This document shows positions 1-56,880 of a DNA stretch of 56,880 bases, piece after piece. Numbering within the stretch: the stretch's first letter is position 1; every line of letters starts with the position of its first letter. Source of the stretch: Caldithrix sp. (GTDB taxonomy: Bacteria; Calditrichota; Calditrichia; Calditrichales; Calditrichaceae); contig DYOS01000007.1 in NCBI GenBank assembly GCA_020720405.1, forward strand, positions 1 to 56,880, in the 5' to 3' direction. The notes beneath the pieces were generated by a model. It worked only from the letters and a program-made list of their open reading frames with translations. It ran no database searches and was not told the DNA's origin. The translations under genes and the position numbers were made by a program.

Positions 1-27
1 GCGCTACGACCCGCAAACAGGTAATTC

Positions 28-293
28 TTGCGCCCTAAGGCCACCGGACGGATACCAACTTTGGACGATTACCGCAACACTTCGGATGATACGATTGTGG
101 AAGGCGAAATTGAAGAAGGCAAATTGTATAAAGAAAAAGACTTTAACCGAACCATTGAAATTGTAGAACGAGAAGCCAAGCGGGTAAACAACTTTTTAGA
201 TGAAGCCAACCAAAACGAAAAGGCAATTATCTTTTGTGCCAATCAGGGACACGCGCATTGATTCGGGTTTTGGTTAATCAAAACAGACGATAA
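28..293 (+). pseudogene. type I restriction endonuclease R subunit (HsdR) fragment, frameshifted
   Basis: The translation from the TTG at 28 resembles the part of HsdR between the helicase domains: a DDTIVEGEIEEGKLYKEKDF stretch, then an RTIEI..EREAKRVNNFLD segment and an EKAIIFCANQGHA segment, as in the EcoEI-type R subunit. The frame stops at 259-261, but the reading continues as LIRVLVNQN in the next frame from 258 to a stop at 291-293, which fits the expected HA..IRDLINQ continuation. This indicates a frameshift. There is no start region, nuclease domain or ATP site, and no HsdM or HsdS is visible. The frame upstream of 28 is closed by a stop at 22-24. It is probably a decaying remnant next to dnaA; a sequencing or assembly error at the window edge is the alternative. 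Confidence 0.6.
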
Positions 294-383
294 AAGAAGG
301 GGATGCTGAGCCAACGCCCGGCAGTTATACAATTCTATGCTACTCTTCTGTAATATGTACCTCAGCGGAAGGATACAAATATA

Positions 384-1772
384 TTAGCGGTTGTATTCGA
401 GATGCTTCTCCATGGCCTGTAATTTCTGGGCAAAAATCGGGTCTTCTTTCAGCCGTTGACCAACATTCTCAAGTGAATGGATAACCGTAGTATGATCCCG
501 TCCGCCAAAATGCAGGCCAATAGTAATCAGGGAATGGTTGGTCAGTTTTTTTGCCAGGTACATCGCCGCCTGCCGGGCTTTAACGATTTCCCGTTTCCTG
601 GTTTTAGCCCGCAACTGGTCGATCGGCAATTGGAAGGACTTGGCCACATAGGTCATGATTAAGTCTATGGACAGGTTGTTTTTATCCGGTGGGGCAATTT
701 CGGTAGCGATAGTCCGGGCCAGTTCCACCGTCGGTTCGGCTGCGGTAAAGGTAACCTGAGCCATAATTTTGGTCAGTGCGCCTTCCAGAATGCGCACATT
801 GGAGGTCAGATTGACCGCCAGGTATTCCAGAACATCGGCCGGAATTTCCAATCCGCTCTCATCGCATTTGTTGCGCAGAATGGCCAGCCGTGTCTCAAAA
901 TCCGGTGGCTGTACATCAACAACCAAGCCTGAATTGAAACGGGATAAAAGCCTTTCTTCAAGACCATTCAGCTCATTAATCGGGCGGTCGGATGTCAGAA
1001 CAATCTGTTTTTTGTTTTGCTGCAGATCGTTAAAGGTGTGGAAGAATTCTTCCTGCGTTTTGCCTTTTTTCGCAAAGAACTGGATATCATCAAGCAGGAG
1101 AATATCGCAGGATCTGTAAAAAGCAGAAAATTCCGAAGCCTTATTCTCCTGAATGGAATTTATAAAATGCGTGGTGAAAGTTTCGGACGAGGCATAATAC
1201 ACTCTGGTGCCCGGTTTTTTTCTGACCGAGTAATTGCCGATGGCCTGAATAAGGTGCGTTTTACCCAGCCCGGTTCCACCATAAATGATCAGTGGATTAT
1301 ATTTGGTTTCACCCGGTGATTCAGCTACAGCCCGGCTGGCCGCATAAGCAAAATTATTACTGTCGCCGACAATAAAATTTTCAAAGGTATAACGCTCATT
1401 GATCCGGGTGCTGTATAGTGCATCGGTGTGCAGTGGTTTCTGATTCCCGGCTGGTTCAGATTTCCAGTCCAAAGGATGATAGGCCGAGTTAACCGGTTTT
1501 GAATCACGGGGTACAAAACGGACTTTTCTCTGCTCACCGACATGTTGCAGAACGGCATTTGAAATCAGCTTGGAATAATGGGACTCGAGCCACTCGGCAA
1601 AAAAGTTATTTGGAACATTGATGCGCAGAGTTTTTTCATCATCCGAGAGCAATTTTGTCGGCGCGAACCAGGTGTTATAGGTTTGCGGTGTCGTATTCTG
1701 TTGAATGACTTCCAGAACCCCTTCCCAAACGGAATGCAGGTCCTCTTGTGGTCTGGTCTCAGCGGCAATCAT
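384..1772 (-). CDS. dnaA: chromosomal replication initiator protein DnaA
   Basis: DnaA binds DnaA boxes at oriC and opens the duplex to load the replicative helicase. All domains are visible. The N-terminal helicase-loading domain includes LHSVWEGVLEVIQ. The AAA+ core has Walker A GGTGLGKTHL and Walker B ILLLDDIQFF. The C-terminal DNA-binding domain has the signature GGRDHTTVIHS. I chose the ATG at 1772 because a GGGAG Shine-Dalgarno lies 8 bases upstream (1781-1785); this gives about 462 residues. An in-frame GTG at 1808 would add 12 residues, but it has no ribosome binding site and lies inside a perfect DnaA box (1801-1809). That box suggests DnaA autoregulation. The gene runs alone on the minus strand, away from ridA. 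No dnaN follows within the window. Confidence 0.97.
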   Translation of the reverse strand: MIAAETRPQEDLHSVWEGVLEVIQQNTTPQTYNTWFAPTKLLSDDEKTLRINVPNNFFAEWLESHYSKLISNAVLQHVGEQRKVRFVPRDSKPVNSAYHPLDWKSEPAGNQKPLHTDALYSTRINERYTFENFIVGDSNNFAYAASRAVAESPGETKYNPLIIYGGTGLGKTHLIQAIGNYSVRKKPGTRVYYASSETFTTHFINSIQENKASEFSAFYRSCDILLLDDIQFFAKKGKTQEEFFHTFNDLQQNKKQIVLTSDRPINELNGLEERLLSRFNSGLVVDVQPPDFETRLAILRNKCDESGLEIPADVLEYLAVNLTSNVRILEGALTKIMAQVTFTAAEPTVELARTIATEIAPPDKNNLSIDLIMTYVAKSFQLPIDQLRAKTRKREIVKARQAAMYLAKKLTNHSLITIGLHFGGRDHTTVIHSLENVGQRLKEDPIFAQKLQAMEKHLEYNR

Positions 1773-1800
1773 TGCTTCATCTCCCTGGTCATTTTTATAA

Positions 1801-2010
1801 TTATCCACATTGAGAAAACATCAAACCACTGTAAAAACTAAGCTTATGAATACGGACTAAACCTGATGGTTTTGGCAGTAAAATTCATAAACTGTTGTTA
1901 AATAACAGCTTAAATATTAGATATCCCGGAATGTGAATTTTTTCTGATAGCAGGTTTGTACATGTATGTGAATATTTAAATGTTATTCACAACTTATCCA
2001 CAACCCCTCA
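1801..2010. other. candidate replication origin (DnaA-box cluster upstream of dnaA)
   Basis: This intergenic region holds two perfect TTATCCACA boxes (1801-1809 and 1994-2002), one TTATTCACA box (1983-1991) spaced 11 bp, one helical turn, from the last, and an inverted near-match TGTGAATAT (1967-1975). A weaker TGTGAATTT lies at 1932-1940. An AT-rich stretch with the inverted repeat CTGTTGTTAAATAACAG lies around 1893-1920 and could be the unwinding element. The position next to dnaA is classical for bacterial oriC. GC-skew inversion could not be measured over such a short window. The rest of the 1773-2174 gap holds the dnaA leader and the ridA promoter. Confidence 0.6.
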
Positions 2011-2119
2011 TGCCCTCCAAAAAAATATTGGCAGATGAGCGTTTAAAAGTCAAGCAAAGTTCGAATAATTTTTCCTTTTTTCATGCTTTTTAAAAGGATT
2101 GATGTTTCACAAATCACGC

Positions 2120-2148
2120 TTGACATTAAGTAGGCAGGTAACCTATTT
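2120..2148 (+). promoter_or_regulatory. candidate sigma-70 promoter of ridA
   Basis: A perfect TTGACA (2120-2125) is followed after 17 bases by CTATTT (2143-2148), a weak -10. The predicted start of transcription lies about 20 bases before a GGAGG ribosome binding site (2162-2166), which is 8 bases before the ridA ATG. Confidence 0.45.
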
Positions 2149-2174
2149 TTTCGGCCATTACGGAGGATTATAGT

Positions 2175-2561
2175 ATGAAACGTGAGACGATTCTAACCAA
2201 ACAGGCACCGCTGCCAATTGGTCCCTATTCTCAGGCTGTGTTGACTGATCATTTGATTTTTGCCTCGGGGCAGGTGGCTATAAATCCATCCACCGGGGAA
2301 TTTGTTGGCGCTGATATTGAGACCCAGACCAGGCAGGTCATGCAGAATCTGCAGGCCGTTTTAAATGCCGCCGGCTCTTCACTGGAGATGGTTTTGAAAA
2401 CGACCATTTTTCTGAAAGATTTTAATGACTTTGCCCGGGTAAATTCTGTTTATGGTTCTTTCTTCGGCGATCAGCCGCCGGCCCGGTCAACCGTTGAAGT
2501 CAGCCGGCTGCCCAAAGATGCCGCCATCGAAATTGAATGTATTGCTCTTAAGAAAGACTGA
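2175..2561 (+). CDS. ridA: RidA family reactive intermediate (enamine/imine) deaminase
   Basis: RidA hydrolyses reactive 2-aminoacrylate and related enamines released by PLP enzymes, yielding keto acids and ammonia in the cytosol. The 128-residue length is exactly typical. The hallmark segments are present: PIGPYSQAV near the N-terminus, FASGQVAINP, and the C-terminal signature PPARSTVEVSRLPKDAAIEI, whose Arg contacts the substrate carboxylate and whose Glu activates water. A strong GGAGG site precedes the ATG. The lipid kinase follows after only 5 bases, so the two are probably co-transcribed, together with genes up to about 8.7 kb. Confidence 0.93.
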   Translation: MKRETILTKQAPLPIGPYSQAVLTDHLIFASGQVAINPSTGEFVGADIETQTRQVMQNLQAVLNAAGSSLEMVLKTTIFLKDFNDFARVNSVYGSFFGDQPPARSTVEVSRLPKDAAIEIECIALKKD

Positions 2562-2566
2562 TTTAC

Positions 2567-3448
2567 TTGATCACCCGCAGTTTTATCGTCAATCCCGCCT
2601 CCGGACGGGGCAAAGGTTTAAAAATAGCCCGGTTAATAAAAGAACTTATCCATAAAAATAATCTTACGGATACTCTTTATTATACTGATAAACCGCACCA
2701 TGCAACACAAATAGCCCGTGATCTGGCCGGAAAGAGTCAGCAGATCATCGTCGTCGGTGGTGACGGCACCTTTCAGGAAGTAATAAACGGCATCGTTGGT
2801 ACCCCGGTTCAGCTTGGCCTGATCCCGGTCGGAACCGGTAATGATTTTGTCCGTGCAGCACCAATACCCATCTCACCCCAGGCCGCTTTTCAAACGGTTT
2901 TGAATGGACATACAATGAAAATTGACATCGTCCGGGCCGGGGATCGTTATTTTCATAATGCGCTTGGGGTGGGATTTGATGCCCATGTGGTTTCATACGC
3001 CAATAAAATAAAATATCTGCGCGGCAGTGCAGTTTATCTTAAAGCTATTTTTCAGACCCTGACCAAATACAGCCCGGTACAACTAACATACATTGATGAA
3101 GCCGGGGCGCGGTCAAAGGACTGGTTTCTGATTGTAGTGGGAAATGGGAAAGCACTGGGCGGCGGATTCCGGTTGACACCGGATGCCGAGCTGACCGATG
3201 GCTGGCTGGATATCTGCCTTATTGAAAATATGCCCCGTCCGCAAATCATAAAAAACCTGGTTAAAGTTTACTGGGGCGGCCATAAATCCGATCCCAGGGT
3301 TGAGCTAAAACGGGCCCGGAAAATTGAATTCCGTTCGGAACAGGGCTTTGCGGTGCATGCTGATGGGGAATTGATCTCCATGAATCAAAAGCATCTCGAA
3401 ATCGAACTGATACCTGAAGCTGTTGAACTGATTTGTGATCCCTCATGA
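2567..3448 (+). CDS. diacylglycerol kinase family lipid kinase (YegS/BmrU-like)
   Basis: Members of this family phosphorylate diacylglycerol or related lipids at the inner face of the membrane. The N-terminal catalytic domain shows the phosphate-binding signature VVGGDGTFQEVINGI and a following GLIPVGTGNDF motif, both diagnostic. The C-terminal beta-sandwich ends with an acidic HADGE motif that typically binds metal. About 293 residues is normal. The start is a TTG five bases after the ridA stop; the translation reads MITRSFIVNPASGRG, matching the usual N-terminal strand, so this start is credible. It overlaps the next gene by 4 bases (ATGA). The lipid substrate cannot be told from sequence. 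Confidence 0.9.
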   Translation: MITRSFIVNPASGRGKGLKIARLIKELIHKNNLTDTLYYTDKPHHATQIARDLAGKSQQIIVVGGDGTFQEVINGIVGTPVQLGLIPVGTGNDFVRAAPIPISPQAAFQTVLNGHTMKIDIVRAGDRYFHNALGVGFDAHVVSYANKIKYLRGSAVYLKAIFQTLTKYSPVQLTYIDEAGARSKDWFLIVVGNGKALGGGFRLTPDAELTDGWLDICLIENMPRPQIIKNLVKVYWGGHKSDPRVELKRARKIEFRSEQGFAVHADGELISMNQKHLEIELIPEAVELICDPS

Positions 3449-4188
3449 GAATTAAGCTATTCATCGTTTTTATCTTTTTTTGCGGTCAGATGCTTTTTGC
3501 CCAACAGGATTCTGTAACCGCCCTCCGGGTGCCGGAACTAAAGCAAAATCAGGCTGAGAAAAGTATTTTCTGGCCGGCTTTGCTTATCCCGGGAGTAGTG
3601 CAGGTTGAACAGAACCGTCTGAAACCGGCAGCCTTTTATTATTTCACAGGCATGACCTTTTATTACCGGTCATTCTATAATTTGGTCCGCTACGAGGCAG
3701 GTCACGATAAAAAATATCTGACCCGTTTCCGTGCTGATCTTGGTGTGGCCGGGCTGATCCATCTGAGCAGTACGCTCGATGCGGTTTATGCCAGTCATCT
3801 CGGTCTCGGTCAGAATTGGAACAGTGACCCCTTTTCACCGCTGCCTTTAAAATCGCCCTGGGCGGCCAGCCTGCGTTCGGCAATTTTCCCCGGCTGGGGT
3901 CAGGTTTACAATGAAAGCTATATAAAAGCGGTAATTTACCTCGGTGTTGATGGGTATTTCCTGTACCAGGCCAGAGAAGCAGATATCCGTTACAAATCTT
4001 CCGGGAAAAGCAGTGACCGGGAAGAGCGCTCAAAATACAACTGGTATTTTGGTCTGGCCTACCTGATGACCATCCTCGATGCTCATGTAGATGCTTATCT
4101 TTACGGATTTGAAAAAACCATGCAATTAACAGTGGAGCCGGAATTTGGGAATCAGGGTATACTGGTCGGTATTTCTTATTCTTTTTAG
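3445..4188 (+). CDS. DUF5683 domain-containing secreted/membrane protein
   Basis: A signal peptide of about 19 residues ending in FAQ is followed by two membrane-associated halves. The second half contains SLRSAIFPGWGQVYN, the hallmark of the DUF5683 family, followed by a hydrophobic segment and a tyrosine-rich tail. The first half carries a related LLIPGVVQVEQN segment, which suggests an internal duplication. DUF5683 proteins are common in the FCB group, and no biochemical function is established. The start overlaps the lipid-kinase stop by 4 bases, and the 3' end overlaps the YfiM-like gene by 44 bases in another frame, so the three are translationally linked. Confidence 0.8.
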   Translation: MRIKLFIVFIFFCGQMLFAQQDSVTALRVPELKQNQAEKSIFWPALLIPGVVQVEQNRLKPAAFYYFTGMTFYYRSFYNLVRYEAGHDKKYLTRFRADLGVAGLIHLSSTLDAVYASHLGLGQNWNSDPFSPLPLKSPWAASLRSAIFPGWGQVYNESYIKAVIYLGVDGYFLYQAREADIRYKSSGKSSDREERSKYNWYFGLAYLMTILDAHVDAYLYGFEKTMQLTVEPEFGNQGILVGISYSF

Positions 4189-4525
4189 TCTGCTCAGGAT
4201 GGCACCGGCCCAATCGGTATCAGGGACAGATTCCTGCAGGACTGTTATTGAGAAATCCTGGTTCAGCCCGGATCTGAATTTCGGAGTGGACAAGGCCCGG
4301 CATTTCAATGCTTCACTTATTTCAGCCCTGCTTTACCAGAAAAGTATGGAGCAAAATTGCCCTGAACTGGCCAAACCGGAGTTCGTTTTTGGCTTCAGTC
4401 TGTCCCTCGGTTTACTCAAGGAATTTTATGACCTGCGGATTAAAAAATCATCCGTCTCCGCGGGTGATTTAGTTGCGGATCTGGCCGGGACCGGCTGTGC
4501 CCTGATTATAGGAAACCTCAGATAA
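4145..4525 (+). CDS. YfiM-like (DUF2279) periplasmic protein
   Basis: This 126-residue protein has an N-terminal signal (hydrophobic segment ending near APAQS). It then shows DKARHFNASLISALLYQ and GLLKEFYDLRIKKSSVSAGD with VADLAGTGCA. The DKxxHF and the KEFYD...S..D.V.D..G pattern is that of YfiM/DUF2279 putative periplasmic proteins. The role is unknown. It overlaps the DUF5683 gene by 44 bases and ends 2 bases before the PHP gene, which argues for one transcript. The first ATG sits inside the upstream gene without an obvious ribosome binding site, so the exact start is uncertain. Confidence 0.65.
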   Translation: MGIRVYWSVFLILFSLLRMAPAQSVSGTDSCRTVIEKSWFSPDLNFGVDKARHFNASLISALLYQKSMEQNCPELAKPEFVFGFSLSLGLLKEFYDLRIKKSSVSAGDLVADLAGTGCALIIGNLR

Positions 4526-4527
4526 TT

Positions 4528-5583
4528 ATGTCCCTGTATTTATATAACGGCGTTATTCATATCCATTCTACTTACAGTGACGGTGCGTTGAGCATTCCGG
4601 AAATTGCGGCCAGTGCTGCGGCCCTGAAACTGGACTATATGCTGATGACCGATCATAACACCCTTAAACCAAAATTTGACGGTCTTGAAGGTTATCATTC
4701 CAGTGTCCTGGTCGGTATTGGAATGGAGATAAACGATCCTGCCGATACCAACCATTACCTGGCCTTTGATATTGATGAAGACTTTTCAGAACTGTTGCCG
4801 CCCGGGGAATATGTGCGCAGAGTTAAAGAACAGGGTGGTTTTGGTTTTATTGCCCATCCGGATGAGAACCGCTCGCATTTGGACGCTTATCCGCCCTATC
4901 CCTGGAATCTGTGGGATAATCAGGCTTTTGACGGAATTGAAATCTGGAACCAGATGTCCGAGTGGATGGAAGGTCTGACTTCCAAAAACAAATTCCGGCG
5001 GGTTCTGCATCCCCGGCGCTCCATTCTTGGCCCAAAGCAGGTAACTCTGCAGCGCTGGGATGAGCTGAACCTGAAACGGAAAGTCGTTGGTCTGGGCGGC
5101 GTTGATGCCCATGGTGTAAATTATAAACTATGGGGACTCTTCAGGTTGATCATCTTTCGTTACAAGGTGGTTTTCAGAACCATCCGCACCCATTTGCTGA
5201 CGCTGAATAAACTGCATCCGGAGAATCCGGCCAATTACAAACAGGATATTACCACGCTGTACGAAGCTCTGCGCCATGGCCGTTCTTTTTTCTCAAACCA
5301 TTATCTTGGGGATGCCTCAGCTTTCCGTTTCTATGCGGTCAGTGCAGATAGTGAGTTTCAGATGGGTGATACAGTGCCATTCCGGCCGGACCTGCGTTTC
5401 ATTATAAAGAATACCGGGCAAGCCGTTACCAGGCTGCTGCACAACGGGCAGATTATAGCCAATTTTTCTGCACCCGAAATCTCATATCCCGTCCCGTCTC
5501 CAGGTGTCTACCGGGTAGAAGTTCTGCGCGAGGCTCAGCCCTGGATTTTCTCCAACCATATCCGTATTGAAGATGTCCGCTGA
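4528..5583 (+). CDS. PHP-domain metal-dependent hydrolase (CehA/McbA-type)
   Basis: The PHP fold is a metal-dependent phosphoesterase/hydrolase. Metal ligands are visible: HIHSTYSDG (HxH) at residues 11-19, TDHNT at about 42, GMEIND at about 71, and FIAHPDENR at about 109; VGLGGVDAHG near 189 supplies the last His/Asp pair. The C-terminal 80 residues form a predicted beta-rich domain (RFIIKNTGQAVTRLLHNGQII) as in CehA-like proteins. The length of 351 residues suits that group. Substrate is unknown. It overlaps the 5' end of the prenyltransferase gene by 11 bases. Confidence 0.85.
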   Translation: MSLYLYNGVIHIHSTYSDGALSIPEIAASAAALKLDYMLMTDHNTLKPKFDGLEGYHSSVLVGIGMEINDPADTNHYLAFDIDEDFSELLPPGEYVRRVKEQGGFGFIAHPDENRSHLDAYPPYPWNLWDNQAFDGIEIWNQMSEWMEGLTSKNKFRRVLHPRRSILGPKQVTLQRWDELNLKRKVVGLGGVDAHGVNYKLWGLFRLIIFRYKVVFRTIRTHLLTLNKLHPENPANYKQDITTLYEALRHGRSFFSNHYLGDASAFRFYAVSADSEFQMGDTVPFRPDLRFIIKNTGQAVTRLLHNGQIIANFSAPEISYPVPSPGVYRVEVLREAQPWIFSNHIRIEDVR

Positions 5584-6523
5584 ACAAAACCTGTCATTAC
5601 CGCGCTTTATCCGGCTGCTGGATTATCTATTTGTCTTGCGTCCGGTGCTTTTTTTCCCGGGCTGGTCAACCGTTTTAGCCGGATATTATGGTCAATCCGG
5701 ATCACCTTTTTCAGGTGTAGTCAACCGGGATCCGGGTTGGCTGCTGGTTGCTTTCGGGCTGGCCATGGGCGGTAGTTTTCTGCTGAACCAGATTTGCGAC
5801 CGTGATTCAGACCGTATAAATAAAAAACTTTTTCTGCTCGCCGATGATCATATTTCGCCGCCGGCGGCCTGGGCAGAAGCTATCTTGTTGCTCCTGTTAT
5901 CACTACCTGCGGCGTTCTTTTATGGTTTACCCGTACTTATCGCGGTTATTGTTTTTATCCTGATCACCGGCTGGGTTTATAACTTCCGGCCGTTCCGCTG
6001 GAAAAATCATCCGGCCGGCAGTGTTGCCGCCAATCTTTTAATGGGCTGGCTGGCTTTTATCATCGGTTGGCTGGCGGTCAGGCCATTCAGCCGGGAGATG
6101 ATTATTTTCAGCCTGCCCTATACGTTTTTAAACCTGGCCTTATATTTTCACACCCTGCTCCCGGATGTGGCTGGCGACCGGCAGTGTGGTAAGAAAACCA
6201 TTGCCGTTTTAAGCGGTGAAAAACCGGTCATTGGGCTGGCTGTGTTTCTTTATCTGGCCGGTCTGCTGCTGGCGTTGATCAATCATGACTGGCCGGCCAT
6301 CATTATTTTCCTGGCCGCCGGCCCATTTTTTATACAGCAATCCATTCGCCGGGATATTACCTCCACCCTGCGCACCACCAAATTTTCAGCCTTCATTTTT
6401 GCGCTGGTCATTGGTCTTTTCTGGCCTATTTATTACCTTATGATCGTTGCGGCATATTTTGGAACACGCTGGTATTTCCGGCGACGATTCAACCTGGATT
6501 ATCCCAATTTTAATGCAAAATAA
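5573..6523 (+). CDS. UbiA family prenyltransferase
   Basis: An integral membrane protein with about eight hydrophobic segments. It carries both aspartate motifs of UbiA enzymes, NQICDRDSDRINKK (residues ~80-93) and DVAGDRQCGKKTI (~198-210), which bind the Mg-diphosphate of the prenyl donor. UbiA enzymes attach prenyl chains to quinone rings, haem, chlorophyll or glycerol phosphates; the acceptor here is not evident. I use the ATG at 5573, since the upstream in-frame TTG at 5567 lies deeper in the PHP gene. It is followed 10 bases later by ftsY. No quinone genes are adjacent. Confidence 0.85.
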   Translation: MSAEQNLSLPRFIRLLDYLFVLRPVLFFPGWSTVLAGYYGQSGSPFSGVVNRDPGWLLVAFGLAMGGSFLLNQICDRDSDRINKKLFLLADDHISPPAAWAEAILLLLLSLPAAFFYGLPVLIAVIVFILITGWVYNFRPFRWKNHPAGSVAANLLMGWLAFIIGWLAVRPFSREMIIFSLPYTFLNLALYFHTLLPDVAGDRQCGKKTIAVLSGEKPVIGLAVFLYLAGLLLALINHDWPAIIIFLAAGPFFIQQSIRRDITSTLRTTKFSAFIFALVIGLFWPIYYLMIVAAYFGTRWYFRRRFNLDYPNFNAK

Positions 6524-6533
6524 AAGGATTTAG

Positions 6534-7442
6534 ATGATATCAGAAAAACTGGACCGGGGATTAGCCAAAACCCGGCAGAATATTTTTTCACGGCTCGGCC
6601 GGCTATTCAGTGCCAAAAGCAAAATTGATGATAACCTGCTGGATGAAATAGAAGAGATTCTGATTTCAGCCGATGTCGGAGTTGAAACCACCGACTACCT
6701 GGTGGACAGAATTCGTCAGCGCGTGCGCCGGGAAAGATATGAGACATCGGCAGAACTGGACAGCCTGATCCGTGATGAAATTAAAGAGCTGCTCGAAGAT
6801 TCAAGGCAGGAAAAACCAGTGGAAGGAACAAAAGTTATTCTGGTCGTCGGCGTGAACGGCACCGGGAAAACCACATCCATTGCCAAGTTGGCCCGCCATT
6901 ATCAATCTCAAAATAAAAAAGTTCTGCTCGCTGCGGCTGATACATTCCGCGCCGCGGCCATTGACCAGTTAAGCATCTGGGCTGAACGACTGAACTGTGA
7001 GATTATCAAACACCAGGCTAATGCCGATCCGGCTGCCGTCGTTTTTGATGCCATTAATGCGGCTGTTTCCCGCAAACCCGATGTTCTGATAATTGATACG
7101 GCCGGCCGCCTGCATACCAAAAATAACCTGATGGCCGAACTGGAAAAAATTTACCGGGTCATTACCCGGCTTATACCCACCGCACCCCATGAGGCTATCC
7201 TGGTTTTGGACGCCGGCAATGGCCAGAATGCCCTGAATCAGGCCAGGGAATTTCTGAAAAGTGTTAACGTTGACAGCATCTTCCTGAGTAAACTGGACGG
7301 GACCGCCCGCGGTGGTATCGTTCTCGCCGTGCGCCGGGTTTTGAATATTCCGGTGCGCTATATCGGGACGGGTGAGAAAGCTGAGGATATGGCCATCTTT
7401 AATGCCGCAGAGTTTGTGGAAGGATTGTTCGGAGCCAAATGA
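6534..7442 (+). CDS. ftsY: signal recognition particle receptor FtsY
   Basis: FtsY is the SRP receptor GTPase that docks ribosome-nascent chain complexes at the SecYEG translocon. The N domain covers about residues 1-90. The G domain shows [15 protein letters not shown] (G1), [20 protein letters not shown] (G3) and [10 protein letters not shown] (G4), ending with [18 protein letters not shown]. At 302 residues it lacks a long acidic A domain, as is usual outside enterobacteria. A weak AAGGA site lies 8-9 bases upstream. The stop overlaps the rimO start (ATGA). Confidence 0.96.
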
Positions 7443-8731
7443 AAAAAATTCATATCACCACACTGGGTTGTTCCAAAAACACCGTTGACAGTGAAGTTTT
7501 GATGGGCCAGTTACAAACCCATCATTTCCGTCTTGTTGAAAACCCGCATCAGTCGGATGTTATCATTATCAATACCTGCGGCTTTATTGAAGATGCCAAG
7601 GAAGAATCCATCCAGGCTATTTTTGAAGCGCTGCGCCTTAAAAAAGAAGATCCCGCCAAAAAAGTATTTGTAGCCGGCTGCCTGTCTCAGCGTTACCGGA
7701 AAGAAATTGAAAAAGAAATTCCCGAGGTGGATGCCATCTTCGGAACCGAGGATTACCATCAGATTCTGCAAACTCTTGGTGTAAAACATACGGCGATTGA
7801 TAATTTGATTCGTTACCGGAAACTGACCACGCCGCGTCACCTGGCTTATCTGAAAATATCAGAAGGGTGCAACCATACCTGTTCTTTCTGCGCTATTCCG
7901 GGCATCCGCGGCAAACACCGCAGCCGCAGTATGGAGAGCCTGGTCGCCGAAGCCGGACTGTTAGCTGAGAACGGGGCAAAGGAATTGATTATTGTCTCCC
8001 AGGACACCTCCTATTACGGAATTGATCTTTACGGCCAACAGCGGATTATTGAATTGATTGAGGAACTGAGCCGCATCGAAAAGCTGGAATGGATCCGGGT
8101 CTTGTACTGGTACCCAACTAATTTTCCCAGGGAATTTATCCGTATGGCCGAAGCCGGATCGAAGGTGATTCCTTACCTGGATATGCCGCTCCAGCATATC
8201 TCCGATCGAATGCTGAGCCTGATGCGACGGGGTGAGAACAGCGCCAAAATTAAAAATATTCTGACCGATTTCAGAGCCGTCAATCCGGCTATGGTTTTCC
8301 GGACGACATTTATACTGGGTCACCCCGGCGAAACGGAAGATGATTTTAAGGAATTATGCGATTTTGTGAGCGAGTTCAAAATTGACCGGATCGGCACCTT
8401 TGTTTACTCGGATGAGGACGGAACGCATGCCGCCGGCTTGGAATCGAAGGTTGCCAAACCTATGGCTGAAGTGCGTCGGGAGCAATTGATGGAAATTCAG
8501 CGCGAAATTTCCAGTGAACTTAATGAGAAACTGACCGGTACCATACAAAAAGTGCTGATTGATGAATATGACCGGGAAGGCGGGGTTTATATTGGCAGAA
8601 CTTTCCGCGATGCCCCGGAAGTGGATAATGAGGTTTTGGTCACTTCGGAAAGGAAATTAGAAGCAGGCGATTTTTTATCGGTTGTGGTTACCGGCAGCGG
8701 AGAGTATCATCTGGAGGGAACTCCGCTTTAG
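7439..8731 (+). CDS. rimO: ribosomal protein S12 methylthiotransferase RimO
   Basis: RimO is a radical-SAM enzyme with two 4Fe-4S clusters that methylthiolates the conserved Asp of ribosomal protein S12. The N-terminal cluster cysteines are in LGCSKNTVDSE, NTCGFIEDAKEES and VAGCLSQR. The radical-SAM motif is EGCNHTCSFCAIP (CxxxCxxC). A TRAM domain lies at the C-terminus. The sequence start [13 protein letters not shown] and the 430-residue length separate it from MiaB and MtaB. It is coupled to ftsY by a 4-base overlap. Confidence 0.95.
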   Translation: MKKIHITTLGCSKNTVDSEVLMGQLQTHHFRLVENPHQSDVIIINTCGFIEDAKEESIQAIFEALRLKKEDPAKKVFVAGCLSQRYRKEIEKEIPEVDAIFGTEDYHQILQTLGVKHTAIDNLIRYRKLTTPRHLAYLKISEGCNHTCSFCAIPGIRGKHRSRSMESLVAEAGLLAENGAKELIIVSQDTSYYGIDLYGQQRIIELIEELSRIEKLEWIRVLYWYPTNFPREFIRMAEAGSKVIPYLDMPLQHISDRMLSLMRRGENSAKIKNILTDFRAVNPAMVFRTTFILGHPGETEDDFKELCDFVSEFKIDRIGTFVYSDEDGTHAAGLESKVAKPMAEVRREQLMEIQREISSELNEKLTGTIQKVLIDEYDREGGVYIGRTFRDAPEVDNEVLVTSERKLEAGDFLSVVVTGSGEYHLEGTPL

Positions 8732-8802
8732 GCTGGCTAATTTCAATCAGGACTCACCGGGATGTGTTTGTGTGAAACGGATCGGATAAAAAAGGGGGCA
8801 TT

Positions 8803-10089
8803 ATGATGACAGGCATATTTCGGATTATACTCTTTTTATTACTCACGGCCGGTCTCCTTTCTGCTCAGTATAAAGAAGATTCTGAGATGAGCGGGGTCGG
8901 AATTCCCTATTTTGAGATGGTTGTCTTTTCTTCCTTTGGCAGCAATCCGGATTCCGGTCTGGCCACAGTCATGGTTTCCCTTTTATATGATGATCTCACA
9001 TTTACAAAGAGTGCCACCGGCCAATATCTTTCCGAGTATGATCTTATTTTGGGCATTTACAATTCAGAGAATGAAATGATTACCAGCCGGACTCTGAACA
9101 AAGTACTTCCGGCTGAAAGTTTTAATGAGACCAATAAACGGGATAAAACTTCGGTTGAAAGAACATCCTTTAGCCTGCCTACCGGCGATTATACCATGTT
9201 TGTCAAAGTTCTGGATATCAATACAAACAAAAGTGCCCAGCGCAAAGTTGCTTTTAAGGTAGCCTCGTTTACCGGGAAAGAACTGGAAATCAGTGATTTG
9301 TTGTTTCTGAAATCCGTGACAACCGATTCGAGCGGAGAAATTTCTTCCTGGACACCGTCGATCGGTAATAATTTCGACGTGCGTAAAAGTGTCTTTTATC
9401 TTTATTTTGATGCTTTTGTCAGCGACACCTCAGAACCCGTTCATGTGAATTATAAGTTTTCAACAGAAAACGCGAAAAAAGATTTTGATACAACTCTTGT
9501 TCTCTATGCCGATCGGCCGGTTTCCTGGTTTTTATTCCCGGTTAAACAGGGTATGCTGCGCCACAACCGCTATATAATTGAGGTCACCCTTTCGCAGAAA
9601 TCAGGCAGTGTGTCGGTAAAAAAATCCAGCCGGGTTTCCTTTTATTGGTCAGAAGTACCCGGAACCATTGATGATATTGAACAGGCGCTGGAGCAGATGG
9701 TCTACATTGCTCCAATGGATTCCATAAAAAGGTACAGGGATACTTCACTGGAAGAGAAACAAAAATTCTTTCTCCGGTTTTGGAAGGAAAGGGATCCCGA
9801 TCCCGAAACCAGTAAGAACGAATTAAAAAATGAGTATTACCGCCGGGTCAATTATGCCAACAGCAATTTTGCCACTTACAGTCAGGGAGGGTGGTTATCC
9901 GATCAGGGACGTATACTGATAAAATTTGGAATGCCGGATGATATAGAGCGACATCCGTTTGAGATAGATTCAAAGCCTTATGTTGTCTGGCGTTATTACT
10001 CGCTACGAAAGACGTTTCTTTTTGAGGATAGAACAGGGTTTGGTGATTACCGGCTTCATCCGGCCTATCTGGATGTGGAGTACCAATAA
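8803..10089 (+). CDS. GWxTD domain-containing secreted protein
   Basis: A signal peptide (residues 1-21, ending LLSAQ) precedes a beta-rich body and a C-terminal GWxTD domain. That domain includes EEKQKFFLRFWKERDPDP, NEYYRRVNYANSNFA and GWLSDQGRILIKFGMPDDIE, with the GWxTD core here reading GWLSD. GWxTD proteins occur in Calditrichota, Ignavibacteria and relatives; their function is unknown. It is preceded by a 71-base gap with a GGGGGC site just before the ATG, so it may have its own promoter. It converges on rpmB: its last codons lie next to the rpmB terminator hairpin. Confidence 0.85.
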   Translation: MMTGIFRIILFLLLTAGLLSAQYKEDSEMSGVGIPYFEMVVFSSFGSNPDSGLATVMVSLLYDDLTFTKSATGQYLSEYDLILGIYNSENEMITSRTLNKVLPAESFNETNKRDKTSVERTSFSLPTGDYTMFVKVLDINTNKSAQRKVAFKVASFTGKELEISDLLFLKSVTTDSSGEISSWTPSIGNNFDVRKSVFYLYFDAFVSDTSEPVHVNYKFSTENAKKDFDTTLVLYADRPVSWFLFPVKQGMLRHNRYIIEVTLSQKSGSVSVKKSSRVSFYWSEVPGTIDDIEQALEQMVYIAPMDSIKRYRDTSLEEKQKFFLRFWKERDPDPETSKNELKNEYYRRVNYANSNFATYSQGGWLSDQGRILIKFGMPDDIERHPFEIDSKPYVVWRYYSLRKTFLFEDRTGFGDYRLHPAYLDVEYQ

Positions 10090-10110
10090 AAAAGCCGGTT
10101 TTACCCGGCT
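10085..10110 (-). terminator. intrinsic terminator of rpmB, overlapping its last codons
   Basis: On the minus strand AGCCGG (10110-10105), loop GTAAAA and CCGGCT (10098-10093) form a 6-bp GC-rich stem followed by TTTTTATT. The upper strand of the stem contains the last rpmB codons and the loop contains the stop codon (10101-10103). The U-tract is present only for the minus strand and overlaps the end of the GWxTD gene. Confidence 0.8.
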
Positions 10111-10307
10111 ATAACTTGAATTGGTTTTAATATTTTACCCGCTTCAATACAGGACGTGCAGACTCTCATCCGTTTCACACCTTCAGTGGTCTGAACCCGG
10201 ATATTTTGCAGATTGGGCAGAAAACGACGCTTTGTTTTATTATTGGCATGGCTCACATTGTTGCCATACATCGGTTTCTTTCCACATATTTCACAAACCA
10301 TTGCCAT
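10101..10307 (-). CDS. rpmB: 50S ribosomal protein L28
   Basis: A 68-residue basic protein with the L28 signature [20 protein letters not shown] followed by [12 protein letters not shown] and RVCTSC. It retains two CxxC pairs (CEIC and CTSC), so this is the zinc-binding form of L28. It binds 23S rRNA in the large subunit. A strong AAGGAG site lies 8-9 bases before the ATG. The gene stands alone on the minus strand. Confidence 0.96.
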
Positions 10308-10620
10308 TTAAATTCACTCCTTCCAGCAATCAAAATAGACGGCAAATATAAAAGTGTGATCATCCGAATGCAATAATTTTACGGGGAAAGCACCGTATTT
10401 ATTTTATTAAACCAACGACAAGAAAAATAGGGCGGCCAAAGGTGCAAAAGAATCCATCTATTTCTTTGCTCCGTGATCTCCGCGGCTTTGTATGAAATTT
10501 CCTTACCCAAACAATATCGTGTGAACAATGGTGTTTTATGCACCAAAGATGAAATAAATTTGAGTTTCAATTTATCCGAATTTAAGTTTAGAACAAATAA
10601 GTAGAAAGTTCGAATGTTCT
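10308..10620. other. intergenic region between rpmB and tetR
   Basis: No convincing gene is present. It holds the rpmB leader (10308-10325). Around 10460-10495, read on the minus strand, it contains GCGGAGATCACGGAGCAAAG, a stretch of the CGGAGA/CACGGAG type often seen as intergenic repeat debris in uncultured bacteria. Just before tetR, AGAACA (10590-10595) and TGTTCT (10615-10620) form an inverted repeat with a 19-base spacer that could be a TetR operator. There is no Shine-Dalgarno before the tetR ATG. Confidence 0.4.
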
Positions 10621-11244
10621 ATGGATATGAAAGAAAAAAAACACGATCAGATTCTTGAAGCGGCCATGCAATGTTTTGCCCGGTATGGCATAAAAAAGGT
10701 AACTCTTGATGATATTGCCGGTGTGTTGGGCATGAAAAAAACATCACTTTATTACTACTATAAAAATAAGGAAGCGCTCTTTCAGGATGCCTTGGAAATG
10801 GAAGCGGAAAATGCCTTTGCTCATGCCCAGAGAGCCATCGATCTCGAGACGGAACCTGAAGAAAAAATTCTTGCTCTGGTCCGGGCCATGCACAATTACT
10901 TTTCTCAAAGAAAACAAATGCTGGAGTTCAGCGCCCAGGCTCTGATGGAAAGCCAGACTTTTTTACAGCTGGGATTCCAAAAATTTATAGTGCGTCACCG
11001 TCAGATCATCCGGTCAATCCTGGATCGGGGTATCGAAAACAAGGAGTTACAAATTGATGATCCAGACCGGACAGTCGGGGCTATTCTGAAGCTGGTTCAG
11101 CTGCAGCGTCTTCATAATTACATTCAGTTCTTCCATAAGGGGTTTGAATGTGATGAGGCAGATTTGGCAATTGATGACACAATTCTTTTACTGAAACTGA
11201 TTTTTAAAGGATTAAAGAGTAAACCATTAGAGAGTTGTTTATGA
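10621..11244 (+). CDS. TetR family transcriptional regulator of the efflux operon
   Basis: The N-terminal helix-turn-helix is typical of TetR: ILEAAMQCFARYGIKKVTLD, then IAGVLGMKKTSLYYYYKNKEALF (residues ~10-55). The C-terminal 150 residues are the helical ligand-binding and dimer domain. It probably represses the downstream tolC-adaptor-RND genes and itself, with an effector that may be a pump substrate. The stop overlaps the tolC start (ATGA). The first ATG (10621) follows an inverted repeat immediately and has no ribosome binding site; the ATG at 10627 is an alternative start. Confidence 0.9.
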   Translation: MDMKEKKHDQILEAAMQCFARYGIKKVTLDDIAGVLGMKKTSLYYYYKNKEALFQDALEMEAENAFAHAQRAIDLETEPEEKILALVRAMHNYFSQRKQMLEFSAQALMESQTFLQLGFQKFIVRHRQIIRSILDRGIENKELQIDDPDRTVGAILKLVQLQRLHNYIQFFHKGFECDEADLAIDDTILLLKLIFKGLKSKPLESCL

Positions 11245-12596
11245 TAAAAAATTCAATTCGATTTAGGCACCTGTTTTTAATGATATTGCTTCTCATCTCA
11301 TTCGGCCAGACCCAGACTTCTGGCGGGCAAAAATTTTCTTTAGATGAGGCTGTGGCTTATGCCCTGAAGCATAATCATGAGGTGAAGAACACCCGTCTGG
11401 GTATTGCTGCCGCCGCAAAACAGGTTTGGGAAATTACCGCCAGCGGGTTGCCGCAGGTTTCCGTATCGGCAAAATACCAGCACCTGATTGATATCCCGAC
11501 TCAATTGATTCCGGCTCAATTTTTTGGTGGAGACTCCGGCAAATTTGCTGCAGTTCAATTCGGCCAGCCGCACAATGCTTCATACGGCATCACTGCCACC
11601 CAATTGGTGTTCAGTGGCAGTTATTTTGTCGGCCTCCAGGCTTCCCGGGTTTATAAAAAGCTTTCTGCCGGGCAAAATGAACGAACTGAGCTCGATGTAA
11701 AAGAAACCGTGACCAATACCTATCACTTAATTCTGATCGCCTCGCAAAACAGGGAAATTCTCAACACGACCCTGGCCAATGTTAAACAAACGCTGGCCGA
11801 AGTTTCTGCTTTATATGAAGAGGGATTTGTTGAAAAGCTGGATGTTAAACAGTTAAAAATTTCCGTTTCCGGTCTGGAAAATACCCTGAGTACTCTTGAT
11901 CAGCAGATTGATGTTGCTTACAAGTTGTTAAAATTACAAATCGGCCTCGATCTAAGAGAGCCTATAGAACTTACCGACATGCTGGATAAACTTCTTCAAA
12001 ATCAGGATATCAACAATATTTTAAATGAACCGTTTGAACTGCAGGAAAGTGTAAATTTCCACTTGGTGCAAACCCAGAAGGAATTGGCTTCTCTATCGCT
12101 GGCTAATGAATATGTTGCTTTTTTACCATCCATTGCCGCTTTCGGAACCATTCAACAGGATGCTCAGCGCAGCGAGTTTAACCTGTTTGAGTCCAGGGAA
12201 AAATGGTATCCGACAACGGTGGTTGGTGTGCAGATGAGTTGGAATCTGTTCAGCGGATCGGCCAAAATTTTCAGGATTCAGAAAGCCAAAATTGCCTTAA
12301 ATCAGGCTGAAAATAATCTTGAAAGAGCGGAGCGCGGTTTATGGCTGCAATACGACCAGGCCAAATCCTCGCTGGAAAGCTCACAAAAGCGTTTCAATAA
12401 TTACAGGAATAACCAGGCCCTGGCTAAAGAAATTTATGAGACCACGCTGGAAAAATTTCACGAAGGATTGTCCACAAGTCTGGAGCTGACCCAAAGTTAT
12501 AACCAGTACCTGAATGCCGAAGCTGAATATCTCCGGGGTATAAGCGATATGTTAACTGCCCGGACCAGTCTGGAAAAAATTCTTGGAATCCTTTAA
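11241..12596 (+). CDS. TolC family outer-membrane efflux protein
   Basis: A signal peptide (hydrophobic segment to about residue 25) is followed by the two repeated outer-membrane-factor halves: FSLDEAVAYALKHNHEVKNTRLGI at the start of the first half and long alpha-helical repeats with LEKFHEGLSTSLELTQSYNQYLNAEAEY at the end of the second. These proteins form trimeric channels across the outer membrane and periplasm. I use the ATG at 11241 overlapping the tetR stop, not the TTG six bases earlier. It is the second gene of the efflux operon. Confidence 0.9.
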   Translation: MIKNSIRFRHLFLMILLLISFGQTQTSGGQKFSLDEAVAYALKHNHEVKNTRLGIAAAAKQVWEITASGLPQVSVSAKYQHLIDIPTQLIPAQFFGGDSGKFAAVQFGQPHNASYGITATQLVFSGSYFVGLQASRVYKKLSAGQNERTELDVKETVTNTYHLILIASQNREILNTTLANVKQTLAEVSALYEEGFVEKLDVKQLKISVSGLENTLSTLDQQIDVAYKLLKLQIGLDLREPIELTDMLDKLLQNQDINNILNEPFELQESVNFHLVQTQKELASLSLANEYVAFLPSIAAFGTIQQDAQRSEFNLFESREKWYPTTVVGVQMSWNLFSGSAKIFRIQKAKIALNQAENNLERAERGLWLQYDQAKSSLESSQKRFNNYRNNQALAKEIYETTLEKFHEGLSTSLELTQSYNQYLNAEAEYLRGISDMLTARTSLEKILGIL

Positions 12597-12619
12597 ACAG
12601 AACAAAAGAGGCACGAAAA

Positions 12620-13774
12620 ATGAAGAATATGATATTATTAATAGCTCTGACCATCTTGTTTGTGGCCTGTGGTTCAGATGATAAATCGGCTGAATTAAAG
12701 AAACTGGAAGCACAGCGGAATGCTCTGGATTCGCAGATTTCAGTTCTTCGCTCTGAGCTATCCGCTGCCGGTAACACACGCCAGGAAGCGATCTATTCAA
12801 CGGTGGCTCTGGTCAAAATTCAGCCGCAGCCTTTTGTTCACTCCCTTAGAATTCAGGGCAATATAGAATCGGATAATAATATCCTGATTCCGGCCAGGGT
12901 CTCCGGAATTGTAAAAAAAATCTATGTCCGGCAGGGTGACAGGGTTCAAGCCGTTCAATTACTGGCGGAGCTGGATGGTGTGATCTATGAAAAAAGCATT
13001 GAAGAACTTGAAATAAATCTTGAACTGGCCACAACCGTTTTTGAAAAGCAGAAACGGCTCTGGGAAAAAGAGATCGGCAGTGAAATTCAGTATTTACAGG
13101 CTAAAACGAATAAAGAAGGGCTGGAAAAAAAACTGGCAACTGTTCGTGAGCAGTATGAATTAACTAAAATCAAATCACCGATCAGTGGTACGGTTGACGA
13201 TATACTGATCCGTGAAAATGAAGGGACTGCAGCAGGTTTTGGCACCATCCGCGTTGTGAATTTTATTGATCTCAAAATCAAAGCCCATGTCTCCGAATCA
13301 AATATCGGGCGTCTGAAAAAAGGGGATCCGGTTCAGGTAGATGTTCCGGTTGTCGGGAAAAGTTTTACATCAAAAATACAATCGGTATCCCAGGTTATTG
13401 ATGCTACCAACCGTACATTTTCCATTGAAATCGGCGTTCCGGTGGCAGCGGGGGAAATCAGACCAAATATGATGACTGTGCTGAATGTTCAGAATTATGA
13501 AAATCCTGCTGCTCTGACGGTACCGATAAATACCGTTCAGCGCACCGAGAATTCCAATTTTCTATTCCTTGCCAAACTGGTGGATAGCACGAATGGTTTC
13601 TGGCAGATTGAACGCAGAGAAGTTAAGACCGGTCTGGACAATGATAAAAATATTGAAATTACAGAAGGTCTTTTGGCCGGAGAATTTGTTGTGACAACCG
13701 GATTTCAGGATCTGGCCGATGGTCAAATGGTAAAAGTGCCGGCAGTGCCTGCGGTAACCGAAGGTAAAATGTAA
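12620..13774 (+). CDS. RND efflux periplasmic adaptor (membrane fusion) lipoprotein
   Basis: The N-terminal signal ends in a lipobox, LFVACGSD, so the mature protein is a lipoprotein starting at Cys18. A short coiled coil (residues 25-50) precedes the lipoyl/barrel-sandwich hybrid domain (IPARVSGIVKKIYVRQGDRV). Then come the alpha-hairpin, the second lipoyl half (TKIKSPISGTVDDILIRENE), the beta-barrel, and a membrane-proximal domain ending in VVTTGFQDLADGQMVKV. It bridges the RND pump and TolC. A 23-base gap separates it from tolC. Confidence 0.92.
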   Translation: MKNMILLIALTILFVACGSDDKSAELKKLEAQRNALDSQISVLRSELSAAGNTRQEAIYSTVALVKIQPQPFVHSLRIQGNIESDNNILIPARVSGIVKKIYVRQGDRVQAVQLLAELDGVIYEKSIEELEINLELATTVFEKQKRLWEKEIGSEIQYLQAKTNKEGLEKKLATVREQYELTKIKSPISGTVDDILIRENEGTAAGFGTIRVVNFIDLKIKAHVSESNIGRLKKGDPVQVDVPVVGKSFTSKIQSVSQVIDATNRTFSIEIGVPVAAGEIRPNMMTVLNVQNYENPAALTVPINTVQRTENSNFLFLAKLVDSTNGFWQIERREVKTGLDNDKNIEITEGLLAGEFVVTTGFQDLADGQMVKVPAVPAVTEGKM

Positions 13775-13828
13775 CCGCCCGTAAAGTTGAGATGACATTT
13801 ACTACCCCGTAATAAAGGTATCTAAAAT

Positions 13829-16800
13829 ATGAAGGAATTTTCACTCACGAACAGGGCAGTTGACAATAAGGTGACCATCTACATCTTTGCTGTCCTGCTC
13901 ACCATTTTTGGAATTATACAATACATGTCCACACCGAAGGAGCGCTTCCCGGAAGTGGTTTTTCCCTACTTTATGATTTCAACGATCTATCCGGGCACCA
14001 GTCCGACAGATATCGAGAACCTGGTCACCAGGCCCATTGAAAAAGAGCTTAAAGGGATAAAAGGCATCAAGCATATCAATAGCCAGTCCCTGCAGGATGT
14101 TTCGTTGATTATCGTTGAATTTGATGTCCATGCGGATGAAATCCGGGCTTATCTTGATGTGAAAAAAGCAGTGGATGATTCCAGGGTTGATTTACCAACG
14201 GATTTATTGCAGGAACCGGAACTGACTCAGATAGATGTTTCGGAAATACCGATCATGTTTGTCAATTTATCTGGTGACCTTGGTCTTGTAAAACTGAAAG
14301 AATATGCCGATGACCTTAAGGATCGACTGGAAGGAATGGAAAAAGTAAGCAAGGTCAACATCATCGGTGCCCTCGAACGGGAGATAGTCATTGATGTTGA
14401 TCTGTTTAAAATGGAGAAAGCCGGTATTTCTTTTAGCACTATAGAAAACGCCGTGAAAGGGGAGAATCTGACCATTTCCGGCGGACTCGTTGCAACAGAT
14501 GGCCTGGAGCGGAATTTCCGGATTCTTGGTGAATTTAAAAATGTCGATCAGGTGGCTGATATCATGATTAAAGAGGGTATCTACCTGCGCGATATTGCCC
14601 ATGTCAATGACGGTTTTAAAGACCGTGAAAGTTATGCCCGTATGGATGGCAAAGATGTCATCTCTCTTTCCGTGATCAAGAAAAGCGGTAAAAACCTGAT
14701 TGAAGCAGTAGATGAAATCAAAGCTGAAGTTAAAGAATTCAGGCAGCATGCCTCGGCCAATCTGAATATTTTCATTACCAGCGACAGCAGTAAAATGACC
14801 CGTAATTCCGTAAGTGATCTGTTCAACACGATTATTCTTGGATTTATCGTTGTCGTTTTTGTACTTATGTTTTTTATGGGTGAGCTTGATGCGGTGTTTG
14901 TAGGTGTAGCTATCCCGCTTTCCATGCTGATTTCCTTCAGTTTGCTACCGGTGATTGGTTATTCTCTGAACATCGTTGTTCTTATGGCATATATCCTTGT
15001 ATTGGGCATAGTGGTTGATAATTCCATTGTTGTGGTCGAAAACATCTACCGCCACTATACCACAACCGCCGATTTAAGCATCGAAAAAGCAACAAAAATT
15101 GCCGTCGGCGAGGTCGCAGTTCCCGTTCTGACGGGCACACTGACCACTATCGCCCCTTTCTTCCCGCTGATGTTTATGCCGGGAATCATGGGTAAATTCA
15201 TTCTGGCCCTGCCGGTCACACTAATTATCACCCTTAGCGCCTCAATGCTTGTGGCTTATTTTATGAATCCTGTTTTTGCTGTTTCTTTTATGAAATATGA
15301 AGGTGATAAAACAAAAGCAAGCCATGGACATTTACCACAGAATTTCTGGACTTATGCAGTACCAGCCTTTGCTTTTGCCTTGCTGGGTTATTTCCTACGC
15401 TGGATGGTTCTATCAAACCTGATTGTATTCAGTTTGCTGATTTTCATTTTTATGAAAACAGTGATGGTGCATTTAATTGATAGTTTTCAGAAAAATACCT
15501 TACCACGGTTTATGATGTTCTACCGCCGGTCACTCGCATTTTTGATTCGCGGAACTCGGCCATATTATATGGTGATTGCCATAGTAGTTTTATTCTTTGC
15601 TTCATTTATTATTACAGCATCCTTTCCACCGCGCGTGGTCTTTATGCCCGGTGGTGATCCGAATTATATCTATGTCTATATCACCATGCCCGAAGGGACT
15701 CATTTAAATGTCACCAATTCTGTTGCTGCAGAAGTTGAGTACCGGGTACGGAAAGTATTAGGTACGGAAAACCCCGATGTAGAAAGTGTTATTGGTAATG
15801 TCGCCGTGAATGCTGGTGCCGGGCTGTTTGACCGAACCACCCAATCGCGGCTGGCTAAAGTGACTGTTTCCTTTGTTGAGTTCAAAGACCGGCGTTCTGG
15901 TAAATCAACTTTAAACTACCTGAATGAAATCCGTAACGCAGTGAAAGGGATACCCGGTGCAGAAATTCTGGTCGACCGCGAACTGATGGGTCCGCCTGCC
16001 GGAAAACCAATCAATATCGAAATTGCGGGTGAGAACATTGCTGAGCTGCTTGCAATTTCAGCGCGGTTAAAATCTTTTATTGGTCAGCAGAATATTTTAG
16101 GTATCGAAGATCTACAGCAGAATATGGAAATTGCAAAACCGGAAATAGTGCTGCACATCGACCGGGATAAGGCCAGTAAACTTGGCCTAAGCACAGCACA
16201 AGTTGGTATGACTTTGAGAACAGCCATTTATGGCAAGGAAATCTCAAAATTCCGCCAAGGAGACGATGAGTATGATATCCGGTTAAGACTATCTGATGTT
16301 TATCGGGATAATATTGATTTGCTGCTTGGTCAGGAACTTGCCATCCCCGGGCGGAATGGAGGTCCGGCCAGTAATATTCCAATCAGTGCAGTTGCAACGT
16401 TTGACTATACCTCCTCCTATGGGGGAATTAACAGGTTGGATAATGAACGGGTTATAACCTTGTCCTCAAATGTGTTAACCGGTTACAATGCGAATGAAAT
16501 CATCGCTCAGATTAACCAGGTTCTGCCGAAATTCGAATTACCGGATGGTTATAATGTTCGCTTCACCGGTGAACAGGAACAGCAGCAGGAAACAGGTTCA
16601 TATCTACTAAAGGCCCTGTTTATTGCCGTAGCGCTTATTGCCATCATTTTAGTCGCCCAGTTTAATTCCCTTTGGAAACCGCTGATAATTACTGTGCAAA
16701 TACTTTTTAGCATCATTGGTGTTCTTTTAGGTTTTGTCATTTTCAGGGTAGATTTTTCGATCTTTATGACCGGGATGGGTATTATCGCTGTAGCTGGTGT

Positions 16801-17152
16801 TGTCGTAAAAAACGCGATCATCCTGATCGACTATATTGATGCTTCTCTGCCTGAATACGAGAATAAAATTGATGCTATAGTCCAGGCTGGTGCCACACGG
16901 CTGACTCCGGTTTTATTAACAGCGTTATCGACTATACTGGGGCTGCTGCCGCTGGCCATCGGAATTAACTTCGATTTCGTTACCCTGTTTACTGAGCTAA
17001 ATCCTCATGTTTATTTCGGCGGAGATAATGTGGCTTTCTGGAACCCTTTGGCCTGGACAATTATTTTCGGTTTATCCTTTGCCACTTTCCTGACCTTGCT
17101 GGTCGTACCTGCTATGTATAAAATTATTTATGTCCGGGATAAAAAATCCTGA
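13829..17152 (+). CDS. RND family multidrug/metabolite efflux pump (AcrB-like)
   Basis: A 1107-residue inner-membrane proton antiporter with twelve expected TM helices and two large periplasmic loops. Landmarks are the N-terminal TM (NKVTIYIFAVLLTIFGIIQY), the porter segment PGTSPTDIENLVTRPIE, and TM4 with VVDNSIVVVENIYRHY, the RND relay region. The second half carries GMGIIAVAGVVVKNAIILID and GATRLTPVLLTALSTILGLLP. It is some 60 residues longer than AcrB; part of the excess is a hydrophobic stretch around residues 490-545 after the first TM bundle. Substrate is unknown. A strong terminator follows at 17190-17217. Confidence 0.93.
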   Translation: MKEFSLTNRAVDNKVTIYIFAVLLTIFGIIQYMSTPKERFPEVVFPYFMISTIYPGTSPTDIENLVTRPIEKELKGIKGIKHINSQSLQDVSLIIVEFDVHADEIRAYLDVKKAVDDSRVDLPTDLLQEPELTQIDVSEIPIMFVNLSGDLGLVKLKEYADDLKDRLEGMEKVSKVNIIGALEREIVIDVDLFKMEKAGISFSTIENAVKGENLTISGGLVATDGLERNFRILGEFKNVDQVADIMIKEGIYLRDIAHVNDGFKDRESYARMDGKDVISLSVIKKSGKNLIEAVDEIKAEVKEFRQHASANLNIFITSDSSKMTRNSVSDLFNTIILGFIVVVFVLMFFMGELDAVFVGVAIPLSMLISFSLLPVIGYSLNIVVLMAYILVLGIVVDNSIVVVENIYRHYTTTADLSIEKATKIAVGEVAVPVLTGTLTTIAPFFPLMFMPGIMGKFILALPVTLIITLSASMLVAYFMNPVFAVSFMKYEGDKTKASHGHLPQNFWTYAVPAFAFALLGYFLRWMVLSNLIVFSLLIFIFMKTVMVHLIDSFQKNTLPRFMMFYRRSLAFLIRGTRPYYMVIAIVVLFFASFIITASFPPRVVFMPGGDPNYIYVYITMPEGTHLNVTNSVAAEVEYRVRKVLGTENPDVESVIGNVAVNAGAGLFDRTTQSRLAKVTVSFVEFKDRRSGKSTLNYLNEIRNAVKGIPGAEILVDRELMGPPAGKPINIEIAGENIAELLAISARLKSFIGQQNILGIEDLQQNMEIAKPEIVLHIDRDKASKLGLSTAQVGMTLRTAIYGKEISKFRQGDDEYDIRLRLSDVYRDNIDLLLGQELAIPGRNGGPASNIPISAVATFDYTSSYGGINRLDNERVITLSSNVLTGYNANEIIAQINQVLPKFELPDGYNVRFTGEQEQQQETGSYLLKALFIAVALIAIILVAQFNSLWKPLIITVQILFSIIGVLLGFVIFRVDFSIFMTGMGIIAVAGVVVKNAIILIDYIDASLPEYENKIDAIVQAGATRLTPVLLTALSTILGLLPLAIGINFDFVTLFTELNPHVYFGGDNVAFWNPLAWTIIFGLSFATFLTLLVVPAMYKIIYVRDKKS

Positions 17153-17189
17153 GTTTATTCAGGACAGATGATAATCCCGTACGTGATTA

Positions 17190-17217
17190 AACCCGGGCAG
17201 CCCAGCCTGGGTTTTTT
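17190..17217 (+). terminator. rho-independent terminator of the efflux operon
   Basis: AACCCGGGC (17190-17198) pairs with GCCTGGGTT (17205-17213) around a 6-base loop, one G-U pair, and runs directly into six T's (17212-17217). It closes the tetR-tolC-adaptor-RND transcript before the convergent SDR gene. Confidence 0.9.
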
Positions 17218-17271
17218 AAAATCGTGTTTTGAATCGGCCGAAATGTAAAAACTCAGTAAGAAATGAGAAAA

Positions 17272-18117
17272 TTACCGTTTGATGGCCTTGGCGAGGTGTT
17301 GCCAATCTGCTTCTGTTAATTCATTCAGGAAATTAAACTCACCAGCTCCGGCCAGCCATTCTCCGCCATCAATGGTTACCACCTCACCGGTAATGTAGCC
17401 CGCATATGGACTGGTCAGGTAACAGGCCAGATTGGTCAGTTCCTGATGTTGACCAACTCTTTTCAACGGAATCCGGTTTATCAGCTTTTCTTCCCATGAT
17501 GGATCCGGGAACAGTCTTTCCCAGGCTCCTTTTGTCGGAAACGGTCCGGGAGCGATAGCATTTACTCTGATATTGTATTTACCCCATTCTGCGGCCAGTG
17601 AACGGGTCAGGTTGAGTACACCTGCTTTACTGACCGAAGAAGGGACCACATATCCGGACCCGGTGAATGCGTAAGTAGTAACAATATTCAAAATCAACCC
17701 GGGTATATTTTGACCAATCCAGTATTTACCTAAGGCCAGGCTCATGTTGTATGTGCCGCGCAAGACGATATCAACCACAGTGTCGAAAGCTTTATAATTC
17801 AATTTTTCGGTCGGACTGATAAAATTTCCGGCCGCATTATTGACCAGAATATCTATTTTTCCGAATTCATCCAAAACCTGATGAATTGCTTTATCAATAT
17901 CACGATACGAGCGGATATCCAAAACAATTGGTAAGACCTTTACCGGAAATTCCCGGCTAATCTCAGCAGCGGCTTCTTCCAGTACTTCCTGTTTGCGGCT
18001 GGCGATAATCAGACTGGCTCCGAATTTAGCATATTGCTTAGCCATACTTTTACCAAGACCAGTACCGCCACCGGTGATCAGAACAGTTTTACCGGTAAAA
18101 ATTTTATCCCTGAACAT
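17272..18117 (-). CDS. SDR family oxidoreductase, 2,4-dienoyl-CoA reductase-like
   Basis: The Rossmann NADP-binding motif is VLITGGGTGLGKSMAKQYA near the N-terminus, with a NNAAGNF motif in the middle. The active-site region reads SGYVVPSSVSKAGVLNLTRS: the usual Tyr of YxxxK is replaced by Ser, while a Tyr lies seven residues before the Lys-containing SK. This non-classical layout fits 2,4-dienoyl-CoA reductases (FadH/DECR group), which remove double bases in fatty-acid beta-oxidation. I start at the ATG at 18117, preceded by GGAG 7 bases upstream; 21 extra upstream residues in the open frame look non-coding. No other beta-oxidation genes are adjacent. Confidence 0.85.
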   Translation of the reverse strand: MFRDKIFTGKTVLITGGGTGLGKSMAKQYAKFGASLIIASRKQEVLEEAAAEISREFPVKVLPIVLDIRSYRDIDKAIHQVLDEFGKIDILVNNAAGNFISPTEKLNYKAFDTVVDIVLRGTYNMSLALGKYWIGQNIPGLILNIVTTYAFTGSGYVVPSSVSKAGVLNLTRSLAAEWGKYNIRVNAIAPGPFPTKGAWERLFPDPSWEEKLINRIPLKRVGQHQELTNLACYLTSPYAGYITGEVVTIDGGEWLAGAGEFNFLNELTEADWQHLAKAIKR

Positions 18118-18298
18118 CGGCTTCTCCTTCAGAATTAAATTACAGAAGAAGAAAATTAAAGACACGAAGATCGAATTCAAAGCCTTTGATTTTAATTTTC
18201 AATTTCGTATTTTTGCCAGCGCAGTGATCATTTTTCAGTGTGCATAGTTTGTCTGAATAGGATGAAAATAATTAAAATCAAATAAACAGAGGGAATTT

Positions 18299-19543
18299 AT
18301 GAAGCCCGTAGAGCGCAGACTTTTTTTAGACCGTTTCCTGAATTATGTCCGGTTCGATACTCAATCCAGCGAAGAATCTGACACTTACCCGAGTACCCTG
18401 AAACAACTGGATTTATCCAGGAGATTAGTCGAAGAACTGACTGAATTGGGCTTAGATGAGGTTGAGCTGGTTGAACATGGCTATGTTTTTGCCACAGTAC
18501 CCTCCAATTCAAAGAAAAATGTGCCTGTCATTGGTCTGATCGCCCATGTGGATACCTCACCGGAAGTCAGCGGAGCCAATGTAAATCCAGTGATTCATAA
18601 GAATTATCAGGGGGGAGATATCATCCTGTCAAAGGAACAGGTGATAACCAGGCTACAGAATCTGGCATTGGCAGATTGTATTGGTCATGATCTGATTACA
18701 ACCGATGGTACGACCCTTCTTGGCGCTGATAATAAGGCTGGCATCGCAGAAATAATGGGCAGCCTCGTTTATTTGAAGGAGAATCCCGATTTCGAACATG
18801 GTAAGATTAGAATCGCATTTACAGTTGATGAGGAAGTTGGTACCGGAACCCTGCACTTTGATGTGCATAAATTTGGGGCTGATTATGCCTATACTATTGA
18901 TGGAGAAACCGCTGGTGAAGTAGAAGACGAAACCTTTTGTGCGGATACGGCAATAATTAGAATAAAGGGTGTTAATGTGCATCCGGGATATGCCAAAGAC
19001 CGCATGGTCAACGGGATTAAAATTGCTGCAGAATTTATAGATCAGCTGCCTAAAAATACAATGTCACCCGAGAAGACCGAAAAGCGCGAAGGGTACCTGC
19101 ATCCGCATGCCTTAAAAGGTCAGGTTGAAAATACTGAAATAACCTTTTTGGTTCGGGATTTTACAGTAGATGGTTTAAAAGAAAAGGAAGCATTCTTACA
19201 AAATCTTTGTGATCGGTTGAATGAAAAATACAAGTCAGCCAGGCTGGAGATGGAGATAAAAGAATCATATAGAAATATGAAGTACATCCTTGACCAGCAT
19301 CCGGATGTAGTCAATTATGCAATGGAAGCTGTAGCCCGGACTGGCTTAAAACCGGTTCAGAATCTGATCAGAGGTGGTACAGATGGTGCCCGTCTTTCTT
19401 TTATGGGCTTGCCGACGCCAAATATTTTCACAGGCGGGCATAATTTCCACAGTCAGCGCGAATGGATTTCGATTCAGGATATGGGAAAAGCGGTTGAAAC
19501 GATTCTTCACCTGATAAATATCTGGTCTGAGAAAAGTAAATGA
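18299..19543 (+). CDS. pepT: peptidase T (tripeptide aminopeptidase)
   Basis: PepT is a cytosolic dinuclear-zinc M20 aminopeptidase acting on tripeptides. Metal and catalytic signatures are present: IAHVDTSPE (His and catalytic Asp), LLGADNKAGIAEI, TVDEEVGTG (catalytic Glu), DGETAGEVEDETF, and the C-terminal GGHNFHSQREW with the last His ligand. GGTDGARLS is the substrate-loop motif. The 414-residue length is typical. AGAGGGA precedes the ATG. Its stop overlaps the DUF971 start (ATGA). Confidence 0.95.
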   Translation: MKPVERRLFLDRFLNYVRFDTQSSEESDTYPSTLKQLDLSRRLVEELTELGLDEVELVEHGYVFATVPSNSKKNVPVIGLIAHVDTSPEVSGANVNPVIHKNYQGGDIILSKEQVITRLQNLALADCIGHDLITTDGTTLLGADNKAGIAEIMGSLVYLKENPDFEHGKIRIAFTVDEEVGTGTLHFDVHKFGADYAYTIDGETAGEVEDETFCADTAIIRIKGVNVHPGYAKDRMVNGIKIAAEFIDQLPKNTMSPEKTEKREGYLHPHALKGQVENTEITFLVRDFTVDGLKEKEAFLQNLCDRLNEKYKSARLEMEIKESYRNMKYILDQHPDVVNYAMEAVARTGLKPVQNLIRGGTDGARLSFMGLPTPNIFTGGHNFHSQREWISIQDMGKAVETILHLINIWSEKSK

Positions 19544-19887
19544 CAATTCCAGAAAAAATTGAGATGATCAGTGACAAGGTATTGACTATAGTCTGGAGTG
19601 ATGGTCATGAAGGTTTATATTTTGCAGATCACCTGAGAAAAAATTGTCCTTGTGCGGCCTGTGATAAGGAGCGGGAACTGGAAAGGGAAAAAGGACCATT
19701 CAAAATAATTTCTGTCAGGCTTGAAAATATAAGCATAAATTCCTGGTTCTTATTGGGTCGGTATGCCGTAGGATTTGACTTTTCTGATCATCACAATACG
19801 GGTATTTATCGCTACGAATATTTGCGAAATCTCTGTCAATGCGATCTTTGTACCAATAATATGATAACCGTAACCAGCAAAACGTAG
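19540..19887 (+). CDS. DUF971 domain protein
   Basis: A 115-residue protein matching DUF971, the small domain also found at the N-terminus of gamma-butyrobetaine hydroxylase. The pattern includes LTIVWSDGHEGLYFADHLRKNCPCAAC, a GRYAVGFDFSDHHNTGIYRYEYLR segment and a final CQCDLC. The cysteines (CPCAAC and CQCDLC) may bind zinc or an iron-sulfur cluster; the stand-alone form is often linked to Fe-S proteins. It is translationally coupled to pepT. Confidence 0.85.
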   Translation: MTIPEKIEMISDKVLTIVWSDGHEGLYFADHLRKNCPCAACDKERELEREKGPFKIISVRLENISINSWFLLGRYAVGFDFSDHHNTGIYRYEYLRNLCQCDLCTNNMITVTSKT

Positions 19888-19890
19888 TTA

Positions 19891-19919
19891 TTGCCAGAAC
19901 CGCACCCGAACTTTATATT
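19891..19919 (+). promoter_or_regulatory. sigma-70 promoter of tRNA-Thr
   Basis: TTGCCA (19891-19896), a 17-base spacer and TATATT (19914-19919) make a near-consensus promoter. Transcription would start about 19926, seven bases before the tRNA. Confidence 0.75.
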
Positions 19920-19932
19920 TAACAGCTCAAAA

Positions 19933-20005
<73 letters not shown>

Positions 20006-20110
20006 CGTTTTTTTATGGATCGGACTTTTTATTATTTATGCCACCCAATATTTTTTAAAAAATAAAAAGATTTTTAGTGTATTCCATAATATTTTATCCT
20101 ATATTACAAA

Positions 20111-20131
20111 ATCGCTATAAGTTTTAGCGAT
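20111..20131 (+). promoter_or_regulatory. stem-loop in the leader of the RRM gene
   Basis: ATCGCTA (20111-20117) and TAGCGAT (20125-20131) form a perfect 7-bp stem with a 7-base loop, 31 bases before the ATG of the RNA-binding protein. It could be an RNA control element or an operator. Confidence 0.4.
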
Positions 20132-20162
20132 GGTCAAGTGTTTTTCATTTAAGGAGATCAGG

Positions 20163-20450
20163 ATGAATATCTACGTAGGAAATCTGCCCTTCGGTATTAG
20201 CGAAGATGATTTACGGCAGGCTTTCGAGACTTATGGGCAGGTTACTTCTGCTACGGTTATCAAAGACAAGCTCAGCGGCAAATCAAAAGGCTTTGGCTTT
20301 GTTGAAATGTCAACCCCGGCTGATGCGGAAAATGCAATTAACGGATTAAATGGTAAAGAATTTAAGGGTCGTACCATCACCGTAAATGAAGCTAAGCCAC
20401 GTGAGGAAAAGACAGACAGAGATAGAAATTTCAAACGTCGTTCGTATTAA
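20163..20450 (+). CDS. RRM-type RNA-binding protein
   Basis: A single RRM of 95 residues with both RNP motifs: NIYVGNLPFG (RNP2) at the N-terminus and SKGFGFVEM (RNP1, aromatics at both RNA-contact positions) near residue 42. A short basic tail ends in FKRRSY. Such small bacterial RRM proteins bind single-stranded RNA and are often cold-induced. The ATG at 20163 is chosen because of an AAGGAGATC site; the open frame extends upstream without an RRM homologue. It has a long AT-rich leader with a stem-loop and is followed by a 17-bp hairpin. Confidence 0.93.
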   Translation: MNIYVGNLPFGISEDDLRQAFETYGQVTSATVIKDKLSGKSKGFGFVEMSTPADAENAINGLNGKEFKGRTITVNEAKPREEKTDRDRNFKRRSY

Positions 20451-20471
20451 TTTATACGGCCATTAAAATTC

Positions 20472-20509
20472 AACCTTTACCTGTCGCGGATTCGCGGCAG
20501 GTAAAGGTT
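20472..20509 (+). terminator. long hairpin after the RRM gene (probable terminator or 3' stabiliser)
   Basis: Arms at 20472-20488 and 20493-20509 pair over 17 bp with a single U-G pair and a 4-base loop. Only a weak T-containing tail follows (AATTTAATAC), so it may stabilise the mRNA 3' end as well as terminate. The following 250 bases up to dcd hold no supported gene. Confidence 0.6.
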
Positions 20510-20761
20510 AATTTAATACATTCTGCCTCTACTAAATTCCATTTGTGAAAAACCAAACAAATCTCTTTTGTCTTCAGGGAGAGAAGGATGTTTATATTCG
20601 CAAATAAATATTATTCTGTTTTGAATGGTATCTCTCTGAATCCGATGCCGATGGTGTTTATTTGATGAAGTATTTTTTCTCTCAAATTGTTCTTTATTTG
20701 TTTTCATTAAGATTTTTTAAATAATATTTTTATCAGAATACGGAAAATTCACCGCTTTTCA

Positions 20762-21289
20762 TTATAGGTCTGCTTTGAAATCTTTATACAGTAGGCTAGG
20801 CTGAACACCATCATTATTCTGGTATTTTCCTGAATGATACGGTATAAAATCACCCTCAATAGTATGATAAAATATTTGGCATATTTGAATCCCCGGATAG
20901 ATCCGAATGGGTTGAACACAGAGCATTTCCAATGTCCAATAGCCATTAAAGCCTACATCTCCAAATCCTGCGGTGATATGGACAAACAGCCCAAGTCTGC
21001 CAATGGACGATCGTCCCTCCAGCATCGGCACCAGGTTTTCCGTTCTTGTCCTTTCAATGGTTCGGCCAAGGTAGAGCGTGCCTCGTTCCAGTAGAAAACC
21101 ATCTTCGGGTATTAGTACTTCTCTTGTTTTATTCGGTTTTTTCATGTCCAAAACGGGCGTGTCATAAACCAATAGTTTGTTATGTAGCCTGAGGTTGTAA
21201 CTATTGGGATTTAATAAGGACTCATCAAAGGGTTCAATTTCAATATCTTTTCCCAAACGGCGTTTAATTTCAAGGCCGGAGAGAACCAT
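20762..21289 (-). CDS. dcd: dCTP deaminase
   Basis: A 175-residue trimeric enzyme of the dUTPase fold that deaminates dCTP to dUTP for thymidylate synthesis. The N-terminus LSGLEIKRRL and LLNPNSYNLRLHNKL are typical. The phosphate-binding/active-site block reads LEGRSSIGRLGLFVHITAGFGDVGFNGYWTLEM, interrupted here only for description: RSS contacts the phosphates and the Glu in TLEM is the catalytic acid. The sequence is the mono-functional type as far as can be seen. The gene is flanked by AT-rich gaps of about 250 bases on both sides and stands alone. Confidence 0.9.
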   Translation of the reverse strand: MVLSGLEIKRRLGKDIEIEPFDESLLNPNSYNLRLHNKLLVYDTPVLDMKKPNKTREVLIPEDGFLLERGTLYLGRTIERTRTENLVPMLEGRSSIGRLGLFVHITAGFGDVGFNGYWTLEMLCVQPIRIYPGIQICQIFYHTIEGDFIPYHSGKYQNNDGVQPSLLYKDFKADL

Positions 21290-21528
21290 ATCATTCCTTT
21301 CAAATTATTGAAGGGCAAAAATAATATGTGATTAACTACAAGTCCAAACGAATATTCAATTCTTTATTGATCATTAACTTAGATGAAAATGAATAGTCTT
21401 GACCCATAATTAAATATAAATGGAATTACCATCGCTGAAATACAAAACCCGAAATAATTGAAATATTACCAGGTACTTTTTTCTAAATAATATATAAGCC
21501 TTACTTTTGAGATTTATAAAATAGGTAT

Positions 21529-21545
21529 AGCGATTTAAAATCGCT
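21529..21545 (-). terminator. palindrome at the 3' end of msrBA
   Basis: AGCGATTT-A-AAATCGCT is a perfect 17-base palindrome across the msrBA stop codon (21535-21537). Read on the minus strand it is followed by ATACCTATTTTAT, a weak U-rich tract, so termination is possible but not certain. Confidence 0.4.
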
Positions 21546-22461
21546 TTGTTCTGAAATGGCAATAGGGCATGGTTCCCTTATGCTCATAATAATCCTGATG
21601 GTAATCCTCGGCAACCCAAAATACAGAAGCCGGTAAAACAAGAGTTGATGTTTTAAATCCTTTGGCTTTTAATTGTTTTATCAAATCTTCAATAATCTCT
21701 TTTTCCACAGTATTTTGGTAAAAAACAGCGGATCGATATTGTGGGCCAATATCCGGACCTTGTCCATTAGCCTGGGTAGGATCATGAATTTCAAAAAACA
21801 CCTTGACAAGGGTTTCAAAATTTGTTTTAGATGGGTCGTAAACAACTTTCACTGCTTCGAAATGGCCTGAATTACCTGAACTAACTTCCTTATAGGTTGG
21901 ATGCTCTTTCCACCCACCGGTATAACCTGAGATTACATCCATAACACCATTTTCTTTCTGCAGATAGAATTCTACTCCCCAAAAGCATCCCCCGGCAAAA
22001 ATTACATTTTGTCTTTCAATTTTAAGAGGAACAAAGGATAGTGAAGTCGAATTGACGCAATGCCTTGTATTCTTTTCAGTGAATCCTTCGCCGAGAAAAA
22101 CATGACCCAAATGAGCATCGCAATTGTTGCAGAGAATTTCTATTCTTGAACCATCGGCATCAGTTTGACGTCGTACCGCACCCTGTATTTCGTCATCAAA
22201 GCTTGGCCAGCCACACTGGGCATCAAATTTATTCTCAGATCGGAAGAGAGGTGTACCGCATCTTTTGCATGTGTATTCACCATCATCCCAATAATCGTAG
22301 TACTCACCGCTGAAAGGCCTTTCAGTCCCTTTTTTTTCGATTACCCATTTTTCAAAATCTGAAAGAGAATTAGTCTTCATATTATTTTCCTGTGCTGTTG
22401 TATCTGATGTAAAGTTTAACATCACTAATGTAAATATAATTCTGAGAATTTTAGAATTCAT
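21535..22461 (-). CDS. msrBA: bifunctional methionine sulfoxide reductase MsrB-MsrA, exported
   Basis: The fusion repairs oxidised methionine with R (MsrB) and S (MsrA) stereospecificity. A hydrophobic N-terminus suggests export to the periplasm. The MsrB domain (residues ~30-150) has two zinc CxxC pairs (CKRC, CNNC) and the catalytic RHCVNSTSL. The MsrA domain (~155-305) has the catalytic GGCFWG motif and ends with the HQDYYEHK segment. The ATG at 22461 is chosen for its GGAGGG site. It is transcribed divergently from a PAS/sigma-54 activator; a candidate GG-N10-GC promoter lies at 22517-22531 and shared inverted repeats upstream suggest control by that activator. Confidence 0.93.
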   Translation of the reverse strand: MNSKILRIIFTLVMLNFTSDTTAQENNMKTNSLSDFEKWVIEKKGTERPFSGEYYDYWDDGEYTCKRCGTPLFRSENKFDAQCGWPSFDDEIQGAVRRQTDADGSRIEILCNNCDAHLGHVFLGEGFTEKNTRHCVNSTSLSFVPLKIERQNVIFAGGCFWGVEFYLQKENGVMDVISGYTGGWKEHPTYKEVSSGNSGHFEAVKVVYDPSKTNFETLVKVFFEIHDPTQANGQGPDIGPQYRSAVFYQNTVEKEIIEDLIKQLKAKGFKTSTLVLPASVFWVAEDYHQDYYEHKGTMPYCHFRTKRF

Positions 22462-22516
22462 TGTTACCCTCCGCAACTTGTTAAAGTTTTTTTATTTGGT
22501 CATCTATTGAGATTGT

Positions 22517-22531
22517 GCATGTGATCATCCA
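22517..22531 (-). promoter_or_regulatory. possible sigma-54 promoter of msrBA
   Basis: On the minus strand TGG (22531-22529), ten bases and GC (22518-22517) give TGGATGATCACATGC, which has the invariant GG-N10-GC of sigma-54 promoters but a poor match elsewhere. It would start transcription near 22505, 44 bases before msrBA. Confidence 0.3.
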
Positions 22532-22593
22532 TCAGCTTTTGATCATGATTAACTCATTTGAAGATTCTATCTGATAAGATTATAATTTACTTT

Positions 22594-22655
22594 TGTTCCA
22601 TTTCATTAATAAGTTATATTTGAAACAAAAAATTTCAATGTTTCAATTTGGAACA
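22594..22655. promoter_or_regulatory. TGTTYCA/TGRAACA inverted repeats between msrBA and the activator
   Basis: Four half-sites occur: TGTTCCA (22594-22600), TGAAACA (22621-22627), TGTTTCA (22639-22645) and TGGAACA (22649-22655). The last two form a 17-bp inverted repeat with a 3-base spacer just 8 bases before the activator ATG. The same motif recurs as two palindromes downstream of the gene. They look like binding sites of the Fis-type HTH of the activator, for autoregulation and for msrBA activation. Confidence 0.55.
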
Positions 22656-22663
22656 GGTAAATA

Positions 22664-24013
22664 ATGGATATTATTCAACACAATTTGACACAAGATATTC
22701 TTGATTCGCTCGGCGAAGGTCTCTTTACTGTTGATAAGGACTTCAGGATAAATAGTATCAACAGGGCTGCAGAACTGGTTTTTGGGTTAAAACGCGGAGA
22801 TGTATTAGGTGACTTTTGTAAGAATATTTTCAAATCTGACAGATGTCTTGGGGATTGTCCTATTCAGAGAGTCCTGGAAACCGGGGAGAATGTCTATGAT
22901 CTTGAAGGGCAGATGCGTCACACGAGCGGCAGGAAAATCCCGGTTCGAGTAAATGCGGCCATTCTAAAAGATGAAAGCCAGCGTCCAATTGGCGGTGTTG
23001 TCTCCTTTCGGGATATGAGCTACCTGGAAAAATATCGTGAAGAATTGAAATCAGCATCCTCCTTCCAGGGGATTGTCGGGCAACATAAATCGATGTCCGA
23101 AATTTTCAGATTAATTGAGGATATTTCTGAGTCTGACAGCTCGGTTTTGATTTTAGGGGAGTCGGGAACAGGGAAAGAAATGATAGCTAATGCAATTCAG
23201 GCCTTAAGTCCGAGGAACCGAAAACCCTATGTCAAAATCAACTGCTCGGTTTTTCCACCGCAAATGTTGGCCAGTGAATTATTTGGACATGTCAAAGGAG
23301 CGTTTACCGATGCAATCAGGGAGAGAGTCGGTCGGTTTGATTTAGCAAATACTGGTACGATTTTTCTGGATGAGATAGCAGAAATGCCATTGCAGATGCA
23401 GGTTCAGTTATTACGGGTTTTGCAGGAGGGAACATTTGAAAGATTGGGTGAATCAACAACCCGCCGGGTAAATGTAAGAGTAATTGCCGCTACGAACCGG
23501 AACATCGGAAAAGAATTAGCGGCTGGAAATTTCAGAGATGATTTATATTATCGCTTGAATGTTATTCCGATTCATCTGCCCGCTCTTCGGGAACGAAGAA
23601 GTGATATTCCCCATTTGGTTCAACATTTTATTAATAAGTTCTCTTTACTATCTTCTAAAAATATTGCTGAAATCGATGATGATGCCATGGACCTTCTTTG
23701 TAGCTATGACTGGCCTGGCAATGTAAGAGAACTTGAAAATGCGATTGAATACTCATTTGCCAGAACAAAAGAATCAATTCTACGCGCATCAAAACTGCCC
23801 CCATCAATTAAAAATGCGATGCCGGCCCAATCCGCCAGATATTTTGAATTCGAAACCGACCCAGAACATTTGGGTCAGGACATTAAACATTTAAAAACGA
23901 TCCTGGAAAAAAATAAATGGAACAGATCAAAAGTAGCCAAAGAACTTAGAATCGGACGAACTACACTCTGGCGAAAAATGAAAGTTTTAGGTTTACTCAA
24001 TCCGGAATCTTAA
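22664..24013 (+). CDS. PAS-domain sigma-54-dependent transcriptional activator
   Basis: An NtrC-type enhancer-binding protein. Residues 1-125 form a PAS sensor containing Cys52, Cys61 and Cys65 (FCKNIF..DRCLGDCPI), a possible redox or metal site. The AAA+ domain (~133-375) has Walker A GESGTGKE (165-172), Walker B FLDEIAEMPL and an arginine-finger region. The sigma-54 contact loop reads GAFTDA (212-217) instead of GAFTGA. The C-terminus is a Fis-type HTH (WNRSKVAKELRIGRTTLWRK). It is divergent from msrBA and precedes a gene with a good sigma-54 promoter. The inverted repeat over its start suggests autorepression. Confidence 0.93.
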   Translation: MDIIQHNLTQDILDSLGEGLFTVDKDFRINSINRAAELVFGLKRGDVLGDFCKNIFKSDRCLGDCPIQRVLETGENVYDLEGQMRHTSGRKIPVRVNAAILKDESQRPIGGVVSFRDMSYLEKYREELKSASSFQGIVGQHKSMSEIFRLIEDISESDSSVLILGESGTGKEMIANAIQALSPRNRKPYVKINCSVFPPQMLASELFGHVKGAFTDAIRERVGRFDLANTGTIFLDEIAEMPLQMQVQLLRVLQEGTFERLGESTTRRVNVRVIAATNRNIGKELAAGNFRDDLYYRLNVIPIHLPALRERRSDIPHLVQHFINKFSLLSSKNIAEIDDDAMDLLCSYDWPGNVRELENAIEYSFARTKESILRASKLPPSIKNAMPAQSARYFEFETDPEHLGQDIKHLKTILEKNKWNRSKVAKELRIGRTTLWRKMKVLGLLNPES

Positions 24014-24018
24014 TGGTA

Positions 24019-24114
24019 TGTTTCAATGAAACAATTTGTTTTTATTGCTCTAAATTTAAAATAAATAATAATATAGTACTTCAACATCATAAAATATGGA
24101 ACTATTTGTTCCAT
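24019..24114. promoter_or_regulatory. two upstream activator palindromes before the sigma-54 promoter
   Basis: TGTTTCA-A-TGAAACA (24019-24033) is a perfect palindrome. ATGGAAC-TATTT-GTTCCAT (24096-24114) is a perfect 7-bp inverted repeat with a 5-base spacer. They lie about 154 and 75 bases upstream of the predicted sigma-54 start, the usual range for enhancer sites, and match the half-sites found upstream of the activator gene. Confidence 0.6.
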
Positions 24115-24152
24115 TTTCGCACGGCTTTGTTCAATAATTCTGCTATTCTCGC

Positions 24153-24169
24153 TTGGTATATATTTTGCT
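24153..24169 (+). promoter_or_regulatory. sigma-54 promoter of the small TPR gene
   Basis: TTGG-TATATATTTT-GCT has GG at 24155-24156 and GC at 24167-24168 with exactly ten bases between, and also matches the TTGG and TTTGCT edges of the consensus. Transcription would start near 24180, 14 bases before the ATG at 24194. Confidence 0.7.
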
Positions 24170-24193
24170 CCGGACATTGTGAAGAGGTGCACA

Positions 24194-24631
24194 ATGTCAG
24201 AAATGCTCGGAAACAGATACTTCATAGCCCGTCAATATGACAAAGCTATACCACAACTTGAAGCAGCTCTAACAGAAGATGCCAATGTGGAAAAAGTTAA
24301 GAAAAAATTAGTTATTTGTTATGTGCAGACCGTGCAGCTGGAGAAAGCACTGAAACTATTTTATGAAATAATTATTAAAGATCCGCATATCATAATAGAT
24401 ACGGACTTTTATCATGACGATTGTCCATGCCCTGAAATACTTCCAAGCTGGGAACAGAAATTATCCTTTTCCGAAACACCAAATGATTTGTATGAGGTTT
24501 TAGGCATTCTCTATCTGTATTGTGATTATGAAAAATCTATCACATATCTTAAAAAAGCCCATCAGGTCTGTGACCATAAATCTCTTCTTGCATCAATTCT
24601 GAAGAAACTGAACACTTCAATTTCGAATTAA
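24194..24631 (+). CDS. small tetratricopeptide-repeat protein under sigma-54 control
   Basis: A 145-residue soluble helical protein with TPR-like helix pairs: GNRYFIARQYDKAIPQLEAAL at the N-terminus, an ICYVQTVQLEKALKLFYEII pair, and YEVLGILYLYCDYEKSITYL with LKKAHQV near the C-terminus. Between them a cysteine-containing DDCPCPEILPSWE loop stands out. No enzyme motif is seen. An AGAGG site precedes the ATG at 24194; the open frame upstream crosses the predicted transcription start. The promoter and palindromes upstream indicate that the adjacent activator controls it. It may be a stress adaptor working with MsrBA; that role is inference. Confidence 0.7.
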   Translation: MSEMLGNRYFIARQYDKAIPQLEAALTEDANVEKVKKKLVICYVQTVQLEKALKLFYEIIIKDPHIIIDTDFYHDDCPCPEILPSWEQKLSFSETPNDLYEVLGILYLYCDYEKSITYLKKAHQVCDHKSLLASILKKLNTSISN

Positions 24632-24688
24632 ATACAGCCATCTGAACAACAAAAATTAAATACTTTGCCTGTTTACAACATTATTTTT

Positions 24689-24712
24689 AATTTTGCGTAT
24701 GGTTGCAAAATT
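24689..24712 (+). promoter_or_regulatory. perfect inverted repeat before the 24722 gene
   Basis: AATTTTGC (24689-24696) and GCAAAATT (24705-24712) are perfect 8-bp arms around an 8-base spacer, ending one base before the GGAG ribosome binding site. It may be an operator or an RNA hairpin controlling translation. Confidence 0.4.
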
Positions 24713-24721
24713 GGAGTATAA

Positions 24722-25165
24722 ATGAGCTTCACATTCACTGATGAAATTTTCCGTGAGATAGAAAAAGTATTAGATGTTAAATTTGCCAGAAGAGAAAGCC
24801 AATTCAGAGCGGTCCTGGTTAATTCTGAACAGGGCAGAAGATTAAGCATTGAGATTTATCCAGAGATGAAATTAGGAAAAAAATCAGGTAATCTTTTATC
24901 CATTTATACCAGGAACTCTCATATTCAGCTTCATAATTGTACCGGTTTTGTTTCGAGCGAAGTTTTAGGGGAGGTAACTTTTTTTTCTGAATTAGAAGGC
25001 TTTATTTCAGGAATTGTGGTTGAAAAAGGAGCTGCGTTCTCAGCTTTCTCAAATGTGGATTCGAGCCTGCTTTCCGGAGATTTTACTCAATTGGCACCGG
25101 AGGTAATGCTTTCTGGAATAGCCCTGTCACTGGCGGAGCCATTACTTGAAAATAAAAAGGACTGA
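24722..25165 (+). CDS. conserved-looking hypothetical protein upstream of xerD
   Basis: I do not recognise this 147-residue protein. It begins with a mixed helix/strand segment (FTFTDEIFREIEKVLDVKFA), carries charged strands (GRRLSIEIYPEMKLGKKSG) and a C-terminal half with FFSELEGFISGIVVEKGAAF. There is no signal peptide, TM helix or cysteine cluster. Codon use resembles its neighbours. A GGAG site precedes the ATG, and its stop overlaps the xerD start (TGATG), so the two are co-translated. Confidence 0.7.
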   Translation: MSFTFTDEIFREIEKVLDVKFARRESQFRAVLVNSEQGRRLSIEIYPEMKLGKKSGNLLSIYTRNSHIQLHNCTGFVSSEVLGEVTFFSELEGFISGIVVEKGAAFSAFSNVDSSLLSGDFTQLAPEVMLSGIALSLAEPLLENKKD

Positions 25166-26055
25166 TGCGCCAGTATCTGAATTTATTCAAACATTATCTG
25201 TTGTTTGAAAAAAATCTTTCAGATAACAGTATTGACGCCTACTTCCGGGACATTTCACGCTTTATTGACTATATTGAAACACAGGGTATTCCATCGGTCG
25301 ATAAAATAGCCAGCGCACATATCCAGCGCTTTCTTCAGATTCTGGCCCAAATTGGTCTGTCGGCTTCCAGTACAACACGAAATTTGTCATCGATCCGAAG
25401 TTTTTTTCACTTTTTAATCGCAGATAATTATCTAAATCAAGATCCAACCAGTGCCATTCAAAATCCAAAACTGCCCAAAACATTACCAGCAGTACTAAGT
25501 TACCCGGAAGTTCTGGACATCATCGCACAAATCCCGATAGATTCCCCGCCGGGGATAAGGAACAGGGCAATGATTGAATTATTATATGCCTGTGGACTGA
25601 GAGTTTCAGAGTTATTGTCTATTCAGACAGACTATATTTTCTTTAATGAAATGATCGTGAAAGTTTTTGGTAAAGGACGTAAAGAACGATACGTTCCAGT
25701 TTCTGTATCGGCTTTAGCCTGGATTCGCCGTTATCTGGATGAGGTTCGGCCGTCTCTCAGCAGAACAGGTATTTCCCCGCCCATACTTTTTCTAAACAAT
25801 CGGGGTTTGGGCATGAGTCGGATGGGCTTCTGGAAAATCATCAATCGATATGTGAAAGCGGTCGGGATTAAAAGAAATATTCATCCGCATACGTTCAGAC
25901 ATTCCTTTGCAACCCACCTCGTGGAAAATGGTGCTGATCTCCGGGCAGTCCAGGAAATGCTTGGCCATGCAGATATAAGTACAACCCAGATTTATACACA
26001 TTTGGACCGATCATTCATCAAAAAAGAATACAAACAGTACCATCCCCGAAGCTAA
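25165..26055 (+). CDS. xerD: tyrosine recombinase XerD/XerC
   Basis: Xer recombinases resolve chromosome dimers at dif. The N-terminal SAM-like core-binding domain spans residues 1-90 (FEKNLSDNSIDAYFRDISRF). The catalytic domain carries Arg in ACGLRVSELLSI, Lys in VFGKGRKERYVPV, His and Arg in HPHTFRHSFATHL, then GHADISTTQIYTHL with the second His and the nucleophilic Tyr. The ending YHPRS resembles XerD. At 296 residues it is full length. Only one Xer gene is seen here, so XerC versus XerD, or a single-Xer system, stays open. Confidence 0.9.
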   Translation: MRQYLNLFKHYLLFEKNLSDNSIDAYFRDISRFIDYIETQGIPSVDKIASAHIQRFLQILAQIGLSASSTTRNLSSIRSFFHFLIADNYLNQDPTSAIQNPKLPKTLPAVLSYPEVLDIIAQIPIDSPPGIRNRAMIELLYACGLRVSELLSIQTDYIFFNEMIVKVFGKGRKERYVPVSVSALAWIRRYLDEVRPSLSRTGISPPILFLNNRGLGMSRMGFWKIINRYVKAVGIKRNIHPHTFRHSFATHLVENGADLRAVQEMLGHADISTTQIYTHLDRSFIKKEYKQYHPRS

Positions 26056-26657
26056 CCACGCGGTGAGGACTCGACTCTGAGTAAATCCGCCGAATAATTT
26101 ATATTCGTAAAACACTCTACCGGCTGATAAAAAGTATCTGCTAAAAATTCAATCTCTCTAAATTTCTGTTCTGGAAAATCTGAATAAAAAAAATGGTGCA
26201 GGCTGCGGCCTCCATCTCTCAGCCAGGTCTGCAAAGTCTGATGAATTTGCCGGTTCCAGATAGAAACAAGCGGTTCCAAACCGGATCGCGACCTGGCCGC
26301 AATAATCAATGCATCCAACTTTTGATTGAATAACTCCTGATAAATTAATTTATTCAGGAACGGCATATCTACTGGCATTACAGCCAGCCACTCCGTCTTG
26401 ATATAGCCCAATGCGGCGGCAATTCCGGCGGCCGGACCAGAGTTTAATAGATAATCCGGGACTATTTTTAAATTCAGTGGAAGTGAATCAGTTGGTTGTG
26501 TGCCGGCCAATATGGTTTCGGCACCAATAGACCCGGCAAGTATGATGGCCCTCTCCAGCAAAGTAAGTCCACCTATCCGGGCCAGGAATTTGGGTGAACC
26601 AAAGCGTCGGCTTTGACCACCATTTAAAACAGTACAAGTAATCTCCGGATTGATCAT
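26052..26657 (-). CDS. mobA: molybdenum cofactor guanylyltransferase (MobA-like)
   Basis: MobA attaches GMP to molybdopterin-Mo to form the bis-MGD cofactor. The N-terminal nucleotide-binding motif is VLNGGQSRRFGSPKFLARIGG, here split at its variable middle; the metal-binding Asp lies in MPVDMPFL, and a GPAAGIAAAL motif follows the first strand-helix unit. About 201 residues is normal. Its start overlaps the CMD gene stop. No other molybdenum genes are nearby, so a related nucleotidyltransferase role remains possible. Confidence 0.85.
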   Translation of the reverse strand: MINPEITCTVLNGGQSRRFGSPKFLARIGGLTLLERAIILAGSIGAETILAGTQPTDSLPLNLKIVPDYLLNSGPAAGIAAALGYIKTEWLAVMPVDMPFLNKLIYQELFNQKLDALIIAARSRSGLEPLVSIWNRQIHQTLQTWLRDGGRSLHHFFYSDFPEQKFREIEFLADTFYQPVECFTNINYSADLLRVESSPRG

Positions 26658-26974
26658 TCAGCATCCAGAATATCATTTATCCAGCTAAGTGCTGCCTGGG
26701 ATCGGGGGAGACCGATAGAAGGAATGGCCAAAATTGCGGTATGCCTTATTTCTTCAGCCTTTATACCATCCTGAACAGCTCTTCTTGTATTTGAATGAAC
26801 GGCTCCCTCTGAACCCTGGGTAATTGCGATCGCCAGTTTGATAAGGCGGCGGGTTTTCAAATCAAGAGGACCGGCCTGATGACACTTATCTGCAAAGTCT
26901 TCATACATTCTGAATACTTCGGGATATTCTTCCGAGAATCGGGTGTAAGCCCTGGGTGACATTTTATTCATCAT
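26654..26974 (-). CDS. carboxymuconolactone decarboxylase family protein
   Basis: A 106-residue AhpD-like all-helical protein with the family core LDLKTRRLIKLAIAITQGSEGAVHSNTRRAV. The AhpD redox CxxC is absent (the site reads GAVHSN), so peroxidase-partner activity through a disulfide is unlikely; this is the cysteine-free variant common among CMD proteins. An AAAGGAG site precedes the ATG. It is the first gene of a two-gene minus-strand unit with mobA. Confidence 0.85.
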   Translation of the reverse strand: MMNKMSPRAYTRFSEEYPEVFRMYEDFADKCHQAGPLDLKTRRLIKLAIAITQGSEGAVHSNTRRAVQDGIKAEEIRHTAILAIPSIGLPRSQAALSWINDILDAE

Positions 26975-27013
26975 TTACTCCTTTTTAATCAATCGTGATA
27001 CTTCCCGGTAACA

Positions 27014-27041
27014 TTGACAGTATTTTTATCATTTTATAAAT
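27014..27041 (+). promoter_or_regulatory. sigma-70 promoter of the lptE operon
   Basis: TTGACA (27014-27019) is followed by TATAAA (27035-27040) at 15 bases or ATAAAT (27036-27041) at 16. The spacing is short but both boxes are strong. Since the promoter lies within the open frame that continues into the activator gene, the true start codon must be downstream. Confidence 0.55.
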
Positions 27042-27085
27042 TGCCCACATGGTTAGCAAGTATAGGTTTGATATTGTCCATTACA

Positions 27086-28219
27086 TTGTCGCAAAAAGAT
27101 ATTCAGAATAAAATCAATTTTTACGGTGATTCGGCTAAGGTCGATGAACTGTTACAAACGGTAAGCATGGTTGCCCCAACGGATCTCTCTGTACTTATTA
27201 ACGGAGAGAGCGGAACCGGAAAAGAAGTTATTGCCATGGGCATCCACCAGCTTAGCCCCCGTGCTAAAAAACCAATAATTTCAGTGAATTGCGGGGCTAT
27301 TCCCGAAGGGATTCTGGAATCTGAGCTTTTTGGTCATGAAAAAGGTTCCTTTACCGGTGCCATCGACCAGAAGAAGGGTTATTTTGAGGCAGCAAATAGC
27401 GGCACTATTTTTCTGGATGAAATTGGTGAGATGCCGCTCAATACTCAGGTAAAATTACTGCGTGTGCTGGAAAGTTCAGAATTTATGCGGGTTGGCGGTA
27501 CGGTTACCCATAAAGTTGACGTCCGGGTTATTGCTGCTTCAAATAAGAACCTGGAGCAGGCGGTTGCCAACAACGAATTTCGCCGTGACCTTTATTACCG
27601 CCTGAAAGCTATTCAGATAAAGATTCCGGCGCTGCGGGAAAGGGAAGAGGATATTCCCCAGCTGGTTGAAATATTTGCCCGGAATTATATAGAAAAAAAT
27701 AATATCCGTTTCAAAGGTTTTGCCCCGGAAGCAATCATCCTTATGAAAGAATACAACTGGCCGGGGAATGTTCGTGAACTTAGAAATTTTATTGAAACCG
27801 CCATTATCCTGAACCGGGGCGAAATCGTTCATAGTGCTTATGTCCGGTCCTCGCTAAATCTGTATCCGGCGCAGCGTTCATCAGAATTATTGCCCATTCC
27901 ACTTAACAAAACCCCCGAACAGGCTGAGCGGGAATTAATCTACCGAACGCTGATTACCCTGAAACTCGATATAGATGAGATCAAAGAAAGCCTGATTCAG
28001 CTCATGCACCGGTCGAATGGCGAATTTGGCTCATTGCTCTCCGAATCCCAATCTGCTGCAACTTCCGGTGAGGTAAAACCCCAATCTCTGAATGCCATGG
28101 AAAGAAACATGATCAAAGAGACCCTGAGCCGGTTTGATGGTAACCGGAGGAAAACCGCCCGGGCCCTTCAAATCAGTGAGCGAACGCTTTACAGAAAAAT
28201 CAAGGAATTTGGTTTGTGA
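27086..28219 (+). CDS. sigma-54-dependent activator without sensor domain (PspF-like)
   Basis: The protein goes almost directly into the AAA+ domain: NGESGTGKEVIAMGIHQLSP (Walker A), then FGHEKGSFTGAIDQKKGYFE (sigma-54 loop GSFTGA), IFLDEIGEMPLNTQ (Walker B) and LPALREREEDI. A linker with QSLNAMERNMIKETLSRFDG leads to the Fis-type HTH. No receiver, PAS or GAF domain is present, so it may be controlled by a partner protein as PspF is by PspA. The start is unsure: I use the in-frame TTG at 27086 (SQKDIQNK), because the earlier frame overlaps a promoter. It overlaps lptE by 4 bases. Confidence 0.88.
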   Translation: MSQKDIQNKINFYGDSAKVDELLQTVSMVAPTDLSVLINGESGTGKEVIAMGIHQLSPRAKKPIISVNCGAIPEGILESELFGHEKGSFTGAIDQKKGYFEAANSGTIFLDEIGEMPLNTQVKLLRVLESSEFMRVGGTVTHKVDVRVIAASNKNLEQAVANNEFRRDLYYRLKAIQIKIPALREREEDIPQLVEIFARNYIEKNNIRFKGFAPEAIILMKEYNWPGNVRELRNFIETAIILNRGEIVHSAYVRSSLNLYPAQRSSELLPIPLNKTPEQAERELIYRTLITLKLDIDEIKESLIQLMHRSNGEFGSLLSESQSAATSGEVKPQSLNAMERNMIKETLSRFDGNRRKTARALQISERTLYRKIKEFGL

Positions 28220-28722
28220 AAAACATGGTACATTTATGCCTGCGAATACTCTTCTTTTTAAGTCTTGCTGTCTTTCAGTCCTGTGGTTACTATTCTTTTA
28301 AAGGTGCTTTGCCTTCTCATTTAAAAGGGATTGCGATTCCGTTGTTTGAAAATCGTTCCCCGTATGCCCAGGTTGAAGAAAAGCTGACCAATCAGCTTAT
28401 TGATGAATTCATTAGCGATAATACTCTGAAAATTGTTGACGAGTCTGAGGCCGACCTCATTTTAAGCGGACGGATTGAATCGATAACTGACGACTTCGTT
28501 TCAGTTACTACTGGTGAAACTGTGCAGGAGATTAAACTGGTGGTTAAAGTGAAAGTGAAGTGTGAGGATATTCGTCAAAATAAAGTACTGTACGATAATT
28601 CCTTTGTTCAGTACAGCCTGATTGAGGCCACAGCCGGAGCTGATGAACGGGAAACAGCAATTGCTGCAGCCCTCGAGCTGATTACAGAAGATATTTTGAA
28701 CGCCACCCTTGGTGGCTGGTAA
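28216..28722 (+). CDS. lptE: LptE-like LPS-assembly lipoprotein
   Basis: LptE plugs the outer-membrane LptD barrel that inserts lipopolysaccharide. The signal peptide ends in a lipobox (FQSCGYYS), and the mature part starts with YYSFKGALPSHLKGIAIPLF, typical of this family in Bacteroidota-like lineages, followed by LTNQLIDEFISDNTLKIV and a VSVTTGETVQEIKLVVKV core. It is 168 residues long. The GTG start overlaps the activator stop (GTGA); an ATG three codons on is an alternative. lptD is not in the window. Confidence 0.82.
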   Translation: MKNMVHLCLRILFFLSLAVFQSCGYYSFKGALPSHLKGIAIPLFENRSPYAQVEEKLTNQLIDEFISDNTLKIVDESEADLILSGRIESITDDFVSVTTGETVQEIKLVVKVKVKCEDIRQNKVLYDNSFVQYSLIEATAGADERETAIAAALELITEDILNATLGGW

Positions 28723-28734
28723 AACGGAGCTGAA

Positions 28735-30036
28735 ATGGAAAAAAGCAGTAATTATAGGCCGGACAACATTGATATCACTTTCGCCCAGCAGGCCGATGAA
28801 TTTCTGAAAAATAATAATCTCGCCGTGGCCATCGAGCTGGCAGAAGTCGGTGTCAGGAAATATCCGTTCTATTCAACCGGGCATCTTATTCTGGCCAGAG
28901 CTTATCATCAGGATAACCGGATGGATGAGGCGCAGGCGGAATATGAACGGGTGATTCTTTATGAACCGGGTAATTACCGCGCACTGATGTCATTGGCTTT
29001 TATCAGCTTCAAGAAAAGGCTGAAAACCCTTGGTAATCAATACCTGCAGCAGGCCGTTCTGTATGATTTTGACAATACCGAACTGATCGATTATCTAAAA
29101 AAAGAAAATATTTATACACCAGCCTTTGTCTTTACGCCAATTTCCGCACCCGAGCCGGAACGGCTTCCGTCCGCTACTGAAGAATCGGAAACAGTTCCGG
29201 TTGAAATTCCGGAGGCAGTGGATGTGGTTATCGATCCACAGAAAACGATTGGTCAGGTGATGAGTGAATCTGGTCTTGTTTTTCAGATGGCTCATGAAGA
29301 ACAGCCGGTTATCGAGATGGAAACGGAAGATCAACGGGTACTGGAAATTGTCACCCAATCCGTGGATTCTGAATTACCTATAGACGAGACACCGGTTGCC
29401 AATGATTTTGTCGATCCGCGGGTTGGGTCTTTTCAGGCCGAACTGGATTTGAGCCAGTTTGATAATGTCAGGGATGATTTTTCCACCGTCATGCATGGTA
29501 TTTTCAGCGAGTCTGAAGATGCGAAAACTGCTGAAAATGCTGAGCCGGTTTATGATTTTCCGGCAGAACCGGAATCCGAAGCTGAAGAAAGACCGCTTCT
29601 CGATACCTCGATTATTTTCCTCGAAAATAAACAGGAGGCGGAAAAAACCGGGGATTTAAACCGGGTCCGGGAAGAGATGGATATTTTTATAGATAATATT
29701 CACGATGAAAGTGAACCGCCTGAACCACCGAAAGCAGGCGTCTTCACTGCTCCGGTGAAGCCTGAAGAGCTGCGTAAAAAGGTGCGCCCGGCCCTGGAAT
29801 TTAAAAATCTGAAAACGGAACCGGTGATTGAAGATATGACCGGAGAAGAAAATGGTATTGATGAAATTCTTAAAAATCCGAAATTGCTGACACCTACTTT
29901 TGGCGAGATTCTGATTGCCCAAAAAAAATTCAGCGAAGCCAGACAAGTCTTTAGAAAACTGTCTGATCAGGACCCCGGGAACGAACGGTTGTTGCGCAAG
30001 ATTGAATTTATAGACCGCATGATCGCTCTCAATTAA
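28735..30036 (+). CDS. tetratricopeptide-repeat protein with long acidic linker
   Basis: TPR units occupy residues ~10-120 (NNLAVAIELAEVGVRKYPFY, ARAYHQDNRMDEAQAEYERVI) and a last unit at ~390-425 (EILIAQKKFSEARQVFRKLS). Between them lie about 250 residues rich in Glu, Pro and Val, probably disordered. There is no signal peptide or TM helix, so it is likely cytosolic. The function is unknown. It sits 12 bases after lptE and its stop overlaps the subtilase start, so it belongs to the same transcript. Confidence 0.8.
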   Translation: MEKSSNYRPDNIDITFAQQADEFLKNNNLAVAIELAEVGVRKYPFYSTGHLILARAYHQDNRMDEAQAEYERVILYEPGNYRALMSLAFISFKKRLKTLGNQYLQQAVLYDFDNTELIDYLKKENIYTPAFVFTPISAPEPERLPSATEESETVPVEIPEAVDVVIDPQKTIGQVMSESGLVFQMAHEEQPVIEMETEDQRVLEIVTQSVDSELPIDETPVANDFVDPRVGSFQAELDLSQFDNVRDDFSTVMHGIFSESEDAKTAENAEPVYDFPAEPESEAEERPLLDTSIIFLENKQEAEKTGDLNRVREEMDIFIDNIHDESEPPEPPKAGVFTAPVKPEELRKKVRPALEFKNLKTEPVIEDMTGEENGIDEILKNPKLLTPTFGEILIAQKKFSEARQVFRKLSDQDPGNERLLRKIEFIDRMIALN

Positions 30037-33000
30037 TGCGGGTAAACATGCCTTTAAAAAAAATCTGTTTTCTGGCTGTATTTCTATGGTGTCAGATTTC
30101 CATAGCTGCTGACTATTTTATAAAACAGTCCCTCCATACCAACGCAAACCTGCCACTGCTAAGGTCCCGTGTGGCCCGTGAACTGCCTTCGGCCAGCCTG
30201 AATGTGCTTAATCTGCCGCCCGGCTTTTCAGGCCGCTGGGCTGTTCTATCGGACGCTGATTCCAACGCTGAAAATATGCTGCAAATGCTGCTTGAAACAG
30301 GTGAGATTGAATTTTTCGAAGCAGTCGGGTTTTTTAAATTGAAAACAGCCGATCCGGATTCCGTCGCAAAATTACAATGGTATTTATCCACATTACATGC
30401 TGAAGAAGCCTGGACGATTAGCACCGGAAACCCGGATATCATTGTCGCCATCATTGATACAGGTATCGATTACGGACATCCCGATCTGCAAACGGCCATC
30501 TGGATAAACGGGCCGGAAGACCTGAACGGCAACGGGCGCCTGGATGAGGCGGATTTAAATGGCCTGGATGATGACGGAAACGGTTTTACAGATGACGTTA
30601 TGGGCTGGGATTTTACCGATGCGCCGCGCTTCGCCGATGGCGGCGATTACCAGTTTCCCGATAACGATCCGATGGATGAATTCGGTGATGGCCACGGCAC
30701 ACCGATCGCCGGAATCATCGCTGCCGCTCATGGCAGCGAGGGTGGAATGCTTGGTCTGGCTCCGGATATCCGGGTAATGAACCTGCGGGCCGGAACCGCC
30801 GGCGGATATCTTGAAGAAGATGACGTTGCCCGGGCTGTGCTCTATGCTGTCCAAAACGGAGCCCGGATCATCAATATGAGTTTTGGCGATGTGGTGCTCT
30901 CGCAATTTCTGGCTGAAATTCTGAATTATGCCGCCGGGCAGGGCGTACTGCTTATTGCCAGCAGCGGTAACAGTGGTGACGATACGGATCATTTTCCATC
31001 CGGACTGGAGCCGGTTATGTCGGTTGGCGCGGTGAATGAAACCGGGCTAATTGCCGGGTTTTCTTCCTATGGGGTCAGCCTGGATCTGGTTGCGCCGGGC
31101 ACCAATATTCAAAGTACGGCTATCGCCGGGAAATATCGGTCGTTTAACGGCACTTCATTCAGTGCGCCCATGGTATCCGCGGCAGCAGCCCTGCTTTTTT
31201 CGTCCGAACCGGAATTGACCGCCCGTGAAGTTCGCAGCCGGCTGAACACGACCGGCACAGATTTGTACTTTCCCGGCTGGGATGAATACACCGGACACGG
31301 ACTGCTCAATCCCGGGCGGGCATTGCAATACGATGGCGACGGCGAATTGATCATGCATCAACCACAACCCGGTCAGGCATATCCGGCCGGGAATATCCCG
31401 GTCGTGGTTACCCTGCGCCATCCGGATTTGCGAAAGGCCGAACTCAGCATGGAGGTAAACGGGGGAAACCCACAGCTTATTTGTGAATTTGAAAAGACTT
31501 TTTCAGAACAGGATACGCTGGCCTGGCTCGATTTAAGTGCTGCCGATTCCGGTTCTGTTATCCTTGAATTAAAAATGACTTTGCTTAATGGCCGCTGGCA
31601 GCAGATTCGAACCCGTTTCAGCATTGATAAAACAGCCCCTGAAATAATAGTCCACCCGGAAATTTATCTTTGGGACGGCGATCAGCCGGCGGTACTTTTG
31701 CAATGCGAAAGCGATGATCAGGTGGATGCGGTTTTATCTGAACAGGTGGCCGGAGCAGAGGAATGGCGGGAGCATTTTCTATCTTATCGTAGTGCTCAGC
31801 AGCGACTTCTGCTCAGCGGTCGGGAATACCAGAATGCCCATGCTTACTATTTTGAATTAAGCAATGCGGCCGGATTAAAAAACCGGTCTGCTCCCGGGCA
31901 GTTCGATTTTCCGCCGGCCATGAGCCGGACAGCCCTCACCGAGCAAACCCTGCCGGTTCCCGCCGGTTACCTTTTAAATTCATTTACAGATTTCGACAAC
32001 GATGGCCTGGCGGAAATTGTACAGTCGGAATATGATCAAAATTTCAGCTATGGTCCGCTTGCGGTTTACGAAGAACAGGCTGGCAGCTTTATCAAGACCG
32101 GACTAAGCGCCGAAATGCTTATTCCCCGGGCCGCCGGCGATAGTGATGCCGACAACCGGTCGGAATTGCTGTGCGGTTATGGAAACCGCAGCTATCTATA
32201 TGAAATGCGACCCGGACGCTCTCTGCCTGATTCACTGATCTGGTCGGATACACAGAATTTCTGGGCCGCGGCGCTGACCGATTTGGACGGTGATGCCCAG
32301 GGTGAAATTATCGGTTACCGGTCGACGAGTTCGGGCGGTGAACAGTACATCGCACTCGAGCGGGATGGCTCGGCTTTTACCGAATGGTCGTCCGGATTTG
32401 CCAATAACAGTGCCGGTCAGAATTACCTCGGCGTTCCGGCGCTCAAAATATTCCCGGCTCAAGCCGGGCCGCTTATCCTGTTTGGCGATACAGACGGCGA
32501 TCTGATCATCAACCGCTTTAGCGGAAATCATTTTGAACAGATTGGCCTGCACCGTCATCATTTTGGCAATACGGCCCGGTTTTTTGACGGGCTGCAGATG
32601 AGCGATGGTAATCTGCTTATCGTTCAGGCTGCCTATTCGCTGGATAATGTCAATTACGAGCATGAATTTGATGCCCGCTATTGGTCGGTTGAAACAGTCG
32701 TTTTCGATGTACAGTCTCAGAATTTTTCCGCACCGGATACGCTGAATATCTATGGTTATCAGTCGGTACGTGATTTTGACAGCGGCTTAAAACTTATCCA
32801 CAGGGACGGACAGGATTTTCTGGCCTTGTCGTTGTTCCCGGATTTCTATCTGTTAGAGCGGGAGAATGAACACTGGAAACCGGTCTGGTATAATTCCAAT
32901 GCCCGTTCCAATACCATTCTCAGCGCTGAAAACGGTCAGCCAGCTGGCACAGATATCCTTTATCAAACCGGGGAACATCTTATGGCGCTCAGCTTCGGTC

Positions 33001-34139
33001 AACCTGGTGTACTGGCTGCGCCTTCACCCGTAGCGGTGCAGCAGCAAACGCCGGGTGAAGTTTTAGTCTCCTGGCCGGCGGTGGATAGGGCTGATTTTTA
33101 CCGGGTGGAGGTAAAAACTCCGGGTCAGGAATGGACGGAAGCCGGGCTGACCGATGCAAATGTTTTTACAGACAGCATCTTTGCTGATACACTGCTTTAC
33201 CGGGTTCAGGCAGGAAAGGATGCCGCCCGCAGCAGCTTTGCCGGGGCTGATACTTTTATTGCCGTGCACAGCCTGAACCTGACCGCCTTTCGGGTTCTCA
33301 ATTCAACCCAGCTCATGCTCGGGCTTGATCAGGCGGTGCAGATTTCCAATAATTCGGCCTTTGATGTCCACGTCCGGAGCGGGGAAGAACGCATTCCGGC
33401 CAATGTGGTATTGTTTTCCGGGAGAGACGGAGAGATTTTTTTATCACTAACCCGGCCGCTGCCGGCGGATATTCCGCTCATTTTGTATTTGAATGATCTT
33501 CATCTCGGCAATGGTCTTCCGGTCAGCAGCATTCTGCCTGCGCTGGAATTTACCTATTCTCCGCCGCCCGAGGTGCCATACCTGAAAACATACTCTATCT
33601 CCGACCGGCGGCATATCGCACTTCAGTTTAGCTGTGAAATCAATACGGCTGACCTTCTCGATAAATCAAAATATTGGCTGGACAGGCTGGGAGAAGTTGA
33701 AAAAGTTGAGGTCGGCGGCGATGACGGTACCTTGGCCATGATTTCCCTACCGGCAGCCGCGGCGGCCGGGGCCTGGGGACTGCCGGAATATCTCAATATC
33801 GCCGGTTTGCACAGCGCGGCCGGTGTGCCGATGGCCGACACGGTGCGCATTAATCTGTTCAACGAAACCCGCAGCCTTTCCGGAATTATTACCTATCCCC
33901 AGCCGGTTCGGCCGGGACAAACAGGTCTGACTTTTGGTGGTCTTCCGGAGAGAACCCGGATTGATATTTTTACTCTGAACGGCCAGCATGTCCGCAGCCT
34001 GGAAAGCCCGGTTTATTTTGGCGGACTGGAATGGGATTTAAAGGACAGCCGGGGCCGGCCGGTGGTTACCGGTATTTATCTCTTCCGGGCAGAGAACGGA
34101 TCACAGGAAAAAACCGGCAAAATTGCCATTGTGAGGTAA
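30036..34139 (+). CDS. secreted subtilisin-like serine protease (S8) with FG-GAP-like repeats and a C-terminal sorting domain
   Basis: A 1367-residue exported protein with a signal peptide ending near IAA. The S8 catalytic triad is present: IIDTGIDYGHPDL (Asp ~140), DGHGTPIAGI (His ~220) and NGTSFSAPMVSAAAA (Ser ~374), with SSGNSGD as the oxyanion region. A Ca-binding-like stretch (NGNGRLDEADLNGLDDDGNG) is inserted after the Asp. Residues ~640-800 hold FG-GAP/VCBS-type units (FTDFDNDGLAEIV, GDSDADNRSELL, LTDLDGDAQGEII). A fibronectin-like domain follows. The last 80 residues match FlgD-like/T9SS type A sorting domains (RIDIFTLNGQHVRSL, GRPVVTGIYLFRAENG). The ATG at 30048 is an alternative start. 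Confidence 0.9.
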   Translation: MRVNMPLKKICFLAVFLWCQISIAADYFIKQSLHTNANLPLLRSRVARELPSASLNVLNLPPGFSGRWAVLSDADSNAENMLQMLLETGEIEFFEAVGFFKLKTADPDSVAKLQWYLSTLHAEEAWTISTGNPDIIVAIIDTGIDYGHPDLQTAIWINGPEDLNGNGRLDEADLNGLDDDGNGFTDDVMGWDFTDAPRFADGGDYQFPDNDPMDEFGDGHGTPIAGIIAAAHGSEGGMLGLAPDIRVMNLRAGTAGGYLEEDDVARAVLYAVQNGARIINMSFGDVVLSQFLAEILNYAAGQGVLLIASSGNSGDDTDHFPSGLEPVMSVGAVNETGLIAGFSSYGVSLDLVAPGTNIQSTAIAGKYRSFNGTSFSAPMVSAAAALLFSSEPELTAREVRSRLNTTGTDLYFPGWDEYTGHGLLNPGRALQYDGDGELIMHQPQPGQAYPAGNIPVVVTLRHPDLRKAELSMEVNGGNPQLICEFEKTFSEQDTLAWLDLSAADSGSVILELKMTLLNGRWQQIRTRFSIDKTAPEIIVHPEIYLWDGDQPAVLLQCESDDQVDAVLSEQVAGAEEWREHFLSYRSAQQRLLLSGREYQNAHAYYFELSNAAGLKNRSAPGQFDFPPAMSRTALTEQTLPVPAGYLLNSFTDFDNDGLAEIVQSEYDQNFSYGPLAVYEEQAGSFIKTGLSAEMLIPRAAGDSDADNRSELLCGYGNRSYLYEMRPGRSLPDSLIWSDTQNFWAAALTDLDGDAQGEIIGYRSTSSGGEQYIALERDGSAFTEWSSGFANNSAGQNYLGVPALKIFPAQAGPLILFGDTDGDLIINRFSGNHFEQIGLHRHHFGNTARFFDGLQMSDGNLLIVQAAYSLDNVNYEHEFDARYWSVETVVFDVQSQNFSAPDTLNIYGYQSVRDFDSGLKLIHRDGQDFLALSLFPDFYLLERENEHWKPVWYNSNARSNTILSAENGQPAGTDILYQTGEHLMALSFGQPGVLAAPSPVAVQQQTPGEVLVSWPAVDRADFYRVEVKTPGQEWTEAGLTDANVFTDSIFADTLLYRVQAGKDAARSSFAGADTFIAVHSLNLTAFRVLNSTQLMLGLDQAVQISNNSAFDVHVRSGEERIPANVVLFSGRDGEIFLSLTRPLPADIPLILYLNDLHLGNGLPVSSILPALEFTYSPPPEVPYLKTYSISDRRHIALQFSCEINTADLLDKSKYWLDRLGEVEKVEVGGDDGTLAMISLPAAAAAGAWGLPEYLNIAGLHSAAGVPMADTVRINLFNETRSLSGIITYPQPVRPGQTGLTFGGLPERTRIDIFTLNGQHVRSLESPVYFGGLEWDLKDSRGRPVVTGIYLFRAENGSQEKTGKIAIVR

Positions 34140-34141
34140 AC

Positions 34142-34792
34142 ATGAAATACTATAAATCACCGCTGATTATCGCTCTTACCGGCGGTATTGGCAGCGGACA
34201 ATCCACTGTAGCCGGATTTTTCCAGAGATGGGGAGCACGGGTTATAAACGCCGATCAGAAAGCGAGAGAGGTGATCGCCTCCGATAAAGGATTACAAAAA
34301 GACCTTAGCCAGGCCTTTGGCGCGGGCATTTTCACCAACGGCCGCCTGAATAATAAAGAATTAGCCCGCCTTGCCTTCCGGGATGAATTCCAGACCCAGA
34401 CGCTGAACCGGCTGGTTCATCCGCACATGGTTGAGCTATTGGTTGAGGAAATGGAGGCCAGCAGATTCTCCGGCAAATTTCCGTTGATTGTCATTGATGC
34501 GGCGCTGATCTACGAAATTCATATTGAACAATTATTTGATTTTGTTGTGGTAATTGATGCCCCGCTGCCTGTGCGTGAAGCAAGGGTCCGGGAACGCGAT
34601 AAAATGAGCCGGCAGCAATTTCTGGAACGAAATCAGCGCCAGATTGATCTCAGTGAGAAGGCGCACTGGGCAGATTATGTGATTCTAAATGATGGTGATA
34701 TGGCTCAGCTGGAAGAAAAGGCAAGACAGGTCTATGATGCGCTGATAAACCGGCAGCGGGAACTGGAAAACCCGCGCAGCAGAAAAAATTAG
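34142..34792 (+). CDS. coaE: dephospho-CoA kinase with altered Walker A
   Basis: CoaE phosphorylates dephospho-CoA in the last step of CoA synthesis. The family pattern is clear: IIALTGGIGSGQSTVAGFF, INADQKAREVI, LVHPHMVELL, and RERDKMSRQQFLERNQRQID (lid). However, the Walker A lysine is Gln (CAA) where GSGKS is expected, and the usual DVPLLFE reads DAALIYE. The ATG at 34142 follows GAGGTAA after the subtilase stop; the longer open frame upstream lies inside that gene. It is the last gene of the lptE operon. It may use another residue for phosphate binding or be a paralogue. Confidence 0.82.
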   Translation: MKYYKSPLIIALTGGIGSGQSTVAGFFQRWGARVINADQKAREVIASDKGLQKDLSQAFGAGIFTNGRLNNKELARLAFRDEFQTQTLNRLVHPHMVELLVEEMEASRFSGKFPLIVIDAALIYEIHIEQLFDFVVVIDAPLPVREARVRERDKMSRQQFLERNQRQIDLSEKAHWADYVILNDGDMAQLEEKARQVYDALINRQRELENPRSRKN

Positions 34793-35712
34793 TTGAAAAT
34801 AAATTTCTGAGTTACGGTGGCGATACCCATCGATTTATCGAGTATCTCAAAATTACGCCAGCTCTTGATTGTGTTTTTAATGCATTGAACCACTTTGCGG
34901 TTATTTATGGTTGCACTGATCACCCGGATGCTTTCCGGGATGACCACACCGTTGTGTGAAATCTGAAAAGTGATTTTAATATAACCGCGCAGACCGGGCT
35001 GGGTGCGCTGACCTTTTTGAAAGCAGTAATTGATCATTGGTTTGTGATCTTCGATGACCTGATCGATCTCATTCTGGTTCCGGTAACCGCCGGCAGTGGT
35101 GACCGCTTCATCATCCCCAGCACCATCAATATTGATGTAAAGATTGCCGCGCCGGTCAATTTCGCTGATAAAATAATCATCATCCAGGGTGAAATGAACC
35201 TGGCCCATTTCACCGGACTGTTCGTTCAGTCGTTTGTTCCGGCGGTAACGCGAATAAATTTTCTCATCCGGTGTTGCCTCTTCAACTTCATAGGAAAGCT
35301 CGAACTCATCCGGCTCCGGTAAATCCTGATATTTCAGGTCTTTGATTGCTGAAAGTATACCGACTTTTTCAATTTCCCGGAGCAGGGCCTCCCGTTCAGC
35401 CTGCCGTGCCTCAGCCGGAGAGCTTGCCGGGTGCGGCGTGGCGGAAGGTCTGGCAGAGGATTCGAATACAATTTCTGTTTCGATAGCCACCGCTTCGGGT
35501 GTTAACTGGGAAACAATCAGCTCAGAGATCAACTGACGGTAACGCTGGTGGATTATTTTATCATTCTCAGTGCTGAGATTTTTGAAATCATAATAATTCA
35601 GATACAAGATAATAGTCAGAGTAAATAACAATGAACTCAGCAGAAAAAAACTGAATCGCAGATTAATCCGGTCCGAGAAACGCAGACCGAAGTACTGATC
35701 GAATGAATTCAT
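34789..35712 (-). CDS. AgmX/PglI-type (TonB-like C-terminal) membrane protein
   Basis: One TM helix near the N-terminus (residues ~20-42) anchors a periplasmic body. A Pro/Ala/Glu-rich linker and a helical region follow, then a C-terminal domain INYCFQKGQRTQPGLRGYIK with ITFQISHNGVVIPESIRV and CIKNTIKSWRNF, the AgmX/PglI C-terminal pattern with its paired cysteines. This fold resembles TonB and occurs in energy-transducing or motility-associated proteins. No ExbB/ExbD genes are adjacent. It converges on coaE with a 4-base overlap of the ends. Confidence 0.75.
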   Translation of the reverse strand: MNSFDQYFGLRFSDRINLRFSFFLLSSLLFTLTIILYLNYYDFKNLSTENDKIIHQRYRQLISELIVSQLTPEAVAIETEIVFESSARPSATPHPASSPAEARQAEREALLREIEKVGILSAIKDLKYQDLPEPDEFELSYEVEEATPDEKIYSRYRRNKRLNEQSGEMGQVHFTLDDDYFISEIDRRGNLYINIDGAGDDEAVTTAGGYRNQNEIDQVIEDHKPMINYCFQKGQRTQPGLRGYIKITFQISHNGVVIPESIRVISATINNRKVVQCIKNTIKSWRNFEILDKSMGIATVTQKFIFN

Positions 35713-35864
35713 TACACCTTCCTTGATGAGTCGGTTATTTACAGATCACCGGAATTTCCGATTGTGACTGGAGTCACCCCTGATGTTACTTCAAAACATG
35801 ACAGGGATTGCAAGAAAAAAAAAATTATGGTAAGATGCGAGCTGCTTAAGAACAGGAGCCTGGA

Positions 35865-36542
35865 ATGTTAAATTATATCTGGTTGGGGATGATCATGATC
35901 AGTCTGCTTTTCGCCGCTGGTTCGGACATCTATGATCATTTTTCGGAGAAGCAGGTTACCGCAGCTGAAAGCCGCGGGCAGGTAAACCTGAATAAGGATA
36001 CCAAAATTGGTCAGGTTACCTCAGCAGCCATCGAAGCTGCCGGTACAGCCGTCCAAATTGCCATTGGGTTGATTGGGGTAATGGCTTTGTGGTTGGGCTT
36101 GATGAAGATTGCCGAAGAATCAGGGTTTATTAAAATTTTAGCCAGAGCGGTCAAGCCGGTGACCCGCCGCCTTTTTCCGAAAATTCCGGATGATCATCCG
36201 GCGGTTGGGGCGATGATTATGAATATTGCTGCCAACATGCTCGGACTGAGTAACGCAGCGACACCGCTCGGTTTGAAAGCCATGGAGGAGCTGCAGAAAA
36301 TTAATCCGGAGAAGGAAACAGCGAGCGATGATATGATTACCTTTCTGGTTATAAATACCAGTGCCATCACCATTGTCCCAGCCACGGCCATTGCCATCCG
36401 GGCTTCACTCGGCTCGGCCAATCCCCAGCAAATTGTCGTTCCGGCTATTATTTCGGCAACGGTAGCTACAATTGTTGGCGTTACCGCTGTGAAAACCATC
36501 CAGCATTTTATGAACAGACGCAAAGCTGCGACTGGCAGATAA
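35865..36542 (+). CDS. spmA: SpmA-like nucleoside-recognition membrane protein
   Basis: SpmA and SpmB were named for spore maturation in Bacillus, but the pair is widespread in non-sporulating bacteria with an unclear transport role. This 225-residue protein has several TM helices and the gate-domain core AIGLIGVMALWLGLMKIAEESG, DHPAVGAMIMNIAANMLGLSNAATPLGLKA (shown in the sequence as one run, split here by TM boundaries) and FLVINTSAITIVPATAIAIR. The partner SpmB starts 10 bases downstream. Confidence 0.88.
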   Translation: MLNYIWLGMIMISLLFAAGSDIYDHFSEKQVTAAESRGQVNLNKDTKIGQVTSAAIEAAGTAVQIAIGLIGVMALWLGLMKIAEESGFIKILARAVKPVTRRLFPKIPDDHPAVGAMIMNIAANMLGLSNAATPLGLKAMEELQKINPEKETASDDMITFLVINTSAITIVPATAIAIRASLGSANPQQIVVPAIISATVATIVGVTAVKTIQHFMNRRKAATGR

Positions 36543-36552
36543 AGGACAAGCC

Positions 36553-37092
36553 ATGGAAACAATAAAACTTATCATCGACTGGCTGTCCTTACTGGCCATC
36601 CCCTTTATCATTTTTGCTTTTCTGGCATACGGCGGTTTTAAGAAAGTCCGCGTTTATGAAAAATTTGTTGAAGGCGCCAAAGAAGGCTTTGAAGTTGGTG
36701 TTCGTATCATTCCGTACCTTGTGGCCATGCTGGTTGCCATCGCCATGTTCCGGGCCAGCGGCGGTATCGCTTTGATAAGCAAGCTCTTCGCACCGTTAAC
36801 CAATCTGATCAATATGCCGGCTGAAGTTCTGCCGATGGCCATAATGAGGCCCCTTTCGGGAAGCGGTTCAATCGGTATTATGACCGAGTTGATGAAAACC
36901 CATGGCGTTGATTCGCTGATCGGATTCATGTCGTCAACCATGTTTGGCAGTACGGAAACAACTTTTTATGTCGTCGCAGTTTATTTTGGGGCAGTTAATA
37001 TCCGCAATTCGCGGTATGCCCTGCCGGTTGGATTATTAGCCGATGCGGCCGGCTTAACGACCGCAGTTTTTATCTGTAACCTGTTTTACTAA
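36553..37092 (+). CDS. spmB: SpmB-like nucleoside-recognition membrane protein
   Basis: A 179-residue membrane protein with the partner gate domain: EGAKEGFEVGVRIIPYLVAM, MAIMRPLSGSGSIGIMTELM and SSTMFGSTETTFYVVAVYFG, all typical of SpmB. It likely forms a complex with SpmA in the inner membrane. There is no sporulation gene nearby, so the role here is not spore formation. Confidence 0.88.
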   Translation: METIKLIIDWLSLLAIPFIIFAFLAYGGFKKVRVYEKFVEGAKEGFEVGVRIIPYLVAMLVAIAMFRASGGIALISKLFAPLTNLINMPAEVLPMAIMRPLSGSGSIGIMTELMKTHGVDSLIGFMSSTMFGSTETTFYVVAVYFGAVNIRNSRYALPVGLLADAAGLTTAVFICNLFY

Positions 37093-37104
37093 AAGGAGAT
37101 GTTA

Positions 37105-37572
37105 ATGTTAATGCGTTCAATTTTATTAATAGTTCTGGCACTCAGCTTTAATTTGTCGGCCCAGTCAGAGTTCAAAAATTACGGTCACGAAATATCAGTC
37201 CAGGATACCATTAGTATCCAGAAACTGCTGGCCAGCCCGGAATCCTTTGTCGGTCAGACTGTACTGGTTCAGGGCCGCATTGTAGCGGTTTGTGAAAACC
37301 GTGGCTGCTGGATGAATCTGGCTGCTGAAAATGGAGAGCAGAGTATTAAAATAAAAGTCAACGACGGTGAAATTGTTTTTCCTCTGGATGCCAAAGGCAA
37401 AGTAGCCCAGGCCCAGGGCATTTTCGAAAAACTGGTTTATTCCGTTGAAGATGTCCGGAAAATCAAACAGCATGAGGCCGAGGAGCATGGCACCGCCTTC
37501 GATCCGGCCACGGTTACCGAAGGCATGACCGTTTTCCGCATAAAAGGCCAGGGCGCCCGGATTTTTCAATAG
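37105..37572 (+). CDS. DUF4920 domain secreted protein
   Basis: A signal peptide (to about residue 18, LSAQS) precedes an OB-like domain with VGQTVLVQGRIVAVCENRGCWMNLAAENG, here split for length: the CxxxGCWM motif is the DUF4920 hallmark and may bind a metal or redox partner. A conserved AxGIFEK follows. Function is unknown. The ATG at 37105 has an AGGAG site at the right distance; the first ATG at 37099 is too close to it. It is followed by a PepSY-type membrane protein. Confidence 0.8.
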   Translation: MLMRSILLIVLALSFNLSAQSEFKNYGHEISVQDTISIQKLLASPESFVGQTVLVQGRIVAVCENRGCWMNLAAENGEQSIKIKVNDGEIVFPLDAKGKVAQAQGIFEKLVYSVEDVRKIKQHEAEEHGTAFDPATVTEGMTVFRIKGQGARIFQ

Positions 37573-37574
37573 GC

Positions 37575-38123
37575 ATGGGCTGGCGGAGAATCAACCGTAT
37601 CCTGCACCGCGATATTGGTTATCTGGCCTTTGGCCTGACGGTCATTTTTTCTGTATCCGGTGTAGCGGTTAATCATATTAAAGACTGGAATCCGAATTAT
37701 CAGATCATCAGGGAGACATTCCATCTTCCTGATGAAGTTCTTCAGAATCCGGATGAAATTCCGGGTTTTCTCAGTCGGGAGAAGGCCGGCGGAAAAACCA
37801 TAGAAAGTACATTTACACCCGCGCCCGGTCAGAAGCAGTATTTTTTTGATAAACAAACCTTTACCGTTTATCTGCAGGACGGCCGCGTCGAATCGGAACA
37901 GGTCCGCCAGCGGCGGATCTTTTACGAGATGAATTATCTGCATCTCAATCATGCCAAAAAATGGTGGACCTGGTTTTCGGATTTGTATGCAGTGGCTCTG
38001 CTTTTTCTGGCCGTCAGCGGCATTATTTTGTTGAAGGGAAAAACCGGACTGGCCGGTCGCGGCTGGTGGCTGACTCTGATCGGTATTGTTTTACCGGTTC
38101 TGTTTTTGATAATTTACCTGTGA
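37575..38123 (+). CDS. PepSY-associated TM helix protein
   Basis: A 182-residue membrane protein with the typical start HRDIGYLAFGLTVIFSVSGV, a periplasmic PepSY-like segment (residues ~38-120), and a motif LHLNHAKKWWTWFSDLYAVA leading into two C-terminal TM helices. Such proteins are found with iron/copper uptake and reductase systems; none is adjacent except the cysteine-containing DUF4920 protein upstream. The exact role is unknown. Confidence 0.8.
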   Translation: MGWRRINRILHRDIGYLAFGLTVIFSVSGVAVNHIKDWNPNYQIIRETFHLPDEVLQNPDEIPGFLSREKAGGKTIESTFTPAPGQKQYFFDKQTFTVYLQDGRVESEQVRQRRIFYEMNYLHLNHAKKWWTWFSDLYAVALLFLAVSGIILLKGKTGLAGRGWWLTLIGIVLPVLFLIIYL

Positions 38124-38127
38124 GTTT

Positions 38128-39579
38128 ATGAAAATCTGCATTATCTCCCCGGAAATTGTTCCTTATGCCAAAACCGGCGGTTTGGCTGATATGACCGGCG
38201 CACTCGGCAAATATCTAAGCCTGGCCGGGCACGAAGTGCGGATGGTAATGCCCCTTTACGGACAAATCGACCGGGAAGCCTTTGATCTGGCCCCGGTTGA
38301 AATTGCCCAGGACATTGACCTCTCCTTTTTGCCCGGCCAACTTAAAATAAATGTTTATTCCGCCCGGATGCCGGGCAGCCAGGCTGATGTATTTTTCATC
38401 GAACAAAATTTTTTGTATAACCGGCCAAAGATTTACACTACGGATGGTGATGAGGCGCTGCGCTTCGCTGTTTTAACCGCAGCAAGTATTGTGTTGTGTC
38501 AAAGGCTGGGCTGGGCACCGGATATTTTTCATCTGAATGACTGGCAGACTGCTTTGCTTCCGGTTTATCTGAAATCAATTTACCACTGGGATCTTCTGTT
38601 TCTTCATTCGAAGACCTTACTGACCATTCACAATATCGGTTACCAGGGATTATTCAGCGCCGATACCATCAACCAGCTTGGCCTGGCCGCTCATTTTGCC
38701 TGGTTTGACTCGGGAGAACTTTATTCCGGCCGTCTTAACTTTCTGAAAACCGGAATTTTACACGCCGACTGGATTTCAACGGTCAGCGTGACCTACAGCC
38801 ATGAAATTCAAACCCCAGAATATGGCGAAGGTCTTGATGAACTTCTGCGTTACCGCTCCAATCACCTGACCGGCATTCTGAATGGTGTGGATTATGATAC
38901 CTGGAATCCCGCTGTTGATCCTTTTCTGCCTATGCATTACGGGGCTGGAACAGCGCATCTGAAACAAAAAATTAAAATGCAGGTTTTCTCCGATCTTGGT
39001 TTGGAAAAGGGTGAAAATGCACCGCTTCTGACCATGATCTCCCGGCTGGTTCATCAGAAGGGAATCAGTCTTTTGCATGGTACGCTGGAATGGTTATTGA
39101 TAAATTTTGAGGTCAGGGTGGTCATCCTCGGCGAAGGCGAAGCTCATTTTGAGAATTATCTGCATCAGGTTCAACACCAGTTCCCCGGCCGATTTGTATT
39201 TGTTAAAGGTTATAATAATGCACTCTCGCACCAGCTTGAAGCAGCGGCTGATATTTTTCTGATGCCATCCCTGTATGAACCCTGTGGTTTAAATCAGATT
39301 TACAGCCTGAAATATGGAACAGTACCCGTGGTCAGAAAAACCGGTGGCCTGGCCGATACGGTTGAGCTGTATAACTGGGAAAAGCAGACCGGAACAGGTT
39401 TTGTGTTCGATGCCTTCAGCCAGGACAGTCTGCGCTGGGCGCTGGAGTATGCCCTGACTACCTTCAATTATAAAGAGAGCTGGAAAAAATTAATGCGCAA
39501 CGGTATGATGAAAGATTACAGCTGGGATATTCAGATTCATCATTATCTCCGCCTTTATGATCAGGTGGTTTCGCTATGA
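38128..39579 (+). CDS. glgA: glycogen synthase GlgA
   Basis: A GT5 family enzyme transferring glucose from ADP-glucose to growing alpha-1,4-glucan. The N-terminal ADP-glucose motif is AKTGGLADMTGALGKYL. The catalytic domain has HLNDWQTALLPVYLKS, the C-terminal Rossmann domain MISRLVHQKGISLL, and the acceptor/donor site PSLYEPCGLNQIYSLKYG with VRKTGGLADTV. About 483 residues is typical. It overlaps the HAD phosphatase by 4 bases. No other glg gene is in the window. Confidence 0.96.
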   Translation: MKICIISPEIVPYAKTGGLADMTGALGKYLSLAGHEVRMVMPLYGQIDREAFDLAPVEIAQDIDLSFLPGQLKINVYSARMPGSQADVFFIEQNFLYNRPKIYTTDGDEALRFAVLTAASIVLCQRLGWAPDIFHLNDWQTALLPVYLKSIYHWDLLFLHSKTLLTIHNIGYQGLFSADTINQLGLAAHFAWFDSGELYSGRLNFLKTGILHADWISTVSVTYSHEIQTPEYGEGLDELLRYRSNHLTGILNGVDYDTWNPAVDPFLPMHYGAGTAHLKQKIKMQVFSDLGLEKGENAPLLTMISRLVHQKGISLLHGTLEWLLINFEVRVVILGEGEAHFENYLHQVQHQFPGRFVFVKGYNNALSHQLEAAADIFLMPSLYEPCGLNQIYSLKYGTVPVVRKTGGLADTVELYNWEKQTGTGFVFDAFSQDSLRWALEYALTTFNYKESWKKLMRNGMMKDYSWDIQIHHYLRLYDQVVSL

Positions 39580-40349
39580 GCGCTGGTCGTGAGATCAAAG
39601 GATTACTGATTGATCTTGATGGTGTCATTTATAATCAGGATACGGTTATCCCCGGTGCGGCTGAAACGATTCAATATTTAACCGATAAAAAAATACCCTT
39701 CCGCTTTATCACCAATACAACCATGAAAAGCCGATCGGGTCTATCAGCGAAACTGCAGTTCATGGGCATTCACTGCCGGCCGGAACATATTTTCAGCAGC
39801 GTTTATGCCGGCGTTCTGTATCTGGGTAATATCGCTGCGGAACGGCCATATTTTTTACTGACTCCGGATGCCCAAAGTGAATTTTCTCAGGCTCACCATG
39901 ATGAGAATGCGGATGTAGTTGTGGTCGGCGATCTGGGGCAGGAAAATTTCTTTACTCCGCTGAACCGGGCCTTCCAGCATCTTTTGAATGGTGCAAAACT
40001 TGTGGCTCTGCAGAAAAACCGCTTCTGGCTGAGTAATTTTGGTTATACGCTTGATGCCGGAGCTTTTGTGGCCATGCTGGAATTTGCCGCCGGTGTTCAG
40101 GCGGTGGTTCTTGGCAAACCGAACAAAGCTTTCTTTGATTTGGCGGTGCAGTCCATTGATATCCCGCCACAAAATTTGCTGATGATTGGTGATGATATCG
40201 AATCCGATATGCGCGGCGCCCAGCAGTCTGGTTTAATGACCATGCTGGTTGAGACCGGGAAATACCGACCGGGTGATGAGAATCAACTTCAGACAGCACC
40301 GGATTTCAAGTTACCATCTCTTAGGTTTGTCCGGGAAATCATTGGATGA
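39576..40349 (+). CDS. HAD-IIA family phosphatase (NagD/HDHD2-like)
   Basis: A Mg-dependent phosphatase with nucleophile motif LLIDLDGVIYNQ (two Asp), motif II in FITNTTMKS, the C2A cap region between, motif III Lys in VVLGKPNKAFF and motif IV MIGDDIESDMRGA. The IIA layout and length (257) resemble HDHD2/LHPP proteins. The substrate is unknown. It overlaps glgA and the DCC gene by 4 bases each, so the three are one unit. Confidence 0.9.
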   Translation: MSAGREIKGLLIDLDGVIYNQDTVIPGAAETIQYLTDKKIPFRFITNTTMKSRSGLSAKLQFMGIHCRPEHIFSSVYAGVLYLGNIAAERPYFLLTPDAQSEFSQAHHDENADVVVVGDLGQENFFTPLNRAFQHLLNGAKLVALQKNRFWLSNFGYTLDAGAFVAMLEFAAGVQAVVLGKPNKAFFDLAVQSIDIPPQNLLMIGDDIESDMRGAQQSGLMTMLVETGKYRPGDENQLQTAPDFKLPSLRFVREIIG

Positions 40350-40741
40350 GACCTGATCAGCAGCGGCCGGTTCTCGTTTTTGATGGCATCTGTAATCTGT
40401 GCCATGGTCTGGTTGTCTTTATTCTGAAAAATGAAAAAGCTCCGCTCATTTATTTTTCTGCTCTTCAATCCGGATTTGCAAAAAACCTTTGCGTAGACTC
40501 ATCAACCGATTCAGTTTTGTTTATTGATAAAGGCAGAATTTATACTGAGTCGGAAGCAGTTTTCGAAATCTGCCGCTATCTGCGTTTTCCCTGGAATTTA
40601 CTGCGTCTCTTGCGCATCCTGCCAAAATTGGTGAGCGATCAGGCTTACCGTTACATTGCCCGCCATCGTTTCCGGCTTTTTGGCCGGCGCCAGAGTTGCG
40701 TTTATAATCTGCCCGGGCATATGGAACGATTTTTAGAGTAG
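40346..40741 (+). CDS. DCC family thiol-disulfide oxidoreductase (DUF393)
   Basis: A 131-residue thioredoxin-fold-like protein with the family's N-terminal VFDGICNLCHGLVVFI (CxxC), a YFSALQS motif, and the mid-region SVLFIDKGRIYTESEAVFEI with ARHRFRLFGRRQSC near the end. Redox activity is inferred from the motif. It ends 75 bases before the tmRNA gene. Confidence 0.9.
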   Translation: MRPDQQRPVLVFDGICNLCHGLVVFILKNEKAPLIYFSALQSGFAKNLCVDSSTDSVLFIDKGRIYTESEAVFEICRYLRFPWNLLRLLRILPKLVSDQAYRYIARHRFRLFGRRQSCVYNLPGHMERFLE

Positions 40742-40816
40742 GTGGTTTTTCCTGTTGAGAAATGGCGTGATGATGTTTATCTTCCCGTCCGTTTTGGAAT
40801 TGTTCTTTCAAATTAT

Positions 40817-41167
40817 GGGGACGTTTTTGGATTTGACGGGCATAAGAAGGATGTGAACGGCAACCCGGGATCCCGGTTACCCCGCAATTAACCGGAAGCA
40901 CGATAAGTGCCGACTACGATTACGCACTGGCAGCTTAATTGATTGCCACGTTCACCTGTTCTCCAATCTGCCGGGGATAGATTGAACGCCGCCTGGGCAG
41001 ATTTGAATGGTCATATTTTAAAGGTGGCCATTTAAAACTTACTTTAAATCGTCTGGATGCGGGTTTGTGTTTTGTTCAGCATCAGGATTAAATATCACAA
41101 AGCACTAAGGTTGTAGAAGTTTACGTTGGTCTATGTCCGGACCCGGGTTCGACTCCCGGCGTCTCCA
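40817..41167 (+). ncRNA. ssrA: transfer-messenger RNA (tmRNA, ssrA)
   Basis: tmRNA rescues stalled ribosomes and tags the stalled peptide for degradation. The 5' end GGGGACG (40817-40823) pairs with CGTCTCC (41160-41166) as the tRNA-like acceptor with one G-U. TTTGGATTTGACGGG at the 5' side and GGGTTCGACTCCC (T arm) at the 3' side are typical. The tag frame starts at GCC (40909) after the resume context ATAAGT and encodes ADYDYALAA, then TAA at 40936-40938. The discriminator is A (41167); a full CCA is not encoded. Length is about 351 nt, one-piece form. Confidence 0.95.
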
Positions 41168-41174
41168 CAAATTT

Positions 41175-41315
41175 ATGAATAGTCTGATTATCCTTATCCT
41201 GGGCATTTTATTTTTGGTTCTGCTTTATTCGGCACAGCAAAAAAGCCGCAAAACCCAACAAAAGAGCCGGGCGCTTAAAGAAAAAATTCGAGAAAGATCT
41301 CAAAATTTTGATTGA
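41175..41315 (+). CDS. small single-pass membrane protein (46 residues)
   Basis: The short frame encodes an N-terminal TM helix (NSLIILILGILFLVLLYSAQ) followed by a strongly basic, helical tail with QQKSRKTQQKSRALKEKIRE. The layout recalls the TM plus basic tail of YajC but is too short to assign. There is no ribosome binding site: the ATG lies 8 bases after the tmRNA 3' end. Its stop codon overlaps the -35 box of the tRNA promoter. It may be a real small protein or a chance frame. Confidence 0.35.
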   Translation: MNSLIILILGILFLVLLYSAQQKSRKTQQKSRALKEKIRERSQNFD

Positions 41316-41340
41316 CAGTTTTAGTGCCAAGTAATATATT
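41312..41340 (+). promoter_or_regulatory. sigma-70 promoter of the tRNA-Gly/Cys/Leu operon
   Basis: A perfect TTGACA (41312-41317), a 17-base spacer and TATATT (41335-41340) form a very strong promoter 58 bases before tRNA-Gly. No terminator is seen until 42264, so it should transcribe the tRNAs and both nuclease cassettes. Confidence 0.8.
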
Positions 41341-41398
41341 TGCCTTCTCATTTGAACGGATTGAGAAAGTTCTTTCTATCGGTCAGAAAAGATTTTAA

Positions 41399-41471
41399 GC
41401 GAGAGTAGCTCAGTTGGTAGAGCACAACCTTGCCAAGGTTGGGGTCGCGGGTTCGAGTCCCGTCTCTCGCT
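41399..41471 (+). tRNA. tRNA-Gly (GCC)
   Basis: A full cloverleaf with acceptor GCGAGAG/CTCTCGC, D arm GCTCAGTTGGTAGAGC, anticodon arm AACCTTGCCAAGGTT (anticodon GCC) and T arm GCGGGTTCGAGTCCCGT. The discriminator is T; CCA is not encoded. It is first in the tRNA operon, 12 bases before tRNA-Cys. Confidence 0.97.
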
Positions 41472-41483
41472 CTTTCTATTTAT

Positions 41484-41558
41484 GGCGACGTACCCAAGTG
41501 GTAAGGGAGAGGTCTGCAAAATCTTTATGCGCCGGTTCGAATCCGGCCGTCGCCTCCA
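41484..41558 (+). tRNA. tRNA-Cys (GCA), CCA end encoded
   Basis: The acceptor GGCGACG pairs with CGTCGCC (41548-41554). The D arm is CCCAAGTGGTAAGGG, the anticodon loop is CTGCAAA (anticodon GCA), and the T arm is GCCGGTTCGAATCCGGC. The discriminator T (41555) is followed by CCA at 41556-41558. The last A is also the first base of the ATG of the nuclease gene. The 3' 19 bases (41538-41556) are repeated twice downstream at 41838 and 42138. Confidence 0.95.
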
Positions 41559-41806
41559 TGGGCAAAGAATACTTTGTTTATATCTTGAGGAGCGAAAGAG
41601 ATGGCCGGCGCTATATAGGTTATACAGCAGACCTTGAACGCAGACTGTCAGAGCATCAATCGGGATTAGTGAAATCCACAAAGTTCCGGCGGCCATTAAA
41701 ATTAGTACATACTGAAAAATATTCAGATAAAAAAGAAGCTGAGAAGCGCGAGATGTTCTTTAAAACCGGACAGGGGCGGCAATATTTGTCAGATCACGGT
41801 CTGTAA
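41558..41806 (+). CDS. GIY-YIG nuclease, cassette copy 1
   Basis: An 82-residue stand-alone GIY-YIG domain: EYFVYILRSERDGRRYIGYT contains the GIY (VYI) and YIG elements, followed by the catalytic-type Arg in LERRLSEHQSG, and KKEAEKREMFFKTGQG with the metal-binding Glu and the family's C-terminal signature. It is the YhbQ/UvrC-N-like single-domain type; such enzymes nick or cut DNA. The ATG begins inside the encoded CCA of tRNA-Cys, and no Shine-Dalgarno precedes it. The open frame runs back through the tRNAs, but the domain begins at this ATG. Expression is probably as part of the tRNA transcript. Confidence 0.85.
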   Translation: MGKEYFVYILRSERDGRRYIGYTADLERRLSEHQSGLVKSTKFRRPLKLVHTEKYSDKKEAEKREMFFKTGQGRQYLSDHGL

Positions 41807-41857
41807 GGCTGAGAGTATGCAACCCGCCTGAGGCGGGCGAATCCGGCCGTCGCCTCC

Positions 41858-42106
41858 ATGGGCAAAGAATACTTTGTTTATATCTTGAGGAGCGAAAGAG
41901 ATGGCCGGCGCTATATAGGTTATACAGCAGACCTTGAACGCAGACTGTCAGAGCATCAATCGGGATTAGTGAAATCCACAAAGTTCCGGCGGCCATTAAA
42001 ATTAGTACATACTGAAAAATATTCAGATAAAAAAGAAGCTGAGAAGCGCGAGATGTTCTTTAAAACCGGACAGGGGCGGCAATATTTGTCAGATCACGGT
42101 CTGTAA
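41858..42106 (+). CDS. GIY-YIG nuclease, cassette copy 2
   Basis: Base-for-base identical to the first copy, hence the same 82-residue GIY-YIG domain protein. It is preceded by an 18-base copy of the tRNA-Cys 3' end plus CCA context, not by a complete tRNA. The exact identity means either a very recent duplication or ongoing homogenisation. A collapse or artefactual expansion in assembly would also give identical copies. Confidence 0.85.
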   Translation: MGKEYFVYILRSERDGRRYIGYTADLERRLSEHQSGLVKSTKFRRPLKLVHTEKYSDKKEAEKREMFFKTGQGRQYLSDHGL

Positions 42107-42168
42107 GGCTGAGAGTATGCAACCCGCCTGAGGCGGGCGAATCCGGCCGTCGCCTCTGTCAAACGGCT

Positions 42169-42254
42169 GCCGGGGTGGTGGAATTGGTAGACACAAGGGA
42201 CTTAAAATCCCTCGGGAGTTAAATCCCGTACCGGTTCAAGTCCGGTCCCCGGTA
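42169..42254 (+). tRNA. tRNA-Leu (TAA)
   Basis: A class II tRNA of 86 nt with a long variable arm (TCGGGAGTTAAATCCCG). The acceptor GCCGGGG pairs with CCCCGGT, with G-U at the first pair. The anticodon arm is GGGACTTAAAATCCC with anticodon TAA. The T arm is ACCGGTTCAAGTCCGGT. The discriminator is A and CCA is not encoded. It is the last tRNA before a terminator. Confidence 0.96.
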
Positions 42255-42263
42255 CTGGGAACA

Positions 42264-42306
42264 AGGGTTTAATTATCAAATTTTACTGATGATTAAACCC
42301 TTTTTT
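42264..42306 (+). terminator. rho-independent terminator of the tRNA operon
   Basis: AGGGTTTAATTATCA (42264-42278) pairs with TGATGATTAAACCCT (42287-42301), 15 bp with one U-G pair, around an 8-base loop, followed by TTTTTTATTT. It is a strong terminator 10 bases after tRNA-Leu. Confidence 0.92.
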
Positions 42307-42452
42307 ATTTCTGGTGCTTCTTAATTTCCACCTCCACTTTTTAATATTGTCCTTTAAACAGCACGGCGATTTTTTTAAGAACAGGTTGCATTGCAAATCA
42401 GGGTGATCTGTAAAGGAATCTGATAGAACAATAGACTGTAGAATAAAGAATT

Positions 42453-42484
42453 AAAAAAGGGTTGACCGTTGTTTGGTCAACCCT
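42453..42484 (-). terminator. rho-independent terminator of the ECF/DUF4097 operon
   Basis: On the minus strand AGGGTTGACC (42484-42475) and GGTCAACCCT (42467-42458) form a perfect 10-bp stem with a 7-base loop followed by TTTTTT (42458-42453). It lies 10 bases past the DUF4097 stop. The bases from 42310 to 42450 hold nothing I can support. Confidence 0.92.
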
Positions 42485-42493
42485 GTCAAAAAA

Positions 42494-43603
42494 CTATTGT
42501 TTCTTGATTGTAATATTACCGTCGATGGTCGAAATTTTTACCCGGTTTTTACCATCTCCGCTTTTACCGGCAGCAGTTATTCTGCGGCTTTTGCGTTCGT
42601 TATCACCTTTTTCATCTTCAGTATCGAGCTTGAAATCGCTGCTGATGCGGTATTTTTCCCGGTCCCGGTTGTAGCGTGAATAGACCAGTTCAAGTTCGAA
42701 TCCGGCTGAGGTATTTGCCGGCAGAGTCAGGGTGATATCGCCTCCTTTTGAACTGAGAGAAATATCCCGGCCGGCTTTGCTGCCGTCACCAATAACCTTT
42801 ACAACTACATCACCGCCCATGGTTGATGCTTTCACAGCACCATCAATTTCATCGAGATTGATTTCACCGCCCATGGTTGAAGCATCGACAAAAACGCCGG
42901 CCTTACGGATATTAATTTCGCCGCCCATGGTGCTGACCTTGGCCCCGTTGGGTGCATCATCAATCAGAATCCCGCCACCCATAGTGCTTACTTCCACTGC
43001 TTTTTTGCTCGACTTATTGCCCTGCACATTACGGTACTCAATACTTCCGCCCATGGTGCTGGCATTGACATCACCGCTGACATTATCAAATTCAATGCTG
43101 CCGCCCATCGTTTTAAGACGTCCTTCCAGGTCGGATTCGGAAACTTCGATAGAACCGCCCATTGTCGTAAAATTCACTTCACCGTGCAGCTGGCTGAATT
43201 CAAGAGAACCGCCCATGGTCTGACCATCAAATTTCCCGTTCAGGTTATCCAATTCGATGGAACCGCCCATGGTCTCAATTTCGATATTAAAATTCACCGG
43301 AACATTGATTACCAGATCGACAGAGTGGTTACCCCGTCCGTTCCAGTTGCCGCCTTCGATGGCCACCAGCACACCGTTGCTGTTTTCTCTGATCTCGATG
43401 TCTTCCTCCTCAACATCACCATTGAAATAAGCCTTGACCTCAACCTGATTTTTAGTCCAGCCGGTTACTTTAACCGAACCGCCGGCATCAAGATCAACTT
43501 CTAAGTTTAAACCTGGTTTGGTTTCGACAGTCCGGGTTAAATCCTGTCCGGCCAGGGGCAGGGCCAGCCATAAAACGATGACTGATAAAATAAAATACTT
43601 CAT
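42494..43603 (-). CDS. DUF4097 beta-strand repeat protein with TMGG repeats
   Basis: An exported protein (signal peptide to about residue 19, PLAGQ) forming a predicted right-handed beta-solenoid. Nine copies of a TMGG-centred unit (ETMGGSIEL, QTMGGSLEF, TTMGGSIEV and so on) lie between residues ~110 and ~275, spaced about 15-24 residues apart, then an SKGG variant. A charged stretch (TEDEKGDNERKSRR) precedes a final strand pair. DUF4097 proteins are often encoded with ECF sigma and anti-sigma factors, as here. The envelope role is not known. Confidence 0.88.
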   Translation of the reverse strand: MKYFILSVIVLWLALPLAGQDLTRTVETKPGLNLEVDLDAGGSVKVTGWTKNQVEVKAYFNGDVEEEDIEIRENSNGVLVAIEGGNWNGRGNHSVDLVINVPVNFNIEIETMGGSIELDNLNGKFDGQTMGGSLEFSQLHGEVNFTTMGGSIEVSESDLEGRLKTMGGSIEFDNVSGDVNASTMGGSIEYRNVQGNKSSKKAVEVSTMGGGILIDDAPNGAKVSTMGGEINIRKAGVFVDASTMGGEINLDEIDGAVKASTMGGDVVVKVIGDGSKAGRDISLSSKGGDITLTLPANTSAGFELELVYSRYNRDREKYRISSDFKLDTEDEKGDNERKSRRITAAGKSGDGKNRVKISTIDGNITIKKQ

Positions 43604-43614
43604 TGTATTCTCCT

Positions 43615-44508
43615 CTAATGATTAGTTTGTTTTTGTGTATTGCTTAATTCGACATAGGGCAAAATTTTTTGCTGAAGTGCGGCCTGGAATGGCAGGGTTT
43701 CCTGGTTGATTAACTGTTGCAGACTGTCGGCGGCAAATTGCTGGGTAATCAGGATATCCAGGGCGGTCAGACGCATACTGATGTTGGCATCCGTGCTGAC
43801 GATTTTAAGCAAAGTATTGGTGACCTGGCTGTCCGCTTCAAAATAACCCAGAGCCTGTAAGGCCCGCAGGCGGATAACCGGATGGCTGTCCACCTCCAGA
43901 AGTTGAATCAGTACTTTTTTAAACGACTGATTCTTAATTCTGATGGATTGGGCGATCAAGGCCAGCCGTTCGGCAATCGTGTCATCCTGGTGCAGGGAAT
44001 TGACCAGAATTGCTGATACATCGGGATCGGCTTCAGGCCGGGTCAGTGAAACTGTTCTGGTCAGGTCAAAGGTCAGTTCAACCCGGTTACGGTTGAGCGG
44101 AGTAACCCGGACATTACTAAATTCAGCACTGTTGTCACTGATCAGACCGGAATCAAAATTGTTTTGAAGCGAAGAAGTGCTGAATCTTCCCAGCAGAAAT
44201 GCGGAGATCAGTAATACGGAAGCAGCGGCGAATTGCCAGATCAGCGGATAACCGGGCCAGATTGATCTGCCAGGTTTCTCCGCCTGTGGAATGGCAGCCA
44301 GCACCCGGCGGCGCATGCTAAAAAACGAATCACCACCAGGCAGCGGCAGACGGAAAGCACTGCTCTGCAATTGACCATGCAGCTTCAGAAATTCCCGGCA
44401 GGCCGGGCAATCTTTGATGTGATGAGACAGGGCTTCATCCTCAGCCGGGGAAAGGGTTTGCCATTCTCCGCTCAGGATCATCTCTTCAAATTTTTCGCAG
44501 TTTGACAT
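43615..44508 (-). CDS. zinc-finger anti-sigma factor with HEAT-like repeats
   Basis: Residues 1-60 contain the anti-sigma zinc motif with HHIKDCPACREFLKLH (HxxxCxxC) and an upstream Cys. A TM helix follows (WQFAAASVLLISAFLLGRF, ~90-112). The periplasmic part has an ASA-like domain and HEAT-like helices (VLIQLLEVDSHPVIRLRALQ, LKIVSTDANISMRLTALDIL). It should hold the adjacent ECF sigma factor at the membrane until an envelope signal. The start directly follows the sigma stop (TAAATG). Confidence 0.88.
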   Translation of the reverse strand: MSNCEKFEEMILSGEWQTLSPAEDEALSHHIKDCPACREFLKLHGQLQSSAFRLPLPGGDSFFSMRRRVLAAIPQAEKPGRSIWPGYPLIWQFAAASVLLISAFLLGRFSTSSLQNNFDSGLISDNSAEFSNVRVTPLNRNRVELTFDLTRTVSLTRPEADPDVSAILVNSLHQDDTIAERLALIAQSIRIKNQSFKKVLIQLLEVDSHPVIRLRALQALGYFEADSQVTNTLLKIVSTDANISMRLTALDILITQQFAADSLQQLINQETLPFQAALQQKILPYVELSNTQKQTNH

Positions 44509-45048
44509 TTAAAACCCGCTTTTTGTTATATGGTCTTTAAGTTGACGGATGCCGCGGTGCAGCATGCTTTTAATGACGCCCTCACTGCAATGCAGAGTCC
44601 GGGCGATTTCCTTCAGGGAGAAGTCATTATAATATCTCAGGATAATGGCCTGCCGGTAGCGTTCATTTATCCGGAACAGGCTATTGAGCAGACCGATCTG
44701 ATCCTCCTCATCACTGATCATTTCATCCGCATTTTTCTCGATCGTTGGCAATTCGTCTGTTTCCATGCTGTCCGCTTGTCTGTGCGTCTTCCCGCGTCTG
44801 CTCCAGTCCACCGCCTCATGGTAAGCGATGCGCGCCAGCCACGATTTGAATGTGCTTTTGCCTTCGAATGAACCGAGTTTTTGGTAGGCTTTTAAAAAAG
44901 CGTTCTGACAAATATCAAGAGCATCATCCGGAGAGCGGGTAAACCCGTAGGCGATGGTGTAAATCAGTTCCTGGTAGCGCTGCATTAATTGGTCGTAGTA
45001 GAACGTGTTGCCGGATAAGGTGCCGGACACAAGCTGCTGATCGGTCAT
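44509..45048 (-). CDS. ECF-type RNA polymerase sigma factor
   Basis: A 179-residue sigma factor. Region 2 includes DDALDICQNAFLKAYQKLGSF and STFKSWLARIAYHEAVDWSR, while region 4 includes LKEIARTLHCSEGVIKSMLH with HRGIRQLKDHI. The preceding AAGGAG site is 7-8 bases before the ATG. Followed by its anti-sigma and a DUF4097 protein, it forms a signalling operon that usually controls its own promoter. Confidence 0.95.
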   Translation of the reverse strand: MTDQQLVSGTLSGNTFYYDQLMQRYQELIYTIAYGFTRSPDDALDICQNAFLKAYQKLGSFEGKSTFKSWLARIAYHEAVDWSRRGKTHRQADSMETDELPTIEKNADEMISDEEDQIGLLNSLFRINERYRQAIILRYYNDFSLKEIARTLHCSEGVIKSMLHRGIRQLKDHITKSGF

Positions 45049-45467
45049 GCTTTATCTCCTTCTGCTGCCTTTGACGACAGAGCAGGGCGGAAGTTAGCCT
45101 ATGGATTCAAAAATTTTAGACAATATTTTCATTTTGCCAAGCTGATCTTATAACCTGATCAATTCCAAATTTGGGCTAAAGACCGGGAGAGTAGGCTCTC
45201 TTTAACCCCTATCCCGCTGGTGCGGGATGGGGCTATTTCGAACTTCTTGATTTAATGGACTTTATTCCACCAGGAAACTTATTTATGAATAATTCGGATT
45301 AGCATTTCGGTCATCTTTAAACCCAACAGCTTCATTGCTTAATCTCCCATCTTTCAACGGGTTTCTCCATTGCAATTCATATTCAAGCCCGCCCATGCTG
45401 GATTCATCTTTATTCTTTAATCTTAAGTCTTTTAGTTTTATATTTCGACCGTCAAACAGGAGTACAA
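45049..45467. other. intergenic region between the ECF operon and uvrB
   Basis: A hairpin CCCCTATCCCGC-TGGT-GCGGGATGGGG (45206-45232, one bulged T) and a smaller one GAGAG-TAGG-CTCTC (45187-45200) lie in the middle, the latter followed by TTT. An open frame on the minus strand (45283-45474) has no family resemblance and overlaps the uvrB start, so I do not call it. The remainder is AT-rich and probably holds the promoters of the divergent operons. Confidence 0.4.
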
Positions 45468-47462
45468 ATGTCATCCGGTTTCAAACTGGTCTCAAAATAT
45501 CAGCCTCAGGGCGATCAACCGCAGGCTATCGCCGAGCTGGTGCGCGGCCTGCGTAGTGGATTACCTGCGCAGACCCTGCTTGGTGTAACCGGAAGCGGTA
45601 AAACTTTTACCATGGCTAATATTATCGAACAGGTCAACCGGCCGACCCTGATTATTTCGCATAACAAAACCCTGGCTGCCCAGCTTTATGCAGAGTTCAG
45701 GAGTTTTTTCCCGGACAATGCCGTCGAGTATTTTATCAGCTATTACGATTATTATCAGCCCGAGGCTTATATCCCGACAACGGACACTTATATTGAAAAG
45801 GACTCTTCGATAAATGAGGAAATTGACAAGCTGCGGCTGCGGGCAACCAGTTCCCTTATGTCGCGCCGCGATGTCATTGTTGTTGCTTCAGTCAGTTGCA
45901 TATATGGTATTGGTTCGCCGGAGGATTATAAGGGACTTGTGGTCATTATTGAAACCGGGAAAAGCTATGACCGGCAAAGCCTTCTGCTTTCTCTGGTTGA
46001 TATTCAGTACACCCGGAATGATGTCGGGTTTGAGCGGGCTACTTTCCGCATCCGCGGCGATATTGTCGATATTTTTCCGGCTTACGAGGAGTTCGCTTAC
46101 CGCATTGAGTTTTTCGGCAATGAAGTTGAAGCCATAAAAACCCTTGATCCGCTGAGCGGGAAAATTCTCAGTCAGACCGATAAAGCTTTTATTTTTCCGG
46201 CCAAACATTTTGTGACCACCCAGGAAAAGCTGCAAAATGCGGTTGGCGCTATCCGGGATGAACTGGCTCAAAGACTGGAACTTCTGCGCTCCCGGAATAA
46301 GCTGTTGGAAGCTCAGCGTCTGGAAATGCGCACCAATTTCGATATCGAAATGATGGAGGAAATCGGTTATTGCTCGGGAATTGAAAATTATTCAAGACAC
46401 CTGGCCGGACGGGAGCCCGGCTCGCCCGGTTTTACTTTAATTGATTTCTTCCCGGATGATTTTCTGCTTTTTGTGGATGAGTCGCATCAGAGTCTGCCTC
46501 AAGTCCGGGCTATGTATAATGGCGACCGGGCGCGGAAGGAGGTTCTGGTAGATTATGGATTTCGACTGCCCAGCGCCCTGGATAACCGGCCCTTAAAATT
46601 TCATGAATTTGAACAGAAGATAAAGCAGGCCATTTTTGTTTCGGCAACGCCCGCCGCCTATGAACTGGAAAAGAGCAGCGGGGTCATCGTCGAACAGGTC
46701 ATCCGTCCAACGGGACTGATTGATCCTGAAATTGAGATTCGACCGGTGGCCACACAGATCGATGACCTGATTGATGAAATTAAAAACCGGACTGAAAAGC
46801 GCGAACGGGTTCTGGTGACCACGCTGACCAAACGGATGTCCGAAGATTTGACCGATTACCTGCAGGCGGCTGGCATAAAGGTGCGCTACCTGCACTCGGA
46901 AATTGAGGCGCTGGACCGGGTTGGTATATTGCGCGATTTGCGTCTGGCTGAATTTGATGTGCTGGTCGGGATTAACCTGCTCCGTGAAGGACTGGATCTA
47001 CCGGAGGTTTCGCTGGTCGCTATACTCGATGCCGATAAGGAAGGATTTTTACGCTCCTACGTATCGCTGATGCAAACTGCCGGCCGCGCTGCCAGGAATG
47101 TCGGCGGTAAGGTTATTTTTTATGCCGATCGCATCACCGATAGTATGCAACGGACAATGGACGAATGTTCACGGCGCCGGGAAAAGCAGATGGAGTATAA
47201 TCGGGCTAATAATATCACACCGGAAACGATATTCAAGACAGCCGAGGAAATTTTACGGGCGACCGCGGTGGCCGATGTCCGGCGGGAGCATCAGGTTGTT
47301 TCAGAACCTGTGGTCAGTTATGGCAGTGATCTTGGGAAAAATGAATTACTGGGTCGTCTGCAACGGGAAATGCAATTAGCTGCGGCCAACCTGGAATTTG
47401 AACGGGCGGCAGTGCTGCGGGATGAAATCCGCCGTTTCTCGGGGAGTGCAGAGAAGAAATAA
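45468..47462 (+). CDS. uvrB: UvrABC system protein B (excinuclease helicase subunit)
   Basis: UvrB verifies damage and recruits UvrC in nucleotide excision repair. Walker A is [15 protein letters not shown] near residue 40. The beta-hairpin region [12 protein letters not shown] is diagnostic. Helicase motifs include [25 protein letters not shown] and [17 protein letters not shown]. The UVR domain at the C-terminus ([24 protein letters not shown]) contacts UvrC. Length is 664, standard. A CAGGAG site precedes the ATG. Confidence 0.97.
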
Positions 47463-47605
47463 TCATTTGGTTTGCGGAATGGAAAAATCTTGTCCACGAA
47501 TGACCCGACAGAGCCGGGCACAGCACGAATTAACACCAATTAAAAGATTAACCACTGAGAACGCTCAGAGCACTGAGTTTTTTCTGTTTCACTGTTTCAC
47601 TGTTT

Positions 47606-47679
47606 CACCAATCACCAATCACCAATCACCAATCACCAATCACCAATCACCAATCACCAATCACTAATCACCAATCACC
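47606..47679. repeat. 7-bp minisatellite (CACCAAT)n
   Basis: Ten consecutive units of CACCAAT (one reads CACTAAT) plus a partial CACC lie between uvrB and the ABC exporter. Directly upstream, TGTTTCAC occurs three times in tandem (47585-47608), an 8-bp repeat. An open frame passes through by chance, but nothing suggests it is coding. Number of units may vary by slippage. Confidence 0.9.
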
Positions 47680-47740
47680 TTTGGTTTGCCCAATCCCGGT
47701 CAGAATCATAAATTGAATCATTATAATACAGGAAATCTGA

Positions 47741-49597
47741 ATGACTCTATACCTCCGGGTTATCTCCTATATCAAACCATACTGGCGTCACCTGAGCCTG
47801 GCCATTTTTCTTTCCTTCCTTTTTGTTGTGCTGAATAACCTGTCGCTCTGGATCGCTGTCGATTTTATCAAAGAATTATTTTCATCAGAATACATCAGTA
47901 ATAGCGAGGTAATCACTGAACCATCCGCTTTACCAGTCAGCCTTGGCGCAGGGCAGAGCATTTACAATAAATTAAATACAGCCATCCGCAGCGTGCTGGT
48001 CCGGGAGAACCGGGTAGCGACGCTGAAAATGGTTTGCTTTGTCATCTTTATTACTTTTTTTCTAAAAAATATTGTCCACTATATTCACAGTCTGGTTCTG
48101 AATTATATCGAAGTGAAGATTGTGGTCAATTTACGCCGGCAGCTGCACAGGGTGCTTATTTACCAGCCGCTGCGTTTCTTCGACCGGCGCCATACAGCGG
48201 AAATGACCTCGGTTGTTTTCAATGATGTCAACGCCATTAACAATGTGCTGCACCAGAATTTTGGGAAAATGATCACGGCGCCGGTGCAGATTCTGACCAA
48301 TATCGTCATCCTGTTTCTGATTAGCTGGCGGCTTTCCTTGTTCAGTGTTTTGGTCATTCCGGTCAGCGGATATGTGATTATTAAAATCGGGCAGGGCATG
48401 CGCCGCCGCAGCCGGAAGGTTTTTCAGCAGATTGCCGATGTGATGTCCTCCTTTCAGGAAGCGATGTCGGGCATGCGCATTGTTAAGGCCTTTAGCAGTG
48501 AGCAATATGAAATAAAACGCTTTGCAAAAAGAAATGATGAATGGTTCAAAAAAACATTCCGGGCCAATAAACTAAAATTTGCCACAAGTCCGCTGAACGA
48601 ACTATTACTGGTTCTGATTGTGGTCGGACTGCTCTGGTACGGCGGGAACCAGGTTTATGCTAACACCGGGATTGCTGCAGAAGATTTTATCAGGTTTCTT
48701 ATTTTTCTGTTTGCTATCTTCCAACCTATAAAGGATTTCTCCGGTTTTAATAATGTGATTCAGAATGGAATGGCCGCAGCAGAGAGAATTTTTCAGGTTC
48801 TTGATCAGGAAACGGAGCCGGTTGTGCCAGCCGGAGCTGAGCCGGTATTACCCGGTGGGTTTACCACAAATATCTGTTTTGAGCAGGTTAGTTTTAGCTA
48901 TAATTCCGGGGAAAGCCGGGTTCTTGATGATGTTAATCTGGATATCAAAGCCGGGCAGCTGGTTGCTTTTGTCGGGCCGAGCGGTGCCGGTAAAAGTACA
49001 CTGCTCAATCTCCTGCCCCGTTTTTATGAACCGGATCAGGGCAGAATTTTAATTGATGGTAAAAATATCCGGGAAATGGCTTTGCCCGAACTGAGATCCT
49101 TGTTCGGCATCGTTACCCAGGACACGATTTTATTTAATGAATCCATCCGGATGAATATTTTATACGGCCGGCCGGAAGCGACTGAACCCGAAATCATCGA
49201 AGCGGCCAAAGCTGCCCATGCCTGGGAATTTATCCGGCAGATGGAGCAGGGTTTGGATACGGTAGTCGGTGAAAAGGGCGCCCGGCTTTCCGGGGGACAA
49301 AAACAGCGTCTATCCATTGCCCGGGCCATTTTAAAAAATCCGGCTGTTCTGATTTTTGACGAAGCAACCAGTTCACTTGATACAGAATCGGAACGACTGG
49401 TGCAGCAGGCCATCGAGCAGATGCACGGCCGGCGGACTGTTCTGGTAATCGCCCATCGTTTATCGACTGTACAGCATGCAGACAATATTGTGGTTATGAA
49501 GGATGGACGGGTGGCCGACACCGGAGGCCACGATGACTTATTATCCCGAAGCCCGCTTTATAGAAATTTGTATGAAAATCAGGTTCTGAAATCATGA
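47741..49597 (+). CDS. ABC exporter, MsbA-like (fused permease-ATPase)
   Basis: Six TM helices in the first ~340 residues are followed by a full nucleotide-binding domain: Walker A FVGPSGAGKSTLLNL, Q-loop, signature LSGGQKQRLSIARAIL, Walker B VLIFDEATSSLD and the H-loop IAHRLSTV. Homodimers of this type flip lipid A-core or other lipids across the inner membrane. A cytoplasmic coupling sequence AMSGMRIVKAFSSE is also typical. The neighbours (DUF3108, envelope glycan genes) fit an envelope role. It overlaps the DUF3108 gene by 4 bases. Confidence 0.9.
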   Translation: MTLYLRVISYIKPYWRHLSLAIFLSFLFVVLNNLSLWIAVDFIKELFSSEYISNSEVITEPSALPVSLGAGQSIYNKLNTAIRSVLVRENRVATLKMVCFVIFITFFLKNIVHYIHSLVLNYIEVKIVVNLRRQLHRVLIYQPLRFFDRRHTAEMTSVVFNDVNAINNVLHQNFGKMITAPVQILTNIVILFLISWRLSLFSVLVIPVSGYVIIKIGQGMRRRSRKVFQQIADVMSSFQEAMSGMRIVKAFSSEQYEIKRFAKRNDEWFKKTFRANKLKFATSPLNELLLVLIVVGLLWYGGNQVYANTGIAAEDFIRFLIFLFAIFQPIKDFSGFNNVIQNGMAAAERIFQVLDQETEPVVPAGAEPVLPGGFTTNICFEQVSFSYNSGESRVLDDVNLDIKAGQLVAFVGPSGAGKSTLLNLLPRFYEPDQGRILIDGKNIREMALPELRSLFGIVTQDTILFNESIRMNILYGRPEATEPEIIEAAKAAHAWEFIRQMEQGLDTVVGEKGARLSGGQKQRLSIARAILKNPAVLIFDEATSSLDTESERLVQQAIEQMHGRRTVLVIAHRLSTVQHADNIVVMKDGRVADTGGHDDLLSRSPLYRNLYENQVLKS

Positions 49598-50391
49598 AAT
49601 ACAATTTGATTTTTGTCCTAAGTCTGCTTCTTGCCGCATCCATCCAGGCCGGTGAACCGGTTAAAATGCCCTTCAGATATGGTGAGGTGCTGGAATTCAA
49701 AATACGCTATGGTCTGGTTAAAGCAGGTACCGCTGAGATGAAAGTGATCGGCTTAACCAACTGGCAGGGAAAGGCGGCTCTTCATATCCAGACCAAAGCC
49801 AACAGCATTCCCAGTTTTGACTGGATGTACAAGGTGCGTGATCAGATTGATGCCTTTGTTGATCCTCAGACCATGTTTCCGCTCCGCTTTGAGAAGAAGC
49901 TGCGGGAAGGCAATTACCTGGCTGATCTGACAGTCGATTATTTTGTCAGCGATTCTCTGGCCCGGGTTCATTTTATCCGCTACGAGAGTGAGAATAAAAT
50001 CAAAAAAGAAAAGCGCTATGATGTCATGGTCAAACCGGCCACCTATGATATTTTATCCGCATTCTATTATGTCCGTACTCTTGTCCTGGAGGATGGGAAA
50101 TCGCAATACATATCGACCCACGAATCGGAAAAAACCTACGATCTGGAAGTCCGCCGCTACGGTACGGAGATAGTTGAAACCGAAGCTGGAAAATTCCGCT
50201 GCCTGGTTATTGAACCGTTGATTCAGGGTGAGGGTATTTTTAAGAAACAGGGCCGGCTGCGCATCTGGGTTACTGATGATCACCTCAAAATTCCGGTACT
50301 GATGAAAAGTAAGGTTATCGTTGGCAATATCACGACCGAGCTGGTCAGGATCAAAGGCATAGATGAACCGATTCCGGCCAGGCTGAAATAA
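49594..50391 (+). CDS. DUF3108 domain periplasmic protein
   Basis: A signal peptide (to ~19, SIQAG) and a beta-rich body: FRYGEVLEFKIRYGLVKAGT at the N-terminus and AFYYVRTLVLEDGKS in the middle are typical of DUF3108, as is the late block GRLRIWVTDDHLKIPVLMKS. Function unknown; related proteins are seen beside lipid transport or polysaccharide genes. It is translationally coupled to the MsbA-like exporter. Confidence 0.85.
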   Translation: MKYNLIFVLSLLLAASIQAGEPVKMPFRYGEVLEFKIRYGLVKAGTAEMKVIGLTNWQGKAALHIQTKANSIPSFDWMYKVRDQIDAFVDPQTMFPLRFEKKLREGNYLADLTVDYFVSDSLARVHFIRYESENKIKKEKRYDVMVKPATYDILSAFYYVRTLVLEDGKSQYISTHESEKTYDLEVRRYGTEIVETEAGKFRCLVIEPLIQGEGIFKKQGRLRIWVTDDHLKIPVLMKSKVIVGNITTELVRIKGIDEPIPARLK

Positions 50392-50457
50392 GTTGGCGGC
50401 CTGAAGCCTGTTTAATTCAATCCACGTGGACGGATATGCGGGAAAACCGTTTATTTC

Positions 50458-51633
50458 ATGAAATATCTTAAAATTGATTCACCCGAAAGACTAACTCAGG
50501 CGGTTCAAAACGCCATTAAAACCCTGCGTAGCGGAGGTGTCATCGCCTACCCCACGGACACGCTCTATGGTCTGGGCGTGGATCTGAATAATGAGAAAGC
50601 GCTGCAAAAGCTATATCTGCTCAAGAAACGCCAGAAATCGGTACCTGTCTCGGCAATGGTGAATTCGATCCGCGATATTGATACCCTTTTAGGCGGTCTG
50701 CCTGCAGTAATCTTGCGGGATCTGGAGCTGGTTCTTCCGGGGCCGGTTACGGTTCTTTTGCCCAATACGCTGACCAGACCTGTGGCGGCTTTTAAGGCAG
50801 AATCGAAGAAACAGCTTTTGCCCCGGCTTGGCTTCCGCATCCCCGACCACCCGTTTTGCCATGCTCTGACGGCACAGGCCGGTTTCCCGATTTCGACCAC
50901 CAGCGCCAATCTTTCCGGTAAAAAAGATGTCGCCAATATCCAGGAGCTGATTGCTCATTTTGGTGATAAGCTCGACCTGGTAATCGATGGCGGTGCGCTG
51001 CCGGAGATCAGCGGCTCAACAATTATCGACTTTACCCGCCAGCCGTATCTGGTAATCCGTGAGGGTGCCCGAAGTGTTGTCTCGCTGCAAAAAGACTTTG
51101 GCCCGGGAAAAGTAAATCTTCGTAAGACACAATTCGACATCCGCTTTGTCTGCACCGGGAACATCTGTCGATCACCGCTTGCCGCGGCCATTCTTGGTGC
51201 CCTTTTGCAAAAAACAAAATACCGGGCAAACATCAGGGTGGATTCCGCAGGAACAATGGACCTGTCCTCAAGTCCGGCTCACGAGCTGACCCAGAAAATT
51301 GCTGCTGAACAGGGGCTGAACGTGAAAGAGCATAAATCGCGCAAAATAAATCTGCAGCTGGCCGGTGAAGCCGATCTGATTATTGCCCTGGCCCGAAACC
51401 ATTTTGATTATCTGCGACGGCATTTTCCGGAGCAGCGTGAAAAAATCGTTTTACTGCGCCAGTGGCAGGTTGATCAGCCCTTGTCCAATCCATCCATTCC
51501 TGACCCTATTGGCCATTCCATGGAATATTACCGCCAGAACGGAACGGAAATCCGGGATGAAATTCAGCGTATTCTGCCCTTTGTTCTTGACCGGATCCGG
51601 CAGTTTGCCGAATACAATGAAATTGCAGTTTAG
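50458..51633 (+). CDS. fusion of threonylcarbamoyl-AMP synthase (Sua5/YrdC) and low-molecular-weight phosphatase
   Basis: Residues 1-~205 are a YrdC/TsaC domain: GGVIAYPTDTLYGLGVDLNN, KKRQKSVPVSAMV, LPGPVTVLLPN and STTSANLSGKKDVANI are all present. It makes threonylcarbamoyl-AMP for tRNA t6A. From ~223 a low-molecular-weight phosphatase domain begins with the P-loop VCTGNICRSPLAAAIL (CX5R) and ends with the acid loop IPDPIGHSMEYY. The residue after CTGN is Ile, as in tyrosine phosphatases, whereas arginine phosphatases such as YwlE have Thr. Both halves look intact. The longer C-terminal domain of full Sua5 is missing and appears replaced. Confidence 0.9.
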   Translation: MKYLKIDSPERLTQAVQNAIKTLRSGGVIAYPTDTLYGLGVDLNNEKALQKLYLLKKRQKSVPVSAMVNSIRDIDTLLGGLPAVILRDLELVLPGPVTVLLPNTLTRPVAAFKAESKKQLLPRLGFRIPDHPFCHALTAQAGFPISTTSANLSGKKDVANIQELIAHFGDKLDLVIDGGALPEISGSTIIDFTRQPYLVIREGARSVVSLQKDFGPGKVNLRKTQFDIRFVCTGNICRSPLAAAILGALLQKTKYRANIRVDSAGTMDLSSSPAHELTQKIAAEQGLNVKEHKSRKINLQLAGEADLIIALARNHFDYLRRHFPEQREKIVLLRQWQVDQPLSNPSIPDPIGHSMEYYRQNGTEIRDEIQRILPFVLDRIRQFAEYNEIAV

Positions 51634-51644
51634 AAAGATATCCG

Positions 51645-52433
51645 ATGGCTGACCATGCGCTGAAGCGAATAATCCAACCCTGGCTGGCACAGCTTGGTGC
51701 AGCAAAAATGAATCGTCATTTCAACCAGCCACCGGTAATAATAGGCGGGGTCGGTCGTTCCGGAACCACCCTGCTCCTGTCCATGCTATCGGCGCATCCC
51801 GGTTTGTATGGTATTCCCCATGAAGTAGGGATGTTGACCGAGTGGAAAAAAATATCCAAACCGGATGGGAAAGAAGCCTGGCATCCTTACCGGATGGACC
51901 GCTTATACCGATACCTTCTGTTCCGGTCGATTCCGGAGTCGGCCCGGAGATACTGTGAAAAAACGCCAAAGAACATCCTTTGGCTGGAACAGATTCTGGA
52001 ATATTTTAACAGTAATGTAAAAATTATTCACCTGGTTCGGGATGGCCGGGATGTGATGACCTCCCGCCACCCTGAGCGGCCAGGAGAATATTGGATTCCG
52101 GTTTGGCGCTACCTCCGTGATATGCAGGCTGGCCTGAAATTTGACGGACACCCCTCGGTTATGATGGTGCGTTATGAAGACCTGATTCTGAATTATGAAC
52201 CGACTATCCGGGGGATTTGCGAATTTATCGGAGAGGATTCCAGACCCGAGCTTCTCAATTGGTTTGATCATACCCAGATCCGACAAAACCGGGCCTGGTT
52301 CCGGCCATTGGAAAAATTACACTCCAACTCTATTGGGAAATGGAAAAAACCAGAATACCGGGACCGGGTCGATGAAATAATGAATAATGAGCAGGTCGCC
52401 GGGATCATGCGTCGGCTGGGCTATATTTTTTAA
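51645..52433 (+). CDS. sulfotransferase family protein
   Basis: A P-loop-like sulfotransferase using PAPS. The 5'-phosphosulfate loop is IIGGVGRSGTTLLLSMLSAH (residues ~27-46) and the 3'-phosphate motif is VRDGRDVMTSRHP (~130). A MVRYEDLILNYE motif and a C-terminal WKKPEYRDRV complete the pattern. The 262-residue length suits bacterial carbohydrate or lipid sulfotransferases. It opens a cluster of surface-glycan genes, so a glycan or lipid acceptor is likely. Confidence 0.88.
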   Translation: MADHALKRIIQPWLAQLGAAKMNRHFNQPPVIIGGVGRSGTTLLLSMLSAHPGLYGIPHEVGMLTEWKKISKPDGKEAWHPYRMDRLYRYLLFRSIPESARRYCEKTPKNILWLEQILEYFNSNVKIIHLVRDGRDVMTSRHPERPGEYWIPVWRYLRDMQAGLKFDGHPSVMMVRYEDLILNYEPTIRGICEFIGEDSRPELLNWFDHTQIRQNRAWFRPLEKLHSNSIGKWKKPEYRDRVDEIMNNEQVAGIMRRLGYIF

Positions 52434-52721
52434 GAAATAAGAAGGTTAAATATAAAAAACAAGCCGGGATACTTGAACAAAAGTAATGGGTGAAACTTAA
52501 CCTGCCCCAGAAACAAGGTGGGTGATATGGCTCAGCATATTCCACCGGGCAGTTTGCTGCAGTAGGGTTGACAACACTTAATGAGTGGGTTTTTCAATTC
52601 CCGGTTCCGAATCCTGATTTCGTGTTAATTCGTGGACAAAGGATTTTGGGTTCTTCAATACCCAATTCCAGGGGTGTGTTTCGGTGTCAATCGGTGGCAA
52701 ACAAATTTTGAGGTATTCATT
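52434..52721. repeat. gap with intergenic repeat-like sequence
   Basis: The 288 bases before the glycosyltransferase hold no supported gene. GTGTTAATTCGTG (52622-52634) and ATTCGTGGACA (52627-52637) are exact reverse complements of CACGAATTAACAC and TGTCCACGAAT in the uvrB-msbA gap (about 47489-47537). This indicates degenerate copies of one intergenic repeat family. An open frame runs through from 52632, but the enzyme starts at 52722. Confidence 0.45.
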
Positions 52722-53663
52722 TTGAAAATCAGTGGTTTTTCCTTTGTCCGTAACGGACTGAAACTATACTACCCGGTGGTTGAATCGATACAATCTATTC
52801 TGCCGGTTTGCGATGAATTTGTTGTTGCAGTTGGCCGGGGTGATGCGGATGACGATACACGCCGGGCCATTGCGGACATCGGCGATCCCAAAATCCGGAT
52901 TATCGATACCGAATGGGAAGAGCAGTATTTTAAAAAGGGCATCATCAATGCCCTGCAAACGGATATCGCCATGAAAGCCTGCAGCGGAGACTGGTTGTTT
53001 TATGTACAGGCAGATGAGGTGGTCCATGAAAAATATCTGCCGCTCATCAAAAAAACCTGCCAGCAATATCTTGAGGACCGTGAAGTTGAAGGTTTACTTT
53101 TTCATTACCGCCATTTCTGGGGTGATTATCAGCATTATCACGCCGGCCATGGCTGGTATCCCAATGAAATCCGTATGGTCCGTAATTTACCTCAGATTCA
53201 TTCCTGGCAGTCCGCACAATCATTTCGCTGGTTCGATCCGTATGATCAGCCGCGCCAGGAAAATGGTACCCGAAAATTGAAGGTAGCCCGGGTTGAAGCT
53301 GAAATTTATCATTATGGCTGGGTTCGGCCGCCGCAGCTGATGCAGAATAAAAAGCGGGCATTGGATTCAGTTCATTGGGGCAAAAATAAAGCTGAAGATT
53401 TTTATACAAAATTACCCGGTGAATTTGATTACGGCCCGCTGGATCGTCTGGCCATTTTTAAGGATACGCACCCGGCTGTGATGGCCGGAATGATTTCCCG
53501 GATGAGCTGGGCGGATAAACTACAAATAAAGGGTAAACCGAATCCGGCCCGGGAGCCGCACAAGCACGAGCGGTTGAAATACCGGGTAATTTCGTTTATC
53601 GAAAAATATTTACTGGCCGGGCATGCCCTCGGCGGTTTTAAAAATTACCGATTGATCAGGTAA
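52722..53663 (+). CDS. family 2-like glycosyltransferase
   Basis: The protein starts ISGFSFVRNGLKLYYPVVES and continues with CDEFVVAVGRGDADDDTR and WLFYVQADEVVHE, where QADE takes the place of the metal-binding DxD of GT-A enzymes. A C-terminal EIYHYGWVRPPQLM motif is typical of this GT2-like branch. I start at the TTG at 52722 because the region upstream is repeat-like and the domain begins immediately after. Together with the neighbours it probably builds a cell-surface polysaccharide. Confidence 0.8.
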   Translation: MKISGFSFVRNGLKLYYPVVESIQSILPVCDEFVVAVGRGDADDDTRRAIADIGDPKIRIIDTEWEEQYFKKGIINALQTDIAMKACSGDWLFYVQADEVVHEKYLPLIKKTCQQYLEDREVEGLLFHYRHFWGDYQHYHAGHGWYPNEIRMVRNLPQIHSWQSAQSFRWFDPYDQPRQENGTRKLKVARVEAEIYHYGWVRPPQLMQNKKRALDSVHWGKNKAEDFYTKLPGEFDYGPLDRLAIFKDTHPAVMAGMISRMSWADKLQIKGKPNPAREPHKHERLKYRVISFIEKYLLAGHALGGFKNYRLIR

Positions 53664-53673
53664 ACAGATTGCC

Positions 53674-54903
53674 ATGAATGTACTTTTTATTACCTATCAG
53701 TTTCCGCCACAGGGTGGTCCTGCCGTTCAGCGGATTGCAAAACTGATTAAATATTTAAGCCGTGCCGGTGTTGAATGTACGGTTTTAACCGCAGGTCAGA
53801 CGGATGCTACAAGTGATCAGGATTTATGGGCAGAAATTAAGGCTGAAAAGGGAATTGAAGTAATTATTTGTAAAGACATAATGCGCTGGGTACCCGGTGA
53901 GTTGCGCCGCTTATTAAAGCCCTGGTTTATTCCTGATAAAATGGCGTTTTGGTCCCGGTCGGTGGTCAAGCAGGGGATAGAGCTTGTCCGTCAACATAAC
54001 ATTCAGCTAATTTTCTCTACCTCCCCGCCGCATTCTGTACAGCTTGCTGCAGCCCGGATTGCCGAAGAGACGGGGCTGCCCTGGATTGCTGATTTCCGGG
54101 ATGAGTGGAGCAGGAATCCGACTTTTTTTAAATCTGCCGCACCGGCAAGGCAAAAGGAGATGGAGCAAAAAGTACTCAGTCAGGCAGATCATATTCTGGT
54201 GGTTACCAGACGGGCCCGGGAAAATTTTATCAGTCTTGCCGGTAAAGATAAAATCAGCCTTATCGCCAATGGTTTCGATCCTGAAGATTTTATCGATTTG
54301 ATTTTTGCGACAGAACAAACAAAAAAACTATCCATTGTTTACGCTGGCCGTTTAAACGAGCTGCATTCTCCGCTTGTTTTTTTTAAAGCCCTTCAGGAAT
54401 TGAATAAAATGCACAACGGAGCTTTGGACCAGTTGCTCGAGGTGAAAATTTTCGGCGGTGAGGAGAATTCCCGTTGGCTGTCCGGATTTCCCGATCTAAA
54501 TAACATTGTTTTTTTTGAAGGTTATAAACCGCATCGTCATGTTCTGCAGCTCATGGCCAACACTGATGCTCTGTTATTGCTGGCTACGAACATGAAGGAA
54601 ACAGAATTTATACCGGCTAAAGTTTATGAATATTTGAGACTGGGCAAAACCATTCTGGCCATCCTGTCTGCGCCGGGCGAACTGAGCAGATTGTTGGAAG
54701 ATTCCGGTAAGGGCAGGATAGCCATGCAGGTTGATACTGCTCAGATTGTCGATCACCTATCCGGGATGCTGGCTGAGAAAAAGAAGGGATTATCAGCTAA
54801 AGCGCCAAATTCAGGATTGATCCGGCAATTTGACCGGAGTGAACAGGCATTACTAATAAAGACCCTTTTTGATTCAGTTCTGCAGAAGGAGAAACAAACC
54901 TGA
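53674..54903 (+). CDS. GT4-like (GT-B) glycosyltransferase
   Basis: The N-terminal Rossmann domain begins NVLFITYQFPPQGGPAVQRI, the classic glycine-rich acceptor-side motif of GT4 enzymes, then FSTSPPHSVQLAAARIAEET and IADFRDEWSRN. The C-terminal domain has LSIVYAGRLNELHSPLVFFK and VYEYLRLGKTILAILSAPGE, where the usual donor-binding E-x7-E is partly kept. Donor and acceptor are unknown. Its stop overlaps the methyltransferase start (TGATG). Confidence 0.88.
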   Translation: MNVLFITYQFPPQGGPAVQRIAKLIKYLSRAGVECTVLTAGQTDATSDQDLWAEIKAEKGIEVIICKDIMRWVPGELRRLLKPWFIPDKMAFWSRSVVKQGIELVRQHNIQLIFSTSPPHSVQLAAARIAEETGLPWIADFRDEWSRNPTFFKSAAPARQKEMEQKVLSQADHILVVTRRARENFISLAGKDKISLIANGFDPEDFIDLIFATEQTKKLSIVYAGRLNELHSPLVFFKALQELNKMHNGALDQLLEVKIFGGEENSRWLSGFPDLNNIVFFEGYKPHRHVLQLMANTDALLLLATNMKETEFIPAKVYEYLRLGKTILAILSAPGELSRLLEDSGKGRIAMQVDTAQIVDHLSGMLAEKKKGLSAKAPNSGLIRQFDRSEQALLIKTLFDSVLQKEKQT

Positions 54904-55628
54904 TGAATGACTATCTGATAAGTGCTAAAGATCAGATTTATAATATCTGGCAGGCGGATAAAACCAGCAGACTCTACTATAATGAGCATCTCCGGAATTT
55001 TCAGATTGTCCGGCTGATTGAACAGGTCCCTGGCAAATTTACCACCCTGACCGATCTTGGCTGCGGTACCGGTAAGCTGGTCACCGAACTGGCCGGCCGG
55101 CATCCCGAAGTTAAAATTACAGCGGTTGATCTTTCCCCGGACCGGCTGGCTCTGTTTGCTGAAATGGCCGGTCAGCTCGGAATCACCCAAATCCAGGCTG
55201 ATTTATTCAATTTGAATATTTCACCGGCCCGGGTTATCGTATCGCAGGAGGTGATCGAACATCTGCCGGATGTTCATCAAACGCTGATCCGTATGGCTGC
55301 ATTTCTGGAACAGGGAGGTCATGCCGTTTTCTGCGTACCCAACCGCGAGAATCTTGAAGCAAAAATGATAACCGATCCGGTCAGTGGCCAGCGCTATCAT
55401 AAAAACGGCCATTTGCACAGTTTCACCCGGAAATCGTTTACCCGCGCCATACAGCAAGCCGGATTTGATGTAATCAAAATACGATTGAATACCAATAACA
55501 AGCTGGTCAAACGCCTTGCGGGATTAAAAACAGGGATCAGCTACCGGCTGGTATTCTGGGACAGGCTGGTGAATTTTCTATTTCCGGGGAAAGCAGCATA
55601 CCTTGCGGTGCTTTGCCGTAAACGGTAA
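54903..55628 (+). CDS. class I SAM-dependent methyltransferase
   Basis: Motif I is LTDLGCGTGKLVTELAGRHP, motif II ITAVDLSPDRL and motif III-IV VIVSQEVIEHLPDVHQTL, as in UbiG/UbiE-like enzymes of about 240 residues. Given its position between two glycosyltransferases it probably methylates a sugar or lipid carrier; a cofactor substrate cannot be excluded. The ending LAVLCRKR is basic. It is co-translated with the upstream glycosyltransferase. Confidence 0.88.
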   Translation: MNDYLISAKDQIYNIWQADKTSRLYYNEHLRNFQIVRLIEQVPGKFTTLTDLGCGTGKLVTELAGRHPEVKITAVDLSPDRLALFAEMAGQLGITQIQADLFNLNISPARVIVSQEVIEHLPDVHQTLIRMAAFLEQGGHAVFCVPNRENLEAKMITDPVSGQRYHKNGHLHSFTRKSFTRAIQQAGFDVIKIRLNTNNKLVKRLAGLKTGISYRLVFWDRLVNFLFPGKAAYLAVLCRKR

Positions 55629-55715
55629 CGGCTGATAATTCTGCGGTTGGTGGAAGAGGTGCCTGTTTCTCCAGGGTATTGAAAAACAATTTTTACCAAG
55701 GCTTATAAGTAAAAG

Positions 55716-56852
55716 ATGAAAATTGCCTATGTTCACAATGGCCTGTGGCCATCGCCTTCGCCGAGTACCACGTTTTCGACCATGACTGCCTGGGCGCTGG
55801 CCGGTCAGGCGGAACAGGTTCATTTTTTTATTCAGCGTAATTCAAAGCAGACCCCGGATGAAGTACTTACAAATTATTTTTCACTCAACCGGCCGCCGGC
55901 GCTGATTATTCATGATGTGCCAAAGGGAAAGATTCTGAACTCCAACCAGCTCTACTACTGGCGTGTTTACCGCGAACTGATCCAATTACTGAAACAGAAA
56001 AATCTCGATGTCGTCATTACCCGCAATACAGCCTTCCTGCCTTATTTCGAGCAGCTTTCACGGAACTACGGTGTGAAATCTTATTTTGAATCTCATAATT
56101 TTTATACCGACCTCACCCATCATCAAGAAAAAGAAGACCGTCGTCATCAGAAACTTGAACTAAAATACCTGCCCAAAATCAGCGGTATTATTTGTCTGCA
56201 AAATGCCCAGCGCCGCTTGTATCTCAACCATTATCCGGACCGCCATATTTTCACCGCCCGCACCGGAATCCATAAAATTATTCAGCATTCCTTCGCCGGT
56301 GAATATCTTGGTTACGTCGGTTCACTGGATGACCACAAAGGTGTCACCGATTTACTCCAGGCAGCGGCAAAATCTTCGGTCCAACCCAAATTGTTGATCA
56401 TCGGCGGGAAAAATGAGGCTGAGATACTGAGTCGGACAAAGGAATACGGCCAGATTTATGATCCTCAGAAATTTAAAATTACAGGCTGGATGAATAAGGA
56501 TGACCTGTACCGGGCTTTGCCGGAAATCCGGGTTGGATTTATTCCGCTCAAGGATACCTTTTTCAATCGCTTTCTGACCTCACCATTGAAAACCTTTGAT
56601 TATTATGCTTTTGGTATTCCGATGATTGCTTCGGATTTGCCAACCATGCGGGAACTGATTGATGACAGTCAAAACGGCTGGCTTTATCCCCCCGGGGATG
56701 TGGAAGCTCTGAGCGAAATTATTGACCGGGTTTATAACGACAGGCCCCGGCTGGAGGCGGTCAGCCTGAATAATTATCAACGGGCAGAGCAGTATTTGTG
56801 GTCGCGGCGGGCGGAGCTGATTGTTTCTGAGATTGGCGGGAATCGTGGCTGA
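55716..56852 (+). CDS. GT4-type glycosyltransferase
   Basis: A GT-B enzyme beginning MKIAYVHNGLWPSPSPSTTF, with an N-terminal acceptor domain (YFESHNFYTDLTHHQEKE) and a GT4 C-terminal domain: YLGYVGSLDDHKGVTDLLQA, ITGWMNKDDLYRALPEIRVG and SPLKTFDYYAFGIPMIASDL with PTMRELI, the donor nucleotide-sugar site. The 378-residue length is normal. It follows an 87-base gap after the methyltransferase and ends the window. Confidence 0.92.
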   Translation: MKIAYVHNGLWPSPSPSTTFSTMTAWALAGQAEQVHFFIQRNSKQTPDEVLTNYFSLNRPPALIIHDVPKGKILNSNQLYYWRVYRELIQLLKQKNLDVVITRNTAFLPYFEQLSRNYGVKSYFESHNFYTDLTHHQEKEDRRHQKLELKYLPKISGIICLQNAQRRLYLNHYPDRHIFTARTGIHKIIQHSFAGEYLGYVGSLDDHKGVTDLLQAAAKSSVQPKLLIIGGKNEAEILSRTKEYGQIYDPQKFKITGWMNKDDLYRALPEIRVGFIPLKDTFFNRFLTSPLKTFDYYAFGIPMIASDLPTMRELIDDSQNGWLYPPGDVEALSEIIDRVYNDRPRLEAVSLNNYQRAEQYLWSRRAELIVSEIGGNRG

Positions 56853-56880
56853 ACCCTGTTCTGTTGTATTAATTCTCCGC

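Follow-up and report, generated by a model that had tools for sequence, protein, structure and literature searches.

In a tRNA operon of Caldithrix sp., an intact tRNA-Cys gene was found to be followed by two identical 300-bp units, each carrying a single gene for an 82-residue GIY-YIG nuclease and a pseudo-tRNA-Cys with a hairpin in its middle. The two nuclease copies, together with lineages of relatives that are each tied to one tRNA, suggest an undescribed family of minimal selfish elements living on tRNA genes. The best explanation, which we judge equally apt to be right or wrong, is a minimal selfish cassette made up of one GIY-YIG endonuclease gene and a hairpin-bearing copy of the host tRNA, residing in a tRNA operon, with the lineages of the family each dedicated to one isotype.

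Anatomy of the tRNA-Cys locus

The window, i.e., the whole stretch of 56,880 nucleotides that was analysed, corresponds to one whole contig of a genome of 3.33 Mb in 266 contigs. ARAGORN identified the tRNA operon as tRNA-Gly, tRNA-Cys and tRNA-Leu, and a consensus scan placed a single predicted promoter and a single predicted terminator on its two sides (Table 1). Directly upstream of the operon lies a tmRNA gene (tag ADYDYALAA, 40817–41168), the end of which is overlapped by a 60-codon ORF with a hydrophobic stretch (41133–41315).

Table 1. Features of the tRNA operon and of the two cassette units in the window.
Feature	Position	Strand	Basis
Sigma-70-like promoter TTGACA-17-TATATT, 5' of the tRNA operon (predicted)	41312..41340	+	consensus scan, 11/12 matches
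tRNA-Gly(gcc), first tRNA of the operon	41399..41472	+	ARAGORN
tRNA-Cys(gca), intact, cassette host; its apparent encoded CCA and the ATG of nuclease copy 1 overlap	41484..41558	+	ARAGORN, sequence
Cassette unit 1, 300 bp	41538..41837	+	exact direct repeat
GIY-YIG nuclease gene copy 1, 82 aa	41558..41806	+	ORF by sequence, tblastn, Pfam
Decayed 5' piece of pseudo-tRNA-Cys, copy 1, GCTGAGAGTATGCAA	41808..41822	+	alignment with tRNA-Cys and pseudo-tRNAs of relatives
Hairpin CCCGCC-TGA-GGCGGG, copy 1, in place of anticodon 3' arm to T-arm 5' side	41823..41837	+	pattern search, alignment
tRNA-Cys 3' end, second copy; tail of pseudo-tRNA 1 and start of unit 2	41838..41856	+	direct repeat
Cassette unit 2, 300 bp	41838..42137	+	exact direct repeat
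GIY-YIG nuclease gene copy 2, 82 aa	41858..42106	+	ORF, Pfam
Decayed 5' piece of pseudo-tRNA-Cys, copy 2	42108..42122	+	alignment
Hairpin, copy 2	42123..42137	+	pattern search
tRNA-Cys 3' end, third copy, closing the array	42138..42156	+	direct repeat
tRNA-Leu(taa), last tRNA of the operon	42169..42255	+	ARAGORN
Terminator-like hairpin and T-run, 3' of tRNA-Leu (predicted)	42263..42302	+	consensus scan

Between tRNA-Cys and tRNA-Leu, the two 300-nt units are 100% identical and are followed by a final 19-bp tRNA-Cys 3' end, the 19-mer CGAATCCGGCCGTCGCCTC being present three times (41538, 41838 and 42138). The tandem arrangement with a third 19-bp copy, the single 82-residue GIY-YIG gene in each unit and the perfect hairpin CCCGCC-TGA-GGCGGG (CCCGCCTGAGGCGGG) in each, all described in the initial annotation, were confirmed. 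Each nuclease ORF begins at the last bases of a tRNA 3' end; in copy 1, the A of the ATG coincides with the A of the apparent encoded CCA of tRNA-Cys. According to tblastn, these two are the only copies of the nuclease gene in the window's genome. An assembly of 266 contigs may have collapsed or expanded an exact tandem repeat, and the two exact cassette copies are to be read as at least one and probably more, rather than as a measured number. In the same genome (G000), CCCGCCCGGGCGGG repeats are scattered over about 20 contigs, many of them within 300 bases of contig ends, which points to a longer dispersed repeat that probably breaks the assembly.

Alignment with relatives revealed the end of each unit to be a pseudo-tRNA-Cys, consisting of a decayed 5' piece that ends in TGCAA, the hairpin and the intact 3' end CGAATCCGGCCGTCGCCTC, with the hairpin replacing all that normally separates the anticodon loop from the T-loop. 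The initial proposal, an insertion of 281 bp that merely duplicated a 19-bp target at the tRNA end, was thus rejected: a 5' remnant and a hairpin precede the 19-mer, which forms the tail of a pseudo-tRNA. The layout is common to at least seven other genomes of the phylum (G005, G006, G009, G012, G017, G020 and G022). One of these, assembled into one contig of 4.98 Mb (G005), contains seven tandem pseudo-tRNA-Cys copies with hairpins at a period of 111 bp and no nuclease at the locus (L114, 744–1423), and in G012 one pseudo-tRNA-Cys lies on either side of tRNA-Cys, again with no nuclease at the locus. Adjoining the latter locus, a pseudo-tRNA-Gly with the mid-gene hairpins TCCCGATCCTCGGGA and TCCCAAAGGGA was observed (L113, 1740–1830).

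The hairpin CCCGCCTGAGGCGGG lies at 41823 and 42123, compared with 0.06 chance matches expected for a looser pattern. With up to one mismatch allowed, it was absent from the rest of the 3.33-Mb genome and occurred in the two cassettes only; a high-copy REP of its own genome is therefore rejected for this sequence. A function as transcription terminator is unlikely because no T-run follows the hairpin, and the terminator-like site of the operon is found 3' of tRNA-Leu. As a single strand, the pseudo-tRNA of the window folds no better than shuffled sequence (z = −0.7).

The nuclease and its relatives at other isotypes

The 82-residue protein belongs to the GIY-YIG superfamily (Pfam PF01541, E = 1.4e-16), the domain match covering residues 5–70. 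Within a tree of 102 small GIY-YIG proteins, two well-supported groups were resolved (100/98): group B, with the tRNA-linked cassette proteins, and its sister clade, group A, a second small GIY-YIG type that these genomes encode and that is not tRNA-linked. Y8, Y19, G21, R29, H33 and E65 are invariant in all 41 of 41 group-B proteins, and the catalytic Tyr, Tyr, Arg, His and Glu are all present. The dN/dS ratio was 0.06–0.31 in ten of the 12 pairs with a measurable ratio and 0.76 and 0.88 in the remaining two, which weigh against the best explanation.

In size and fold family, the cassette nuclease resembles UPF0213/COG2827 proteins (YazA/YhbQ type); its closest solved structures by sequence are PDB 1ywl and 1zg2, UPF0213 proteins of unknown function, followed, as a weak third-best match, by the structure-specific SLX1. 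A separate DNA-binding region is absent, hardly any sequence lying outside the GIY-YIG domain. The protein is, thus, essentially a bare catalytic domain, and a sequence-specific cut in tRNA-Cys is something that we infer. This is counted against the best explanation, as a bare domain would leave the recognition of one tRNA gene and the sparing of the adjacent intact tRNA unaccounted for.

Small GIY-YIG genes were found in 35 of the 60 relatives searched, many in tandem pairs and many at contig ends. With tRNA linkage defined as a tRNA or tRNA piece within 260 bp of the nuclease locus, 46 of 58 group-B loci were linked, compared with one of 35 in group A (Fisher p = 4e-14). The subclades of group B sort largely by isotype (Cys, Ser, Glu, Val, Asp, Thr and Pro), with the isotype label changing 11 times on the tree (40 loci, nine isotypes) versus 23–30 times in 200 shuffles; the labels, taken from the nearest tRNAs or pieces, were assigned after the tree was known but were read from the DNA independently of it. 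Loci of Patescibacteria and other phyla that are distant from these (L032, L034, L036, L038 and L039) are also near tRNAs, suggesting that the tRNA-linked habit is wider than the phylum.

The search suggested by the initial annotation, for small GIY-YIG genes that start a few bases from a tRNA 3' end and are accompanied by the repeat and the hairpin, returned such an arrangement for Cys and Ser, while for Glu, Val, Asp, Thr, Pro, Asn and Leu a looser form was found. Its picture of a tRNA-directed unit that does without an integrase and leaves the tRNA intact agrees with the data, as tRNA-Cys is whole, the nuclease is the only gene of the unit and 46 of the 58 group-B loci are near a tRNA.

A similar anatomy was revealed at the other isotypes. 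Downstream, and often also upstream, of group-B genes lie pseudo-tRNAs whose 3' part is intact and in which a hairpin has taken the place of the anticodon arm or T-arm. For a given isotype, their break points coincide between genera (Cys 38|56, Glu 29|45, Val 28|46), those of Glu delimiting exactly the anticodon arm. For the tRNA-Val pseudo-copy, a cloverleaf fold in which the anticodon arm has been swapped was obtained (z = −7.0). At loci with a terminator of the tRNA's own between tRNA and gene, such as L055 (Glu), the repeated stretch comprises the tRNA 3' half, the terminator and the start of the gene. The two tandem genes at L006 are the same over a stretch of 127 bases that starts at the tRNA 3' end and runs into the gene, beyond which they differ, as is expected if recombination was centred there. 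A mirror layout of partial tRNA 5' piece, GIY-YIG gene and full tRNA was seen at Gly, Ser, Asp and Ala (L015, L046, L048 and L050). At another locus (L070, in G018), a tandem unit contains two complete tRNA-Glu genes, each followed by the start of a nuclease gene, with a short N run between them, which indicates that full tRNA genes can be multiplied too.

Among the tRNAs of the respective isotype, the resident tRNA was the best or an equal match of the downstream tRNA 3' pieces for 17 of 17 nuclease copies scored, and the Ser pieces at L014 and L016 bear differing variable arms, each being that of its own host. This points to local duplication or continual conversion and argues against a foreign tRNA end, the import of which is unsupported.

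Proposed mechanism and alternative explanations

The selfish-cassette explanation is supported by the anatomy, the isotype-locked association, the conserved catalytic residues, the selection on the gene, the empty and nuclease-free sites and the agreement of the tRNA pieces. According to it, the nuclease would break the DNA at a presumed cut position within its tRNA gene or adjacent to it. The break would then be repaired by homologous recombination, with the tRNA pieces that flank the cassette priming the repair; in this putative copying step, the cassette is copied into an empty site or a tandem copy is added. The tRNA would stay whole, with the cassette carrying or regenerating its 3' part, and the hairpin-substituted pseudo-tRNAs would be left-over copies, presumably resistant in that they are no longer cut. 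Expression would occur via read-through from the promoter of the tRNA operon, and the cassette would be selfish in nature. The isotype locking may reflect the homology that repair requires rather than recognition.

The strongest rival is a structure-specific nuclease, of which the hairpins could be the mark. Here, a GIY-YIG enzyme would recognise hairpin or cloverleaf structures formed by DNA extrusion at tRNA genes or pseudo-tRNAs, and it would move or multiply hairpin units in the way RAYT does REPs, with isotype locking resulting from local descent rather than sequence recognition. REPs are short hairpins that occur with and without a linked enzyme gene, the enzyme of the REP/RAYT system being an HUH/Y1 tyrosine transposase. 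The cassette hairpins likewise occur with and without a linked enzyme gene, as in the nuclease-free arrays; they differ in lying inside tRNA copies and in being accompanied by a GIY-YIG enzyme instead of an HUH/Y1 transposase. Hairpins within pseudo-tRNAs of nearly every isotype seen, the cloverleaf fold of the tRNA-Val pseudo-copy, the small size of a nuclease lacking a binding domain and the weak match with SLX1 are all in favour of this reading. So are other GC palindromes dispersed in these genomes, among which TCCCGA..TCGGGA hairpins amount to up to 62 per genome versus 0–3 for a reversed-pattern control, and the position of sister-clade nucleases among REP-like repeats. The hairpin of the window, however, is confined to the two cassettes of its genome and is not dispersed extragenically, the pseudo-tRNA of the window folds no better than shuffled sequence, and neither the ends nor the target duplications that mark hairpin transposition were seen. 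We regard this rival as unlikely.

As to the sister-clade small GIY-YIG genes themselves (L027, L029, L030, L031, L066, L083 and L084), the dispersed palindromic repeats among which they sit include, for instance, CGTTGAGCTTGTCGAAACC and GTCATCCCCGCGCAGGCGGGGAACC near L029–L031. This could be a second nuclease–repeat association.

Alternatively, the nuclease gene might be an old resident that was inherited with the tRNA operon and has a role for the host but no part in its own spread, the arrays having arisen by unequal recombination and the pseudo-tRNAs by decay and the insertion of dispersed palindromes, which these genomes do contain. The Cys nuclease tree agrees with the host families, so that much of the pattern can be explained by inheritance combined with repeated loss; the lineage at tRNA-Cys appears to have been passed on mostly by vertical descent, and the homing postulated in the initial annotation is not supported for it. 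For the Ser copies of the window's family, a tree suggestive of horizontal transfer was obtained, but an AU test did not reject a single clade, i.e., vertical descent (p = 0.23). Plasmids and phages yielded no close copies but only general small GIY-YIG proteins of less than 50% identity, on which grounds carriage by either was dismissed; this, too, weighs against the selfish-cassette explanation.

On the other side, presence of the nuclease is patchy. The tRNA-Cys gene occurs both with and without it among relatives, and empty Cys–Leu intervals were identified in five genomes (G007, G008, G015, G016 and G019), which provides empty sites in relatives, as the initial annotation had called for. 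Two of these (G007 and G008) are of the same family, and G015 shares its genus with the nuclease carriers G017 and G018. In a single genome (G026), the nuclease gene occupies three tRNA-Ser isoacceptors. Independent isotype-locked lineages all lie beside tRNA genes, whereas the sister clade of the same genomes does not, and the break points are consistent between genera. The evidence shows turnover and local multiplication of the cassettes. Taken with these points, a purely resident locus appears improbable, slightly more so than the structure-specific nuclease.

Relation to known systems and significance

Islands and satellites integrated at tRNA genes by tyrosine integrases show the order of intact tRNA, element and tRNA 3' repeat, and they form tandem arrays. 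The cassette shares this anatomy, as it leaves the tRNA intact, ends in a tRNA 3' repeat and is arranged in tandem; it departs from it in having a unit of 300 bp, in which the nuclease is the only gene and no tyrosine or serine integrase is encoded. The resemblance would be accounted for if the units were passive attachment-site cassettes moved in trans by a tyrosine integrase whose gene lies elsewhere; the tRNA 3' end would then act as the attachment core, the hairpin as the other arm and the nuclease as cargo. This is very improbable, however, given that, across many lineages and isotypes, the unit contains no kind of gene other than the same nuclease, that pseudo-tRNAs are copied even with 5' pieces upstream of the tRNA and that the start of the core varies widely between isotypes.

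Least credible of all is an RNA-level pair resembling a type III toxin–antitoxin, in which the tRNA transcript would be the substrate of the nuclease, with the pseudo-tRNA, once transcribed, as decoy or antidote; the location of the cassettes inside the tRNA transcription unit, the cloverleaf that pseudo-tRNA-Val retains without its anticodon arm and the existence of pseudo-tRNA arrays would fit, but many pseudo-tRNAs, including that of the window, are too decayed for a tRNA fold and, to our knowledge, characterised GIY-YIG enzymes act on DNA.

The selfish-cassette explanation has its closest tested counterpart in phage SegB and its closest anatomical counterpart in the fungal mobile ORFs. SegB of phages T4/T6 is a free-standing GIY-YIG homing endonuclease of the tRNA region that cuts tRNA-containing DNA, and experiment has shown tandem amplification of the tRNA-segB unit by homologous recombination through short homology or microhomology, with no isotype preference being found (PMC13096335). 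The cassettes are comparable in that a GIY-YIG nuclease adjoins tRNA genes in tandem units. Unlike SegB, they reside in cellular chromosomes, encode an 82-residue, nearly bare catalytic domain, fall into isotype-locked lineages, have hairpin pseudo-tRNAs and hold only the tRNA 3' part in the unit. Because it lacks a DNA-binding part and is isotype-locked, the cassette nuclease was not filed as a Seg-type homing endonuclease; in fold it is an ordinary GIY-YIG nuclease, which by analogy of action would work like SegB.

In mobile ORFs of fungal mitochondria (Allomyces atp6; Glomus atp6, atp9, cox2 and nad3), as far as described in the passages on them, an endonuclease gene lies near the 3' part of the host gene, that part is duplicated on the far side and the gene remains whole; the targets are protein genes, and the inserted end was read as foreign (PMC3630166). 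By comparison with these passages, the duplication of the host gene's 3' end beyond the nuclease gene is shared (the 19-bp tRNA-Cys end and comparable pieces at other isotypes), whereas the cassettes are directed at a tRNA, carry a duplicated end that agrees with the resident gene (17 of 17 copies scored) and have a hairpin joint, which those passages (PMC3630166) do not describe. The best explanation would thus join, by analogy, the break at a tRNA and tandem amplification of SegB with the preservation of a whole gene seen in the fungal mobile ORFs.

Open-access papers, searched in full text, yielded no description of chromosomal tRNA-linked GIY-YIG cassettes, and the section on repeats of the Caldithrix abyssi genome paper does not mention them. 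We tentatively propose, with slightly less than even confidence, that bacteria harbour an undescribed and widespread class of minimal mobile elements, composed of a bare GIY-YIG domain and a hairpin-substituted pseudo-tRNA, which would copy themselves into tRNA genes in isotype-dedicated lineages without an integrase or transposase and leave hairpin pseudo-tRNA arrays as their footprint.

If this is true, the cassette would be near the smallest possible selfish DNA, with about 280 bp and one 82-residue enzyme, and without integrase, transposase or intron. It would show a nuclease parasitising essential tRNA genes without breaking them, with target specificity held by a bare catalytic domain, and would account for the many tRNA-adjacent small GIY-YIG genes of the phylum as well as for the puzzling pseudo-tRNA arrays. 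It would also bear on changes in tRNA dosage such as those made by SegB in phages and, tRNA genes being universal landing sites, the mechanism would bear on how integrase-based islands came to tRNA 3' ends.
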